Shown one piece after another: positions 1 to 45,209 of a stretch of 45,209 nucleotides of DNA (the first letter of the stretch is position 1; every line of letters begins with the position of its first letter). A program made the position numbers and the translations under genes. Origin of the DNA: SAR202 cluster bacterium Casp-Chloro-G4 (GTDB lineage: Bacteria > Chloroflexota > Dehalococcoidia > Lucifugimonadales > JADFKI01); contig MUCK01000052.1 of the NCBI GenBank assembly GCA_002816705.1, forward strand, positions 1 through 45,209, given 5' to 3'. The notes below the pieces were generated by a model. It made no database searches. It worked only from the letters and a program-made list of their open reading frames with translations, and was not told the origin of the DNA.

Positions 1-1
1 G

Positions 2-826
2 GCGCTGTGGGACATCGTAGGCAAGGCGACGAACCAGCCGATCTACAATCTGCTCGGCGGCAAGTATCACGAGAAGCTGCGAGCGTACGCTTACATGCCG
101 GGAGGCGCCTTCAAAGACAATCCCGAGGAGGCTGGCGAGGTCGCAGCCCGACTTCTAGAGGAAGGGAATTCGGCCTGCAAGCTCGATCCATTCTCCCCCC
201 TATACCCAATACCTCGGGATATCCCCCTGTGGGAGATAGAGCATGCCGCGAAGATATTCCGGAGTATTCGGGACGCCGTCGGCAACAAGTTGGAGGTGGG
301 GATTGGGACTCACGGCCAGTTGACGACCTATAGCGCCATCCGAGTCGCCAAATATCTCGAGCCGTACTGGCCCTTCTGGTTCGAAGAGCCTGTGCCGCCA
401 GAGAATATCGACGAGATGGCCAGAGTTGCCGCCCACACCAGCATCCCTATAGCAACCGGGGAACGCCTGGTTACGAAGTACGAATTCTCCCAGCTGCTTG
501 AGAAGAAGGCGGCCCAGATTATTCAATTGGATGTTGGGCAGTGTGGCGGTATAACGGAGGCGAAGAAGATCGCCGCCATCGCTGAGGCCCACTACGCCAT
601 GATCGCGCCCCACATGTACTGCGGGCCGGTTGCCGCCGCCGCCGCAATTCAGATCGACACCTGCTCGCCGAACTTCCTTATACAGGAGGCAAACATGGGG
701 CCGCTCCACAGGTCAATCTTCAAGGAGCCCCTTGTTTTTGAGAACGGTTACATCACCCCACCAACAGGACCGGGGCTAGGCGTCGAGTTTGACTTGGACG
801 TGCTGAAGCCGCGCATTGTCGAGTAA
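2..826 (+). CDS. Mandelate racemase / galactonate dehydratase-like enolase-superfamily protein (5' truncated)
   Basis: The gene is open from the first bases of the window, so its N-terminal capping domain is missing. The visible 274 residues are the catalytic TIM barrel. The opening ALWDIVGK and LLGG segments are typical of sugar-acid dehydratases of the mandelate racemase group. Visible residues are a Lys at about residue 60 (ACKLDPF), the WFEEP metal-ligand strand at about 127-130, the GERL Glu at about 154 and the APH histidine at about 204, which is the usual general acid/base. The position of the first metal ligand, normally Asp in VDFHGR, is Gly in IGTHGQ (about residue 102). The family dehydrates or epimerises acid sugars through an Mg-stabilised enolate. 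The substrate cannot be read from the sequence; galactonate dehydratase-like is the closest resemblance. Confidence 0.88.
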   Translation, partial: ALWDIVGKATNQPIYNLLGGKYHEKLRAYAYMPGGAFKDNPEEAGEVAARLLEEGNSACKLDPFSPLYPIPRDIPLWEIEHAAKIFRSIRDAVGNKLEVGIGTHGQLTTYSAIRVAKYLEPYWPFWFEEPVPPENIDEMARVAAHTSIPIATGERLVTKYEFSQLLEKKAAQIIQLDVGQCGGITEAKKIAAIAEAHYAMIAPHMYCGPVAAAAAIQIDTCSPNFLIQEANMGPLHRSIFKEPLVFENGYITPPTGPGLGVEFDLDVLKPRIVE

Positions 827-880
827 GCCAAGGTCCATTCCAAGTAAGGTATAAATAACCGGTAATCGATTTTGCAGACG

Positions 881-899
881 GCCCCACTTATTTTGGGGC
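881..899 (+). terminator. Short hairpin after the racemase-like gene, weak terminator candidate
   Basis: A 6-bp stem (gcccca / tggggc) closes a 7-base AT-rich loop 54 bases after the stop codon. There is no T-run after it, so termination is only possible, not shown. Confidence 0.3.
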
Positions 900-1030
900 T
901 GCCTTCCATCACCTGTCCAAATCCTCATGCTTCCCTCACTAACGCCCAACATCGCATTCATCCTGCCTGCATCCTATTGTGCGAAGTACCAAAAATACGC
1001 GCATCAAAAAATTACGACGAGGTGAGGGGA

Positions 1031-2692
1031 ATGCATTTTCTGAGAGATTTAGTCGGAGCTCGGCTACTACTACGCGGCGGGCTGCCGGTGCTTTTAGCCC
1101 TGATGCTCGCTTTTCCACTAGTGGGCAGCAATATGCCCTCTGCATCTGCACAGGGGATAGATAAGGACCGCCTGGATACGACGCTCCTACAGGCCTATTT
1201 CCTGTCCGTAGACAATTTCGCCGGGCCTGTGATGATGGGAGGCGTCGGCATCCCTCTCGTGCCCAACATGATTCCACCTGAGATGTTTATGGGGATGATG
1301 GGACAAATGGGGCAGATGGCCAACTTCGACCCAGCCAACATGCCGGCAAATCCCGGTTTGCTGAGCGCGGTCTACGCCTCCGCCGATCCGCGCCTGGTTC
1401 CCGACGCCACAGTGGACCCCATGGACTTCGGCACCATGCGCTGGGACCCGGAAGGCTTCGACACCACCATAGCAACCCGCGACCAGGCCATGCTTATCAT
1501 GAAATTTGCGGAGTGGGCCAAGTTCTTCCATAAGGGCTTCAATGGCGAGTCCATCCTCTTTCCCTCGCCTGAGATGGAGGCATTCCTATCACTGGCCTTC
1601 ACCGCAGACGGAATGATGATTCTCCAGTTCGTTGGGGCCAACCTGATGACCGAAAACGGCTACGTTACCTCCATAAACATGGATGGCGGCACAAGGCAGG
1701 TCGTGGACGATGGTGTGGACTCGTTCGACCAGGCCGTGATGCTGTGGGCGCTGTCGGACTTCATGTATACCATTAAAGATACTGAGGACTACCCGATGTT
1801 GGGCGCGTTCGCTCAGCAGATGGCGACCCCTGAGCAGATGGAGCAACTCATGGGCATGTGGGGCCAGACCTTTGAACTTGTGAAGGCCAACCCCGTGACG
1901 GAAGTCAAAGACAAGGGTCTGGCGATAGTGGCGCTGACCTGGTACGCCGCCGCGATGGGCGAGCAGGCCCCGATGGCTGACATCACCCAGGAGGTAGAAA
2001 ACCTTGCTCTCGGCCTTGGCAATGTTGAGACTACCGCTTTCGAGAAGGCTGCCTCGATAAGGGGTCTCATTGAGGCCTGGCGGCTGACCGGAAACATCAA
2101 GTACCTGAACACGGCGCTGGACCTGTGGGACGAGCTTGAAGCCCTGTGGGACGAGGACGCCCAGACCTATGCAACGGAAGCAGGCGCAACGACGTACACG
2201 TACACCCCTTGGGACACAGGTCTCATTATAGGGGCGCTCTCCGAAATCATCGTCGCGTCGGACAATCCACTGGTCGGCCTGGTACGAGAGGACATCGGAG
2301 AGCAGGCTACGAACAGGTTCATGGACTTCTTCGACGGCACCATTATGGGGTCGGGTTTTGTGCATGCCCCAGTTCCCACACCGGGTCGAACCGGCCTTCT
2401 GGTGAGCAACATCAGCTACGACACCTCGTCGGGCAACTGGACGGTTAACGATTCGAGGTACTCGACGGCGGGCTCGCAGTACGCCGCCAACGAGATGATC
2501 TGGATGGAGGGAACGCTGCAAGGCCGTTTAACGGGCTACCCTGAAATTACCGCCGCACCGCCGAGGACGCCAAGTGTTGGCGACGTGAGCATATCCAACT
2601 GGGGCCTCGCCGGTCTGGCGGGAATCGGCGCGCTGCTGCTGGGCGCGGGCTCGCTGCTTCTTGCGCGAAGACATACCATACTGCACAGCTAA
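1031..2692 (+). CDS. Secreted, C-terminally anchored protein of unknown function (alpha/alpha-toroid-like)
   Basis: I do not recognise a named family. The start at 1031 is preferred because GAGGTGAGGGG lies immediately upstream and a signal peptide follows: a basic start, a hydrophobic core at residues 18-32 and an ASA-Q cleavage site near residue 40. A methionine-rich stretch (PNMIPPEMFMGMMGQMGQM) lies near residues 79-97. The middle has repeated helix pairs with aromatic/acidic motifs such as LDLWDELEALWDED and TPWDTGLIIGAL. These resemble the alpha/alpha toroids of six-hairpin glycosidases and epimerases, but I see no clear catalytic signature. The C-terminus is a hydrophobic segment of about 20 residues followed by ARRHTILHS, like a cell-surface anchor or sorting tail. 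It is probably an exported, membrane-tethered protein. A strong hairpin follows the gene. Confidence 0.72.
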   Translation: MHFLRDLVGARLLLRGGLPVLLALMLAFPLVGSNMPSASAQGIDKDRLDTTLLQAYFLSVDNFAGPVMMGGVGIPLVPNMIPPEMFMGMMGQMGQMANFDPANMPANPGLLSAVYASADPRLVPDATVDPMDFGTMRWDPEGFDTTIATRDQAMLIMKFAEWAKFFHKGFNGESILFPSPEMEAFLSLAFTADGMMILQFVGANLMTENGYVTSINMDGGTRQVVDDGVDSFDQAVMLWALSDFMYTIKDTEDYPMLGAFAQQMATPEQMEQLMGMWGQTFELVKANPVTEVKDKGLAIVALTWYAAAMGEQAPMADITQEVENLALGLGNVETTAFEKAASIRGLIEAWRLTGNIKYLNTALDLWDELEALWDEDAQTYATEAGATTYTYTPWDTGLIIGALSEIIVASDNPLVGLVREDIGEQATNRFMDFFDGTIMGSGFVHAPVPTPGRTGLLVSNISYDTSSGNWTVNDSRYSTAGSQYAANEMIWMEGTLQGRLTGYPEITAAPPRTPSVGDVSISNWGLAGLAGIGALLLGAGSLLLARRHTILHS

Positions 2693-2708
2693 ATCCACGG
2701 CCCGTAGT

Positions 2709-2741
2709 CCCGCTAATAATCGAAGAAGATTATTAGCGGGG
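2709..2741 (+). terminator. Perfect 13-bp hairpin terminator
   Basis: The arms cccgctaataatc and gattattagcggg pair perfectly around the loop gaagaa, 17 bases after the stop codon at 2692. The downstream sequence is pyrimidine-rich but has no long T-run. It probably ends the secreted-protein transcript. Confidence 0.6.
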
Positions 2742-3034
2742 CTTCCTCTACATCAGGCGCTCTCCGGAAACCAGCCTGACCTCTTGACCCCGCAACCGCG
2801 ACGATTGGCAATTAGCCCCTTCCGGTATACCATACCGACCGACGTTGAGATGAATCGAATCTGGTATGGCCAAGAAGATTGATACTCCTCACACCGAAAA
2901 TCTCGGCCCGTCCGCTATCCTGCTCGGCGCAACAGCCAAAACAATACCCGGGGTCATTGCGCATTGAAGAATTTTTAGTCCCCACTAAATAGCAAATTCT
3001 CAAAGCAACCGCCTGGAATTAAAAGGAGTAGCCA
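2742..3034 (+). promoter_or_regulatory. Intergenic region with a candidate promoter for the amidohydrolase gene
   Basis: No gene is supported here. TTGAAG at 2964-2969 and TAAATA at 2986-2991 are 16 bases apart and could form a sigma70-type promoter about 45 bases before the ATG at 3035. A 7-bp inverted repeat (ccatacc 2830-2836, ggtatgg 2863-2869) is of unknown meaning. Confidence 0.35.
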
Positions 3035-4003
3035 ATGAGCTCAAAAAAGAAACATAAGGTAATCGCCCTGGAGGAACACTACTGGGACAGGGAGATTGCG
3101 GATACCTTCCCGCCTACCGAGCGGCACGGCCCTCGAATCCTGGACCGACTATTCGACTACAGCGAGTTGCGTCTGGCGGAGATGGACGAGGCCGGGGTAG
3201 ACATGCAGGTGCTCTCTCAAGGTGCGCCGTCGGTGCAGCGTCTGGACTCTGAGACGGCGGTCCGCATCTCCAGGGGCGCCAACGACCGCCTGGCCGCAAT
3301 GGTGGCCGCCCACCCGGACCGGTTCGCCGCCTTCGCTGCCTTGCCAACCGCAGACCCGGCGGCGGCCGCAAACGAGTTGGAACGCTGTGTGACACAGCTT
3401 GGCTTCAAGGGCGCAATGGTCCACGGTCTGACCAACGGGCTTTTCCTGGACGACAAGCAGTTCTGGCCTATATTCGAGCGGGCTCAAGCGTTGGACGTTC
3501 CCCTGTACCTGCACCCGGCCACGCCAGATGAGGCGGTGGTCGAGCGGTACTACAGGGATTACGTGGAAGACTTCCCCAGCATCCTGGCAGCGTCTTGGGG
3601 CTTCACGGTGGAGACGGCGACGCAGGGCATCCGCATGGTGCTGTCCGGCGTGTTCGACAAGTACCCTGGTCTGAAAATCATTCTGGGCCACATGGGCGAG
3701 GGTTTGCCTTTCCTCCTGTGGCGCATCGACTATACGCTGAAGAGACAAGGCAACAAGATCATGCCGCGCACCTACCGGGAGTATTTTTCAGAGCATTTTT
3801 GGATCACTACTAGCGGCAACTTCTCCAACCCTGCACTATTGTGCTCGGTCATGGAGTTGGGCGTGGACCGCATCATGTTCTCCATCGACTACCCCTTCGT
3901 GGACAACAAACCGGGCACCGACTGGATACCGCACATCCCGCTCAGCGAGGAAGACAAGGCCAAAATCCTGCACGGCAACGCGGAGAGGCTGCTGAGGCTG
4001 TAG
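3035..4003 (+). CDS. Amidohydrolase-2 family metal-dependent decarboxylase/hydrolase
   Basis: This 322-residue protein belongs to the amidohydrolase-2 (ACMSD / gamma-resorcylate decarboxylase-like) TIM-barrel family, whose members decarboxylate or hydrolyse aromatic and related acids with one divalent metal. Candidate ligands are in the expected order: E13-x-H15 in ALEEHYW, H160 in YLHPATP, H219 in ILGHMGEGLPF and D285 in FSIDYPF. These match the E8/H10/H164/H218/D287 pattern known for gamma-resorcylate decarboxylase. The start is supported by AAAAGGAG seven bases upstream. The protein is cytoplasmic, with no signal peptide. Its natural substrate cannot be read from the sequence. It stands alone between an anchored secreted protein and a toxin-antitoxin island, so context does not help. 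Confidence 0.85.
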   Translation: MSSKKKHKVIALEEHYWDREIADTFPPTERHGPRILDRLFDYSELRLAEMDEAGVDMQVLSQGAPSVQRLDSETAVRISRGANDRLAAMVAAHPDRFAAFAALPTADPAAAANELERCVTQLGFKGAMVHGLTNGLFLDDKQFWPIFERAQALDVPLYLHPATPDEAVVERYYRDYVEDFPSILAASWGFTVETATQGIRMVLSGVFDKYPGLKIILGHMGEGLPFLLWRIDYTLKRQGNKIMPRTYREYFSEHFWITTSGNFSNPALLCSVMELGVDRIMFSIDYPFVDNKPGTDWIPHIPLSEEDKAKILHGNAERLLRL

Positions 4004-4061
4004 GCTCAACCGAAACCTGGTGAGAAAGGGCAAGCAAAGTAGCCGCAAGGTTCCGGGGGGA

Positions 4062-4490
4062 CTAGAACACCTTGAATGTGCCCTTTTGCGCAAGATAGTA
4101 ACCGTTACCCGTTGTGAAATACGCCAATTCGGCGAATTTGCCAATAATCTCCAAAAGTTGTTGTTCGTTACCCTCCTGCTCCACATAATCAGCCAATTCA
4201 AGAACGGCATCAGTTAAGGCAACGAAATACGCATCGGTCAGTCTTACGATTGGCTCACCTTGTGTAATAGATTGCTGTCGCCCAGCTATCACATTGTGAG
4301 TCTGCTGTGTGGCAAACCATATCAACACAAGCTCCGTATCCCAATGCCAATTCAGTACCCTAGTGGCCTCTCCAAACAGCACCGAAAAATAGTAAAGCTT
4401 TTCGGCAGGAGAATCTGACTCAGTCATGCGAGTGGCAGCTATCCGAAATTCGCCTGCAAGTTTGTCGTGTAATTCTTTAGGCAGCTTCAT
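4062..4490 (-). CDS. Unknown 142-residue helical protein, third gene of a toxin-antitoxin-like operon
   Basis: I do not recognise this protein. It is predicted to be mostly helical, soluble and acidic, with aromatic patches such as RVLNWHWDTELVLIWFAT and a C-terminal FTTGNGYYLAQKGTFKVF. The start at 4490 is chosen because AAAAGGGGG lies about seven bases upstream; a longer reading upstream exists only inside the preceding gene. It overlaps the end of the XRE-type gene by 14 bases, and that gene overlaps the toxin gene by the same amount, so all three are probably translated together. A role as a third component of the toxin-antitoxin module (chaperone, co-antitoxin or inhibitor) is inference. 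Base composition is AT-rich compared with the flanks. Confidence 0.6.
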   Translation of the reverse strand: MKLPKELHDKLAGEFRIAATRMTESDSPAEKLYYFSVLFGEATRVLNWHWDTELVLIWFATQQTHNVIAGRQQSITQGEPIVRLTDAYFVALTDAVLELADYVEQEGNEQQLLEIIGKFAELAYFTTGNGYYLAQKGTFKVF

Positions 4491-5040
4491 AAACAAACCC
4501 CCTTTTCCGAGGTGCTCTAATTTGCTGAGGTGTTTCAACATCAGTAGTTGCGAAGTTACTGACGGCCAATGCATCCGCACTATATGCAGACAAATTCGAA
4601 TCTCTTATTAGGTCATCATCTACTATGAATGTGTCGCTTTCCCACCAGTTATCTGTTGTCTCGTGAACCCCGGCGAAGGTCATTTGCCGTTCTTCGTCAT
4701 AGCTTGGTGGCGCAATTATTTCAGGCGTCAGATTGGCGGCATTTCTGATTAAATCTCTGAAAGAGACGAAATTCACCTGCAAAGCCACATCAAAAGCGGA
4801 TGCAAGGATTTTAAGGGTTTTCAGGGTGTAACTTCCATAATCAGGATTTTCCAATTGAGAAATTACTTCCTGCCTCTTGCCAGCACGCCTAGCAAATTCT
4901 TCCTGCGTCCAGCCGAATTTCTCCCTCATTGCTCGAATCTGATAAGCCAAACCAACACCAATATGTTCTTGTACAAAAGTATCTCTGTAATCTTTGTCCT
5001 GAAAACTCTCAAATAATTGTTTCTCTTTAAGAGTAGTCAT
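4477..5040 (-). CDS. HigA-like XRE antitoxin / repressor with long C-terminal extension
   Basis: A helix-turn-helix of the XRE class occupies about residues 30-95: AMREKFGWTQEEFARRAGKR, then a recognition helix, then LKTLKILASAFDVALQVNF. This arrangement is typical of antitoxins that partner RelE/HigB-type toxins and repress their own operon. Ordinary proteins of this class end soon after the beta-like VNFVSF segment. This one continues for about 90 residues, with PEIIAPPSYDEERQM, an acidic/aromatic stretch and a basic end (PRKRGFVYEAA). The extension may bind the toxin or the product of the overlapping third gene. The start overlaps the toxin gene by 14 bases. The family call is confident; the extension's role is inference. 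Confidence 0.8.
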   Translation of the reverse strand: MTTLKEKQLFESFQDKDYRDTFVQEHIGVGLAYQIRAMREKFGWTQEEFARRAGKRQEVISQLENPDYGSYTLKTLKILASAFDVALQVNFVSFRDLIRNAANLTPEIIAPPSYDEERQMTFAGVHETTDNWWESDTFIVDDDLIRDSNLSAYSADALAVSNFATTDVETPQQIRAPRKRGFVYEAA

Positions 5041-5443
5041 GTTCTCTCCTATATTTCACGGGTTCGGATTCAACTAATGCTCTAACCCCTTGCGCTCTTT
5101 CGCATGTATCACGGGGTTCAAAATTACCGCCGACTTCCTTAGCTCCAAATATGAGCGTTGCAGTCCCCTTATCAGGCCCATGGAACCCGATAAGTCTATA
5201 TTGGATCCTGCTTATTTCATGTCTAATTTCAAACAAACCATGACATGAGCCATGCAAGCTGTCAACGGAAGGTCGTTTCCAATTAGTGGGATAATCGCCC
5301 TCCAAATGCAATAATGTGTTTGTAAACCGTGCCTTAACCCTAATACTATCCTTCCCGCCACCACCGACGTCCCTTAACCACTGGGAAATTTCATTCTCCC
5401 CGCTGCTATTAACGTAATCATAAAATGTAACTTCTGAACCCAT
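5027..5443 (-). CDS. HigB/RelE-like toxin (phage Gp49-like family)
   Basis: This 138-residue protein has the layout of the HigB/Gp49-like RelE-superfamily toxins, ribosome-dependent or free mRNA interferases. It has an N-terminal helical pair (NEISQWLRD and the following helix), then the strand run LHGSCHGLFEIRHE, the strand ISRIQYRLIGFHGP and the core strand GTATLIFGAKEV. Last comes a C-terminal helix carrying CERAQGVRALVES. It is the first gene of a minus-strand operon and is followed with a 14-base overlap by a HigA-like antitoxin. Toxin-first order is typical of HigBA. The region is clearly richer in A and T than the neighbouring metabolic genes, suggesting acquisition by transfer. Catalytic residues are poorly conserved in this family, so activity cannot be judged. 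Confidence 0.78.
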   Translation of the reverse strand: MGSEVTFYDYVNSSGENEISQWLRDVGGGGKDSIRVKARFTNTLLHLEGDYPTNWKRPSVDSLHGSCHGLFEIRHEISRIQYRLIGFHGPDKGTATLIFGAKEVGGNFEPRDTCERAQGVRALVESEPVKYRREHDYS

Positions 5444-5720
5444 ATTATCACAATTTTATTATACCATCAATTCAGACCGCGTTATAATAAATTTCTTATA
5501 TCTCTAATTATTAGGCAGATTTGCACAAGACTCCTAATTATCATAAGTCAATTGACCTATAATGCACTGCTTTAATAGTCGATAGCTTAGAACTGGGTAT
5601 AATAAAACCTGACGAAAGGCGATTGTTGAGGCGTTAGGCGTCAGCCTTGGGGTGAGCTTTGACTTCGAAATTGCAGACTAAGCCGTTAAAAGCGCACGAT
5701 AACTGCATCCCCCATCATTG
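5444..5720. promoter_or_regulatory. AT-rich control region between the toxin operon and the ilv-leu leader
   Basis: Reading on the minus strand, TATAAT (5459-5464 on the plus strand as attata) lies about 16 bases before the toxin ATG and could be a -10 box; no good -35 is visible. The octamer CTAATTAT occurs twice, at 5504-5511 and 5534-5541, about three helical turns apart, a possible operator for the HigA-like repressor. No gene is supported in the stretch. Confidence 0.4.
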
Positions 5721-5749
5721 TTGACACTTCGCCCTCTTTTTGCTAGTCT
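5721..5749 (+). promoter_or_regulatory. Sigma70-type promoter of the ilv-leu operon
   Basis: A perfect -35 box TTGACA (5721-5726), a 17-base spacer and TAGTCT (5744-5749) as the -10 box. It sits directly before the T-box leader, so transcription would begin near 5756. Confidence 0.7.
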
Positions 5750-5780
5750 TGTTTAACTGTCGTGTTAAAATAATCACAAT

Positions 5781-6090
5781 GCTGTGAAGGGGAGTAGTAC
5801 CGAAGGTACCGGCAAGAGAGAGTCGGCGATGGTGGGAATCCGACGCCAGGGCCTTGGAGAACTCGCCCCAGAGCACCTGACCTGAAGGGTAGTAGGAGTA
5901 ATCATGTCGCAGAACATATCCATGGCACAGTGGATAATTTGTTCTGCGCAATCTGTACTCCCCCCAAACTACATATAGGGTCGGGCGGTTGGCTCCGTTA
6001 TAGCCTCTGAGAGGTTCGCCGGTGGCGAGCAAATTGGGTGGTACCACGAGACACAACGTCCCGTCCCTTTACTTGGACGGGATTTTTTTA
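5781..6090 (+). ncRNA. T-box leader, specifier CUC (tRNA-Leu), with intrinsic terminator
   Basis: This leader senses uncharged tRNA and controls readthrough into the operon. In Stem I the arms gggg (5789-5792) and cccc (5866-5869) enclose a specifier loop. Its 5' side is AGTAGTA (5793-5799) and its 3' side AGAACTCG (5858-5865), with CTC at 5862-5864 in the specifier position, a leucine codon. The AAGAGAGAG bulge (5814-5822) and the apical GATGGTGGGAA match the T-box Stem I consensus. The T-box proper is TGGGTGGTACCACG (6035-6048). Its TGGT bulge (6039-6042) would pair with a tRNA ending ACCA, as expected for tRNA-Leu. The terminator is an 8-bp stem (6059-6066 with 6075-6082) followed by seven T (6083-6089). 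Low leucine charging should allow readthrough. The B. subtilis ilv-leu operon is controlled in the same way. Confidence 0.93.
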
Positions 6091-6166
6091 TTGCATTTTT
6101 TTCGCTGACGGAACAGGTGTTCCGCAGTATCAATCGAAGCCACGATTAAGTTGGAGGACTACTGAA

Positions 6167-7864
6167 ATGAAGATGAACGGCGGCCAGATGGTCTGCGCGA
6201 GCCTGATCCGTGAGGGCGTGGACGTTATATTCGGCCTCCCCGGCGGCGCTATACTGCCGCTTTACCAGGCGCTGCCCGAGTTCCCGGAGCTTAAGCACAT
6301 TCTGGTGCGCCACGAACAGGGCGCAGCACACGCCGCCGACGGCTACGCCAGGGTGAAGGGCCGTCCTGGGGTTGCGTGGGCCACGTCCGGCCCCGGCGCG
6401 ACCAACCTTGTTACAGGCATTGCCACGGCGCATATGGACTCTGTACCAATCGTCGTAATTACCGGTCAGGTAGGTCGCGCCGCCATCGGCACCGACGCCT
6501 TCCAGGAGTGCGACATCACCGGCATCACCCTACCCATCACCAAGCACAACTACCTGGTGATGACGGCAGAGGAGATTCCTCGGGTTATAAAGGAGGCGTT
6601 CCACATCGCCAGCACGGGCCGTCCTGGTCCGGTTCTGGTGGACATCCCCAAGGACGTATTCACCGAGGTCGGCGAGTTCGTTTATCCCGAGGAGATTGAC
6701 CTGCCGGGCTACAAGCCCAACCTGGACCCTCACATGGGTCAGGTGAAGAGAGCCGCACAGCTAATAAGCGAAGCGGAGCGCCCGGTCATCCTGGCAGGCC
6801 ACGGCATCATCCTGTCCAAGGCTTACGACGAGCTGCTGGAGCTTGCCGAAAAGGCACAGATTCCAGTTGTGACTACGCTGTTGGGCGTCAGCGGATTCCC
6901 GACCAGCCACGTGCTCTACTCGGGCTGGCCGGGGATGCACGGCATGGCGTACGCCAGCCTGACCATAGAAGAGTCAGACCTGATAATAGCCCTGGGCATG
7001 CGATTCGATGACCGTATTACCGGAAACACGGCCACGTTCGCCACAGGCTCAAAGAAGATTCATGTTGACGTGGACCCTTCGGAGATTGGCAAGAACGTTC
7101 AGGTGGACGTGCCGATTGTGGGTGACGTCAAACGGGTGTTAACTGCCCTGAACAAACAGGTAAAGCCGGCAACCCATGTCGATTGGGTGAACCACGTACA
7201 TCAACTCAGGCGTGATCATCCGCTAATGGGCAGCGACAACGGCAAGATGGAGATGCGCTACATCATCAATGAGATAGCTGAGGCTACTAACGGCGACGCC
7301 ATCATTGTGACGGGCGTAGGCCAGCACCAGATGTGGGCGGCGCAGTACTACCCGTTCAACCAGCCCTGCTCTCTTATCTCGTCATGTGGCTCGGGGGCCA
7401 TGGGTTACGAGGTGCCTGGGGCCATGGGTGCGCAGGTAGCCGCGCCGGATAGAGTGGTCTGGTCCATCGCGGGTGACGGCGGCTTCCAGATGACCATGGT
7501 GGAGCTGGCAACTTTAGTTGAAAACAATATTCCTGTGAAATTTGCCATCATGAACAACAACTGCCTGGGCATGGTCCGGCAGTGGCAGGACTTCTTCTAC
7601 GAGAAGAGCCACGTCGCAACCGTGTATAGCGGCAACCCCGACTTCGTGAAGCTGGCTGACGCCTACGGCATCCTGGGCATTCGGGTCACCGATAAGAATG
7701 ACGTACGGGCGGCGGTAGATAAGGCCATGGAACATGACGGCCCGGTGATTATCGACTTCGTGGTGGAGCAGGACGACAACGTGTACCCCATGATTCCTGC
7801 GGGCATGGCCGTTGACCACCTTATAGAAGAGCCCCGACCCGCTCGACAGGAGGTACGGGGTTGA
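6167..7864 (+). CDS. ilvB: Acetolactate synthase large (catalytic) subunit
   Basis: This 565-residue ThDP enzyme condenses pyruvate with pyruvate or 2-ketobutyrate, the first common step of valine, leucine and isoleucine synthesis. Visible signatures are the catalytic Glu (E50 in LVRHEQGAAHA), SGPGATNLVTG, the central FAD-type domain (LIIALGMRFDDRITG) and the ThDP/Mg motif from GDGG (D437) to MNNNCLGM. The start at 6167 is preferred because GGAGG lies nine bases before it. The reading frame stays open upstream from a GTG at 6038, but that codon is inside the T-box and the extension would be encoded by the terminator. The gene overlaps ilvN by four bases and is controlled by the leucine T-box. 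Confidence 0.96.
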   Translation: MKMNGGQMVCASLIREGVDVIFGLPGGAILPLYQALPEFPELKHILVRHEQGAAHAADGYARVKGRPGVAWATSGPGATNLVTGIATAHMDSVPIVVITGQVGRAAIGTDAFQECDITGITLPITKHNYLVMTAEEIPRVIKEAFHIASTGRPGPVLVDIPKDVFTEVGEFVYPEEIDLPGYKPNLDPHMGQVKRAAQLISEAERPVILAGHGIILSKAYDELLELAEKAQIPVVTTLLGVSGFPTSHVLYSGWPGMHGMAYASLTIEESDLIIALGMRFDDRITGNTATFATGSKKIHVDVDPSEIGKNVQVDVPIVGDVKRVLTALNKQVKPATHVDWVNHVHQLRRDHPLMGSDNGKMEMRYIINEIAEATNGDAIIVTGVGQHQMWAAQYYPFNQPCSLISSCGSGAMGYEVPGAMGAQVAAPDRVVWSIAGDGGFQMTMVELATLVENNIPVKFAIMNNNCLGMVRQWQDFFYEKSHVATVYSGNPDFVKLADAYGILGIRVTDKNDVRAAVDKAMEHDGPVIIDFVVEQDDNVYPMIPAGMAVDHLIEEPRPARQEVRG

Positions 7865-8433
7865 ACTATAACGGAACGTCCAACCGACACACCATCACAG
7901 CATTGGTGGAGGACAAGCCAGGCGTCTTGAACAGGGTGACCAGCATGTTCAGGAGACGAGGCTTCAACATTGCCAGCCTGGCTGTAGGTCACAGCGAGAT
8001 ACCTAACCTGTCCCGCATGACCTTCGTGGTGGAGGGCGACGACCGGGTGGTGGACCAGGTGACCAAGCACCTGCACAAGCTGATCGATGTTATCAAAGTG
8101 TCCGACATTTCGGGCGACAACGCGGTGACTCGTGAGCTTGCCCTGATTCGCGTGAAGGCCAATGTGCAGTCGCGCAGCGAGATCATGCAGATAGTGGACC
8201 TGTTCCGAGCCAACATCATCGACGTATCGCCGGAGACGCTGATCGTAGAGGTGGTGGGCGACGAGGACAAGATCGACGCTTTGCAGAACCTGCTGAAGTC
8301 GTTTGGCATTCAGGAAGTGATGCGGACGGGCTCTGTAGCTATGAGCCGAGGCATGGATAGCGCCTTCGACACCAACGGAAGCAGGAATGCAAAGGCCGTC
8401 AAGCCTGTGATAATGGAGACAGGCAGCGTATAA
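7861..8433 (+). CDS. ilvN: Acetolactate synthase small (regulatory) subunit
   Basis: This 190-residue regulatory subunit has an N-terminal ACT domain (HTITALVEDKPGVLNRV, then a helix carrying MFRRRGFNIASLAVG). A C-terminal domain typical of the small subunit follows (RELALIRVKANVQSRSEI). It binds valine or leucine and confers feedback inhibition while activating IlvB. The start is TTG at 7861, overlapping the ilvB stop as TTGA, with AGGAGGT eight bases upstream inside ilvB; translational coupling is likely. The tail after about residue 160 (SRGMDSAFDTNGSRNAKAV) is longer than usual and looks unstructured. Confidence 0.95.
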   Translation: MNYNGTSNRHTITALVEDKPGVLNRVTSMFRRRGFNIASLAVGHSEIPNLSRMTFVVEGDDRVVDQVTKHLHKLIDVIKVSDISGDNAVTRELALIRVKANVQSRSEIMQIVDLFRANIIDVSPETLIVEVVGDEDKIDALQNLLKSFGIQEVMRTGSVAMSRGMDSAFDTNGSRNAKAVKPVIMETGSV

Positions 8434-8446
8434 GAAAACCTTTCGG

Positions 8447-8506
8447 TTGTCAGCAGTCAGCAATCAGTAGCATAATACCCAAAGCTGGCGGCTAATAGCT
8501 GAATGT
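8447..8506. repeat. Low-complexity CAGCAGTCAGCAATCAGTAGC-type intergenic motif
   Basis: Between ilvN and ilvC, short iterated words (gtcagcagtcagcaatcag, then agctggcggctaatagctg) with partial dyad symmetry resemble dispersed noncoding repeats seen between genes in many bacteria. Only one copy is in the window, so repeat status is a guess. Confidence 0.25.
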
Positions 8507-8546
8507 TCGAACCTATTTTATAAAATAATCTGGAGAGTGAGCCACC

Positions 8547-9545
8547 ATGGCCAAGATGTATTACGAAGCCGACGCCGATATGTCCTTGATAAAGGACAAG
8601 GCAATAGGAATTATCGGCTACGGCAGCCAGGGGCACGCCCACGCCCTAAATCTTAAAGACAGCGGATTGAATGTCATGGTCGGCCTTTACGAGGGCAGCA
8701 AGAGCTGGCCCAAGGCCGAGGCGGACGGGTTGAAAGTCGGCACAGTGGCGCAGACGGCAGAGGCATCTGACATCATCATGATGCTGATTCCCGACCACCT
8801 GCAGGCAGAGATTTACAAAGAATCCATTGAGCCCCACCTGTTGCCGGGCAAAACATTGATGTTCGCCCACGGATTTTGCATTCACTACGAAACCATCAAA
8901 CCACCCGAAGGCGTGGACGTCTCCATGATGGCGCCCAAGGCTCCAGGACACCGCGTACGAGAGGTCTTCATCAGGGGCTCGGGCGTGCCTGGGTTGATCG
9001 CCGTACACCAGGACGCGACCGGGAAAGCCCACGACGTTGCTCTCGCCTACGGAAGAGGCATCGGCTGCACCAGGGCAGGCGTGCTGGACAGCACATTCAA
9101 GGAAGAGACTGAAACGGACCTCTTCGGGGAGCAGGCAGTGCTTTGCGGCGGCGTCACAGCGCTGGTCAAGGCGGCTTACGAGACACTGGTCGAGGCCGGA
9201 TACGAGCCTGAGTCTGCTTACTTCGAATGCATGCACGAGCTGAAACTGATCGTTGACCTGATGTACCAGGGCGGCATGGGTTACATGCGTTACTCCATCA
9301 GCGACACGGCGGAGTTCGGCGACTACACCAGCGGCCCGGTGGTCATAGACGCGTCCGTTAAGGAGCGAATGAAGGGTATCCTCGACCGGATCCAGGACGG
9401 CAGTTTCGCCCGCCAGTGGATCACTGAGAACGACGAGGGCAGGCCTACGTTCTACCGCATGCGGGAGGAAAACGCGAACCATCCTATAGAAAAAGTCGGT
9501 AAGGAGCTTCGCGGCATGATGTCTTTCCTCAAGGATGATGATTAG
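8547..9545 (+). CDS. ilvC: Ketol-acid reductoisomerase (class I)
   Basis: This 332-residue enzyme isomerises and reduces acetolactate to dihydroxyisovalerate (and the isoleucine analogue) with NAD(P)H and two Mg ions. The Rossmann fingerprint GYGSQG is at residues 24-29. The cofactor-specificity loop [13 protein letters not shown] has the two-Ser/Lys arrangement typical of NADPH-using class I enzymes. MMAPKAPGH supplies the catalytic Lys, and [16 protein letters not shown] and the later [14 protein letters not shown] carry the metal-binding acids. The length is normal for class I. The ATG is preceded by GGAGAGTGA. It follows ilvN after 113 bases without an obvious terminator, so it probably shares the T-box transcript. 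Confidence 0.97.
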
Positions 9546-9594
9546 TCACTAACAGCCCTTAACACCAGACACATTCGACAGGAGTCCGGAAATT

Positions 9595-9687
9595 ATGAAT
9601 GGCATAGAGGTATACCACGTAGTTCGCCGCAATGGGCGGGTCCTAGCAGGGCTCGTTCTGGCGGACTACGTTGTCCTTTGGCAGTAG
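9595..9687 (+). CDS. Small 30-codon ORF between ilvC and leuA
   Basis: An ATG with AGGAG ten bases upstream opens 30 codons ending in TAG. The peptide begins MNGIEVYHVV, continues with RRNGRVLAGLV and ends LADYVVLWQ. It is short, has no membrane segment long enough to be certain, and matches no family I know. Its position inside a leucine-controlled operon, with its own ribosome-binding site and 49 bases before leuA, makes it a plausible small protein. It could also be a translated leader that couples ribosomes to leuA. It is not leucine-rich enough to look like a classic attenuator peptide (3 Leu in 30). Coding status is unproven. Confidence 0.42.
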   Translation: MNGIEVYHVVRRNGRVLAGLVLADYVVLWQ

Positions 9688-9736
9688 CTAGTAATCCATC
9701 AACTTATTACTGGAAACTCACTTTCAGGAGCATAAA

Positions 9737-11290
9737 ATGCCAAACGACAAAGTCATAATATTTGATACTACCCTGCGAGATGGCGAACAGTCCGCGGGCA
9801 TCGGCTTGACCACCCACGAGAAGATGGAGATCGCTAAGCAGTTGGACAGGCTGGGCGTCGACGTAATCGAGGCAGGCTTCGCAGCGAGCTCGCCCGGCGA
9901 CTTCGAGGCCGTGCAGGCCATCGCACGAGAGGTACGCAGGCCCATCATAGCTTCATTGGCTCGGTGCGTGTTGCCCGACGTTGACGCAGCATGGGGGGCC
10001 ATCAAAGACGCAGCGCATCCCAGGATTCACGTCTTCATATCCAGCTCCGATGTGCAAATCATGCACCAGCTTCGGCGCAATCCCGAAGAGGTCATGGAAA
10101 TGGCTATCGCCGCCGTGGAGCGGGCCAAGAGCTACTGCGACGACGTAGAGTTCTCGCCAATGGACGCCACTCGAACAGACATGGACTTCCTCTACAAGAT
10201 GCTGGAGGGAGTGATCGCCGCAGGAGCCAATACCATAAACATCCCGGACACCGTGGGTTACATCTATCCCTGGGAGTTCCGAGAGCGCCTGCGGTTGATT
10301 AAGGAGAACGTTTCCAATTTCGATCAGGCCGTTCTCAGCGTGCACTGCCACAACGACCTGGGTCAGGCCGTGAGTAATAGCCTGGCCGCGGTCGTAGAGG
10401 GTGCACGGCAGGTAGAAGGCTGCATCAATGGCCTGGGAGAGCGGGCAGGCAACGCCGCCCTGGAAGAAGTCATCATGGGTCTGGAGACCCGCAAGGACCT
10501 CTACAAGGTAGATACCAACATCGACACTCGCCAGATCTACCGCACTAGCAGGCTGGTTAGCGATATCACTGGATTCGCCGTCCAGCCAAACAAGGCCATT
10601 GTAGGAGCCAACGCCTTCAGGCATGCCTCAGGTATCCATCAGGACGGCATACTGAAAGAGCGCTCAACATTCGAGATCATGGACCCGCAGTCCATTGGCT
10701 GGCCGAATAACAAACTGGTACTGGGCAAGCTCAGCGGGCGCGCCGGCCTAAGATCCCGGTTGGAAGAGCTAGGCTACAACCTGGAAAAAGAAGCGCTAAA
10801 CGAGGCCTTTGAGGAGTTCAAGCTCCTGGCAGATCGAAAGCCCGAGGTAACGGACACCGACCTTGAGTCCTTGATGTCCAGCCAACGCCGCACGGTAGAC
10901 GTTCCGTCCATTTACCAGTTGGAGCATGTTCAGGTGTCTTGCGGTAACCGTGAGATACCAACCGCGACCATCACGATCATAGACCCCGACGGACGATCGA
11001 TAACCGACGCCGCCACCGGCACTGGTCCGGTTGACGCGGTGTACAAGGCCATCAACCGCATGGTAAACGTGCCAAATAAGCTGACCGAATACCGTGTTGA
11101 TGCTGTGACAGAGGGCATCGACGCCCTGGGGGACGTTACCATTCGTATCGAGAAGGACAACAAGGCCTACGTAGGCCGTGGCTCCGACGTTGACATCATC
11201 GTCGCCAGCGCCAAGGCGTACATGAATGCCCTGAACCGACTTCTGGCCACCGAGAGCACGCGCCCGGCCGCAGAAGTCCCTACTTCATAG
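9737..11290 (+). CDS. leuA: 2-isopropylmalate synthase
   Basis: This 517-residue enzyme condenses 2-ketoisovalerate with acetyl-CoA, the committing step of leucine synthesis. The catalytic HMGL-like barrel begins with FDTTLRDGEQ (metal ligand D10). Metal ligands H203 and H205 are in VHCHNDLGQA, and NGLGERAGNA follows. The C-terminal LeuA dimerisation/allosteric domain starts near residue 370 (QLEHVQVSCGNREIPTATI) and would bind leucine for feedback inhibition. The length is the usual long bacterial form. The ATG is preceded by CAGGAGC. It lies downstream of ilvC in a T-box-controlled run, and a strong hairpin separates it from leuC. Confidence 0.96.
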   Translation: MPNDKVIIFDTTLRDGEQSAGIGLTTHEKMEIAKQLDRLGVDVIEAGFAASSPGDFEAVQAIAREVRRPIIASLARCVLPDVDAAWGAIKDAAHPRIHVFISSSDVQIMHQLRRNPEEVMEMAIAAVERAKSYCDDVEFSPMDATRTDMDFLYKMLEGVIAAGANTINIPDTVGYIYPWEFRERLRLIKENVSNFDQAVLSVHCHNDLGQAVSNSLAAVVEGARQVEGCINGLGERAGNAALEEVIMGLETRKDLYKVDTNIDTRQIYRTSRLVSDITGFAVQPNKAIVGANAFRHASGIHQDGILKERSTFEIMDPQSIGWPNNKLVLGKLSGRAGLRSRLEELGYNLEKEALNEAFEEFKLLADRKPEVTDTDLESLMSSQRRTVDVPSIYQLEHVQVSCGNREIPTATITIIDPDGRSITDAATGTGPVDAVYKAINRMVNVPNKLTEYRVDAVTEGIDALGDVTIRIEKDNKAYVGRGSDVDIIVASAKAYMNALNRLLATESTRPAAEVPTS

Positions 11291-11317
11291 TCAAAGCTAG
11301 AATCATATAACGAAGCG

Positions 11318-11342
11318 AAGGGGCACGATTCACGTGCCCCTT
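11318..11342 (+). terminator. Strong intercistronic hairpin between leuA and leuC
   Basis: A perfect 10-bp stem (aaggggcacg / cgtgcccctt) with loop attca lies 28 bases after leuA. It lacks a T-run, so it may be a partial terminator or an RNA-stability element that sets leuA and leuC at different levels. Confidence 0.5.
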
Positions 11343-11373
11343 GCATATCCTACAGTGAGGTTTGTTGAGAAAT

Positions 11374-12774
11374 ATGGCGCCCAAAACAATGTTCGAGAAA
11401 ATGTGGGACAGTCACATCGTCCACGAAGAGGAAGGACAGCCGACTGTACTCTACGTAGACCTACATCTAGTCCACGAGGTCACCTCTCCACAGGCGTTTG
11501 ATGGCCTGCGCATGAACAACCGCAAGGTTCGGCGTCCCGAACTTACGGTAGCCACAGCGGACCACAACACGCCCACATGGGAACTAACCAAGCCAATCAT
11601 AGACCCAATTGCCAAGGCACAACTGGACGCCTTGGACAAGAACTGTGATGAGTTCGGTGTAACGCTTTATGACCGATTCAGTCCTCTGCAGGGCATCGTC
11701 CATGTGATTGGGCCTGAGCAGGGATACACCCAGCCGGGCAAGATCATCGTTTGCGGCGACAGTCACACATCTACCCACGGGGCGTTTGGCGCATTCGCCA
11801 TGGGCATCGGCACATCCGAGGTTGAGCACGTGCTGGCCACCCAGACGATTCGCCAGTTCAAACCCAAGACCATGGAGATACGCATCGACGGAACCCTGGG
11901 CAAGGGCGTTACAGCCAAAGACGTAATTCTGGCGATCATCGGAAAGATCGGCATTGGCGGCGCTACCGGCCACGCCATAGAGTACACAGGCGAGGTTATG
12001 CGGAACATGTCCATGGAGGGCCGCATGACGGTGTGCAACATGTCCATCGAGGGCGGCGCACGCGCAGGCATGGTGGCTCCCGACGACACAACATTCGAGT
12101 ACATGCGAGGCCGCGCCCAGGTTCCCCAGGGTGACGAGTTCGACGCTGCCGTTGAACAGTGGCGTAACCTGGCCACCGACGAAGGCGCTACCTACGATAC
12201 GGTCGTAACTATCGACGGAAGCTCTCTTGAGCCACACCTAACCTGGGGAACCAACCCGGGAATGGAAGGCCCTATATCCGGCAAAGTACCCAACCCCGCT
12301 TCTTACGAAGACGCTGGCGACAGAGAGTCCATTGGCCGGGCCCTGGAATACATGGGGCTGGAGCCGGACACTCTAATGACGGACATAAAGCTTGATCGTG
12401 TGTTCATCGGGTCTTGCACCAATTCCAGAATTGATGACCTGCGAGCGGCGGCCAACATTGCCAAGGGCAAGAAGGTCAGCGACAGCGTATACGCCATGGT
12501 GGTTCCGGGCTCCGCCGCCATCAAAAAGCAGGCGGAAGAGGAAGGCCTGGACAAGATTTTCACGGAGGCCGGTTTCGACTGGCGTATCGCGGGCTGCTCC
12601 ATGTGCCTGGGGATGAACCCCGACATATTGAGCCCCGGTGAGCGCTGCGCATCAACTTCGAATCGCAATTTCGAGGGTCGCCAGGGCAAGGGGGGCCGAA
12701 CGCATCTGGTCAGCCCTGAGATGGCGGCAGCGGCTGCCATAGCTGGCCACTTCGTGGACGTCCGAGACTGGTAA
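11374..12774 (+). CDS. leuC: 3-isopropylmalate dehydratase large subunit
   Basis: This 466-residue aconitase-family protein interconverts 2- and 3-isopropylmalate together with LeuD. The three 4Fe-4S ligands are visible as C348 in [11 protein letters not shown] and C408 and C411 in GCSMCLGMN, the exact spacing of bacterial LeuC. The substrate-side motifs [12 protein letters not shown] and FGIGTSE-like [11 protein letters not shown] are present. The start is uncertain. ATG at 11374 gives the usual N-terminus ([14 protein letters not shown]) but its spacing from GTGAGG is long; TTG at 11365 or 11362 would add three or four residues. LeuD follows after 22 bases. Confidence 0.95.
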
Positions 12775-12796
12775 AGCACTAACAGGAGACTAACAA

Positions 12797-13414
12797 ATGG
12801 AACCATTCATAAAGCATAACGGCGCCGTACTCCCGCTTAACCGGGTTAACGTCGACACGGACCAGATCATACCCAAGCAGTTTCTGAAGCGCATCGAGAG
12901 GACCGGTTTCGGCCAGTTCCTGTTCAACGATTGGCGCTTTCTGGAGGACGGCTCGCCCAACCCTGACTTCATCCTAAACAAGCCGGGCTATGAGAACGCT
13001 TCAATCCTGGTGGGCGGACGCAATTTCGGCTGCGGCTCATCCCGTGAACACGCGCCGTGGGCCTTACTGGACTATGGCTTCAAATGCGTGATAGCGCCAA
13101 GCTTCGCCGACATATTTTTCAATAACTGTTTCCAGAACGGCGTATTGCCGGTCGTCCTGCCCGAGGAGACCGTGAACCAGATCCTCGAAAAGGCGGAGGC
13201 CAACCCAGGCTACCAGCTTCACATCGATCTGGACGGCCAGCGTGTCTGGGACGAGGACGAGGAGATAGTTTCAGGCTTCGAAATCGAGTCATTCCGGCGC
13301 TACCTGCTGTTGAATGGGCTGGACGACATAGGCCTCACCCTGGAGCGCGACGACGAGATCGCAACCTTCGAGGCCAACCGCAGCACTCACGGCGGGGTTC
13401 TCACCGGCGACTAA
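12797..13414 (+). CDS. leuD: 3-isopropylmalate dehydratase small subunit
   Basis: This 205-residue partner of LeuC forms the swivelling domain that completes the active site. Signatures are [17 protein letters not shown] near the N-terminus, [20 protein letters not shown] in the middle and [20 protein letters not shown]. These are the standard LeuD motifs. The length fits the 200-residue bacterial form. An AGGAG box sits ten bases before the ATG. An intrinsic terminator lies 42 bases after the stop, closing the operon. The leuB gene, needed for the next step, is not in this window. Confidence 0.96.
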
Positions 13415-13456
13415 GTTGCCGCACGAATACCAACTACAGCAAATGCCATAACATCA

Positions 13457-13481
13457 GGGTCCGCTTATTGCGGGCCCTTTT
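13457..13481 (+). terminator. Intrinsic terminator of the ilv-leu operon
   Basis: The arms gggtccgc (13457-13464) and gcgggccc (13470-13477) form an 8-bp stem with one G-U pair, around loop ttatt and followed by tttt. Confidence 0.75.
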
Positions 13482-13986
13482 GCTTGCACACCTAAACCCC
13501 ACTCCTACTAATCGTTAATCTCACCTACCGTCCCTTCCCAACCACTAAACTGGGGTTGACTAGCTTAAACTCTTAAAGACATTCAAACGAGGAAAGACCA
13601 TGATCCGACCACCGGAATGGGACTAATTCAGATCAAGTGTCGACCAGGCGAAGGTGCTCTTATAGCCGCCTCCCTCACCTTGGCCATGCCATAGCGCGCG
13701 GGTTAACAGAAATGTCACTCGCTCTCCACCCGTTTTGTCCCCAGTGTTATGTAAACTGCGGTCAAGGGCAGTGGGAGGACCCCCTTGCTTGGAAGGGCGA
13801 TGTACCTCCTCCTCTAAGCAACTTCCTCTGCCCCGAACCACACTCCCCTAATCTTCCAACTGCATCATCTGCTATTCACCGCATTAATATTCCCTTCCCC
13901 TTGCGCAGACACCTCTCATGTATGGTTTGGCCTATGCCATGCTAGAGTTTCAGGCTTGAGTAATCTCTGACGAACCCAAAGTAAAT
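13482..13986. other. Half-kilobase region without a supported gene
   Basis: A -35-like TTGACT is at 13556-13561, but no good -10 follows at 17 bases. From there to the strong hairpin at 13987 runs about 400 bases with stops in all frames or ORFs of poor composition. The part near 13800-13920 is pyrimidine-rich on the plus strand. It could encode a noncoding RNA or be a decayed gene; I recognise neither. Confidence 0.35.
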
Positions 13987-14025
13987 AAAACGGCCCCTGG
14001 CATTTAAGCCAAGGGCCGTTTTTGC
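13987..14025. terminator. Bidirectional terminator downstream of accDA
   Basis: A stem of about 14 bp with one mismatch (aaaacggcccctggc with gccaagggccgtttt) and loop atttaa is flanked by A-run and T-run. It can therefore stop transcription from both directions. It sits 24 bases past the accDA stop codon on the minus strand. Confidence 0.78.
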
Positions 14026-14048
14026 GTGCGTTCTAATGGGTGTCCAGA

Positions 14049-15854
14049 TTAAACTTCGATTATCTCTTCATCGTTAACGGGCGTGCCGGACTGCCTCCGG
14101 GCGATTCGCCTTACACCAGTCGCCACGTAACCCTGAAGTGCGCTGGCCTCGCGACCCACAGCGGTACGGAACCTGGAGCTATATTCGCCCATATTTCGAA
14201 ACTTCTTGTACCTGCTTCGAAGCATCTTGCGCTTGGACTCAGAACGCAATTCCGCAAGCTCCTGAAGGAGAATGCGTCGTAGTTGCCTGCCCGCCTCCTC
14301 AGGATCGACGTGGGCGCCACCCGGTGGCTCCTGCACTATTAGGTCCACGATACCGTAGTCCAGACAGTCCTGCGCCGTAAGCTTTAGCGACTCGGCAGCC
14401 TCTTCGGCCCTAGATTCGTCCTGGTAAAGCAACTCGGCAGCGCCCTCAGGCGAGATGACCGTGTAGATGGCGTTCTCCATCATCAAAACTCGGTCCGCCA
14501 CGCCCAGGGCAAGCGCACCCTCGCTGCCACCCTCTCCAATGACGACAGATATGGATGGCGTCTCCAACTGACCCATTTCCGCCATCGTGCGTGCCAGGGC
14601 ATTCCCCAGACCGCGCTCCTCGGAATCCAAGCTGTCATCCGCACCCGATGTGTCTATGAGCGTAATCAACGGCAGGCCAAACTTCTGAGCCAGCGCGATG
14701 GCTCTACTGGCCTTTCGGAATCCTTCGGGCCTGATGCCTGAGGAATCGTCGTAGCCAGACTTTCCTTTGCACTGGCCGATTACAACGACGGTCTGAGCCG
14801 CCAGTTGGCCGAATCCGCATAGAATTGCACCGTCGTCGCCGTGTATTCGGTCACCATGTATCTCAACAAAATTGGTAAATATGCGAGCTATGTAATCGGA
14901 CGAGGTGGGTCTGGACTCGTGCCGAGCCAACTGAACGGAGTTCCAGGCTTCGACCTGTTGAGGCTCAACCGTAGGCGCAGCGGTTCTGTCGCCTGCAGTG
15001 AGCTGATATTGCGGTCCCAAAAGGTCTAACACGACGCTGAGGAGCGTTCGTAGGTGGGAGCGGTCTACCACGCCATCCAATAGGCCATGCCGCATGTGGG
15101 ACTCAGCAGTATGGGCGCCGACCGGCAGAGGCTCATCGCTGGAGCGTTTGATCGCCCTCATGGGAGAGAAACCAATTATGGCCCCAGGTTCTGACACGAC
15201 AATGTCGGCCAGGCTTCCGAAGCTTGCGTATGTCTGTCCCGTGGCGGGGTTTGCCAGCACGGCGATGAAGGGGAGGCCCTTCTTGGCGAACTGGGTAGCG
15301 GCTATGCTAGTTTTGGCCATCTGCATTAGCGAGAGCACGCCCTCTTGTATACGAGCGCCTCCGCTGGTAATCACGGCGATCACCGGGAGTTTCTTCTTAG
15401 CCGCCTGCTCGAAAGCCAGCGCGACCTTTTCGCCCACAACGCAACCCATGGAGCCGCCCATGAATCCGAAGTCGAGCACTATGAGCATGGCGGGACAGCC
15501 GCCTACAGCACAGGTACCAGTCACCACGGCTTCAGTCAATCCCGTGCGCTTCTGGTCCTTAAAGATACGCTGCTTGTAGGAACCTTTGGAGGAGAAGGAC
15601 AGCGGGTCCGTAGATGTGACGGACCGGTTGATCTCTTGGAATGTATCCAGGTCGATGAGCGAGTCGATACGCTCTCGTGCGGTCATGCTGTAGTGGAATC
15701 TACAAACGTGGCAAACTCGGTGCCGGGCGTAAAGCTCTGAACCGGCAAATTGGGCGGCGCAAACTAAACAGGTTTCCCTGACTTCCGGATCGGCTTCTCC
15801 GTTATGGTCGCCTCCAGCAGAGCTGCTGAAGAGACCAGCAACACTTCGCACCAC
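14049..15854 (-). CDS. accDA: Acetyl-CoA carboxylase carboxyltransferase, fused beta and alpha subunits
   Basis: One 601-residue chain carries both halves of the carboxyltransferase that moves CO2 from carboxybiotin to acetyl-CoA, making malonyl-CoA for fatty acids. The N-terminal AccD half has a zinc ribbon with C29, C32, C48 and C51 and the core GFMGGSMGCVVGEK and ITSGGARIQEG. The AccA half starts near residue 310 and has VEIHGDRIHGDDGAI, LIDTSGADDSLDSEERG and VVIGEGGSEGALALG. Separate subunits are more usual; fused AccDA is known in some lineages. The start is taken as GTG at 15854. GAGGG upstream is only a moderate ribosome-binding site, and the alternative GTG at 15851 is equally possible. 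It is followed by a bidirectional terminator and preceded closely by ftsK. Confidence 0.93.
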   Translation of the reverse strand: MVRSVAGLFSSSAGGDHNGEADPEVRETCLVCAAQFAGSELYARHRVCHVCRFHYSMTARERIDSLIDLDTFQEINRSVTSTDPLSFSSKGSYKQRIFKDQKRTGLTEAVVTGTCAVGGCPAMLIVLDFGFMGGSMGCVVGEKVALAFEQAAKKKLPVIAVITSGGARIQEGVLSLMQMAKTSIAATQFAKKGLPFIAVLANPATGQTYASFGSLADIVVSEPGAIIGFSPMRAIKRSSDEPLPVGAHTAESHMRHGLLDGVVDRSHLRTLLSVVLDLLGPQYQLTAGDRTAAPTVEPQQVEAWNSVQLARHESRPTSSDYIARIFTNFVEIHGDRIHGDDGAILCGFGQLAAQTVVVIGQCKGKSGYDDSSGIRPEGFRKASRAIALAQKFGLPLITLIDTSGADDSLDSEERGLGNALARTMAEMGQLETPSISVVIGEGGSEGALALGVADRVLMMENAIYTVISPEGAAELLYQDESRAEEAAESLKLTAQDCLDYGIVDLIVQEPPGGAHVDPEEAGRQLRRILLQELAELRSESKRKMLRSRYKKFRNMGEYSSRFRTAVGREASALQGYVATGVRRIARRQSGTPVNDEEIIEV

Positions 15855-15897
15855 CAGCCATGACCCTCATAAAGAAATCCAGTGTGATGTTAATCGA

Positions 15898-18582
15898 CTA
15901 TACCTGATTCATTATAACATCCCGGGACTTGGAGCCGTCACTGGGGCCTACCACGGATTTTTCTTCCAATTCGTCCATTAGCCTCGCAGCTCGCGGATAT
16001 CCGATACGCAACCTCCGCTGGAGCAGAGACGTTGAAAGCTTGTTGTGCGCATGAGCCAACTCAACGGCCTTACCGAACATTTCGTCCGCGTAGGAGTCTT
16101 TTCCATCACTGGTATCTCCGTCAGAGCCGTCCTCGCTTTTCACGGGACGCAAGAATATCTGGGGTGTCCATCCCCTGGGTGTGGACTGCCAGAATTTGAC
16201 CAGGTTCTCTATCTCTGCGTCGGATACGTAAGCTCCCTGTATCCTCTGGGGCCTGGAGGCGTCACGAGGCAGGTACAACATGTCGCCCTTGCCTATGAGC
16301 TTCTCAGCTCCTGTTGCGTCCAAGATCGTCCGAGAGTCGATGGACGACGTAACCCCGAAGCTCACACGGCTGGGGAAATTAGCCTTTATGAGGCCTGTAA
16401 CGACGTCCACTGAAGGTCTCTGCGTGGCCAAGATCAGGTGAATGCCGGTAGCCCGACCCAGTTGCGCCAGACGACACAGAGCCTGCTCCACGTCAAAGGC
16501 TGCGGTCATCATCAGGTCCGCAAGCTCGTCCACAACCACCATAAGGAACGGCATCTGGTCTTCAGGTACCCGCTTGTTGTACACCTCGATATTCCTGACG
16601 CTAACCTCTTCCATGCGGCGATAGCGGTCCATCATTTCACTGATGACACCCTTGAGCATGCCGACCACTTCGTCGGAATTGACCACCACCGGCGCGAGCA
16701 GGTGAGGTATGCCGTTATAAGGCGTCAGTTCCACGCGTTTGGGATCTATAAGAAGCATGCGCATTTCCGCTGGGCTTTTCTCCATTAGCAGACATGTCAA
16801 AATGGAGTTCAGGCAGACGCTCTTACCGCTACCCGTTGCGCCAGCAATCAGCAAGTGGGGCATCTTGGCCAGGTCAATTACGACGGTTTCGCCGCCGCTG
16901 CCCTTGCCGAATGCTACTGGCAGATCACCGGAACGCTTTAGGCTCTGATATTCCTCGGTATTCATAACGCCGAGGAGGGTTACGGGACTGGGATTTGCGT
17001 TAGGTATCTCTATGCCAATCTGTGCCTTGCCCATCACAGGAGTCTCTATGCGCAGGCTGGGCGTCTTCAAGGCCAGGGACAGGTCCTTCTCTCTAGAAAG
17101 GATGCTGTCGACCTTGACGCGGGTCTTCTGCTCCATGCGTGTCACGATCTGCTTGCCACGCTCGTCCAGAACAGGCAGGCCATTTTCGTCAACCTTCTTG
17201 ACCAGCTTGTCGCGCCTGACCCAGCCAGGTATAAATCCGTACATCGTAACTGTAGGCCCGGGCCTTATCTGACCGACCTCAACCTCGATGTCGTAGTCGC
17301 CAAGCGTCTTCTTAATGATCTGTGCGGTCTCTAATATCTGGCTCTCAGATATTCCTTGCCCAGGCAGGTCCTTGAGGATACTGATTGGAGGTTTAGACCA
17401 CTTCTCCTTGCGTTTTCCCAGGAGCGAAATTGTTTTCACAATGTGGCCGTTGGAACCGCTGCTTTCGTTGATGGGAATAACGATATTCTCAGGCTCGACG
17501 ACAGGCTGTGGGGCAGGAGTAGAGTCCGATCCCCAAAAGCGGTTGAACTTGTTCCTTAAACCCGAGGTGCCTTCGTCGTCCACAGAATCTTCTGGCTCCA
17601 GGCCGTCAGAGCGTTCAAATTCAATTACGTCGTCCAAAGCCGATGGCGACGCCTGGTCGAAAATACTTACGGGCTCTGCCACATCTGCCCAGGCGTTATT
17701 AATTCCATCGCTGCCGTGGCGTTCGAATGCCGAATTCAGCTCACCATTTATGTCACTGGAAATGTCTTCTTCATCCTCGTATTCGTCACCAAGAAACGAA
17801 GCGGAGGGAAGAGTGGAAATAATCGATCCGGTGAATGCTGACGCAGGTTCGGGCATATGCGTGCCACCGTTCTGCGCGGAGATATCAAGTTCATCCAAGG
17901 AACGCAGCTTTGCGTAAGAGGAGTAGGCATCAGAGCCGTTAGAGGTCGTTTCAAGAACCGGCTCTGCCATTTCTGTTGGGAGATTTTTCTTACGATATAT
18001 TTTGCCTATGCCCCGAGCGGCAAGGACCAACGAAATATACGCGTAGACCAGTATCTTGCCCAGGGCCATCACGGCAAAAGCGGCGAATACCGGGGACGCA
18101 AGAGCCACTATTGCGGCTCCAATGCCAACCATTCTAAGGACGGCTTGCCATTCCACGGGGCCTGCAATCAGGTCTCCGGTCTCTCCTCCCAGGTTCACAT
18201 AGCCGTTCAGGGTGAAGGAGTGCAACAGCCAATCATAAGTCTGGAAAAACGAAAGTACGCCGAGGGTGAGTGCAACGAGACCTATGGAGGCGACCCACAG
18301 CCGATAGTGCTTGAAAAGACGAGGTCTGAGGGCCAGAACGCCGACGAAGGCCACTAGCCATAACGCCACTGGAATGACACCCACACCCAAGTAAAAGAGG
18401 ACCTCGTTTTGTCCAGTGAAGTAAAGCTGGGCCAGATAATCGCGGAACCAGTAGATGGCCACGCCAATTGCCACAACAGGAATTGCCAGAAGCTCGTGCC
18501 ATGTCAGCCGCGATGTAATCGCCGCCATTGGGGACTTGCCGGACTGTTGGGACAGAGTAGTGTCTGCGCTGCTCTTGGCCAT
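15898..18582 (-). CDS. ftsK: FtsK/SpoIIIE DNA translocase
   Basis: This 894-residue membrane-tethered motor pumps chromosome DNA through the closing septum. The N-terminal 190 residues contain about four membrane segments (WHELLAIPVVAIGVAIYWF onward). A low-complexity acidic linker follows, then the alpha/beta motor with the FtsK signature. Walker A GATGSGKS is near residue 580 and Walker B MVVVDELADLM near 690, with LATQRPSVDVVTGLIKANFP after it. A C-terminal gamma winged helix (SLLQRRLRIGYPRAARLMDE) would read the polar orienting sequences. The start at 18582 is preferred because GAGGTAAGG lies directly upstream; a longer frame to 18633 has no such site. It is followed by accDA after 43 bases, so the two may be cotranscribed. 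Confidence 0.94.
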   Translation of the reverse strand: MAKSSADTTLSQQSGKSPMAAITSRLTWHELLAIPVVAIGVAIYWFRDYLAQLYFTGQNEVLFYLGVGVIPVALWLVAFVGVLALRPRLFKHYRLWVASIGLVALTLGVLSFFQTYDWLLHSFTLNGYVNLGGETGDLIAGPVEWQAVLRMVGIGAAIVALASPVFAAFAVMALGKILVYAYISLVLAARGIGKIYRKKNLPTEMAEPVLETTSNGSDAYSSYAKLRSLDELDISAQNGGTHMPEPASAFTGSIISTLPSASFLGDEYEDEEDISSDINGELNSAFERHGSDGINNAWADVAEPVSIFDQASPSALDDVIEFERSDGLEPEDSVDDEGTSGLRNKFNRFWGSDSTPAPQPVVEPENIVIPINESSGSNGHIVKTISLLGKRKEKWSKPPISILKDLPGQGISESQILETAQIIKKTLGDYDIEVEVGQIRPGPTVTMYGFIPGWVRRDKLVKKVDENGLPVLDERGKQIVTRMEQKTRVKVDSILSREKDLSLALKTPSLRIETPVMGKAQIGIEIPNANPSPVTLLGVMNTEEYQSLKRSGDLPVAFGKGSGGETVVIDLAKMPHLLIAGATGSGKSVCLNSILTCLLMEKSPAEMRMLLIDPKRVELTPYNGIPHLLAPVVVNSDEVVGMLKGVISEMMDRYRRMEEVSVRNIEVYNKRVPEDQMPFLMVVVDELADLMMTAAFDVEQALCRLAQLGRATGIHLILATQRPSVDVVTGLIKANFPSRVSFGVTSSIDSRTILDATGAEKLIGKGDMLYLPRDASRPQRIQGAYVSDAEIENLVKFWQSTPRGWTPQIFLRPVKSEDGSDGDTSDGKDSYADEMFGKAVELAHAHNKLSTSLLQRRLRIGYPRAARLMDELEEKSVVGPSDGSKSRDVIMNQV

Positions 18583-18742
18583 TCGCCTTACCTCGTGTGG
18601 TGTGTTTGCTACCAATGGAAAATATGGTTCCATCTGTATTATGCGGTAGCAAGCATTACCAGGGTGTTACGGAAGATCACCTGAGGCACGCATACCATAA
18701 ATTGTCCCGTAGAAAGGAAATGGCGCGGAGGGTATCTGCTAA

Positions 18743-20401
18743 TTACACCTGGTCGATGATAGTCAGCACTGTGGGGCGCCTTCGGGTCTCTTTAAACAGG
18801 AACCTGGAAATGGAATCCGTGACCTTGGCTTTCAACTCTTCCAACTCTAGGCCCCCTGCACCGCCCTCCTCTAGGTTTGTTGTGACCATTTTTGACGTTC
18901 TTTCAAAAAGGTCTTGGCTTTCGTCCAATTCCGCAAAGCCAGACGACACGACCTCAGGAGGAGAAAACGCCTTGCCTGTGCTCTCGCTGAGGACCACAGA
19001 CACCACGACTACCCCATCCTTGGCCAGCCGCCGCCGCTCGGAGATTATGTTGCTGTGCATATCCAAAAGGTACCGGCCATCGACGAAAATGTGTCCAGCC
19101 TGGACCTTGTCAACGACATGCCCTTCTTTCGCCGTTAGCTCCAGCACATCGCCATCATCCAGGACAAACGTGTTTTCCTCTGGGATGCCCATGGACTGAC
19201 CCAATTTTGCGTGGCTTATGAGGTGCCTGTGTTCGCCGTGAACCGGCACCAGATACTGGGGGTTCACCAGGCTGAGCATCATCTTCAGCTCCTCCTGGCT
19301 TGCATGGCCGTGGACGTGTACCGTCGCTATGCGGCTGTACAGAACGTTGGCCCCTTTCCGGAACAGGTTGTCGATGGTTTTAGCCACCACCAACTCATTT
19401 CCGGGAATGGGAGATGCGGAGATTATGACGGTATCACCGGGAACGACCTCGACATCCTGATGCTGGCCGTTAGAGATCCGCACCAACGCAGAGGTGGGTT
19501 CGCCCTGGCTGCCCGTGGCCATAATGATGACCTTATTGTGGGGAAGCTGCCGGGCATCCTTCATGGCGACTATGGTTCCCGAAGGAGCCGTCAGGTAGCC
19601 CATGTTAAGGGCCATGTTGACGTTGTTGCTCATACTGCGACCAACGACGGTTACCTTACGGTCGTACTTGATCGCCGCATCTATGACGTGCTGCACCCTG
19701 GAAATAAGGGAGGCGAAGGTAGCAACCATCACCCTGCCCTTGGCCTCGCGTATGGCACTGTCCAGCGCCTCGCCTACGATCTTCTCAGATTCCGTGTAGC
19801 CCTTCACTTCGGCATAAGTGGAGTCAGAGCATAGGAGCAGTACACCGTCTGCGGTGATTTGAGCCAGCGAGGCGAAGTCGGTTGCATGGCCATCAGCGGG
19901 CGTATGGTCGATCTTGAAGTCGCCGGTGTGGACCACGATGCCCAGTGGAGTGGTGATAGCTATCCCCATGGCATCTGGTATCGAATGACACACGCGGAAG
20001 AACTCCACGCGGAATTTGCCAACCTTGAAAGGCGCATAAGGCTCCACGACGTTCAAACGCGCGTCCTTGAGGGCGCCGCGTTCTCGAAGCTTCACGCTAA
20101 TCAAGCCGTGGGTCAGACGCGAGGCGTACACCGGCACGTCCAACTCTTTCAGCACATAGGGCAGCGCGCCAATGTGGTCCTCGTGCCCGTGGGTAATGAG
20201 GATAGCGCGTATCTTATCCTTGTTTTCGATGAGGTACGTGATATCCGGTATGGCGAAGTCCACGCCAGGCATATCGCCTTCCGCGAATAGTACGCCCGCG
20301 TCAACTACAACTATGTCGTCCTCGTACTCGAAGACCATCATGTTTTGGCCTATTTCACCGAGGCCGCCCAGTGGGATAACCCTAAGAGGGGAATCTGGCA
20401 T
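18743..20401 (-). CDS. rnj: Ribonuclease J
   Basis: This 552-residue beta-CASP metallo-beta-lactamase RNase has 5'-to-3' exonuclease and endonuclease activity in mRNA turnover and rRNA maturation. The N-terminal half contains the zinc motif HGHEDH at residues 71-76 and VVHTGDFKIDHTP. The beta-CASP region has TGSQGEPTSALVRIS, followed by PVHGEHRHLISH and a C-terminal domain. The overall order (PLGGLGEIGQNM at the start) is diagnostic. It sits between a uracil-DNA glycosylase and ftsK on the minus strand; rnj-ftsK neighbourhoods are common in bacteria. The ATG is preceded by a weak AGGTAAG/GAGAAC region. Confidence 0.95.
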   Translation of the reverse strand: MPDSPLRVIPLGGLGEIGQNMMVFEYEDDIVVVDAGVLFAEGDMPGVDFAIPDITYLIENKDKIRAILITHGHEDHIGALPYVLKELDVPVYASRLTHGLISVKLRERGALKDARLNVVEPYAPFKVGKFRVEFFRVCHSIPDAMGIAITTPLGIVVHTGDFKIDHTPADGHATDFASLAQITADGVLLLCSDSTYAEVKGYTESEKIVGEALDSAIREAKGRVMVATFASLISRVQHVIDAAIKYDRKVTVVGRSMSNNVNMALNMGYLTAPSGTIVAMKDARQLPHNKVIIMATGSQGEPTSALVRISNGQHQDVEVVPGDTVIISASPIPGNELVVAKTIDNLFRKGANVLYSRIATVHVHGHASQEELKMMLSLVNPQYLVPVHGEHRHLISHAKLGQSMGIPEENTFVLDDGDVLELTAKEGHVVDKVQAGHIFVDGRYLLDMHSNIISERRRLAKDGVVVVSVVLSESTGKAFSPPEVVSSGFAELDESQDLFERTSKMVTTNLEEGGAGGLELEELKAKVTDSISRFLFKETRRRPTVLTIIDQV

Positions 20402-20569
20402 ATTTAAAGGTTCTCAATCTTACCTAAATAGGTGCTAAAAATCAGCGCTAACTTCACTGTTTCGTAAGCTAAAATTATACTCGATTTCCCCCAGCCACGT
20501 AACAGAAATGCAGTCACATTTGGCTCAAGAAAACGGGTACCAAGCTATCACCATCCCACGAAAGACAGG

Positions 20570-21193
20570 CTAGAACATAGTCACCTGCTCGGATTTGGTA
20601 GGTTCCACGGCCGATGCTGACCCAGCACTTACCACATCCGGCTGAACAACCTGCCCTATAAGCTCCGTTAGCTGGCCGAAGTCGTGCTCTAGCACAGGCC
20701 GCAGCTTGGGGTTGTACAGAGAAGCCGCTGGATGGTACATAGGGTACACAGTCAAGTCCTTCCAACGTCTCGGCTTCCCTCGTGCATTCGTTATCGATTC
20801 ACCTGGAAAGAATTTGCCGAAAGAGAACCTGCCCAGCGTGACGATGACTTTGGGCTTAATCAACGCTATCTGGGCGTCCATAAAGCCAGAGCACGCGCTC
20901 AACTCGTCAGCCATGGGGTCCCGGTTGTCCGGGGGCCTGCACTTGACCATGTTGGTGATGTAGACGTCTTCCCTGCTAAGACCTATGCCCTCCAGCAGTC
21001 CTGTCAGCACGCTGCCGGCCCGACCAATGAAGGGCTTGCCATCTCTGTCTTCGTTAGAGCCCGGGCCTTCACCAATGAACATGATGTCAGCGGTTGGCGA
21101 ACCTTCACCAGGCACCGCCTGAATCCTTCCCTTCGAAAGCACGCACTGGGTACAGGATTTTATTTGTTGAAACAGCTTTTCATATTCAGACAT
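20570..21193 (-). CDS. Type-4 uracil-DNA glycosylase with 4Fe-4S cluster
   Basis: This 207-residue DNA-repair enzyme excises uracil from DNA. It has the four cysteines of the family-4 iron-sulfur cluster: C14 and C17 in KSCTQC, C85 in VKCRPP and C101 in LSACSGF. Active-site motif 1 is [17 protein letters not shown] at residues 41-57, and motif 2 is [13 protein letters not shown]. Family-4 enzymes are usual in thermophiles, archaea and many Gram-positive-like phyla. It is the first gene of the minus-strand block and lies back to back with aroE, so the 200-base gap at 21194-21396 should hold divergent promoters. Confidence 0.92.
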
Positions 21194-21396
21194 GTTTTAC
21201 TTCCCTGTATCTCAGACTCATTTCCTCGGGCGTCTCGCCCTGCATCTTATTTAAGACGTCTTTCAAGATTCAATACCATTCCTATGGATTTAAGATGACT
21301 TGTGCTTCCCGTCATGCCTCTCGGCCGTTTAGGCAAAACTATTTGTGTGGGTATGAACGCCTTGATATACTGACAGCGGAGGCACAGGCAGCATAT

Positions 21397-22257
21397 ATGA
21401 CCAGGCTTGTCGGCATATTCGGATACCCCCTATCCCACTCGTTATCGCCCGCTATACAGCAGGCCGCCTTCGATTACCACAACATCGATGCAGTCTACAG
21501 TCCTTGGCAAACGCCGCCCGATGCCCTTGCATCCGAAATCGCAAAGCTACGGGGAGACCAGTACCTTGGGGCCAACGTCACCATCCCGCACAAAGAACAG
21601 GTGATGCGACACTTGGACCGCATCGATCAGATGGCCACTGACATCGGAGCCGTCAACACCATCGTCAAGGAAGGCAGCGAGTTGGTCGGTTACAACACCG
21701 ACGCCTACGGCTTTATCAGGTCGCTCAAAGAAGGCAGCGGCCTGGAGCCCATGGGCAAACGAGCGCTGCTCCTTGGAGCCGGTGGTGCAGCTCGCGCGGC
21801 GGCCTACGCGCTGGCCCAAGAACGGGTGATCTGCCTCACAATTGCCAACCGCACGCTTTCCCGAGCCGAATCGTTGGCAGGCGAAATCAGAAAAATTCTT
21901 CCTGAGGTTAGAGCCATTGCCACAGGCGGACCCGACTTGCAAGAGGCCTCCCGTGAGGCCGATCTGATAGTCAATTCGACATCTATGGGCATGTGGTACG
22001 GGGAAGGCGAGGGCCAGACCATGCTGACCGCAGACTCAATTCTATTGACTGCTGTTGTGTACGACATGGTGTACAACCCACCGGAGACACCGCTTATGGT
22101 CGAGGCCCGTCATGCAGGCGCAACAGTTGTGGGCGGGCTGTCCATGCTGATCCACCAGGGCGCCGCTGCCTTCCAGCGATGGACTGGCAAAGAGGCGCCG
22201 ATCACGTTGATGATGGAAGCGGGCGAGGAAGCGCTGTCCCAGATGGTAAGCGGTTAG
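21397..22257 (+). CDS. aroE: Shikimate dehydrogenase
   Basis: This 286-residue enzyme reduces 3-dehydroshikimate to shikimate with NADPH in the chorismate pathway. Signatures are IFGYPLSHSLSP at residues 7-18 (substrate-binding serines), NVTIPHKE with catalytic K66, NTDAYGF with D102, and the dinucleotide motif GAGGAARA. The start at 21397 gives the family's standard N-terminus. The frame is open far upstream, but that part overlaps the divergent glycosylase gene. GGAGG lies about 14 bases before the ATG, which is long, with a closer AGG. The stop codon abuts the TTG of aroKB, so the two are probably coupled. Confidence 0.94.
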   Translation: MTRLVGIFGYPLSHSLSPAIQQAAFDYHNIDAVYSPWQTPPDALASEIAKLRGDQYLGANVTIPHKEQVMRHLDRIDQMATDIGAVNTIVKEGSELVGYNTDAYGFIRSLKEGSGLEPMGKRALLLGAGGAARAAAYALAQERVICLTIANRTLSRAESLAGEIRKILPEVRAIATGGPDLQEASREADLIVNSTSMGMWYGEGEGQTMLTADSILLTAVVYDMVYNPPETPLMVEARHAGATVVGGLSMLIHQGAAAFQRWTGKEAPITLMMEAGEEALSQMVSG

Positions 22258-23922
22258 TTGACTACACAGGCGAAATCCAACATCTACGTCACCGGCTTTT
22301 CCGGCACCGGCAAGACAACTGTGAGCATGGAGTTGGCCCGTCTCTTGAACAGGCGCTACGTCGACCTGGATGACGAGATTACGAACGCTGCTGGCAAAGC
22401 CATCCAAGAAATCTTTGCGGACGAAGGCGAGGCCCGGTTTCGAGAAATTGAGAGCCAGGCTCTTAGAAATATAAGTTTGGCTGGCGATCAGGTCGTGTCA
22501 ACGGGCGGCGGCATTGTGACCGACTCCGACAATAGATCTATCATGGATTCCACTGGATTCGTCGTATGCCTGGAAGCCTCGCCGGAAACCATATACAGTC
22601 GCCTGGAGGCACAGCGTCCGGACGAGCCAGGTGTAGCGCGCCCTATGCTCGACTCCGAAGATCCCCTGGAACGCATCCGCTCGTTGAAAAGCCAGCGTCA
22701 GGTGCACTATACTACCGCCCACTGCACTGTAGACACCGACGGCCTTACACCGGTTCAGGTGGCAGAGAAAATAGTAGTGGCGTGGAATATGCGAAACAGT
22801 CAGCCTAATGCAAACAAAGATGCCCAAGACTCGGATTTGGCCTCCATCGTTAGGACATCTCAGGGCGACTACCCCATCTGGGTGGGATGGGGAATTCTCG
22901 ACGAGTTAGGCGAGCGTATCCAGCGCACTCTCTCGCCCGGAACCGCGTACATCATCTCGGACGAACACGTGTCGCGACACGCTAGACGCGCGCAGCTTGC
23001 CATGGAAGCTGTAGGAATCCCGACCCACATATTCATGATGCCTCCCGGAGAACAGCACAAGACCCTGGAAACGGTGCAGCATGTTTACGCCTGGTTGGCA
23101 GACCGAAAAGCAGAGCGCGGGCACTTGATCGTTGCCGTGGGGGGCGGGGTCGTAGGCGACCTGGCGGGACTGGTTGCGGCCACATATTTACGAGGCATGC
23201 CTTTTGCCCAGGTACCAACAAGCCTACTGGCCATGATGGACGCTGCCATAGGGGGCAAGGTCGCAGTAGACCTACCACAGGGCAAAAACCTGGTTGGCGC
23301 CTTCTACCAGCCGAAGTTCGTTCTTTCGGATGTGAGCACCCTACAAACGCTGCCGAAGCGGGAGCTAACGTCAGGTTGGGCCGAGGCAATCAAGCACGGG
23401 CTTATTCTAGATCCGGAACTGCTGGACTCGTTCGAGCGCGACCGAGAAGACATACTTTCCTTACAGCCGGACGTGGCCACGGACATCATCCGACGCAGCG
23501 TAGCTATAAAGGCAAATATCGTCTCGCAGGACGAGCGCGAGACCCTGGGCATTCGAATACTGCTCAACTACGGCCACACTCTGGGTCACGCCATCGAGGC
23601 TGCCAGCGGATACGGCAACTTCCTACATGGCGAGGCCGTCAGCATCGGAATGATGGGATCAGCGTACATCGGCAACGCAATGGGTATGATGAGCGACGAC
23701 GAGGTGGAGCGTCAACGTGCTGTGCTGGAGAGCTATGGCCTTCCACTAACCTGCGGCGAGATCAATATTGAGGCCATCAATAATGCCATGCTGTCTGATA
23801 AGAAAACGGCTGGGCGGGCCATCCGATGGGTCCTGCTGGACGGCATAGGAAACGCAACCACCCGAAACGATATACCCGCCGAAAAAGTTCAGGAGATCAT
23901 TAGAAAGCTCACGGCAGACTAG
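22258..23922 (+). CDS. aroKB: Shikimate kinase - 3-dehydroquinate synthase fusion
   Basis: This 554-residue fusion catalyses two non-consecutive steps of the shikimate pathway. Residues 1-170 are shikimate kinase: P-loop GFSGTGKTT (13-21), YVDLDDEI (34-41) and STGGGIV. Residues from about 185 are 3-dehydroquinate synthase: the NAD-binding VAVGGGVVGDLAGLVAATYL, then MDAAIGGKVAVDLPQGKN, and zinc ligands in LNYGHTLGHAIE and HGEAVSIGM. The start is TTG, directly after the aroE stop, with GGTAAG upstream. No linker oddity or frameshift is visible, so the fusion looks genuine. AroE catalyses the step between 3-dehydroquinate dehydratase and AroK, giving a compact aromatic block. Confidence 0.95.
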   Translation: MTTQAKSNIYVTGFSGTGKTTVSMELARLLNRRYVDLDDEITNAAGKAIQEIFADEGEARFREIESQALRNISLAGDQVVSTGGGIVTDSDNRSIMDSTGFVVCLEASPETIYSRLEAQRPDEPGVARPMLDSEDPLERIRSLKSQRQVHYTTAHCTVDTDGLTPVQVAEKIVVAWNMRNSQPNANKDAQDSDLASIVRTSQGDYPIWVGWGILDELGERIQRTLSPGTAYIISDEHVSRHARRAQLAMEAVGIPTHIFMMPPGEQHKTLETVQHVYAWLADRKAERGHLIVAVGGGVVGDLAGLVAATYLRGMPFAQVPTSLLAMMDAAIGGKVAVDLPQGKNLVGAFYQPKFVLSDVSTLQTLPKRELTSGWAEAIKHGLILDPELLDSFERDREDILSLQPDVATDIIRRSVAIKANIVSQDERETLGIRILLNYGHTLGHAIEAASGYGNFLHGEAVSIGMMGSAYIGNAMGMMSDDEVERQRAVLESYGLPLTCGEINIEAINNAMLSDKKTAGRAIRWVLLDGIGNATTRNDIPAEKVQEIIRKLTAD

Positions 23923-24780
23923 ATGTTTGAAATTCAGTGGCTGTGGCTCATTCTAATGGGCCTGGGCACAGGGATTTACGGCGTGCTTGTTGGGGCCGGT
24001 GGTGGCTTTATTCTGGCTCCACTTCTTTTGATATTCTTCCACAAGGATCCCGCAATGGTGGCCGGTACGGTTCTGGCACTGGTGGCCGTTAACAGTATCT
24101 CCGGCGCAATTACGTTCGGGCGCATGGGTATCGTCGATAAGCGCAGTGCATACCTTTTCGCGGCGGCGGCCATTCCAGGATCTGTAATAGCCCCGTTCAT
24201 ACTGAAGGCCTTGGTTAAGGGTTCACCAGGCCTCTTCCATATTCTATTCGGGGTTATACTTTTACTCCTGGCCATTCGAATCCTAACCAAGCAAAAAAGC
24301 GATGCGGCGGAGCAGCAACCCCAAAGTGCGCCCGTGACATTGCCTGACACAAAGTTGGTTCGCAGTCGCACCATAATTTCAAAACGTGGTCAGACCTACA
24401 AATATCGATTTAATGAGGGGTCGGCCACTGCGATAAATTTCGTGCTCGGCTTCATATCCAGCTTCTTTGGTATTGGCGGAGGGTTCCTTCGCACCCCGAT
24501 ACTAATTTACGGCTTTGGCTTCCCGGTCCAGGTGGCAGTGGCGACATCGATATTCACATTGGCGTTCCCTGCCACGGCCGGAGCGCTGACCCATGCATGG
24601 CTGGGTCATGTCGATTTTTTCCCCACCTTCGTCCTTGCCGGCGCGGGCCTCATAGTCGGCGGTCAGATTGGCGCCAAGCTAACGGGCGTGGTTAAAGATC
24701 AATGGATAATGCGACTGCTTTTGCTAGTGGTATTCATACTGGGCATAAGTCTGATGATTCAGGGCTTCACAGGATTGTAA
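23923..24780 (+). CDS. TauE/SafE (TSUP) family membrane transporter
   Basis: This 285-residue integral membrane protein has two repeats of about four membrane segments. Each repeat opens with the family glycine motif: GVLVGAGGGFILAPLLL near residue 20 and SSFFGIGGGFLRTPILI near residue 184. A cytoplasmic loop rich in charged residues lies between them (about 125-160). Members export or import sulfite, sulfoacetate, taurine-derived sulfonates or other anions; the substrate cannot be assigned. The ATG follows the aroKB stop with no gap, and the stop overlaps the tgt start, so it is embedded in a five-function operon, perhaps only for expression reasons. Confidence 0.9.
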   Translation: MFEIQWLWLILMGLGTGIYGVLVGAGGGFILAPLLLIFFHKDPAMVAGTVLALVAVNSISGAITFGRMGIVDKRSAYLFAAAAIPGSVIAPFILKALVKGSPGLFHILFGVILLLLAIRILTKQKSDAAEQQPQSAPVTLPDTKLVRSRTIISKRGQTYKYRFNEGSATAINFVLGFISSFFGIGGGFLRTPILIYGFGFPVQVAVATSIFTLAFPATAGALTHAWLGHVDFFPTFVLAGAGLIVGGQIGAKLTGVVKDQWIMRLLLLVVFILGISLMIQGFTGL

Positions 24781-25955
24781 TGTCAGCTTTCACACTTGGC
24801 AAAACCGACGGTGACGCCCGCGCAGGCACTTTGCACACGCCGCACGGCGACGTTCCTACTCCCGCCTTCATGCCAGTGGCGACGCAAGGCTCTGTCAAGG
24901 CACTGGACCCTGATGATCTGAAGAAAGTCGGCGCCAGAATAGTGCTGTCCAACACCTACCATATGTACCTCAGGCCGGGTGTCGAGATAGTGCGCTCACT
25001 GGGTGGGCTGCATGGGTTTATGCAGTGGGACGGCCCAATGCTAACCGACAGCGGCGGGTTCCAGGGCTTCAGCCTGGCACATCTTCGCAAGATCACCGAA
25101 GACGCCATCATATTCAAATCCCACATCGACGGAAGCACGCACTACTTCAGCCCTGCCGCAGCGACGCAACACCAGGAGGGCCTGGGCGCTGACATCATCA
25201 TGCCTTTAGATATCTGCGTGCCCGCAGACAGCGACCGCGCCACCGCTGATGCGGCTGTCGAAAAGACCAACCGCTGGGTGATGCTGTGCCGCGAAGCCCA
25301 CACGCGACAGGACCAGCACCTTTTCGGAATCGTGCAGGGTGGGCTATTCCCCGACCTTCGCAAGAAGTCGGCAGACTTCCTTACTTCGTTAGGCTTTCCG
25401 GGTTACGCGGTGGGCGGACTTAGTGTTGGAGAGTCCAAGCATGACATGTACGAAGCCGTCGGATTCACAACGCCTTTGTTGCCAAAGGATTCGCCACGTT
25501 ACCTCATGGGCGTGGGCTCTCCGGAGGACCTGGTGGAGTGCGTGGCTCGCGGCATAGATATGTTCGACTGCGTGCTGCCGACAAGAATTGCCCGTAACGG
25601 CGCCCTGTTCGTGAAAAGCGGCCGGGTGAACATCGACAACGCACGTTTCAGGTCAATGGACGCCCCGGTTGAAGAGGGCTGCGATTGCTACACCTGCCGC
25701 ACCTTCTCCGCCGCCTACGTGCACCACCTGTTCAGGACCAAGGAGCTGCTGGCTTTCCGGCTAGCCACTATCCATAACCTTCGCTTCATACTGAGGCTAA
25801 TGGAGGAGATGAGGGAGGCCATTCTGCAGGGGACATTCGCGGAGTACCACAATGCTTTCAACGAGCGTTTCACGGCACCGGACGAGGCTACGCGGAGGGA
25901 ACAAAAGCGGAAGTGGTTGGATGCGCTGGCCAAGTCAAAATCGACTTCAGGATAA
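24780..25955 (+). CDS. tgt: Queuine tRNA-ribosyltransferase (bacterial TGT)
   Basis: This 391-residue enzyme replaces guanine 34 with preQ1 in tRNAs that read NAU/NAC codons. The active-site general base Asp is D90 in MLTDSGGFQ. The nucleophile Asp is D263 in MFDCVLPTRIARNG. The zinc site is C301, C303 and C306 in GCDCYTCRTF, plus a His near residue 332. The start at 24780 overlaps the previous stop as TAATG and gives the standard N-terminus. No queA or preQ1 synthesis gene lies nearby. A hairpin shared with the convergent moaD-like gene ends the operon. Confidence 0.96.
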   Translation: MSAFTLGKTDGDARAGTLHTPHGDVPTPAFMPVATQGSVKALDPDDLKKVGARIVLSNTYHMYLRPGVEIVRSLGGLHGFMQWDGPMLTDSGGFQGFSLAHLRKITEDAIIFKSHIDGSTHYFSPAAATQHQEGLGADIIMPLDICVPADSDRATADAAVEKTNRWVMLCREAHTRQDQHLFGIVQGGLFPDLRKKSADFLTSLGFPGYAVGGLSVGESKHDMYEAVGFTTPLLPKDSPRYLMGVGSPEDLVECVARGIDMFDCVLPTRIARNGALFVKSGRVNIDNARFRSMDAPVEEGCDCYTCRTFSAAYVHHLFRTKELLAFRLATIHNLRFILRLMEEMREAILQGTFAEYHNAFNERFTAPDEATRREQKRKWLDALAKSKSTSG

Positions 25956-25962
25956 AACAAAT

Positions 25963-26002
25963 GAAGAGGGCACAACCAGCCACGGCGGGTCATACCCTCT
26001 TC
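25963..26002. terminator. Hairpin between convergent tgt and moaD-like genes
   Basis: An 8-bp stem (gaagaggg 25963-25970 with ccctcttc 25995-26002) closes a 24-base loop and lies between two converging stop codons. On the minus strand it is followed by a T-rich stretch (atttgtttta), so it serves that direction best. Confidence 0.5.
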
Positions 26003-26025
26003 TAGAAAACTGAATGGCTATTAGG

Positions 26026-26304
26026 CTAGAAGCCGCCTGCTACGGCTGGCACGATGCTAACCTCGTCCCCGGTCTTGGTAGCCGTGCCCAAACCATCTAG
26101 GAAACGGACATCCTCTCCGTTCACGTATATGTTAACGAAGTTCCTGAGCGCTCCCTGATCGTCACAGAGCCGACCCCTGATACCTGGATATTGCGCCTCC
26201 ATCGAGTCGATGATTCCGCCCAGGGTTGCCCCCTCCACGGTCACTTTGTCGTCGCCGTTGGTAACCCGGCGAAGGGGCGTGGGAATTCTCACCATGATAC
26301 TCAT
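26026..26304 (-). CDS. MoaD/ThiS-like sulfur-carrier protein
   Basis: This 92-residue ubiquitin-like protein has the beta-grasp pattern (MVRIPTPLRRVT, a central helix with GIIDSMEAQYPGI, NIYVNGEDVRFL). Its C-terminal end VPAVAGGF is a diglycine with one extra Phe. Members carry sulfur as a C-terminal thiocarboxylate for molybdopterin, thiamine, cysteine or homocysteine synthesis. The extra residue after GG suggests trimming by a JAMM-type protease, as described for sulfur carriers such as CysO and HcyS, but no protease or E1-like activator is in this window. It follows thrC and the NIL gene on the minus strand, which points to amino-acid sulfur assimilation rather than molybdopterin. The ATG has GGAGGAAAT upstream. 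Confidence 0.88.
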   Translation of the reverse strand: MSIMVRIPTPLRRVTNGDDKVTVEGATLGGIIDSMEAQYPGIRGRLCDDQGALRNFVNIYVNGEDVRFLDGLGTATKTGDEVSIVPAVAGGF

Positions 26305-26378
26305 TCGTCCATTTCCTCCATCAGTTCGCTCTGCCTGAGCGCTGTTTGACTAGTTGGATGCTAAAAAAGATGTACGGG

Positions 26379-26621
26379 TTAACCTTCTACAACGTCGCCG
26401 CTAACAGGATCAACCCTGACGCCCGACTCGACGATCCAATGCAGGCCTCTTTCGATTTCGTGTTCCTCGCCGTCGAGCTCTAGCACGACCCAGCCCATAT
26501 TCTCGCGAACGTCGGCCCTGCGAATATTCGACACGATCTCGAAGTTCTTTCCCAGCAGGTGGATTAGAGGCTCCTTAACCATGTCCTGCGGAAACGTAAG
26601 TTTGATTCGGCGACGAGTCAT
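26379..26621 (-). CDS. NIL-domain small protein
   Basis: This 80-residue protein is essentially a single NIL domain, an ACT-like fold. It opens with MTRRRIKLTFPQDMVKEPLI, then GKNFEIVSNIRRADVRENM-like strands, and ends with VESGVRVDPVSG. NIL domains occur at the C-terminus of methionine ABC-transporter ATPases and as standalone proteins beside homocysteine-forming enzymes. Its ATG overlaps the thrC stop as ATGA, so translation is coupled. The MoaD-like gene follows after 74 bases. I infer a ligand-sensing or sulfur-transfer role in methionine/threonine metabolism. Confidence 0.86.
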   Translation of the reverse strand: MTRRRIKLTFPQDMVKEPLIHLLGKNFEIVSNIRRADVRENMGWVVLELDGEEHEIERGLHWIVESGVRVDPVSGDVVEG

Positions 26622-27859
26622 TGGCTTTTTCCATTCGTATGAGCGGCCATGGATTCCATAAAGTCGTTGTAGCTGGGGGAAGTGAAAACGGGGTTAATCA
26701 CGCCCTCTATGGCCTCCTGGGTTTTGAGGCCGTTTCCGGTGATATAGGCCACCGTCACATCGTCGGGTTTGATCGCTCCGGAGAGGGCCAGCTTTCGCAG
26801 ACCGGATATTACCACGCCGCCTGCCGTCTCCGTGAAGATTCCCTCGGTCTCAGCCAGAAGCTGAATGCCCTCGACGATCTCGTCCTCAGGCGCTATGACG
26901 GCGCTGCCATGGGAGTCCTGTATTGTTTGGATGGAGTAGAATCCGTCCGCTGGATTCCCGATGGCCAAGGACTTCGCAATGGTGTTCGGTGTAACCGGTC
27001 GCACATGAGGCGTACCCTCTTCATATGCCCTCGCTATGGGCGAGCAACCTTCCGCCTGAGCCATGTGCATTCTAGTATCGTTCTTTTCTATCAACCCAAG
27101 GTCGGTTAGCTCTTTTAGGCCCTTCCATATCTTGGTGAACAGAGACCCTGATGCGCCAGGGACCACACAAACGTCCGGTGCCCTCCAGCCCAGTTGCTCC
27201 GCCACCTCGTAAGCAAGGGTCTTGCTCCCCTCGGAATAGAAGGGGCGCATATTGATATTAACGAATGCCCAACGGTGATTGTCCGCCAGCTCACTGCAAA
27301 GGCGGTTTACCTGGTCGTAGTTACCCTCCACGGCCACCAACGTAGCACCGTAGATACCGGCCCCCAGAATCTTGCCCCGCTCCAGGTCTGCCGGGAAAAA
27401 GACCATGGTGTCCATACCGGCCTTGGCTCCGTGGGCCGACACTGATCCAGCCAGGTTACCCGTGGAGGCGCAGGCCAGCGTATCAAATTCGAATTCCAAG
27501 GCTTTTGCAGACGCAGTCGCGACCACCCGGTCCTTGAAAGAGAACGTAGGATTAACACTGTCGTTCTTGATGTACAGCTTGTTAAGCCCGAGCTTACCGC
27601 CCAGGTTCTTGGCATGGATAAGAGGTGTAAATCCGGTGCCCATATCCAAAGCCATTTCGACGTCCACGGGCAGAAGATCGTGGTAACGCCACATGGTCAG
27701 AGGCCCTTTGGCTATGCTTTCGTGACTGATGACTCTGGCAATGGAATCGTAGTCGTATGCGACCTCCAATGGCCCGAAGCAGAAATCACAAACGTATATG
27801 GGCTCTACCGGGTACTCGGTGCCGCACTCGCGACATCGAAGGCACTTCACATGGGACAC
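26618..27859 (-). CDS. thrC: Threonine synthase (zinc-ribbon, PLP-dependent)
   Basis: This 413-residue fold-type II PLP enzyme converts O-phosphohomoserine to threonine. A zinc ribbon opens the protein (C9/C12 and C24/C27, in CLRCRECG and VCDFC). The PLP lysine is K109 in NPTFSFKDR, with CASTGNLAGSVSAHGAKAG and VPGASGSLFTK as phosphate-binding loops. The start at GTG 27859 is preferred because GGAGGGGACAA lies just before it; the GTG at 27874 is inside that site. Coupling to NIL and MoaD genes raises the possibility that this paralogue uses a protein thiocarboxylate and makes homocysteine instead. Sequence alone does not separate the two activities. Confidence 0.9.
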   Translation of the reverse strand: MSHVKCLRCRECGTEYPVEPIYVCDFCFGPLEVAYDYDSIARVISHESIAKGPLTMWRYHDLLPVDVEMALDMGTGFTPLIHAKNLGGKLGLNKLYIKNDSVNPTFSFKDRVVATASAKALEFEFDTLACASTGNLAGSVSAHGAKAGMDTMVFFPADLERGKILGAGIYGATLVAVEGNYDQVNRLCSELADNHRWAFVNINMRPFYSEGSKTLAYEVAEQLGWRAPDVCVVPGASGSLFTKIWKGLKELTDLGLIEKNDTRMHMAQAEGCSPIARAYEEGTPHVRPVTPNTIAKSLAIGNPADGFYSIQTIQDSHGSAVIAPEDEIVEGIQLLAETEGIFTETAGGVVISGLRKLALSGAIKPDDVTVAYITGNGLKTQEAIEGVINPVFTSPSYNDFMESMAAHTNGKSQ

Positions 27860-28086
27860 TTGTCCCCTCCCCACAAACTGAATCGTTCAATTATACAAAA
27901 ACCCGCTAGGTGCGGGCAATAAACATCGGAATCTTAGCAATTTACAAGGGTTATTGTCAACCAGCCGCCCCGTGGGACAGGTGCGCAGCCTCTTTGTCCT
28001 TCACGCGTCGGCGTACCCATCTGTAACGGACTTGTGGACTCATAAAATGCCTTATATACTTTACCAGTAAGCCACAGGGGGTGACT

Positions 28087-28740
28087 ATGGCGCCCAGAGA
28101 ACGAAACCTTCCCCTATTTCCGCTCAACACGGTTCTGTTTCCTAATGCTAGCTTGCCACTTCAGATATTTGAGGATCGGTACAAGGAAATGCTGCAGGAC
28201 TGCCTTGACGCGGACTCCAGATTCGGGATTGTCCTTATCAAAGAAGGCCAAGAGGTCGGCGAGGGAGCCGTCCCCTACGGCATAGGCACGGTGGGCCATA
28301 TCGTCCAGGTTAACGAAGCAAGAGGCGGAAATCGGTTCTTCGTTTCTATCCAGGGCGAGCGTCGGTTCTCCATCAAGAACATAACTCAACACCGGCCATA
28401 CATGACCGCAGATGTGGTGTTGCTGGACGACGAGTCCCAGCCGGACCTGGTTGGCGAGGAGATGGAGGACGTAAAAAAGGCGCTGATCCAGTATCGAAGT
28501 CTGATAACCGGATTGGAAGGCGGCTGGCAAGGCGAGGCCAATATCACAGCCAATCCCGTTTACCTTTCCTACCACATCGCCAGCGTGCTGCAGATCAAGA
28601 TGCGTGAGCGCCAGGCTCTCCTGGAAGAACCCTCTGCCTCCGCCCGATTGCAAGCAGAGTTGAAATACCTTCAGCGTGATGTGGAGGCGCTAACGCGCCA
28701 GGTCTCCCGAAACCTCCGCCGCAAATTCAGCAATCAATAG
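28087..28740 (+). CDS. LON substrate-binding-domain protein
   Basis: This 217-residue protein is a standalone Lon N-terminal (LAN/PUA-like) domain. It has the standard opening LPLFPLNTVLFPNASLPLQI and FEDRYKEMLQDCL, followed by GTVGHIVQV and FFVSIQGERRFSI. A helical C-terminal half ends in a basic coiled-coil-like stretch (LKYLQRDVEALTRQVSRNL). No ATPase or protease domain is attached. Such proteins are widespread but their role is poorly known; substrate or peptide binding is inferred. The ATG at 28087 is chosen over GTG 28081 because AGGGGGTGA overlaps the latter and is well placed for the ATG. It is divergent from thrC. Confidence 0.88.
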   Translation: MAPRERNLPLFPLNTVLFPNASLPLQIFEDRYKEMLQDCLDADSRFGIVLIKEGQEVGEGAVPYGIGTVGHIVQVNEARGGNRFFVSIQGERRFSIKNITQHRPYMTADVVLLDDESQPDLVGEEMEDVKKALIQYRSLITGLEGGWQGEANITANPVYLSYHIASVLQIKMRERQALLEEPSASARLQAELKYLQRDVEALTRQVSRNLRRKFSNQ

Positions 28741-28910
28741 TTTGGGATCGTCGGGCAAAAGAGGACTGGTCAAGTGGTGACAGGTTCGATTGCCAGAACG
28801 CATCGAGAAATGCGAATCTATTCGCAAATGGAGTCCCGGCTGACACTCTCTGGATTTAACATTCGTGGTGAGTTCGTCGAACCACAGGCCAACGTACCCG
28901 ACCCTATCAT

Positions 28911-29843
28911 TTACTCAGCCGCTGGGAATTTTGTAAGGCGGACGGCATCATTCGCCTGAAGCGGCGCATCGAAGATCCCTGGCTGAACCACCTGTGCCAA
29001 CAACTCCAACGCATCAACCAGCCTTGGCCCGCTACGGCTGAAGTAAGCGCTGGCATCCGCCATGTATGCCCTACCTTCGCGAACAGCCCTTAGCTCTTTC
29101 CACTCGCCCAGGTTTTCAAGACCGGATAACTCTTTTACGCCCCGCGTTACGCCCATGCCGCAAGGCATCATAAGCAGAACGTCGGGGTCGGCATTTCGCA
29201 AATCGTCCATCGTGATGCGCTTGGAGGGCTGACCCGGTTCGGCCAATGCGTCAACACCGCCTGCCATCTCCACCATCTCCGGCACCCAGTGACCAGCCAC
29301 GATTGTCGGCTCCAACCACTCGATGCAGGCCACGCGGGGCTTATCCTCAGCCGACGCAGCCTGAGAACGTACCTTGTAAATCCTGGATTGAAGTTCGGCG
29401 GCTATCTCTTTGGCTCGGGGAAGAGTACCCGTAAAACGCCCCACGTTCTCAATGTCCTGTAGCACGTCGCCGATGCTGCCAGGGTCTAAAGACATTACAA
29501 CCGGCGGCATTTCCAGTTGCACAACCGCCTGCTGAACATCTTCGTAAGACACGGCACAAACGTCGCATAGCTCCTGCGTAAGAACCAGCTCCGGCTTCAG
29601 TTCCTCAAGGGCCTTCTGATCAACCTCGTAAATTCGTTCGCCTCGTGCGTACATTTCTGAGACAACGCGGTCGATTTCCTTGCCGCTCAAGGACGACGCG
29701 TCGAACTTGCTCCGAACGACTTTGGGCTTAGCGAGCGCCTCAGTGGGGAAGTCGCATTCGTGGCTAACGGCCATCAATGAGTCGCCAAGCCCCAGAGCGT
29801 AAACGATCTCCGTGGCGCTGGGCAAAAAGGAACATATCCTCAT
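28911..29843 (-). CDS. BtuF-like cobalamin/iron-siderophore-binding-fold protein without signal peptide
   Basis: This 310-residue protein has the class III periplasmic-binding fold. The N-terminal lobe starts ICSFLPSATEIVYALGLGD and contains VSHECDFP. A long backbone helix with DIENVGRFTGTLPRAKEI follows, then the C-terminal lobe with RVACIEWLEPTIVAGHWVPE and DPDVLLMMPCGMG. The family includes BtuF (vitamin B12) and heme/siderophore receptors. There is no signal peptide or lipobox before the first strand, and no permease or ATPase nearby. It therefore looks cytoplasmic, like a group often annotated as cobalamin-binding proteins. Ligand identity is inference. Confidence 0.86.
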   Translation of the reverse strand: MRICSFLPSATEIVYALGLGDSLMAVSHECDFPTEALAKPKVVRSKFDASSLSGKEIDRVVSEMYARGERIYEVDQKALEELKPELVLTQELCDVCAVSYEDVQQAVVQLEMPPVVMSLDPGSIGDVLQDIENVGRFTGTLPRAKEIAAELQSRIYKVRSQAASAEDKPRVACIEWLEPTIVAGHWVPEMVEMAGGVDALAEPGQPSKRITMDDLRNADPDVLLMMPCGMGVTRGVKELSGLENLGEWKELRAVREGRAYMADASAYFSRSGPRLVDALELLAQVVQPGIFDAPLQANDAVRLTKFPAAE

Positions 29844-29972
29844 TATTTTTAAATCCGTTCTTTTGAGTCTTATTGATTACGATATTCCAAAGCATTGGCA
29901 ATATTGGGAAAGGTCAAAATGCCGCAAGTCCCAGTGTCGCGGCCAATCGTACCATAGCAGCGCGGGCAAAAT

Positions 29973-30005
29973 GAAAGGCCGACAGGAACATCCCGTCGGC
30001 CTTTC
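29973..30005 (-). terminator. Terminator of the aminotransferase gene
   Basis: A perfect 11-bp stem (gaaaggccgac / gtcggcctttc) around an 11-base loop lies 22 bases past the aminotransferase stop on the minus strand, followed there by a short T-run (cattttgcc). Confidence 0.75.
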
Positions 30006-30026
30006 TCACATTAAGCTAAGTCGGTG

Positions 30027-31232
30027 CTAAGCGTTGAGCACGCCTTCTTTAGCAAAGGAATCCGCAAGACGGGCTATGCCTTCATGGATATCCTCGGGGG
30101 TGTTGTATCCGAAGCACAGCCGGGCGTAGTTCTTGCCAGACACGCCATCAGGAGCGAATAGAGGGCCGGACTGGTATCCAACGTCGGCCGTATCCAGAAC
30201 CTTGTCGCGAATGGCCTGAAGGTCGGCCTCTTCCTGCATCTTAAGCCAGATGAACAGACCACCCTTAGGCTCGCTCCATTCAGCTGCGGAGCCGAAATTC
30301 TCGCCCAGAGCGGCAATCATGGCGTCGCGCTTGCCCCTCTGAATGTTATTTATCTCTACGATGTGTTCGTCCAGGTGGCCCGTGGCGTAACGATGTACGG
30401 CCCAGGCGGCGAACTGGTTGACGGATCCGCCACTCTTCACGCCCCTGGCAATGTCCATTACAGCTTTGGGGGCCGTCATGTAACCCAGGCGCATCCCAGG
30501 ACCGATAATCTTCGAGAATGAGGCCGTGTACATCACGCTGCCTGTGTCGTCCATCGAGTAAATGGAAGGGACAGATTCCCCCTCGTATCGAAGGTCGACG
30601 TAGCAGTCGTCTTCCAGAATTGGCACGCCGTACTGATGCGATATCTTCAGCATGGCCTCTCGCCGCTCTCGGGTGGCGGTCCACCCCTGTGGGTTCTGAA
30701 AGGTTGGGATGGTGTAGATGAACTTGGGCTTCTTGCCCTGGCCGATGGCATTCTTGATAGTGGATTCCAGGGCGTCGGGCAGCATGCCCTCCTGGTCGCA
30801 GGCCACACCGCGAATGTCCGTGTGAAAGCGTCGGAGTTGCCCCAGCGTACCCGAATACACGAAGTCCTCTGTAAGGACAACGTCACCAGGGTCCAGCAGC
30901 GTCTCGCATATCATATGTATGGGCTGCCCGGAGCCGTCGCCCAGAATGATATCGTCAGCAGAAACGTTGATACCGCTATCGCGAGCCAGTTTTTGAGCGA
31001 CAAATTCTCTTAATGGAGAATAGCCACTCTGATGGGTATAGAGGGCCAGATCTCCGCCCTCTTCCGCCATGGCTTCCTTCAGACCTTCCAGCAGGCCATC
31101 GGTCGGCACGGAGGCCGGATCGGGGTATGCAACAGCAAAGTCGTATTTGCCCCGCTTCACTATAGGCGCTTCTCTGGGTTCTGGAGAGTTTTTTGCGAAC
31201 AGTCCCTCAAAGCTGAACTGGGAACCTGCCAT
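30027..31232 (-). CDS. PLP-dependent aminotransferase, class I (LysN/MocR-like catalytic domain)
   Basis: This 401-residue fold-type I enzyme moves amino groups between amino acids and 2-oxo acids. Landmarks are GDGSGQPIHMICE near residue 100, TIPTFQNPQGWT (N180), LEDDCYVDL (D209, PLP nitrogen) and the Schiff-base lysine K241 in TASFSKIIGPGMRLGY. A C-terminal Arg-containing strand (KNYARLCFGYN) probably binds the substrate carboxylate. It resembles 2-aminoadipate/aromatic aminotransferases and the catalytic half of MocR regulators, but has no GntR DNA-binding domain. The substrate is unassigned. AAGGAGGATGA lies eight bases before the ATG. It is divergent from a small membrane protein gene. 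Confidence 0.92.
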   Translation of the reverse strand: MAGSQFSFEGLFAKNSPEPREAPIVKRGKYDFAVAYPDPASVPTDGLLEGLKEAMAEEGGDLALYTHQSGYSPLREFVAQKLARDSGINVSADDIILGDGSGQPIHMICETLLDPGDVVLTEDFVYSGTLGQLRRFHTDIRGVACDQEGMLPDALESTIKNAIGQGKKPKFIYTIPTFQNPQGWTATRERREAMLKISHQYGVPILEDDCYVDLRYEGESVPSIYSMDDTGSVMYTASFSKIIGPGMRLGYMTAPKAVMDIARGVKSGGSVNQFAAWAVHRYATGHLDEHIVEINNIQRGKRDAMIAALGENFGSAAEWSEPKGGLFIWLKMQEEADLQAIRDKVLDTADVGYQSGPLFAPDGVSGKNYARLCFGYNTPEDIHEGIARLADSFAKEGVLNA

Positions 31233-31451
31233 TCGTCATCCTCCTTGATCCGGCGTTTTGGGGTGCGGCACAATTACGAGCGTGCCACAGGGCTGTACCG
31301 GCAATTTACCGATTAGTGTATTACCTTTCCTGAAAGAATACAACGCACCTCAAAGGAACAAGCCAATGGCCTTTACAGGGGCATAAGGGCGTGCTATGAA
31401 ATAAGGGAATACCTCTAGACATCTGCAGTCTCGACGAGATCGTCAGGCGCA

Positions 31452-32006
31452 ATGAACAGGACGCATTTGCTTACATTCATCAGGGTACTGTTTCTGGGCT
31501 TGGTAGCCGCCACATTTCTGACGAACTTGGGATGGAGGAAACGCCTCGTTATCCTGGCCTTTTCCGGCCTCGGACTAATTGTGGGGTCTATCATTGTTAT
31601 TTCGCTTACGAGCAATACAAGCAAAGAGCCAACTTTGCCCACATCGCCTACTGCCATAGTAGTAGTCTCGCCGGCCCCCACTCGAGAGCCTGAGGAACCC
31701 AGCTTCGAATCTGCATGCCGACTATTCCGGCTGGTTGTGCAAGATATTGAATCAGACCAACTAGGGGCATTCGACGAACGCAACCGGCGATTCAATGAGA
31801 TTCGGGCCAACGCCAAGTTTCCGGGTTCGCCAGCCTCGTTTCTCGATCTAATTAACACCTATGCAGCCGCAGTGGACAAGAAGTTGGGTGTAGACGGGGC
31901 AGCAGAGCCTCCTATTTTCACGGAGACTGACGTAATAGTGCTGGACAGGGCCATACGCAGGTCCCGCGACGATATGCTCAGCGAATGCCGCGCCAGGGAG
32001 GGCTAA
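31452..32006 (+). CDS. Hypothetical membrane-anchored protein, two N-terminal membrane segments
   Basis: I do not recognise this 184-residue protein. It has two hydrophobic segments, at about residues 7-25 (LLTFIRVLFLGLVAATFLT) and 31-53, separated by the basic loop WRKR. A Pro/Thr-rich linker (KEPTLPTSPTAIVVVSPAP) leads into a soluble helical domain of about 110 residues with one CRLFRLVVQDIES helix. The domain is probably outside the membrane, judging by the proline-threonine linker. Upstream is the divergent aminotransferase. Its TAA overlaps the TAG of the convergent CoA-transferase gene by two bases, so the two genes meet tail to tail. Confidence 0.6.
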   Translation: MNRTHLLTFIRVLFLGLVAATFLTNLGWRKRLVILAFSGLGLIVGSIIVISLTSNTSKEPTLPTSPTAIVVVSPAPTREPEEPSFESACRLFRLVVQDIESDQLGAFDERNRRFNEIRANAKFPGSPASFLDLINTYAAAVDKKLGVDGAAEPPIFTETDVIVLDRAIRRSRDDMLSECRAREG

Positions 32007-33217
32007 ACGACGCCCATCTCCCTGAGCCGAACGAGGTCTTCTTTTGAGAATCCCAGCAGGTCGCCGTAAACCTCCTGGTTATGCTGACCCAGCGTAGGCG
32101 CGGGGTTCAGTTCCCAGTCGATGCCTCGCGGCTGATAGGGGCCGACCGGGTACTCCAGTTCCCCTGCCACAGGGTGAAGGACCTTGGTGAAGTAGTCTCG
32201 CTCTCGCAGGTGCTCCCAGCCTAGAATGTCCTCGGGTGAGGCGACGTAGGCGAAGGCCAGTCCCATATCCTGGGCCTTCTCGAATATCTCGCGCTTGCGG
32301 TGCTCCAAGAGCCAGGGCAACATCAGGCCGTCTAGCTCGTCTGCGTTGGCGCCTCTACCAGCGCGGTCGTCGAACTTGGGATCGGCCAGAGCGCCAATCT
32401 CCATGAGCTCGGAAACCTGCGGCCACCGATGGTCTGGGCCGGCAATCACTCCAACGTATCCATCTTTGCAAGGATAAGGCCCCCATGCTGCGCGTCCGTA
32501 ACCGCGGTTGCCCGTCCTTCGAAAGTTGCTGCCGGTGTAGCTGTACTGGCTGAGGGCGTTTTCGAGAATGGTCGAAAGGTACTCCGATATGGCCACGTCC
32601 ACCTGCTGGCCCTGCCCGGTGCTATCGCGGTGCCACAGCGCGCTCAGCGTGCCGACGAAGCCATTTTGACCTGCCCCATACTGAGCCAGTCGAACGCCCA
32701 TGTGCAGCGGTTCCCTGTCCGGGTCGCCGGTGATGTACATGAGTCCGCCCAGGGCGTACAGATTGATCTCTCTAGCGGAGTAGTCACGATATGGCCCCGT
32801 CTGCCCAAAATTGGAGATGGACGTCATCACCAGTTCTGGCTTGATGCCCTTTAGAGTCTCGTAGTCCAGGCCCAGGCTAGCCATAACCCTGGGCTGGTAA
32901 TTTTCGACGACAACGTCGGCCCAACCCAGCATCTCAAGGAAGATGTTTTTCCCAGTCGACTTTTTTAGATCGAGAGTTACGCTTTTCTTGCTGCAGTTGA
33001 GGGCAAGGAACAGCCCGCTCTTCTCAGGGTCTGGATTGTCGTCAGGGAAGGGCCCGAGGTGCCTGGAAGGGTCGCCAAAGCCTGGACGCTCGATCTTGAT
33101 AACATCAGCGCCCTGCGTGGCCATGAGACGTGTAGCGTAAGGCCCAGCCACGTAGTGCGTTAGGTCCAACACCTTGAGTCCCGACAGCAGCCCCTGATTG
33201 GTCAGTGGTTCTTCTAT
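32003..33217 (-). CDS. CaiB/BaiF family CoA transferase (family III), probable ATA start
   Basis: This family moves CoA between carboxylic acids. Visible features are LKVLDLTHYVAGPYATRL and GADVIKIERPG at the N-terminus, FLALNCSKKSVTLDLKK, VVENYQPRVMASLGLDYE and STGQGQQVDVAISEY. The usual catalytic Asp of the family (as in IADYLAG) is Gln in RLAQYGAG, about residue 179 here. The first ordinary start codon is GTG at 33172, but it is the Val of the conserved VLDLT strand. The frame is open upstream to a stop at 33229 and encodes a normal N-terminus. ATA at 33217 has AGGA six bases before it, giving 404 residues. It lies 39 bases after a hotdog thioesterase gene. Confidence 0.88.
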   Translation of the reverse strand: MEEPLTNQGLLSGLKVLDLTHYVAGPYATRLMATQGADVIKIERPGFGDPSRHLGPFPDDNPDPEKSGLFLALNCSKKSVTLDLKKSTGKNIFLEMLGWADVVVENYQPRVMASLGLDYETLKGIKPELVMTSISNFGQTGPYRDYSAREINLYALGGLMYITGDPDREPLHMGVRLAQYGAGQNGFVGTLSALWHRDSTGQGQQVDVAISEYLSTILENALSQYSYTGSNFRRTGNRGYGRAAWGPYPCKDGYVGVIAGPDHRWPQVSELMEIGALADPKFDDRAGRGANADELDGLMLPWLLEHRKREIFEKAQDMGLAFAYVASPEDILGWEHLRERDYFTKVLHPVAGELEYPVGPYQPRGIDWELNPAPTLGQHNQEVYGDLLGFSKEDLVRLREMGVV

Positions 33218-33256
33218 GGTAAGTCCTTATTCCGGAGTTCGGCTGGCAACCGCCAA

Positions 33257-33628
33257 CTACTGAATGGGTATAACGGCCCGCTTGTGGTTGGCCACCGCGA
33301 TGCGCTTGTCCGGCCCCTCGTAGACCTCAATGTCGTAGGTCAACCTGTTCCGATCGACCCCGGAGAGCAGTACCTTGACTTGCACCTTCTCGCCCAGGGC
33401 GGTCGGCGCAACGTGTCGCAACCCATCGACGGCATACCCGACGGTCGTGTGCTGCTCAGGCAGGTAAGGCTCGGACTGCAGGATGCATGTGTTCTCCATC
33501 AGGCCCAACAGCGCCGGGGTGGAGAGCACGTCGGCCCCTTCCTTACCCATCCGGTTGACACTGTGGTCTTTCGTGATCACAACCTCCTGCTCGAAGGTCT
33601 GCCCCATCTGGAATTTATCCATTGTCAT
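33257..33628 (-). CDS. Hotdog-fold acyl-CoA thioesterase (FlK-like)
   Basis: This 123-residue single hotdog domain resembles fluoroacetyl-CoA thioesterase-like proteins. It has LSTPALLGLMENTCILQSEP as the long central helix with its conserved Glu, followed by TTVGYAVDGLRHVAPTALG and the strands VQVKVLLSGVDRN and IAVANHKRAVI. FlK uses a Thr-Glu-His set; a Ser/Thr, a Glu and a His are present in matching places, but I cannot confirm alignment. It probably cleaves a short or unusual acyl-CoA. It precedes the CoA transferase in the same direction with a 39-base gap, suggesting a shared pathway. GGAG lies eight bases before the ATG. Confidence 0.85.
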   Translation of the reverse strand: MTMDKFQMGQTFEQEVVITKDHSVNRMGKEGADVLSTPALLGLMENTCILQSEPYLPEQHTTVGYAVDGLRHVAPTALGEKVQVKVLLSGVDRNRLTYDIEVYEGPDKRIAVANHKRAVIPIQ

Positions 33629-33794
33629 TTCACTGCTCCGTCAGGCTGCGACCCTGGCCAATCGCCAAAGTCCGGCCATTGTTCTTTGCTGCTTTCCCAA
33701 ACGAGAGTAGCCATTTTCTATCGAGATGTCACATCTAAGCCCAGGTTCCGTTTACCAAGTGACCTTCTCTTTAGTCAGCCCCCGCCTTAATTAT

Positions 33795-34493
33795 TCAAAA
33801 GACTTCGATGCGCTTGAAAGCTTCTGCATATTGGACGCCGATGCGCCTGCCAACTTCCGTGTAACGCGTACGCGCCCGGACATCGCGCAGCTCCCAGCCT
33901 TGCTCGACCTGGCTGCGATGGCAACTGAGCGCCCTAAGCTTGGTCTCAAAGGAATCGGTTACGTCCAGGAAGGTGTCGGGCTCAGGCGATCCCCACAGAT
34001 ACACCTCGCGGACCTTATGCGGCTCCAGGCCCTCCCTGATGTGTTCCGGAAAGGCATGTACATCCCTGGCAAACGGAAATACGCAATTCAGCGTAACTCG
34101 ACCAGCAGTGTAATGGTCTGGGTGGCGAATGTATGGTCGATTCGGGTCCACTGTGACGACCGTTTCCGGACGATGAATGCGAATCTGCCGGGATATCTTC
34201 TCTCGCAATTCGTAGCAATCTTCCAGGGCCTGGTCTGGAAACCGCAAGAACACAACCTCAGACAGCCCTAACACTTCGGCCGAATTCTTCTGCTCTTCTT
34301 CTCGAGTGGCAGCCAGAACTTCCGGGGCCATATCGAGATCGGAAGTGCCCTTGTTGCCGTTGGTACAAACAACCAGGACTACCTTTCGTCCCTGCGCGGC
34401 CCACCTGGCTACCGTACCGCCAGCGCCCGACTCCATGTCGTCGGGATGAGGGCTAACCACGAGGACAGGCGTGGTGCTTCGAGAGGTATTCAT
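33795..34493 (-). CDS. LmbE/PIG-L family deacetylase
   Basis: This 232-residue zinc-dependent deacetylase family acts on N-acetylglucosaminyl compounds, for example in glycolipid or low-molecular-weight-thiol synthesis. The zinc motif PHPDDMESG (H16, D19) and the second zinc histidine region IRHPDHYTAG are intact. VCTNGNKG and TREEEQKNSAEVLGL are also typical. The start at 34493 is preferred because GAGGACCCA directly precedes it; a longer start at 34568 would add 25 low-complexity residues without a clear ribosome-binding site. The specific substrate cannot be read. It lies between an enoyl-CoA hydratase-like gene and the hotdog gene, all on the minus strand. Confidence 0.88.
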   Translation of the reverse strand: MNTSRSTTPVLVVSPHPDDMESGAGGTVARWAAQGRKVVLVVCTNGNKGTSDLDMAPEVLAATREEEQKNSAEVLGLSEVVFLRFPDQALEDCYELREKISRQIRIHRPETVVTVDPNRPYIRHPDHYTAGRVTLNCVFPFARDVHAFPEHIREGLEPHKVREVYLWGSPEPDTFLDVTDSFETKLRALSCHRSQVEQGWELRDVRARTRYTEVGRRIGVQYAEAFKRIEVF

Positions 34494-34604
34494 TGGGTCC
34501 TCAGGAATGGGGTAAGGCGACCCGCTGGGTTCCTGACTCACATTTCTGCGCGAACTAGACTCTGTCATTTACACAACCCTAACCCAAAATTTTGAACTGT
34601 TCCC

Positions 34605-35372
34605 CTACTGGCCACGGAACACCGGCGTGCGCTTCTCCTGGAAAGCTTTGATTCCTTCCAGGGCGTCCTCTGTGCTCTGCAATCGGCGATTCACTATTCC
34701 CGCCAGACGGACCCTGTCTTCAAGCCTCATGTTCTGGCCGCGCACCGCTACTTCCTTGATAGTGCGCATTGGCAATGGTGCGTTTTGCTTGAGTTTATGG
34801 ATAAGTTTTTCTACCTCATCCATTAGGTCCTCGTGCGGCACTACATGGTTGACCATGCCAATCTGGTAGGCACGTTCTGCGGAGATCATGTCTCCCGTAA
34901 AGAGGTGCTCCAGTGCGAGATTGATTGGCACCTTCTGGGCTAGCATGCACGGGCCGCTCACAGAGCCGATACCTCGCTTGGCCTGGGGCCATCCGAACTG
35001 GGCCTGGTCAGAAGCTATGCGAATATCCGAAGCCAGAGCAAGCCCGCCTCCCTGTGCCAGGCAGAAGCCGTTTACTGCGGCAATCAAAGGCTTGAATATC
35101 TCGGCCTGGTAAACGTACAGGTCCTCGGTGGAGATCTCCGGATCATAGAGAGCGTCGCTTCGACCCGACATCGATGCCAGGTCATGCCCTACCGAGAATG
35201 CCCGACCATTGCCGGTGATGACCGCCATCCAGATATCGGGATTGTCGTTTACCTCATGCAGGGCCTGCCAAAGCTCCCTGCGCATCTCAACGTCGATGGC
35301 ATTCAGCTTTTCCGGCCTGTTCATGGTGATGTAACCGACCTTCTCCCTGATCTCGAACTCCACTGTTGACAT
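34605..35372 (-). CDS. Enoyl-CoA hydratase/isomerase family protein
   Basis: This 255-residue crotonase-fold protein acts on acyl-CoA thioesters. Oxyanion-hole segments are GRAFSVGHDLASM (about 56-68) and CLAQGGGLALASDIRIAS. Of the two hydratase glutamates, the first (Glu in the PE of crotonase) is Gln130 in FGWPQAKRG, while the second is kept as E155 in LALEHLFTGD. It may therefore not be a classical hydratase; isomerase, hydrolase or lyase activities of the superfamily are possible. CAGGAG sits eight bases before the ATG. It heads a minus-strand run of CoA- and deacetylase-type genes. Confidence 0.9.
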   Translation of the reverse strand: MSTVEFEIREKVGYITMNRPEKLNAIDVEMRRELWQALHEVNDNPDIWMAVITGNGRAFSVGHDLASMSGRSDALYDPEISTEDLYVYQAEIFKPLIAAVNGFCLAQGGGLALASDIRIASDQAQFGWPQAKRGIGSVSGPCMLAQKVPINLALEHLFTGDMISAERAYQIGMVNHVVPHEDLMDEVEKLIHKLKQNAPLPMRTIKEVAVRGQNMRLEDRVRLAGIVNRRLQSTEDALEGIKAFQEKRTPVFRGQ

Positions 35373-35689
35373 CTGTTACTCCTGTATTTCTTGCATCACG
35401 GTAGTTATTTTGATTCAAAATGCTGTTCAAGGCGCGCAGCATGCCAGCGAAAATATAGCATAGGGCCGATGCCCTAACAAGCAAAGCGAGCCTCTTTCAG
35501 GCTCAAAGGGGCAACGTTCTTTGAACAGTGTCACCACTCGTGGACTGCGTCAAGTTACTCTGCATTGTTACCTGTCTATAATAGCTATGCAAACGGCTTA
35601 GACTTGACAATGCTGCAGTCCTGCTAGAAGATTCACCGCATGAAGGTGTTAAAATAAGTTTAAAGGCTCTTGAAACGGGGGCAATAGAA
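35373..35689. promoter_or_regulatory. Intergenic region before the small HEPN-like gene cluster
   Basis: A consensus TATAAT is at 35577-35582 and a consensus TTGACA at 35604-35609, but neither has a well-spaced partner. In the frame of the next gene the sequence is open back to a stop at 35583 without a normal start codon. No other gene is seen. Confidence 0.35.
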
Positions 35690-35920
35690 GTGCCAAAAGT
35701 CCCATATAAAGGCAGAGACGTTGACGGGGATGACGTTAGTTTCAGCGTTACCAACGAAGATTGGAATAGATACCAGTTACATGACGGCACTGAAATCCGC
35801 ATACGTCTCATAGTCCAAGATGTAATCAAAATACCGGGCGAAGTTGACGCCCAGGGCAATCCAGCATATGTGGTTCGGTCAAGCCAGATTATGGTTGTTA
35901 AGCCGCCTGAAACCAGGTAA
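35690..35920 (+). CDS. Hypothetical 76-residue beta-rich protein
   Basis: I do not recognise a named family. The peptide looks all-beta: KGRDVDGDDVSFSVTNEDW, YQLHDGTEIRIRLIVQDVIK, then PAYVVRSSQIMVVKPP. The start is GTG with GGGGG about eight bases upstream; the frame is open further upstream without ATG, GTG or TTG. It opens a run of three closely spaced small genes (27- and 10-base gaps) that share lower GC than the flanks. It may be a binding or antitoxin-like partner of the HEPN-like protein two genes down, but that is inference. Confidence 0.6.
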   Translation: MPKVPYKGRDVDGDDVSFSVTNEDWNRYQLHDGTEIRIRLIVQDVIKIPGEVDAQGNPAYVVRSSQIMVVKPPETR

Positions 35921-35946
35921 TAAGAGGACCTCAAGGTGAGAACAAA

Positions 35947-36324
35947 ATGGTGACTACCTCTTCCGCTCCTAGTGACTTAACTGTGTCCAGTGAATACCCC
36001 CCAACGCAGACGGAAATAGAAATAATTGATAGCCAGTCGCAAAGTTGGATTAGCATGATAAGTGAAACTGTCTATGCTAATCCGGCGGTGGAGGCTCTTT
36101 TTGTGTCTAGGGGCGAAGAGGCCGTAAGGGATTACTGGGTGGTAATTCCGGAACGGGACATTGCCTTGGTTCGGGAACTTATTAGCGAACAGCAGAACAA
36201 GGTTCTCCGATTGTTCGCGCACACTGACGCCCCTTTTCAGTTGGATTTTCATATTGTGTACAGAAATGAGCGGGATATTAATGAATTGATTCCTAGTGAG
36301 GCCATTTCTATACCAAAGCCGTAA
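35947..36324 (+). CDS. Hypothetical 125-residue protein, middle gene of the HEPN-like cluster
   Basis: The N-terminal 25 residues are low-complexity (SSAPSDLTVSSEYPPTQTE). The rest alternates helices and strands: WISMISETVYANPAVEALFV, YWVVIPERDIALVRELISEQ and FQLDFHIVYRNERDINELI. The order of a strand, a helix and a strand ending in a DFH motif recalls small proteins found beside HEPN genes and loosely recalls a reduced nucleotidyltransferase fold. The canonical GS...DxD motif of active nucleotidyltransferases is absent. The start has AAGGTGAG six bases upstream. Ten bases separate it from the HEPN-like gene, so the two are likely coexpressed. Confidence 0.6.
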   Translation: MVTTSSAPSDLTVSSEYPPTQTEIEIIDSQSQSWISMISETVYANPAVEALFVSRGEEAVRDYWVVIPERDIALVRELISEQQNKVLRLFAHTDAPFQLDFHIVYRNERDINELIPSEAISIPKP

Positions 36325-36333
36325 GCGAAGAGA

Positions 36334-36708
36334 ATGCCAACACGACAAGCTCACATCGACCAAGCAGAACATAATCATGCCTTTTGGTCTCAAATTGAAC
36401 TTGATACGACCCAATTTCTCGATTGGGTCGTTGTCGGCATGTTTTATGAGGCTGCCCACTGGATAGAAGCCTATCTCGCACAAAATAACAGACACTCCAG
36501 TAATCACCATGAAAGAGGCATGAGCCTCGCATCATTCCCTGATTTGGCCAATGCACCAAACTTGGGGACAGACTACGGCGTCCTGCGCACTGAGAGCGAA
36601 GCGGCGCGATATTGGGCCCAAAAGTACTCTCCTGAGCAGATACAGAATGATTTGATACCTCTGGTCGATAACATTCGAACGGTCATTCAACCACTACTCG
36701 GCATTTAG
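36334..36708 (+). CDS. HEPN-like helical protein
   Basis: This 124-residue helical protein fits a HEPN-like pattern. It has a first helix ending in HNHAFWSQIELD, then QFLDWVVVGMFYEAAHWIEAYLA (helix residues 27-49), and then a polar loop with R53, H54, H58, H59 and R61 (NRHSSNHHERG). This loop provides an R-x4-H arrangement like the RNase motif of HEPN toxins. A final helix is NDLIPLVDNIRTVIQPLLG. HEPN proteins often act as RNA-cutting toxins in defence modules, but some are inactive. It is the last of three small, AT-richer genes, with the likely partner ten bases upstream. Function is inferred. Confidence 0.62.
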   Translation: MPTRQAHIDQAEHNHAFWSQIELDTTQFLDWVVVGMFYEAAHWIEAYLAQNNRHSSNHHERGMSLASFPDLANAPNLGTDYGVLRTESEAARYWAQKYSPEQIQNDLIPLVDNIRTVIQPLLGI

Positions 36709-36934
36709 CTCCGCTTACCATCTATCCAATACGCCCCTTCTTCACCCTATAAATATGCAACACGCTCAAGTTAATGGCACCTCTGAACGGTCTAAGCCGA
36801 CCAACCCGCCCGGGGCCAACGACGGCCCTGGGGACAGGATTGAGTTTGGCGAGAAATCGACATTTGTGGTACCCTTTGCCACAGAGTTTATGCCCGTATT
36901 GCCAGCTTAACGCTGCGACGGATAGGAGAGGCAA

Positions 36935-38572
36935 ATGGCAAAAGTTACCGGCAGTTACCTCATCGCAAGGACTTTGAAGGAAGAGGGTGTTGAAAAAATC
37001 TTCTACCTTATGGGCGGCCCTAACTTCGACATAATGATGGCAGCCCAGGACTTTGGCATAGAAACCATCGACTTCCGGCATGAGCAGGCAGCGGCCTTTG
37101 CCGCCCACGCATACGCTCGCGTCACCGGCAAGCCCGGCGTGGTTGCTGCGGCATCCGGTCCTGGCACGCTGAACCTTCTAACAGGCGTTTACACCGCATC
37201 AGTAGACTGCGCACCTATGTTGATCCTTGGAGGCGCAGGCCCCGTGCACGAAATCGGACGCGGCGCATTCCAAGAAATAGACCAAACGGGAATCATGAAG
37301 CCTCTTTGCAAGTACTGGCACCAGCCTACTAAAGCAGCCCGGTACCCCGAAATCGTTAGCACGGCCTACCGCCAATGCCTTTCCGGAACGCCCGGCCCGG
37401 TCTACATAGACTGCGGCGCAGACGTCCTCTACGAAGAAATCGAAGAGTCAGATGCAGTCGCTCCTACCCACGCGGTCAGGAAGAGCGCACCCGCGGGCGA
37501 CCCTGTTGCGATAAAAGAAGCCGTCGACATGCTGGCAGATTCCAAGAAACCGATCATATTCGCAGGAGGCGGAGTCTTCTTCTCCGGCGGAGCGCCGGAC
37601 CTGGAGAAGCTGGTCGACATGACCAGCACGCCGTTCTACACCGCCCCTATGTCACGCGGCCTGGTACCAGAGGATCATGTGGTCTCATTCCAGGCAGCCC
37701 GCAGCACGGCCATGCGCGAGACCGATCTGGTCCTGGTTATCGGCACTCGCATGAACTGGATGCTTCAGTATGGACGCCGGTTCCCCAACGCCAAGGTTGT
37801 ACAGGTGGATATCAACGCCGCCGAGATCGCTCACAACCGTGACGTTGACCTGGGTATCGTTGGCGACGCCAAATTAATTCTGGGTCAGATGAACGCTGAG
37901 ATCGAAGCCCGGCCGCAGGACTTCGCTGGCAGGCTGGAAGGCGAGTGGGTAACCCACCTACGCGATGAAAACGACCGCCGCGCAGAACGCAGCGCGGCCA
38001 TACTTAACTCACCGGCCAAGCCCATTCATCCTCTGCGCCTCTGCAAGGAGATTGGCGACTTCCTGGACAGAGACGCCATTCTTTGCGTGGACGGCAACGA
38101 AATTCTGCACTTCGGACGGCAGTCGCTGGCAACATACGTGCCAGGCCATCGGCTTAACTCCGGCGTGACGGGGACCATGGGCGTGGGTCTGCCATACGGC
38201 ATCGGAGCCAAGATTGCCAAGCCAGACAATCAGGTGCTGGTACTTCACGGCGACGGCTCTATGGGCATGAACGCCATGGAGTTGGACACCTGTGTGAGGC
38301 ACAGCATCAATGTGGTGACGGTCATCAGCAACAACGCAGGCTGGACAGCCAGGACGCCCGACCACCGCAAGCCAGGCCGAGAGCTAGGCTTCACCAACTT
38401 CGATGGCATGGCCAGAGAGTTAGGCGGTTACGGAGAGACGGTGGAGGACCCGGACGAGATTCGTCCTGCCCTTGAGCGAGCCTTCGCCAGCGGAAAGCCC
38501 GCCGTGATCAACGTCATCGTCGAGACTACTGCAGCCGGCGTATCCCGGTCATGGGGCGGCTCGAATATGTAG
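36935..38572 (+). CDS. ThDP-dependent lyase/decarboxylase of the acetolactate synthase / 2-hydroxyacyl-CoA lyase type
   Basis: This 545-residue ThDP enzyme is a paralogue of IlvB without a neighbouring small subunit. The catalytic Glu is E50 in DFRHEQAAAFA, and the ThDP/Mg motif runs from GDGS (D440) to SNNAG near residue 468. The segment MGVGLPYGIGAKIA and the ELDTCVRHSINVVTVISNNAGW style recall 2-hydroxyacyl-CoA lyase and oxalyl-CoA decarboxylase more than acetolactate synthase. C-C lyase or decarboxylase activity is likely, but the substrate is not readable. GGAGAG lies seven bases before the ATG. An 18-bp hairpin terminator follows. Confidence 0.88.
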   Translation: MAKVTGSYLIARTLKEEGVEKIFYLMGGPNFDIMMAAQDFGIETIDFRHEQAAAFAAHAYARVTGKPGVVAAASGPGTLNLLTGVYTASVDCAPMLILGGAGPVHEIGRGAFQEIDQTGIMKPLCKYWHQPTKAARYPEIVSTAYRQCLSGTPGPVYIDCGADVLYEEIEESDAVAPTHAVRKSAPAGDPVAIKEAVDMLADSKKPIIFAGGGVFFSGGAPDLEKLVDMTSTPFYTAPMSRGLVPEDHVVSFQAARSTAMRETDLVLVIGTRMNWMLQYGRRFPNAKVVQVDINAAEIAHNRDVDLGIVGDAKLILGQMNAEIEARPQDFAGRLEGEWVTHLRDENDRRAERSAAILNSPAKPIHPLRLCKEIGDFLDRDAILCVDGNEILHFGRQSLATYVPGHRLNSGVTGTMGVGLPYGIGAKIAKPDNQVLVLHGDGSMGMNAMELDTCVRHSINVVTVISNNAGWTARTPDHRKPGRELGFTNFDGMARELGGYGETVEDPDEIRPALERAFASGKPAVINVIVETTAAGVSRSWGGSNM

Positions 38573-38579
38573 GTGGGGC

Positions 38580-38613
38580 GTTGGTTCTTTGTTGCTAGTC
38601 TTTGGTATTTAGT
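38580..38613. repeat. Iterated TTTGTTGCTAGTCTTTGG-like spacer
   Basis: Between the ThDP gene and its terminator lies a spacer of short iterated TTTGG/TTAGT words. Such spacers occur as dispersed noncoding repeats in many genomes. Only one copy is visible here. Confidence 0.2.
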
Positions 38614-38658
38614 AAACAGGGACGGACCACCGTGGTGGTCCGTCCCTGTTTGGTTTTT
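38614..38658 (+). terminator. Very strong hairpin terminator
   Basis: The 18-base arms 38614-38631 and 38634-38651 are perfect reverse complements (aaacagggacggaccacc and its complement), followed by ggttttt. The realistic loop is about six bases. Confidence 0.88.
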
Positions 38659-38711
38659 CTGAAATACACAGTGGAAACTCTGGTATTGCCCACCCCTGCT
38701 AAAATGAATCC

Positions 38712-39857
38712 ATGACCCCATCCAAACAATCCGAAAGGCACGACTTTACGGCGCACCTAACTCGTTTTTCCCGGGTGCTGCGTGGGCATGGGTTTCTGAT
38801 TGGCCCGCTGGAAACGGCGGACGTCATCAAAGCGATGAGCGCCGTGGATATGATGGACCGAGGTCGTGTTTACTGGGCACTGCGTAGCCTACTTGTCTCA
38901 CGACAGGACGAGTTCCTCACATACGACATGCTCTTCGAAAAATTTTGGAACTTCGAGCCCATGCCGACTCGAGGTCCCTCCAGCGAAGGCTCCAAGAAGC
39001 TTGAAGAGTCGATGACCCTTCAGCGCAGACCAAGATCGCTGTTCGGGGTGAGCAACGACCAGCAGTCCGAAGATATAGCCATCCAGGAAATGCGGGTCGG
39101 AGCCAGCGACGTGGAGCTAAACGCCAAGAAAGACTTTACCGTGATCCGCGCAGATGAGTTCTCGGAGCTTTCCCGCATCGCCGCGCGAATGGTGAAGGCC
39201 CTGGCCTCCCGCCCCGGACGCCGACGCAAGCGTCACAAGCGCAAAGGCACCCCCGACCTGCGTGGCGCAATGCGACTGAACCTCTCCTCCGGTGGCGACC
39301 CTATCATCGTGCCCCGACGCAAGCGCGTACCCAGAGTCCCACGCCTGCTGGTGCTGCTGGACGTTAGCGGGTCCATGGAGCGGCACGTCCAGCTACTTCT
39401 GCAGTTGGCCTACGCAGTTTCCCAGCAGACCAGGCGTGTGGAGGCCTTCGTATTCAGCACAAAGGTTACGCGGGTAACACGAGAGCTTGCCATGCCATCA
39501 TTTACCGATGCCCTGAAGCGCATTGGCGATGAGGCATCCCACTGGTCTGGCGGCACGCGCATTGGCGAGGCTCTGTCCACCGTGAACACAGACTTCGACT
39601 ATCTGCTGGACAAGCACACAACCGTGTTCCTACTCAGCGACGGTTGGGACACCGGGGACCCCGACCAACTAGCATCCCAAATTCGGCGCATGCAGCGGCG
39701 CGTACGAAGCTTCGTGTGGCTAAACCCGCTAATGGGAACCCAGGACTACCAGCCTCTGACCCGAAGCCTGCAATCGGCCGAGCCATACGTGGACCACTTC
39801 GCCTCGGCCATGGACGTAGCGCATCTGCGGCGGCTACCCCAGTTACTACGCTCTTGA
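38712..39857 (+). CDS. CoxE-like von Willebrand factor A domain protein
   Basis: This 381-residue protein has an N-terminal helical region (TAHLTRFSRVLRGHGFLIGP, MDRGRVYWALRSLLVSRQDE) typical of CoxE-type VWA proteins. A basic segment (about 155-175, RRRKRHKRKG) follows, then a VWA domain. The metal-ion-dependent adhesion site is complete: DVSGS at D217/S219/S221, a Thr in SGGTRIGEAL and FLLSDGWDTGD. CoxE works with an MoxR-type AAA ATPase (CoxD) to insert the copper-molybdenum centre of CO dehydrogenase, and relatives act as general metal or cofactor chelatase partners. No AAA gene or dehydrogenase is in the window. A terminator precedes the gene, so it has its own promoter. Confidence 0.88.
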   Translation: MTPSKQSERHDFTAHLTRFSRVLRGHGFLIGPLETADVIKAMSAVDMMDRGRVYWALRSLLVSRQDEFLTYDMLFEKFWNFEPMPTRGPSSEGSKKLEESMTLQRRPRSLFGVSNDQQSEDIAIQEMRVGASDVELNAKKDFTVIRADEFSELSRIAARMVKALASRPGRRRKRHKRKGTPDLRGAMRLNLSSGGDPIIVPRRKRVPRVPRLLVLLDVSGSMERHVQLLLQLAYAVSQQTRRVEAFVFSTKVTRVTRELAMPSFTDALKRIGDEASHWSGGTRIGEALSTVNTDFDYLLDKHTTVFLLSDGWDTGDPDQLASQIRRMQRRVRSFVWLNPLMGTQDYQPLTRSLQSAEPYVDHFASAMDVAHLRRLPQLLRS

Positions 39858-40021
39858 AAAGGTTATGTATCCCATAGCCATCACCTGAATCCCACACCTT
39901 TCTTGAACACTTTCCACACTAACGACCGAGGGCCACCCCCGTACACTATTACCTGTGGCGAGTTCCCCAAGACCTCAATGGGGCATCACTCTATCCCTTC
40001 AATCGTGAACTAGACGGCAAA

Positions 40022-40060
40022 GCTCTGGTAGCTCTTCGCAAACTGAGCGCTACCTAGAGC
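40022..40060 (+). other. Imperfect long hairpin upstream of the DedA gene
   Basis: The arms gctct-ggtagc (40022-40032) and gctacc-t-agagc (40049-40060) pair with a single bulged T, giving 11 bp. It lies in the 257-base gap after the VWA gene and 54 bases before the DedA start. It is followed by aaaa but no T-run. It may be a weak terminator or an RNA leader element. Confidence 0.4.
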
Positions 40061-40114
40061 AAAACTGCGTCAATGCGGGCTGTAGCTGACAAGCTTTAGG
40101 AAAAGGATTAGCAG

Positions 40115-40777
40115 ATGATGAACGCCGTCAACATAAGGCCTTTGCGATTGCCCAGGGTGGTGTGGCCCCCAGAGGCAATAAACGCAGACCTTCACGTTGA
40201 CGATTTCGTCCTTAGCCCCCAGGGACTAAAGACCTCATCGATGAGCCTTGGCATGATCCTTCCCTTGGCTGCGGCGCTTGCCTTTTCTGTGCTGATCGTA
40301 TTCCTCATGGTCGAGTTCCGCCACGTCATCGCGGACCTTGGACGTTGGGGTTACCTGGGCGTATTTTTCATCGAGCTAGCCAACAGCGCGACTATCTTGT
40401 TCCCGACGGCTGGACAGTCGTATACCTTTGCGCTGGGAGTAACCCTCAACCCTCTTATGATCGGTCTGATCGGCGGCATAGGTTCCGCTATTGGCGAGTT
40501 GACCGGCTACGCAGTGGGCGCAAAGACGGGCCAGCGATTCAAGGGCGGGCGCATCTTTAACAAGCTCCAGAGATTCACAATGCGTTGGGGAGGCTTTTCG
40601 CTATTCTTGTTCGCTACGATACCCGGACCTTTTGAAGTGGCAGGTCTGTGGGCCGGCACTGTCCGGTATCCATTAGCACGCTTCTTCGTGTTCGTCGCTA
40701 TCGGCAAGATACTAAAGGTTACCGCCTTCGCTCTGGCAGGTTACTACAGCCTCACCTGGCTGCTAGGCGGAAGCTAA
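40115..40777 (+). CDS. DedA/VTT-domain membrane protein
   Basis: This 220-residue membrane protein has a polar first 40 residues, a membrane segment (MILPLAAALAFSVLIVFLM) and then the VTT/SNARE-associated domain. Landmarks are GRWGYLGVFFIELANSATI, PTAGQSYTFALG, GLIGGIGSAIGELTGYAVG and FLFATIPGPFEVAGLWAG. The Glu and Gly-rich helices resemble DedA proteins, which flip lipids or couple to the proton gradient. Three or more further helices follow. The ATG pair at 40115/40118 is preceded by GGAAAAGGA. The unusually polar N-terminus could mean a later real start, for example at the MSLGM near residue 43. The next gene is a proton antiporter, so both concern membrane energetics. Confidence 0.85.
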   Translation: MMNAVNIRPLRLPRVVWPPEAINADLHVDDFVLSPQGLKTSSMSLGMILPLAAALAFSVLIVFLMVEFRHVIADLGRWGYLGVFFIELANSATILFPTAGQSYTFALGVTLNPLMIGLIGGIGSAIGELTGYAVGAKTGQRFKGGRIFNKLQRFTMRWGGFSLFLFATIPGPFEVAGLWAGTVRYPLARFFVFVAIGKILKVTAFALAGYYSLTWLLGGS

Positions 40778-40912
40778 GTTTTCTGCCCAACTATGTCCTG
40801 CGCCCTCCGAACCACTTCAGGACACATAGCCCCAACTGAATTCCTGGATAGTATCTCGGAAACCGGCATGTGTTAGCATAACGCCTCATAATCCCTTCTC
40901 TCGAAGGAAACC

Positions 40913-42511
40913 ATACCAGAAATCGTTGTCGCCTTCGGCCTCATCGCCACCGTACTAATCATCAAAGCCTTGGCCTCGGGGCTGGTAGAACGCTCCATAC
41001 TTTCGTTCCCCTTCCTATTCATAGCGTTAGGCTTTGTACTTGGAGAGCGAGGCGTCGGCCTGCTGAATCTGGGACCGCACAGCGCCATCCTCGAGATCGT
41101 TGCCACACTAACGCTGGCCCTGGTGTTATTCCTAGACGCCGTAAAACTGCAGGTCAAGGAACTGGGCAAACGTTGGCTCATTCCTTTTCTGATTCTGGTG
41201 CCAGGCACAGCGCTCATCATAATACTGGGGGCTCTGCCTCTGGCCTTGATTTTGGGTTTTGGCTGGGTCATGGCTTTCATAGGCGGCGCGCTTCTTGCCT
41301 CCACGGATCCTGTCGTATTACGCGATATCCTCCGCGACAACCGTATACCGAGGCCTGTGCGGCAAATCCTCAAGTTAGAAGGCGGCACGAACGACCTGGT
41401 GGTCTTGCCCGTCGTGCTGATTCTTATAGCGATAACCACCGCGCAAGCAGGAGGCCCGGAACAGTGGGCGCCATTTCTGATCCAACTGCTGATTCTAGGC
41501 CCGCTGATGGGAGCAGTCGTAGGCGTCGTAGGCGCATGGTGCATGTCCCGGGTGGACGAGAAGATGGGCATTCGGCTGGAGCATCAGGCGCTGTTTGGGA
41601 TTGGCCTCGTGCTGGCTGCGTACGCGTCGGCAACCATAGTTGGCGGTGATGGCTTCCTGGGAGCATTCTTCGCGGGCATAGCCGTCGTAATGCTTAACCA
41701 GAAGCTTTGCACCTGCTTCCTGGACTACGGCGAGGTCACATCCGAAATGATGATGATGTTGGCCTTCGTCCTGTTCGGCGCTGTCCTGTCTGGCATCATC
41801 GACACAGTCCCGCTGGTACCGGCCCTAATCCTGGCTGCACTGGTAATCTTCGTGATTCGACCGTCCGTCATTAACCTTGTTCTGGTCAAGGCTAATATAA
41901 GCTGGGAGGCACGCGCCTTCATTAGCTGGTTCGGCCCAAGAGGGCTAAATTCGCTGCTGCTTGCTTTGCTCGTGGTCCAGGCGGCGGTGCCCGGCGCTGA
42001 ACTGCTGCTGGCAACCGTTGGCATCGTGGCTCTGGCATCAGTGGTGATACACGGAGCATCCGCTTCACCTATAACGGCATGGTACGGCCGTAAAGCGTCA
42101 GAGGAAACGCTGGCGGAGGAGCGCCAGAGCACGGTCGTGGGACTGTTCAGACCGGAAGAGCCAGAGCTGATCCGCATTACGCCGGACGAGCTTAACGAGA
42201 TGATTTCCGGCGAGGACTCTCCTGTGATATTGGACGTGCGCTCTAGATCGACCTTCGAGCACGATGACGCAGAGATTCCTAGAAGCGTGCGAGTCCTGCC
42301 TGATCAAGTCCTCGAATGGGCCAGCGATGAGTCGAATCGGGGCCTCGCTGACAGGCTGGTGGTCGCGTACTGCACTTGACCGGATGAGGCGACTAGCGCC
42401 CGTGTGGCGCGACATCTCATTTCCGAAGGAATAAAGGCGGTCGCACTGGAGGGTGGATTCAACGCTTGGCGGGCCAAGTACCCGGTGAGCCCATTGACTG
42501 CAGTGGCCTAG
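40913..42511 (+). CDS. Cation/proton antiporter with C-terminal rhodanese domain; in-frame TGA at 42377 read as selenocysteine
   Basis: The N-terminal 370 residues are a CPA1-type Na+/H+ or K+/H+ antiporter with about a dozen membrane segments: GFVLGERGVGLLN, LLASTDPVVLRDIL, GGTNDLVVLPVVLI and FISWFGPRGLNSLLLALLVV. After about residue 410 comes a rhodanese domain (ITPDELNEMI, VILDVRSRSTFEHDDAEIP, LADRLVVAYCT). TGA at 42377 follows, but the frame continues PDEATSARVARHLISEG, IKAVALEGGFNAWRAKYP and ends at TAG 42509-42511, which is the rest of a rhodanese. The TGA stands where relatives have the second Cys of a C-x-C-P motif. With readthrough the protein has 532 residues, Sec489. The first ordinary start is TTG 40970, but the membrane helix extends upstream; ATA at 40913 follows AAGGA. 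Confidence 0.82.
42377..42421 (+). promoter_or_regulatory. SECIS-like hairpin downstream of the in-frame TGA
   Basis: Directly after the TGA the sequence folds into a lower stem (42383-42388 with 42416-42421, six pairs including one G-U). The upper stem is 5 bp, gcgcc (42396-42400) with ggcgc (42406-42410). The apical loop is cgtgt (42401-42405) with G second. The apical loop begins 21 bases after the TGA. A short stem, a G among the first two loop bases and a spacing of 16-37 bases are the accepted bacterial SECIS criteria. SelB would bind it to deliver Sec-tRNA. Function is inferred from structure and context. Confidence 0.65.
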
Positions 42512-42618
42512 CCAATTTCCGTCCGATTCCCTCTACACACACACCATGTTCCTACCTGACGCAAACTGGCATATGGGTGTAGAATTAGGTATGCGATACG
42601 CCCCCGGAGGCCACCCAA

Positions 42619-44592
42619 CTGCCTGAATTCGAGATAGTCTCAGACTTTGTTCCCACTGGAGACCAGCCCGAAGCCATCAACAGGACAGTCGAGGGCATCA
42701 ACAAGGGAATGACACATCAGACGTTGTTGGGTGTAACCGGCAGCGGCAAGACGTTTACCATGGCCTGCATCGTTGAAAAGGTGCAGCGTCCGACTCTTGT
42801 CCTAGTCCACAACAAGACGCTGGCAGCCCAACTAGCCACGGAGTTCAAGGAGTTCTTCCCGAACAACGCCGTTGAGTACTTCGTCAGCTACTACGACTAC
42901 TACCAGCCAGAGGCGTACGTTCCTCGCAGCGATACCTATATCGAGAAGGACGCCGACGTTAACGAGGAGTTGGACAAGCTCCGCCACGCCGCAACACGCG
43001 GTCTTCTTACTCGACGCGACGTGCTTATAGTGGCCTCTGTCTCCTGCATCTTCGGCCTGGGATCGCCAGAGGAGTACCAGAGCTTCGTCGCCTACATACG
43101 CAAAGGTGAGCAGCGCAACCGCGGCCGCCTGATGCGCCAACTTGTAGACATGCAGTACGAGAGAAATGACATGGACTTCTCCAGGGGCAAGTTCCGCATA
43201 CGCGGCGACACCATGGAGATCCTGCCCGCGTACGACGAAGTAGGCGTACGCATCGAGTTCTGGGGCGACCAGGTAGACCGCATCATGATGGTGGACCCCC
43301 TCACCGGAGAGGTGTTGGGCGAACGAGATGATATAGAGATATACCCTGCTAAGCACTTCGTGACCTCCCAGGAGAAGATGGACCTGGCGATGGTGGACAT
43401 CGAGGAGGAGCTGCAGGAGCGTGTAGCGCTGTTTAAGGAACAGGGCAAGCCGCTTGAGGCTGAACGGATCGAATCCCGCACTCGCTACGACATAGAGATG
43501 ATGCGTGAAACAGGCTACTGCGGAGGAGTCGAGAACTACTCTCGCCACCTGGCACGACGCGAGGCGGGTAGCTCACCGTACACCCTGCTCGACTACTTCC
43601 CTGAAGACTACCTGCTGTTCGTCGATGAGTCCCACATGACACTGCCCCAGGTACGTGGGATGTTCTTTGGAGACAAATCTCGGAAAGAAACCCTGGTGGA
43701 CTTCGGATTCCGTCTCCCTTCAGCGCTGGACAACCGGCCGCTTAATTTCAGCGAGTTCGAGGAGCGAGTCAATCAGGCCGTATACGTCTCTGCGACGCCC
43801 GGCCCATACGAGTATGAGCACTCACAGGCAATCATCCCGCAGGTTATTCGGCCAACTGGGCTGATCGATCCCCTGATAGAGGTGAAGCCCACCAAAGGCC
43901 AGATCGACGACCTGCTATACCAGATAAGAATGCGCGTGGAAAAGGGCCAACGATGCCTGGTAACTACGCTGACGAAGCGTATGTCCGAAGAGTTGGCGGA
44001 TTTCTTACGCGAGATGGGCGTCAAGGTCCACTACCTGCACTCGGAAATCGACACACTGGAACGCAGCGAGATCCTCCGAGACCTGCGTCTGGGCGTATAC
44101 GATGTCGTGGTTGGCATCAACCTGCTCCGGGAAGGCTTGGACCTGCCGGAAGTTAGCCTCGTCGCCATACTTGACGCAGATAAAGAGGGCTACCTCAGGT
44201 CGCAGACTGCTCTGACGCAGACGGTAGGACGCGCAGCGCGACACGTCGAAGGCCACGTCATCATGTACGCAGACGTTGTCACCGGCTCGATGAAGCGCAC
44301 TATCGACGAGACTGATCGGCGACGGACCATACAGGAGGCCCATAACCTCGAACACGGCATAACGCCGCAGGGCATTCAAAAAACAATCCACGACATAACC
44401 GAGCGTGTAAAGGCCATTGCTGAAACAAGGACGCCATACATCACTCAGAGAGATCTGCCAAAGGACGATATCCTGCGGCTAATCAAGGACCTGGAATCCC
44501 AGATGAAGACGGCCGCCAGGAACCTGGAGTTCGAAAAAGCCTCACTGTTGAGGGACCAGATAATAGACCTTCGCAAGGTAGTCGTCGACTGA
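42619..44592 (+). CDS. uvrB: Excinuclease ABC subunit B, probable CTG start
   Basis: This helicase-like subunit of nucleotide excision repair loads onto damaged DNA after UvrA. Signatures are Walker [11 protein letters not shown] (about 36-45), the beta-hairpin [19 protein letters not shown] that inserts between strands, the DESHM motif in [16 protein letters not shown], the helicase motif [14 protein letters not shown] and QTVGRAARH, and a C-terminal UVR domain ([20 protein letters not shown]) that binds UvrC. The first ordinary start is ATG 42709, which would lose 30 conserved residues including the [12 protein letters not shown]-like motif. CTG at 42619 gives [10 protein letters not shown], where other UvrB begin MPEFEI or similar, and GGAGG lies eight bases before it. 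The length from CTG, 657 residues, is normal. Confidence 0.95.
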
Positions 44593-44616
44593 GGGCGGCG
44601 CCTCAACGTACAGATA

Positions 44617-45209
44617 ATGATGATTACTAACAGGCATGTGGAACGGAAGACGAGGTTGTTGAGGGCTTGGGCCACGAGCTTGGCGCTGCTATTTGTATTT
44701 GTTGCAACCGGCTGCGAAACCGCCACACTTACAGGAAACGCCCTGTTGCCGGCAGGCATGAATGAAGCTGAGGTGCCTCAAGTTGAATCTCGAGGATATC
44801 TGTACTTCAACACAGGCTCCCCTGTCATTGTGTCCGGTGGACTCTTTAACGTTGGTCTACCAGTAAGCGAAATACCAGAGTCTATCTCCTTGGACAAAGC
44901 CACCCTTATATTGGGTTCCAACACTGAAAACGTCGGAGCCTCTCTCCAATTCTCCTCTGAGAACGATAGTCAGGCAGCCTGGGACATTGTTTCGGCTACT
45001 CTAGCCTCTGAAAATATTTGGGGCCAGAGACAGGATAACCAGCTGTTCTTGGCTACCGGCGATCAGTCATGGCGCGACGCCGTCACTGGCGCTTACGTTA
45101 GTCGGGAGCTGGAATCCGTGAAGACGGCATCCCCTTCCACATGGAATTTACTTAGCAATCTGCCGAAGTCGCCGCCCGCCAAGCCCGTAATGGCTGGCGT
45201 CCTCCACTT
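44617..45209 (+). CDS. Putative lipoprotein, truncated by the window end
   Basis: The gene opens with ATGATG 24 bases after uvrB and runs off the window after 197 codons. The N-terminus is basic (MMITNRHVERKTRLLRAW), followed by the hydrophobic core ATSLALLFVFVATGC. This is a signal peptide with a lipobox-like ATGC, so Cys33 would be lipidated. The exported part begins ETATLTGNALLPAG and contains beta-like segments such as YFNTGSPVIVSGGL and a region with NLPKSPPAKP. I do not recognise a family. It is probably anchored outside the cytoplasmic membrane. Confidence 0.65.
   Translation, partial: MMITNRHVERKTRLLRAWATSLALLFVFVATGCETATLTGNALLPAGMNEAEVPQVESRGYLYFNTGSPVIVSGGLFNVGLPVSEIPESISLDKATLILGSNTENVGASLQFSSENDSQAAWDIVSATLASENIWGQRQDNQLFLATGDQSWRDAVTGAYVSRELESVKTASPSTWNLLSNLPKSPPAKPVMAGVLH

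Follow-up and report, generated by a model that had tools for sequence, protein, structure and literature searches.

The closest described relative of the protein analyzed here is the family NF041203 (rhodanese_LYCAU), a CxU rhodanese selenoprotein listed as 'form 3' in the 2026 review of prokaryotic selenoproteins (PMC13188914). The same review includes several Sec-containing membrane transport proteins, namely SO_0444-type Cu/Zn efflux, YeeE/YedE and MerT-like proteins and a P-type ATPase (PMC13188914). These resemble the present protein in being transporters that contain Sec but, unlike it, are neither cation/proton antiporters nor carry Sec in an appended rhodanese domain, and a cation/proton antiporter is absent from the table of the review. 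Within the open-access literature, we found no paper on a cation/proton antiporter selenoprotein and none naming both SAR202 and selenoproteins; earlier marine metagenome sets may hold unannotated fragments, e.g., among COG0607 sulfurtransferases (PMC2398784). The original prediction did not know the antiporter-attached center as a described selenoprotein; as a refinement, the CxU rhodanese center belongs to a family already listed, so that the new element is the fusion.

The window, that is, the whole stretch of 45,209 nucleotides from SAR202 cluster bacterium Casp-Chloro-G4, contains a reading frame (40913-42511) interrupted by one TGA codon, with the following features:

40913..42511, + strand, whole gene for the cation/proton antiporter-rhodanese, a predicted selenoprotein of 532 residues counting Sec
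40958..42082, + strand, Na_H_Exchanger domain (PF00999), CPA1-type, from a profile match and an AlphaFold model resembling PaNhaP and MjNhaP1
41390..41395, + strand, N160-D161, invariant in a 45-sequence alignment
41708..41716, + strand, C266-x-C268, located where helix 267-298 begins, the putative cytoplasmic end of TM10
42179..42475, + strand, rhodanese domain (PF00581), best rhodanese model NF041203 rhodanese_LYCAU
42371..42373, + strand, C487, the Cys two residues N-terminal of Sec, conserved in 73 of the 74 homologues
42377..42379, + strand, putative Sec codon TGA (U489), from the frame and the homologue comparison
42396..42410, + strand, predicted bacterial SECIS hairpin GCGCC-CGUGU-GGCGC with a G in its apical loop, separated from the TGA by 16 nt
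42509..42511, + strand, true stop codon TAG, from the sequence

The arrangement around the TGA that had been proposed is exact in every coordinate: the codons TAC TGC ACT (Y-C-T) precede it, and exactly 43 sense codons (42380-42508), including PDEATSARVARHL and ALEGGFNAW, separate it from the TAG. When the TGA is translated as a residue, the product scores 127.8 bits against PF00999 and 37.9 bits against PF00581 (cut-off of the latter, 22.2), with the C-T-U motif inside the rhodanese domain. The apparent start codon is ATA (40913-40915), located after AAGGAAACC, and there is no ATG, GTG or TTG between the upstream stop and this position; the sister genome has ATG and other relatives have ATG or GTG, so that ATA is either a rare start codon or a sequence error. 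The gene immediately upstream (40115-40777) codes for a membrane protein with a VTT domain (DedA-like). Fusions of DedA to rhodanese occur elsewhere, as in a Burkholderia plasmid hit (H6), the product of which is annotated 'DedA family protein/thiosulfate sulfurtransferase GlpE'. Conservation of the gene neighborhood ends at the closest relative, so the neighborhoods give no functional lead.

The antiporter part is of the CPA1 type, judging from the PF00999 score above the cut-off, the predicted fold and invariant ion-site residues. The AlphaFold model (mean pLDDT 85.9, pTM 0.82) is best matched among solved structures by PaNhaP (4cz8) and MjNhaP1 (4czb), with TM-scores to the target of 0.73-0.76. 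The 45-sequence alignment shows no variation at N160-D161, which we take to be the ND pair of the CPA1 ion site, nor at S130 and D132 (of the STDP stretch) or R343. The protein thus shares fold and ion-site residues with NhaP/NhaP2-type CPA1 antiporters but differs from them in its rhodanese C-terminus and in the CxC at 266/268, and it scores below the cut-offs of all PRK05326 (NhaP2 K+/H+ antiporter) models (146.3 vs 355, 120.8 vs 309 and 64.4 vs 471). For the rhodanese tail, the best model, NF041203 of NCBIfam, gives 75.9 bits, below its curated cut-off of 115, which no Chloroflexota match in 400 genomes reached. The tail and rhodanese_LYCAU have in common a single rhodanese domain, a CxU motif with an in-frame UGA and the existence of Cys homologues, and differ in the motif itself (YCTU vs LYCAU) and in the fusion, here, to a 13-helix antiporter. 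A CxU rhodanese fused to a CPA1-type antiporter is, on the comparative evidence, what this frame encodes.

Homologues were collected from 60 relatives, then by an order-level search (38 of 250 genomes) and then from named genomes (78 loci). Already among the 60 relatives, several homologues had the identical single TGA and two had Cys. The site is covered by 74 distinct sequences, of which 58 have TGA, 13 TGC, two TGT and one TGG, corresponding to a Sec codon in 58/74, Cys in 15/74 and Trp in 1/74. The sequence continues beyond the site and is not truncated there, and several of the Cys forms read CTCP, the C-x-C-P that had been expected of relatives. The sources are mostly Chloroflexota records (SAR202/Dehalococcoidia, Anaerolineae, Caldilineaceae, Ktedonobacteria, Thermomicrobiales), along with Rubrobacteraceae and other actinobacterial records. 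On a maximum-likelihood tree built with the site masked, at least five changes between Sec and non-Sec are needed, four of them forced by the starred branches, and the Sec/Cys changes are clustered. Selenoproteins typically show such recurrent swapping of Sec and Cys at a single residue. One TGA homologue (L055, around 4440) has Tyr in place of the first Cys of CxU (YYAU), which suggests that the essential residue may be Sec rather than that Cys. The sole Trp homologue, L069 (rhodanese part of the gene at 3001-4587; the same gene as L148), comes from a genome that retains SelA.

CxU rhodaneses with the TGA and the hairpin are found also outside this architecture: stand-alone in Chloroflexota (e.g., L150, L158, L165), in lipoprotein-like and apparently cytosolic forms, and attached through longer linkers to other members of the antiporter family (L153, L154, L157, L162, L167). 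Two lipoprotein-like frames stand apart. L180 (G374:C111:1-2500) combines a thioredoxin-like and a rhodanese domain and may represent a further form of selenoprotein, with an in-frame TGA (YCIGKTUGES) offset by three residues from the CxU position; L181 (G304:C454) is a tandem double rhodanese with CTU and an in-frame TGA in the second domain.

Bacterial SECIS elements are hairpins located just 3' of the UGA, and their apical loop is small and contains a G (PMC1088965). The element at 42396-42410 has all of these features: the arms GCGCC (42396-42400) and GGCGC (42406-42410) enclose the loop CGTGT (42401-42405) with G at its second position, and the 21 bases between TGA and loop agree with the spacing in the original prediction. 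All five pairs form in 54 of 57 TGA copies vs 4 of 16 Cys/Trp copies (Fisher p = 4e-8, uncorrected for relatedness), and each of the 57 TGA copies has G second in a loop that reads CGTGT, CGTGC, CGGGC or CGGGT. Paired cells amount to 98.9% in the true register vs 20-62% in slid registers, and compensatory changes are seen in L083 (GTGCC/GGCAC) and L167 (GCACC/GGTGC) and also in the stand-alone L161. The gene has 242 positions at which a residue with four- or six-fold codon degeneracy is conserved, and among these, codons +6, +7, +8 and +10 after the TGA occupy ranks 1-4 for uniformity (AGC 98%, GCC 98%, CGT 88% and GCG 96%; mean of the 242 columns, 49%), and at +9 every Val is encoded by GTG; the Cys copies show no comparable uniformity at these positions. 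The Trp copy reads AGCATCCACGCGGCC and has lost the standard hairpin element along with the TGA. Folding energy of the single sequence does not reach significance (z of -1.4 over 49 nt and -0.9 over 40 nt), and longer stretches folded without constraint sometimes have a minimum free energy structure other than this hairpin. Under a synonymous-recoding null, the mean z of the hairpin energy is -1.7 for Sec and -0.7 for non-Sec copies, a test that is only moderately informative because a large part of the hairpin is already given by the amino acids (SARAA, SARVA). An Rfam search for the element produced one chance match (E 0.53). Thus, it is conservation among relatives, not folding energy in the window, that places the hairpin above chance.

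The genome from which the window derives (1.36 Mb, 53 contigs, 67% complete) is of SAR202-type Chloroflexota, to judge from its closest named relatives, which are Chloroflexi and SAR202 metagenome-assembled genomes (MAGs). It was searched family by family for the Sec machinery, and in spite of its incompleteness all the components on which the prediction depended are present: tRNA-Sec (C21:48580-48673, 63.4 bits; identified by ARAGORN as tRNA-SeC with anticodon tca), SelA (C21:29614-30948, 554 bits), SelB (C29:10574-12427, 334 bits, with neighbors in frame) and SelD (C21:6723-7646, 385 bits). The SelD gene has its own in-frame TGA, in the active-site stretch ELASCAGUASK, and is a second selenoprotein of this genome. 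Across genomes, the presence of SelA/SelB separates Sec from Cys carriers weakly (24/28 vs 7/13, Fisher p = 0.05; 24/28 vs 10/16, p = 0.13, when SAR202 Cys and Trp copies are added). Neither SelA nor SelB was found in four MAGs with the TGA form (G255, G259, G266, G276), which may be incomplete.

These data bear on several simpler accounts of the interrupted frame. The TGA could be a true stop, leaving a truncated antiporter followed by a decaying rhodanese remnant, and TGA does end genes elsewhere in the window (the VWA/CoxE-like gene at 39855-39857 and UvrB at 44590-44592). Decay is, however, at odds with the conservation of the 43 codons past the TGA in 57 further homologues, with Cys at this codon in others and with a conservation of post-TGA synonymous sites that is unmatched elsewhere in the gene, so that we regard a true stop as very improbable. 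A sequencing error or chance event, the codon really being TGC, TGT or TGG, might be suspected given that these are MAG data and that the start codon also looks altered. Yet assemblies made independently of one another have TGA at this position, one of them the complete chromosome of Ca. Lucifugimonas marina JH1073 (L083), and the presence of TGA in the 57 further distinct homologues indicates that the codon at 42377 is not a read error; the chance of this account being correct is negligible. Equally negligible is that of a genome-wide reassignment of TGA to Trp or Gly without involvement of selenium. The TGG in L069 could be taken to favor it, but the termination of the neighboring genes by TGA shows that this codon is not reassigned, Trp is encoded by TGG nine times in the gene itself, each gene contains a single TGA, at a position equivalent to Cys and tied to the hairpin, and tRNA-Sec, SelA, SelB and SelD are all present. 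Pseudogene, sequencing error and code change were accordingly rejected on the evidence of homologues, hairpin and Sec machinery. The same codon and RNA signal being kept in more than 50 relatives implies a real selenoprotein, as the original prediction had it for the antiporter-rhodanese fusion, and we conclude that UGA 42377 is almost certainly decoded as Sec.

What the selenium does is a separate matter, for which the CxC of the antiporter provides a lead. With the 13 helices counted back from an assumed cytoplasmic C-terminus, C266-x-C268 lies at the cytoplasmic end of TM10; it would be on the same side of the membrane as the rhodanese if the C-terminus is indeed cytoplasmic, which is generally the case in CPA1 proteins. 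Of the 70 fused copies that have residues at both columns, 68 carry the two cysteines; among about 40 homologues that lack a rhodanese domain, NhaP2-type and more distant ones, a single one does so (L221, the frame of which ends at a contig end). The exceptions among the fused copies are L046, a Cys form with CxS, and L069, in which both cysteines are lost (V, S) together with Sec. This simultaneous loss is the best hint that the two centers may cooperate, yet it is one event, and because the CxC and the fusion share ancestry, their association is itself in part a single event. The antiporters L176 and L177 (Phaeobacter and Aeromonas plasmids), which are distant and not fused, are encoded beside genes for MsrA and a carboxymuconolactone-decarboxylase-family protein, as in an oxidative-stress operon, a weak hint of an oxidative-stress association of this antiporter class.

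On the comparative evidence, SelB with Sec-tRNA-Sec, guided by the hairpin at 42396-42410, almost certainly reads UGA 42377 as selenocysteine, yielding a CPA1-type antiporter with a C-terminal, presumably cytoplasmic rhodanese and the active-site loop Y-C-T-U. In the mechanism that we propose, exposure to oxidants or reactive sulfur would lead C-x-U to make or break a selenenylsulfide, or to accept a persulfide; C-x-U would then exchange with the CxC where helix 10 meets the cytoplasm, and cation/proton exchange would be turned on or off. KefB and KefC are glutathione-gated K+/H+ antiporters of the CPA2 type in which KTN/RCK domains respond to glutathione adducts. Their logic, control of K+/H+ exchange by a cytoplasmic domain that senses thiols or electrophiles, resembles the one proposed here, but Kef proteins contain neither selenium nor rhodanese and the regulators are not homologous, so that the likeness is functional only. 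The cytoplasmic location of both centers, the thiol-selenol exchange between them and the control of transport are all inferred. That CxU and CxC are functionally coupled seems somewhat more probable than their independence; that the coupling serves gating specifically is a tentative proposal. If Sec is real, the rhodanese might alternatively be an enzyme tethered to the antiporter without gating transport, for instance a selenium-assisted sulfurtransferase or a persulfide or oxyanion reductase, with the antiporter providing local pH or ion homeostasis. This is a serious possibility, although short of an even chance. It is favored by the stand-alone CxU rhodaneses with an identical TGA and hairpin, the existence of which implies that the domain is able to work without an antiporter; against it stands the antiporter CxC, the limitation of which to the fused clade and the loss of which with Sec in L069 suggest communication between the domains.

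In summary, the locus very probably encodes a membrane selenoprotein that consists of a CPA1 antiporter with a Sec-containing rhodanese tail and harbors a putative CxU-CxC redox switch. Standard annotation would stop such genes at the TGA, and the catalytic half of the rhodanese tail would be lost. New here, besides the fusion, is the CxC that is predicted to lie where helix 10 of the antiporter meets the cytoplasm and that is kept in the fused family, and the paired CxC and CxU motifs offer a testable hypothesis for a role of selenium in the control of ion transport. A selenol-thiol relay between CxU and CxC may, as a still more tentative possibility, gate the antiporter, in which case selenium-based sensing of redox state or reactive sulfur would control ion and pH homeostasis in SAR202, other Chloroflexota and Rubrobacterales.
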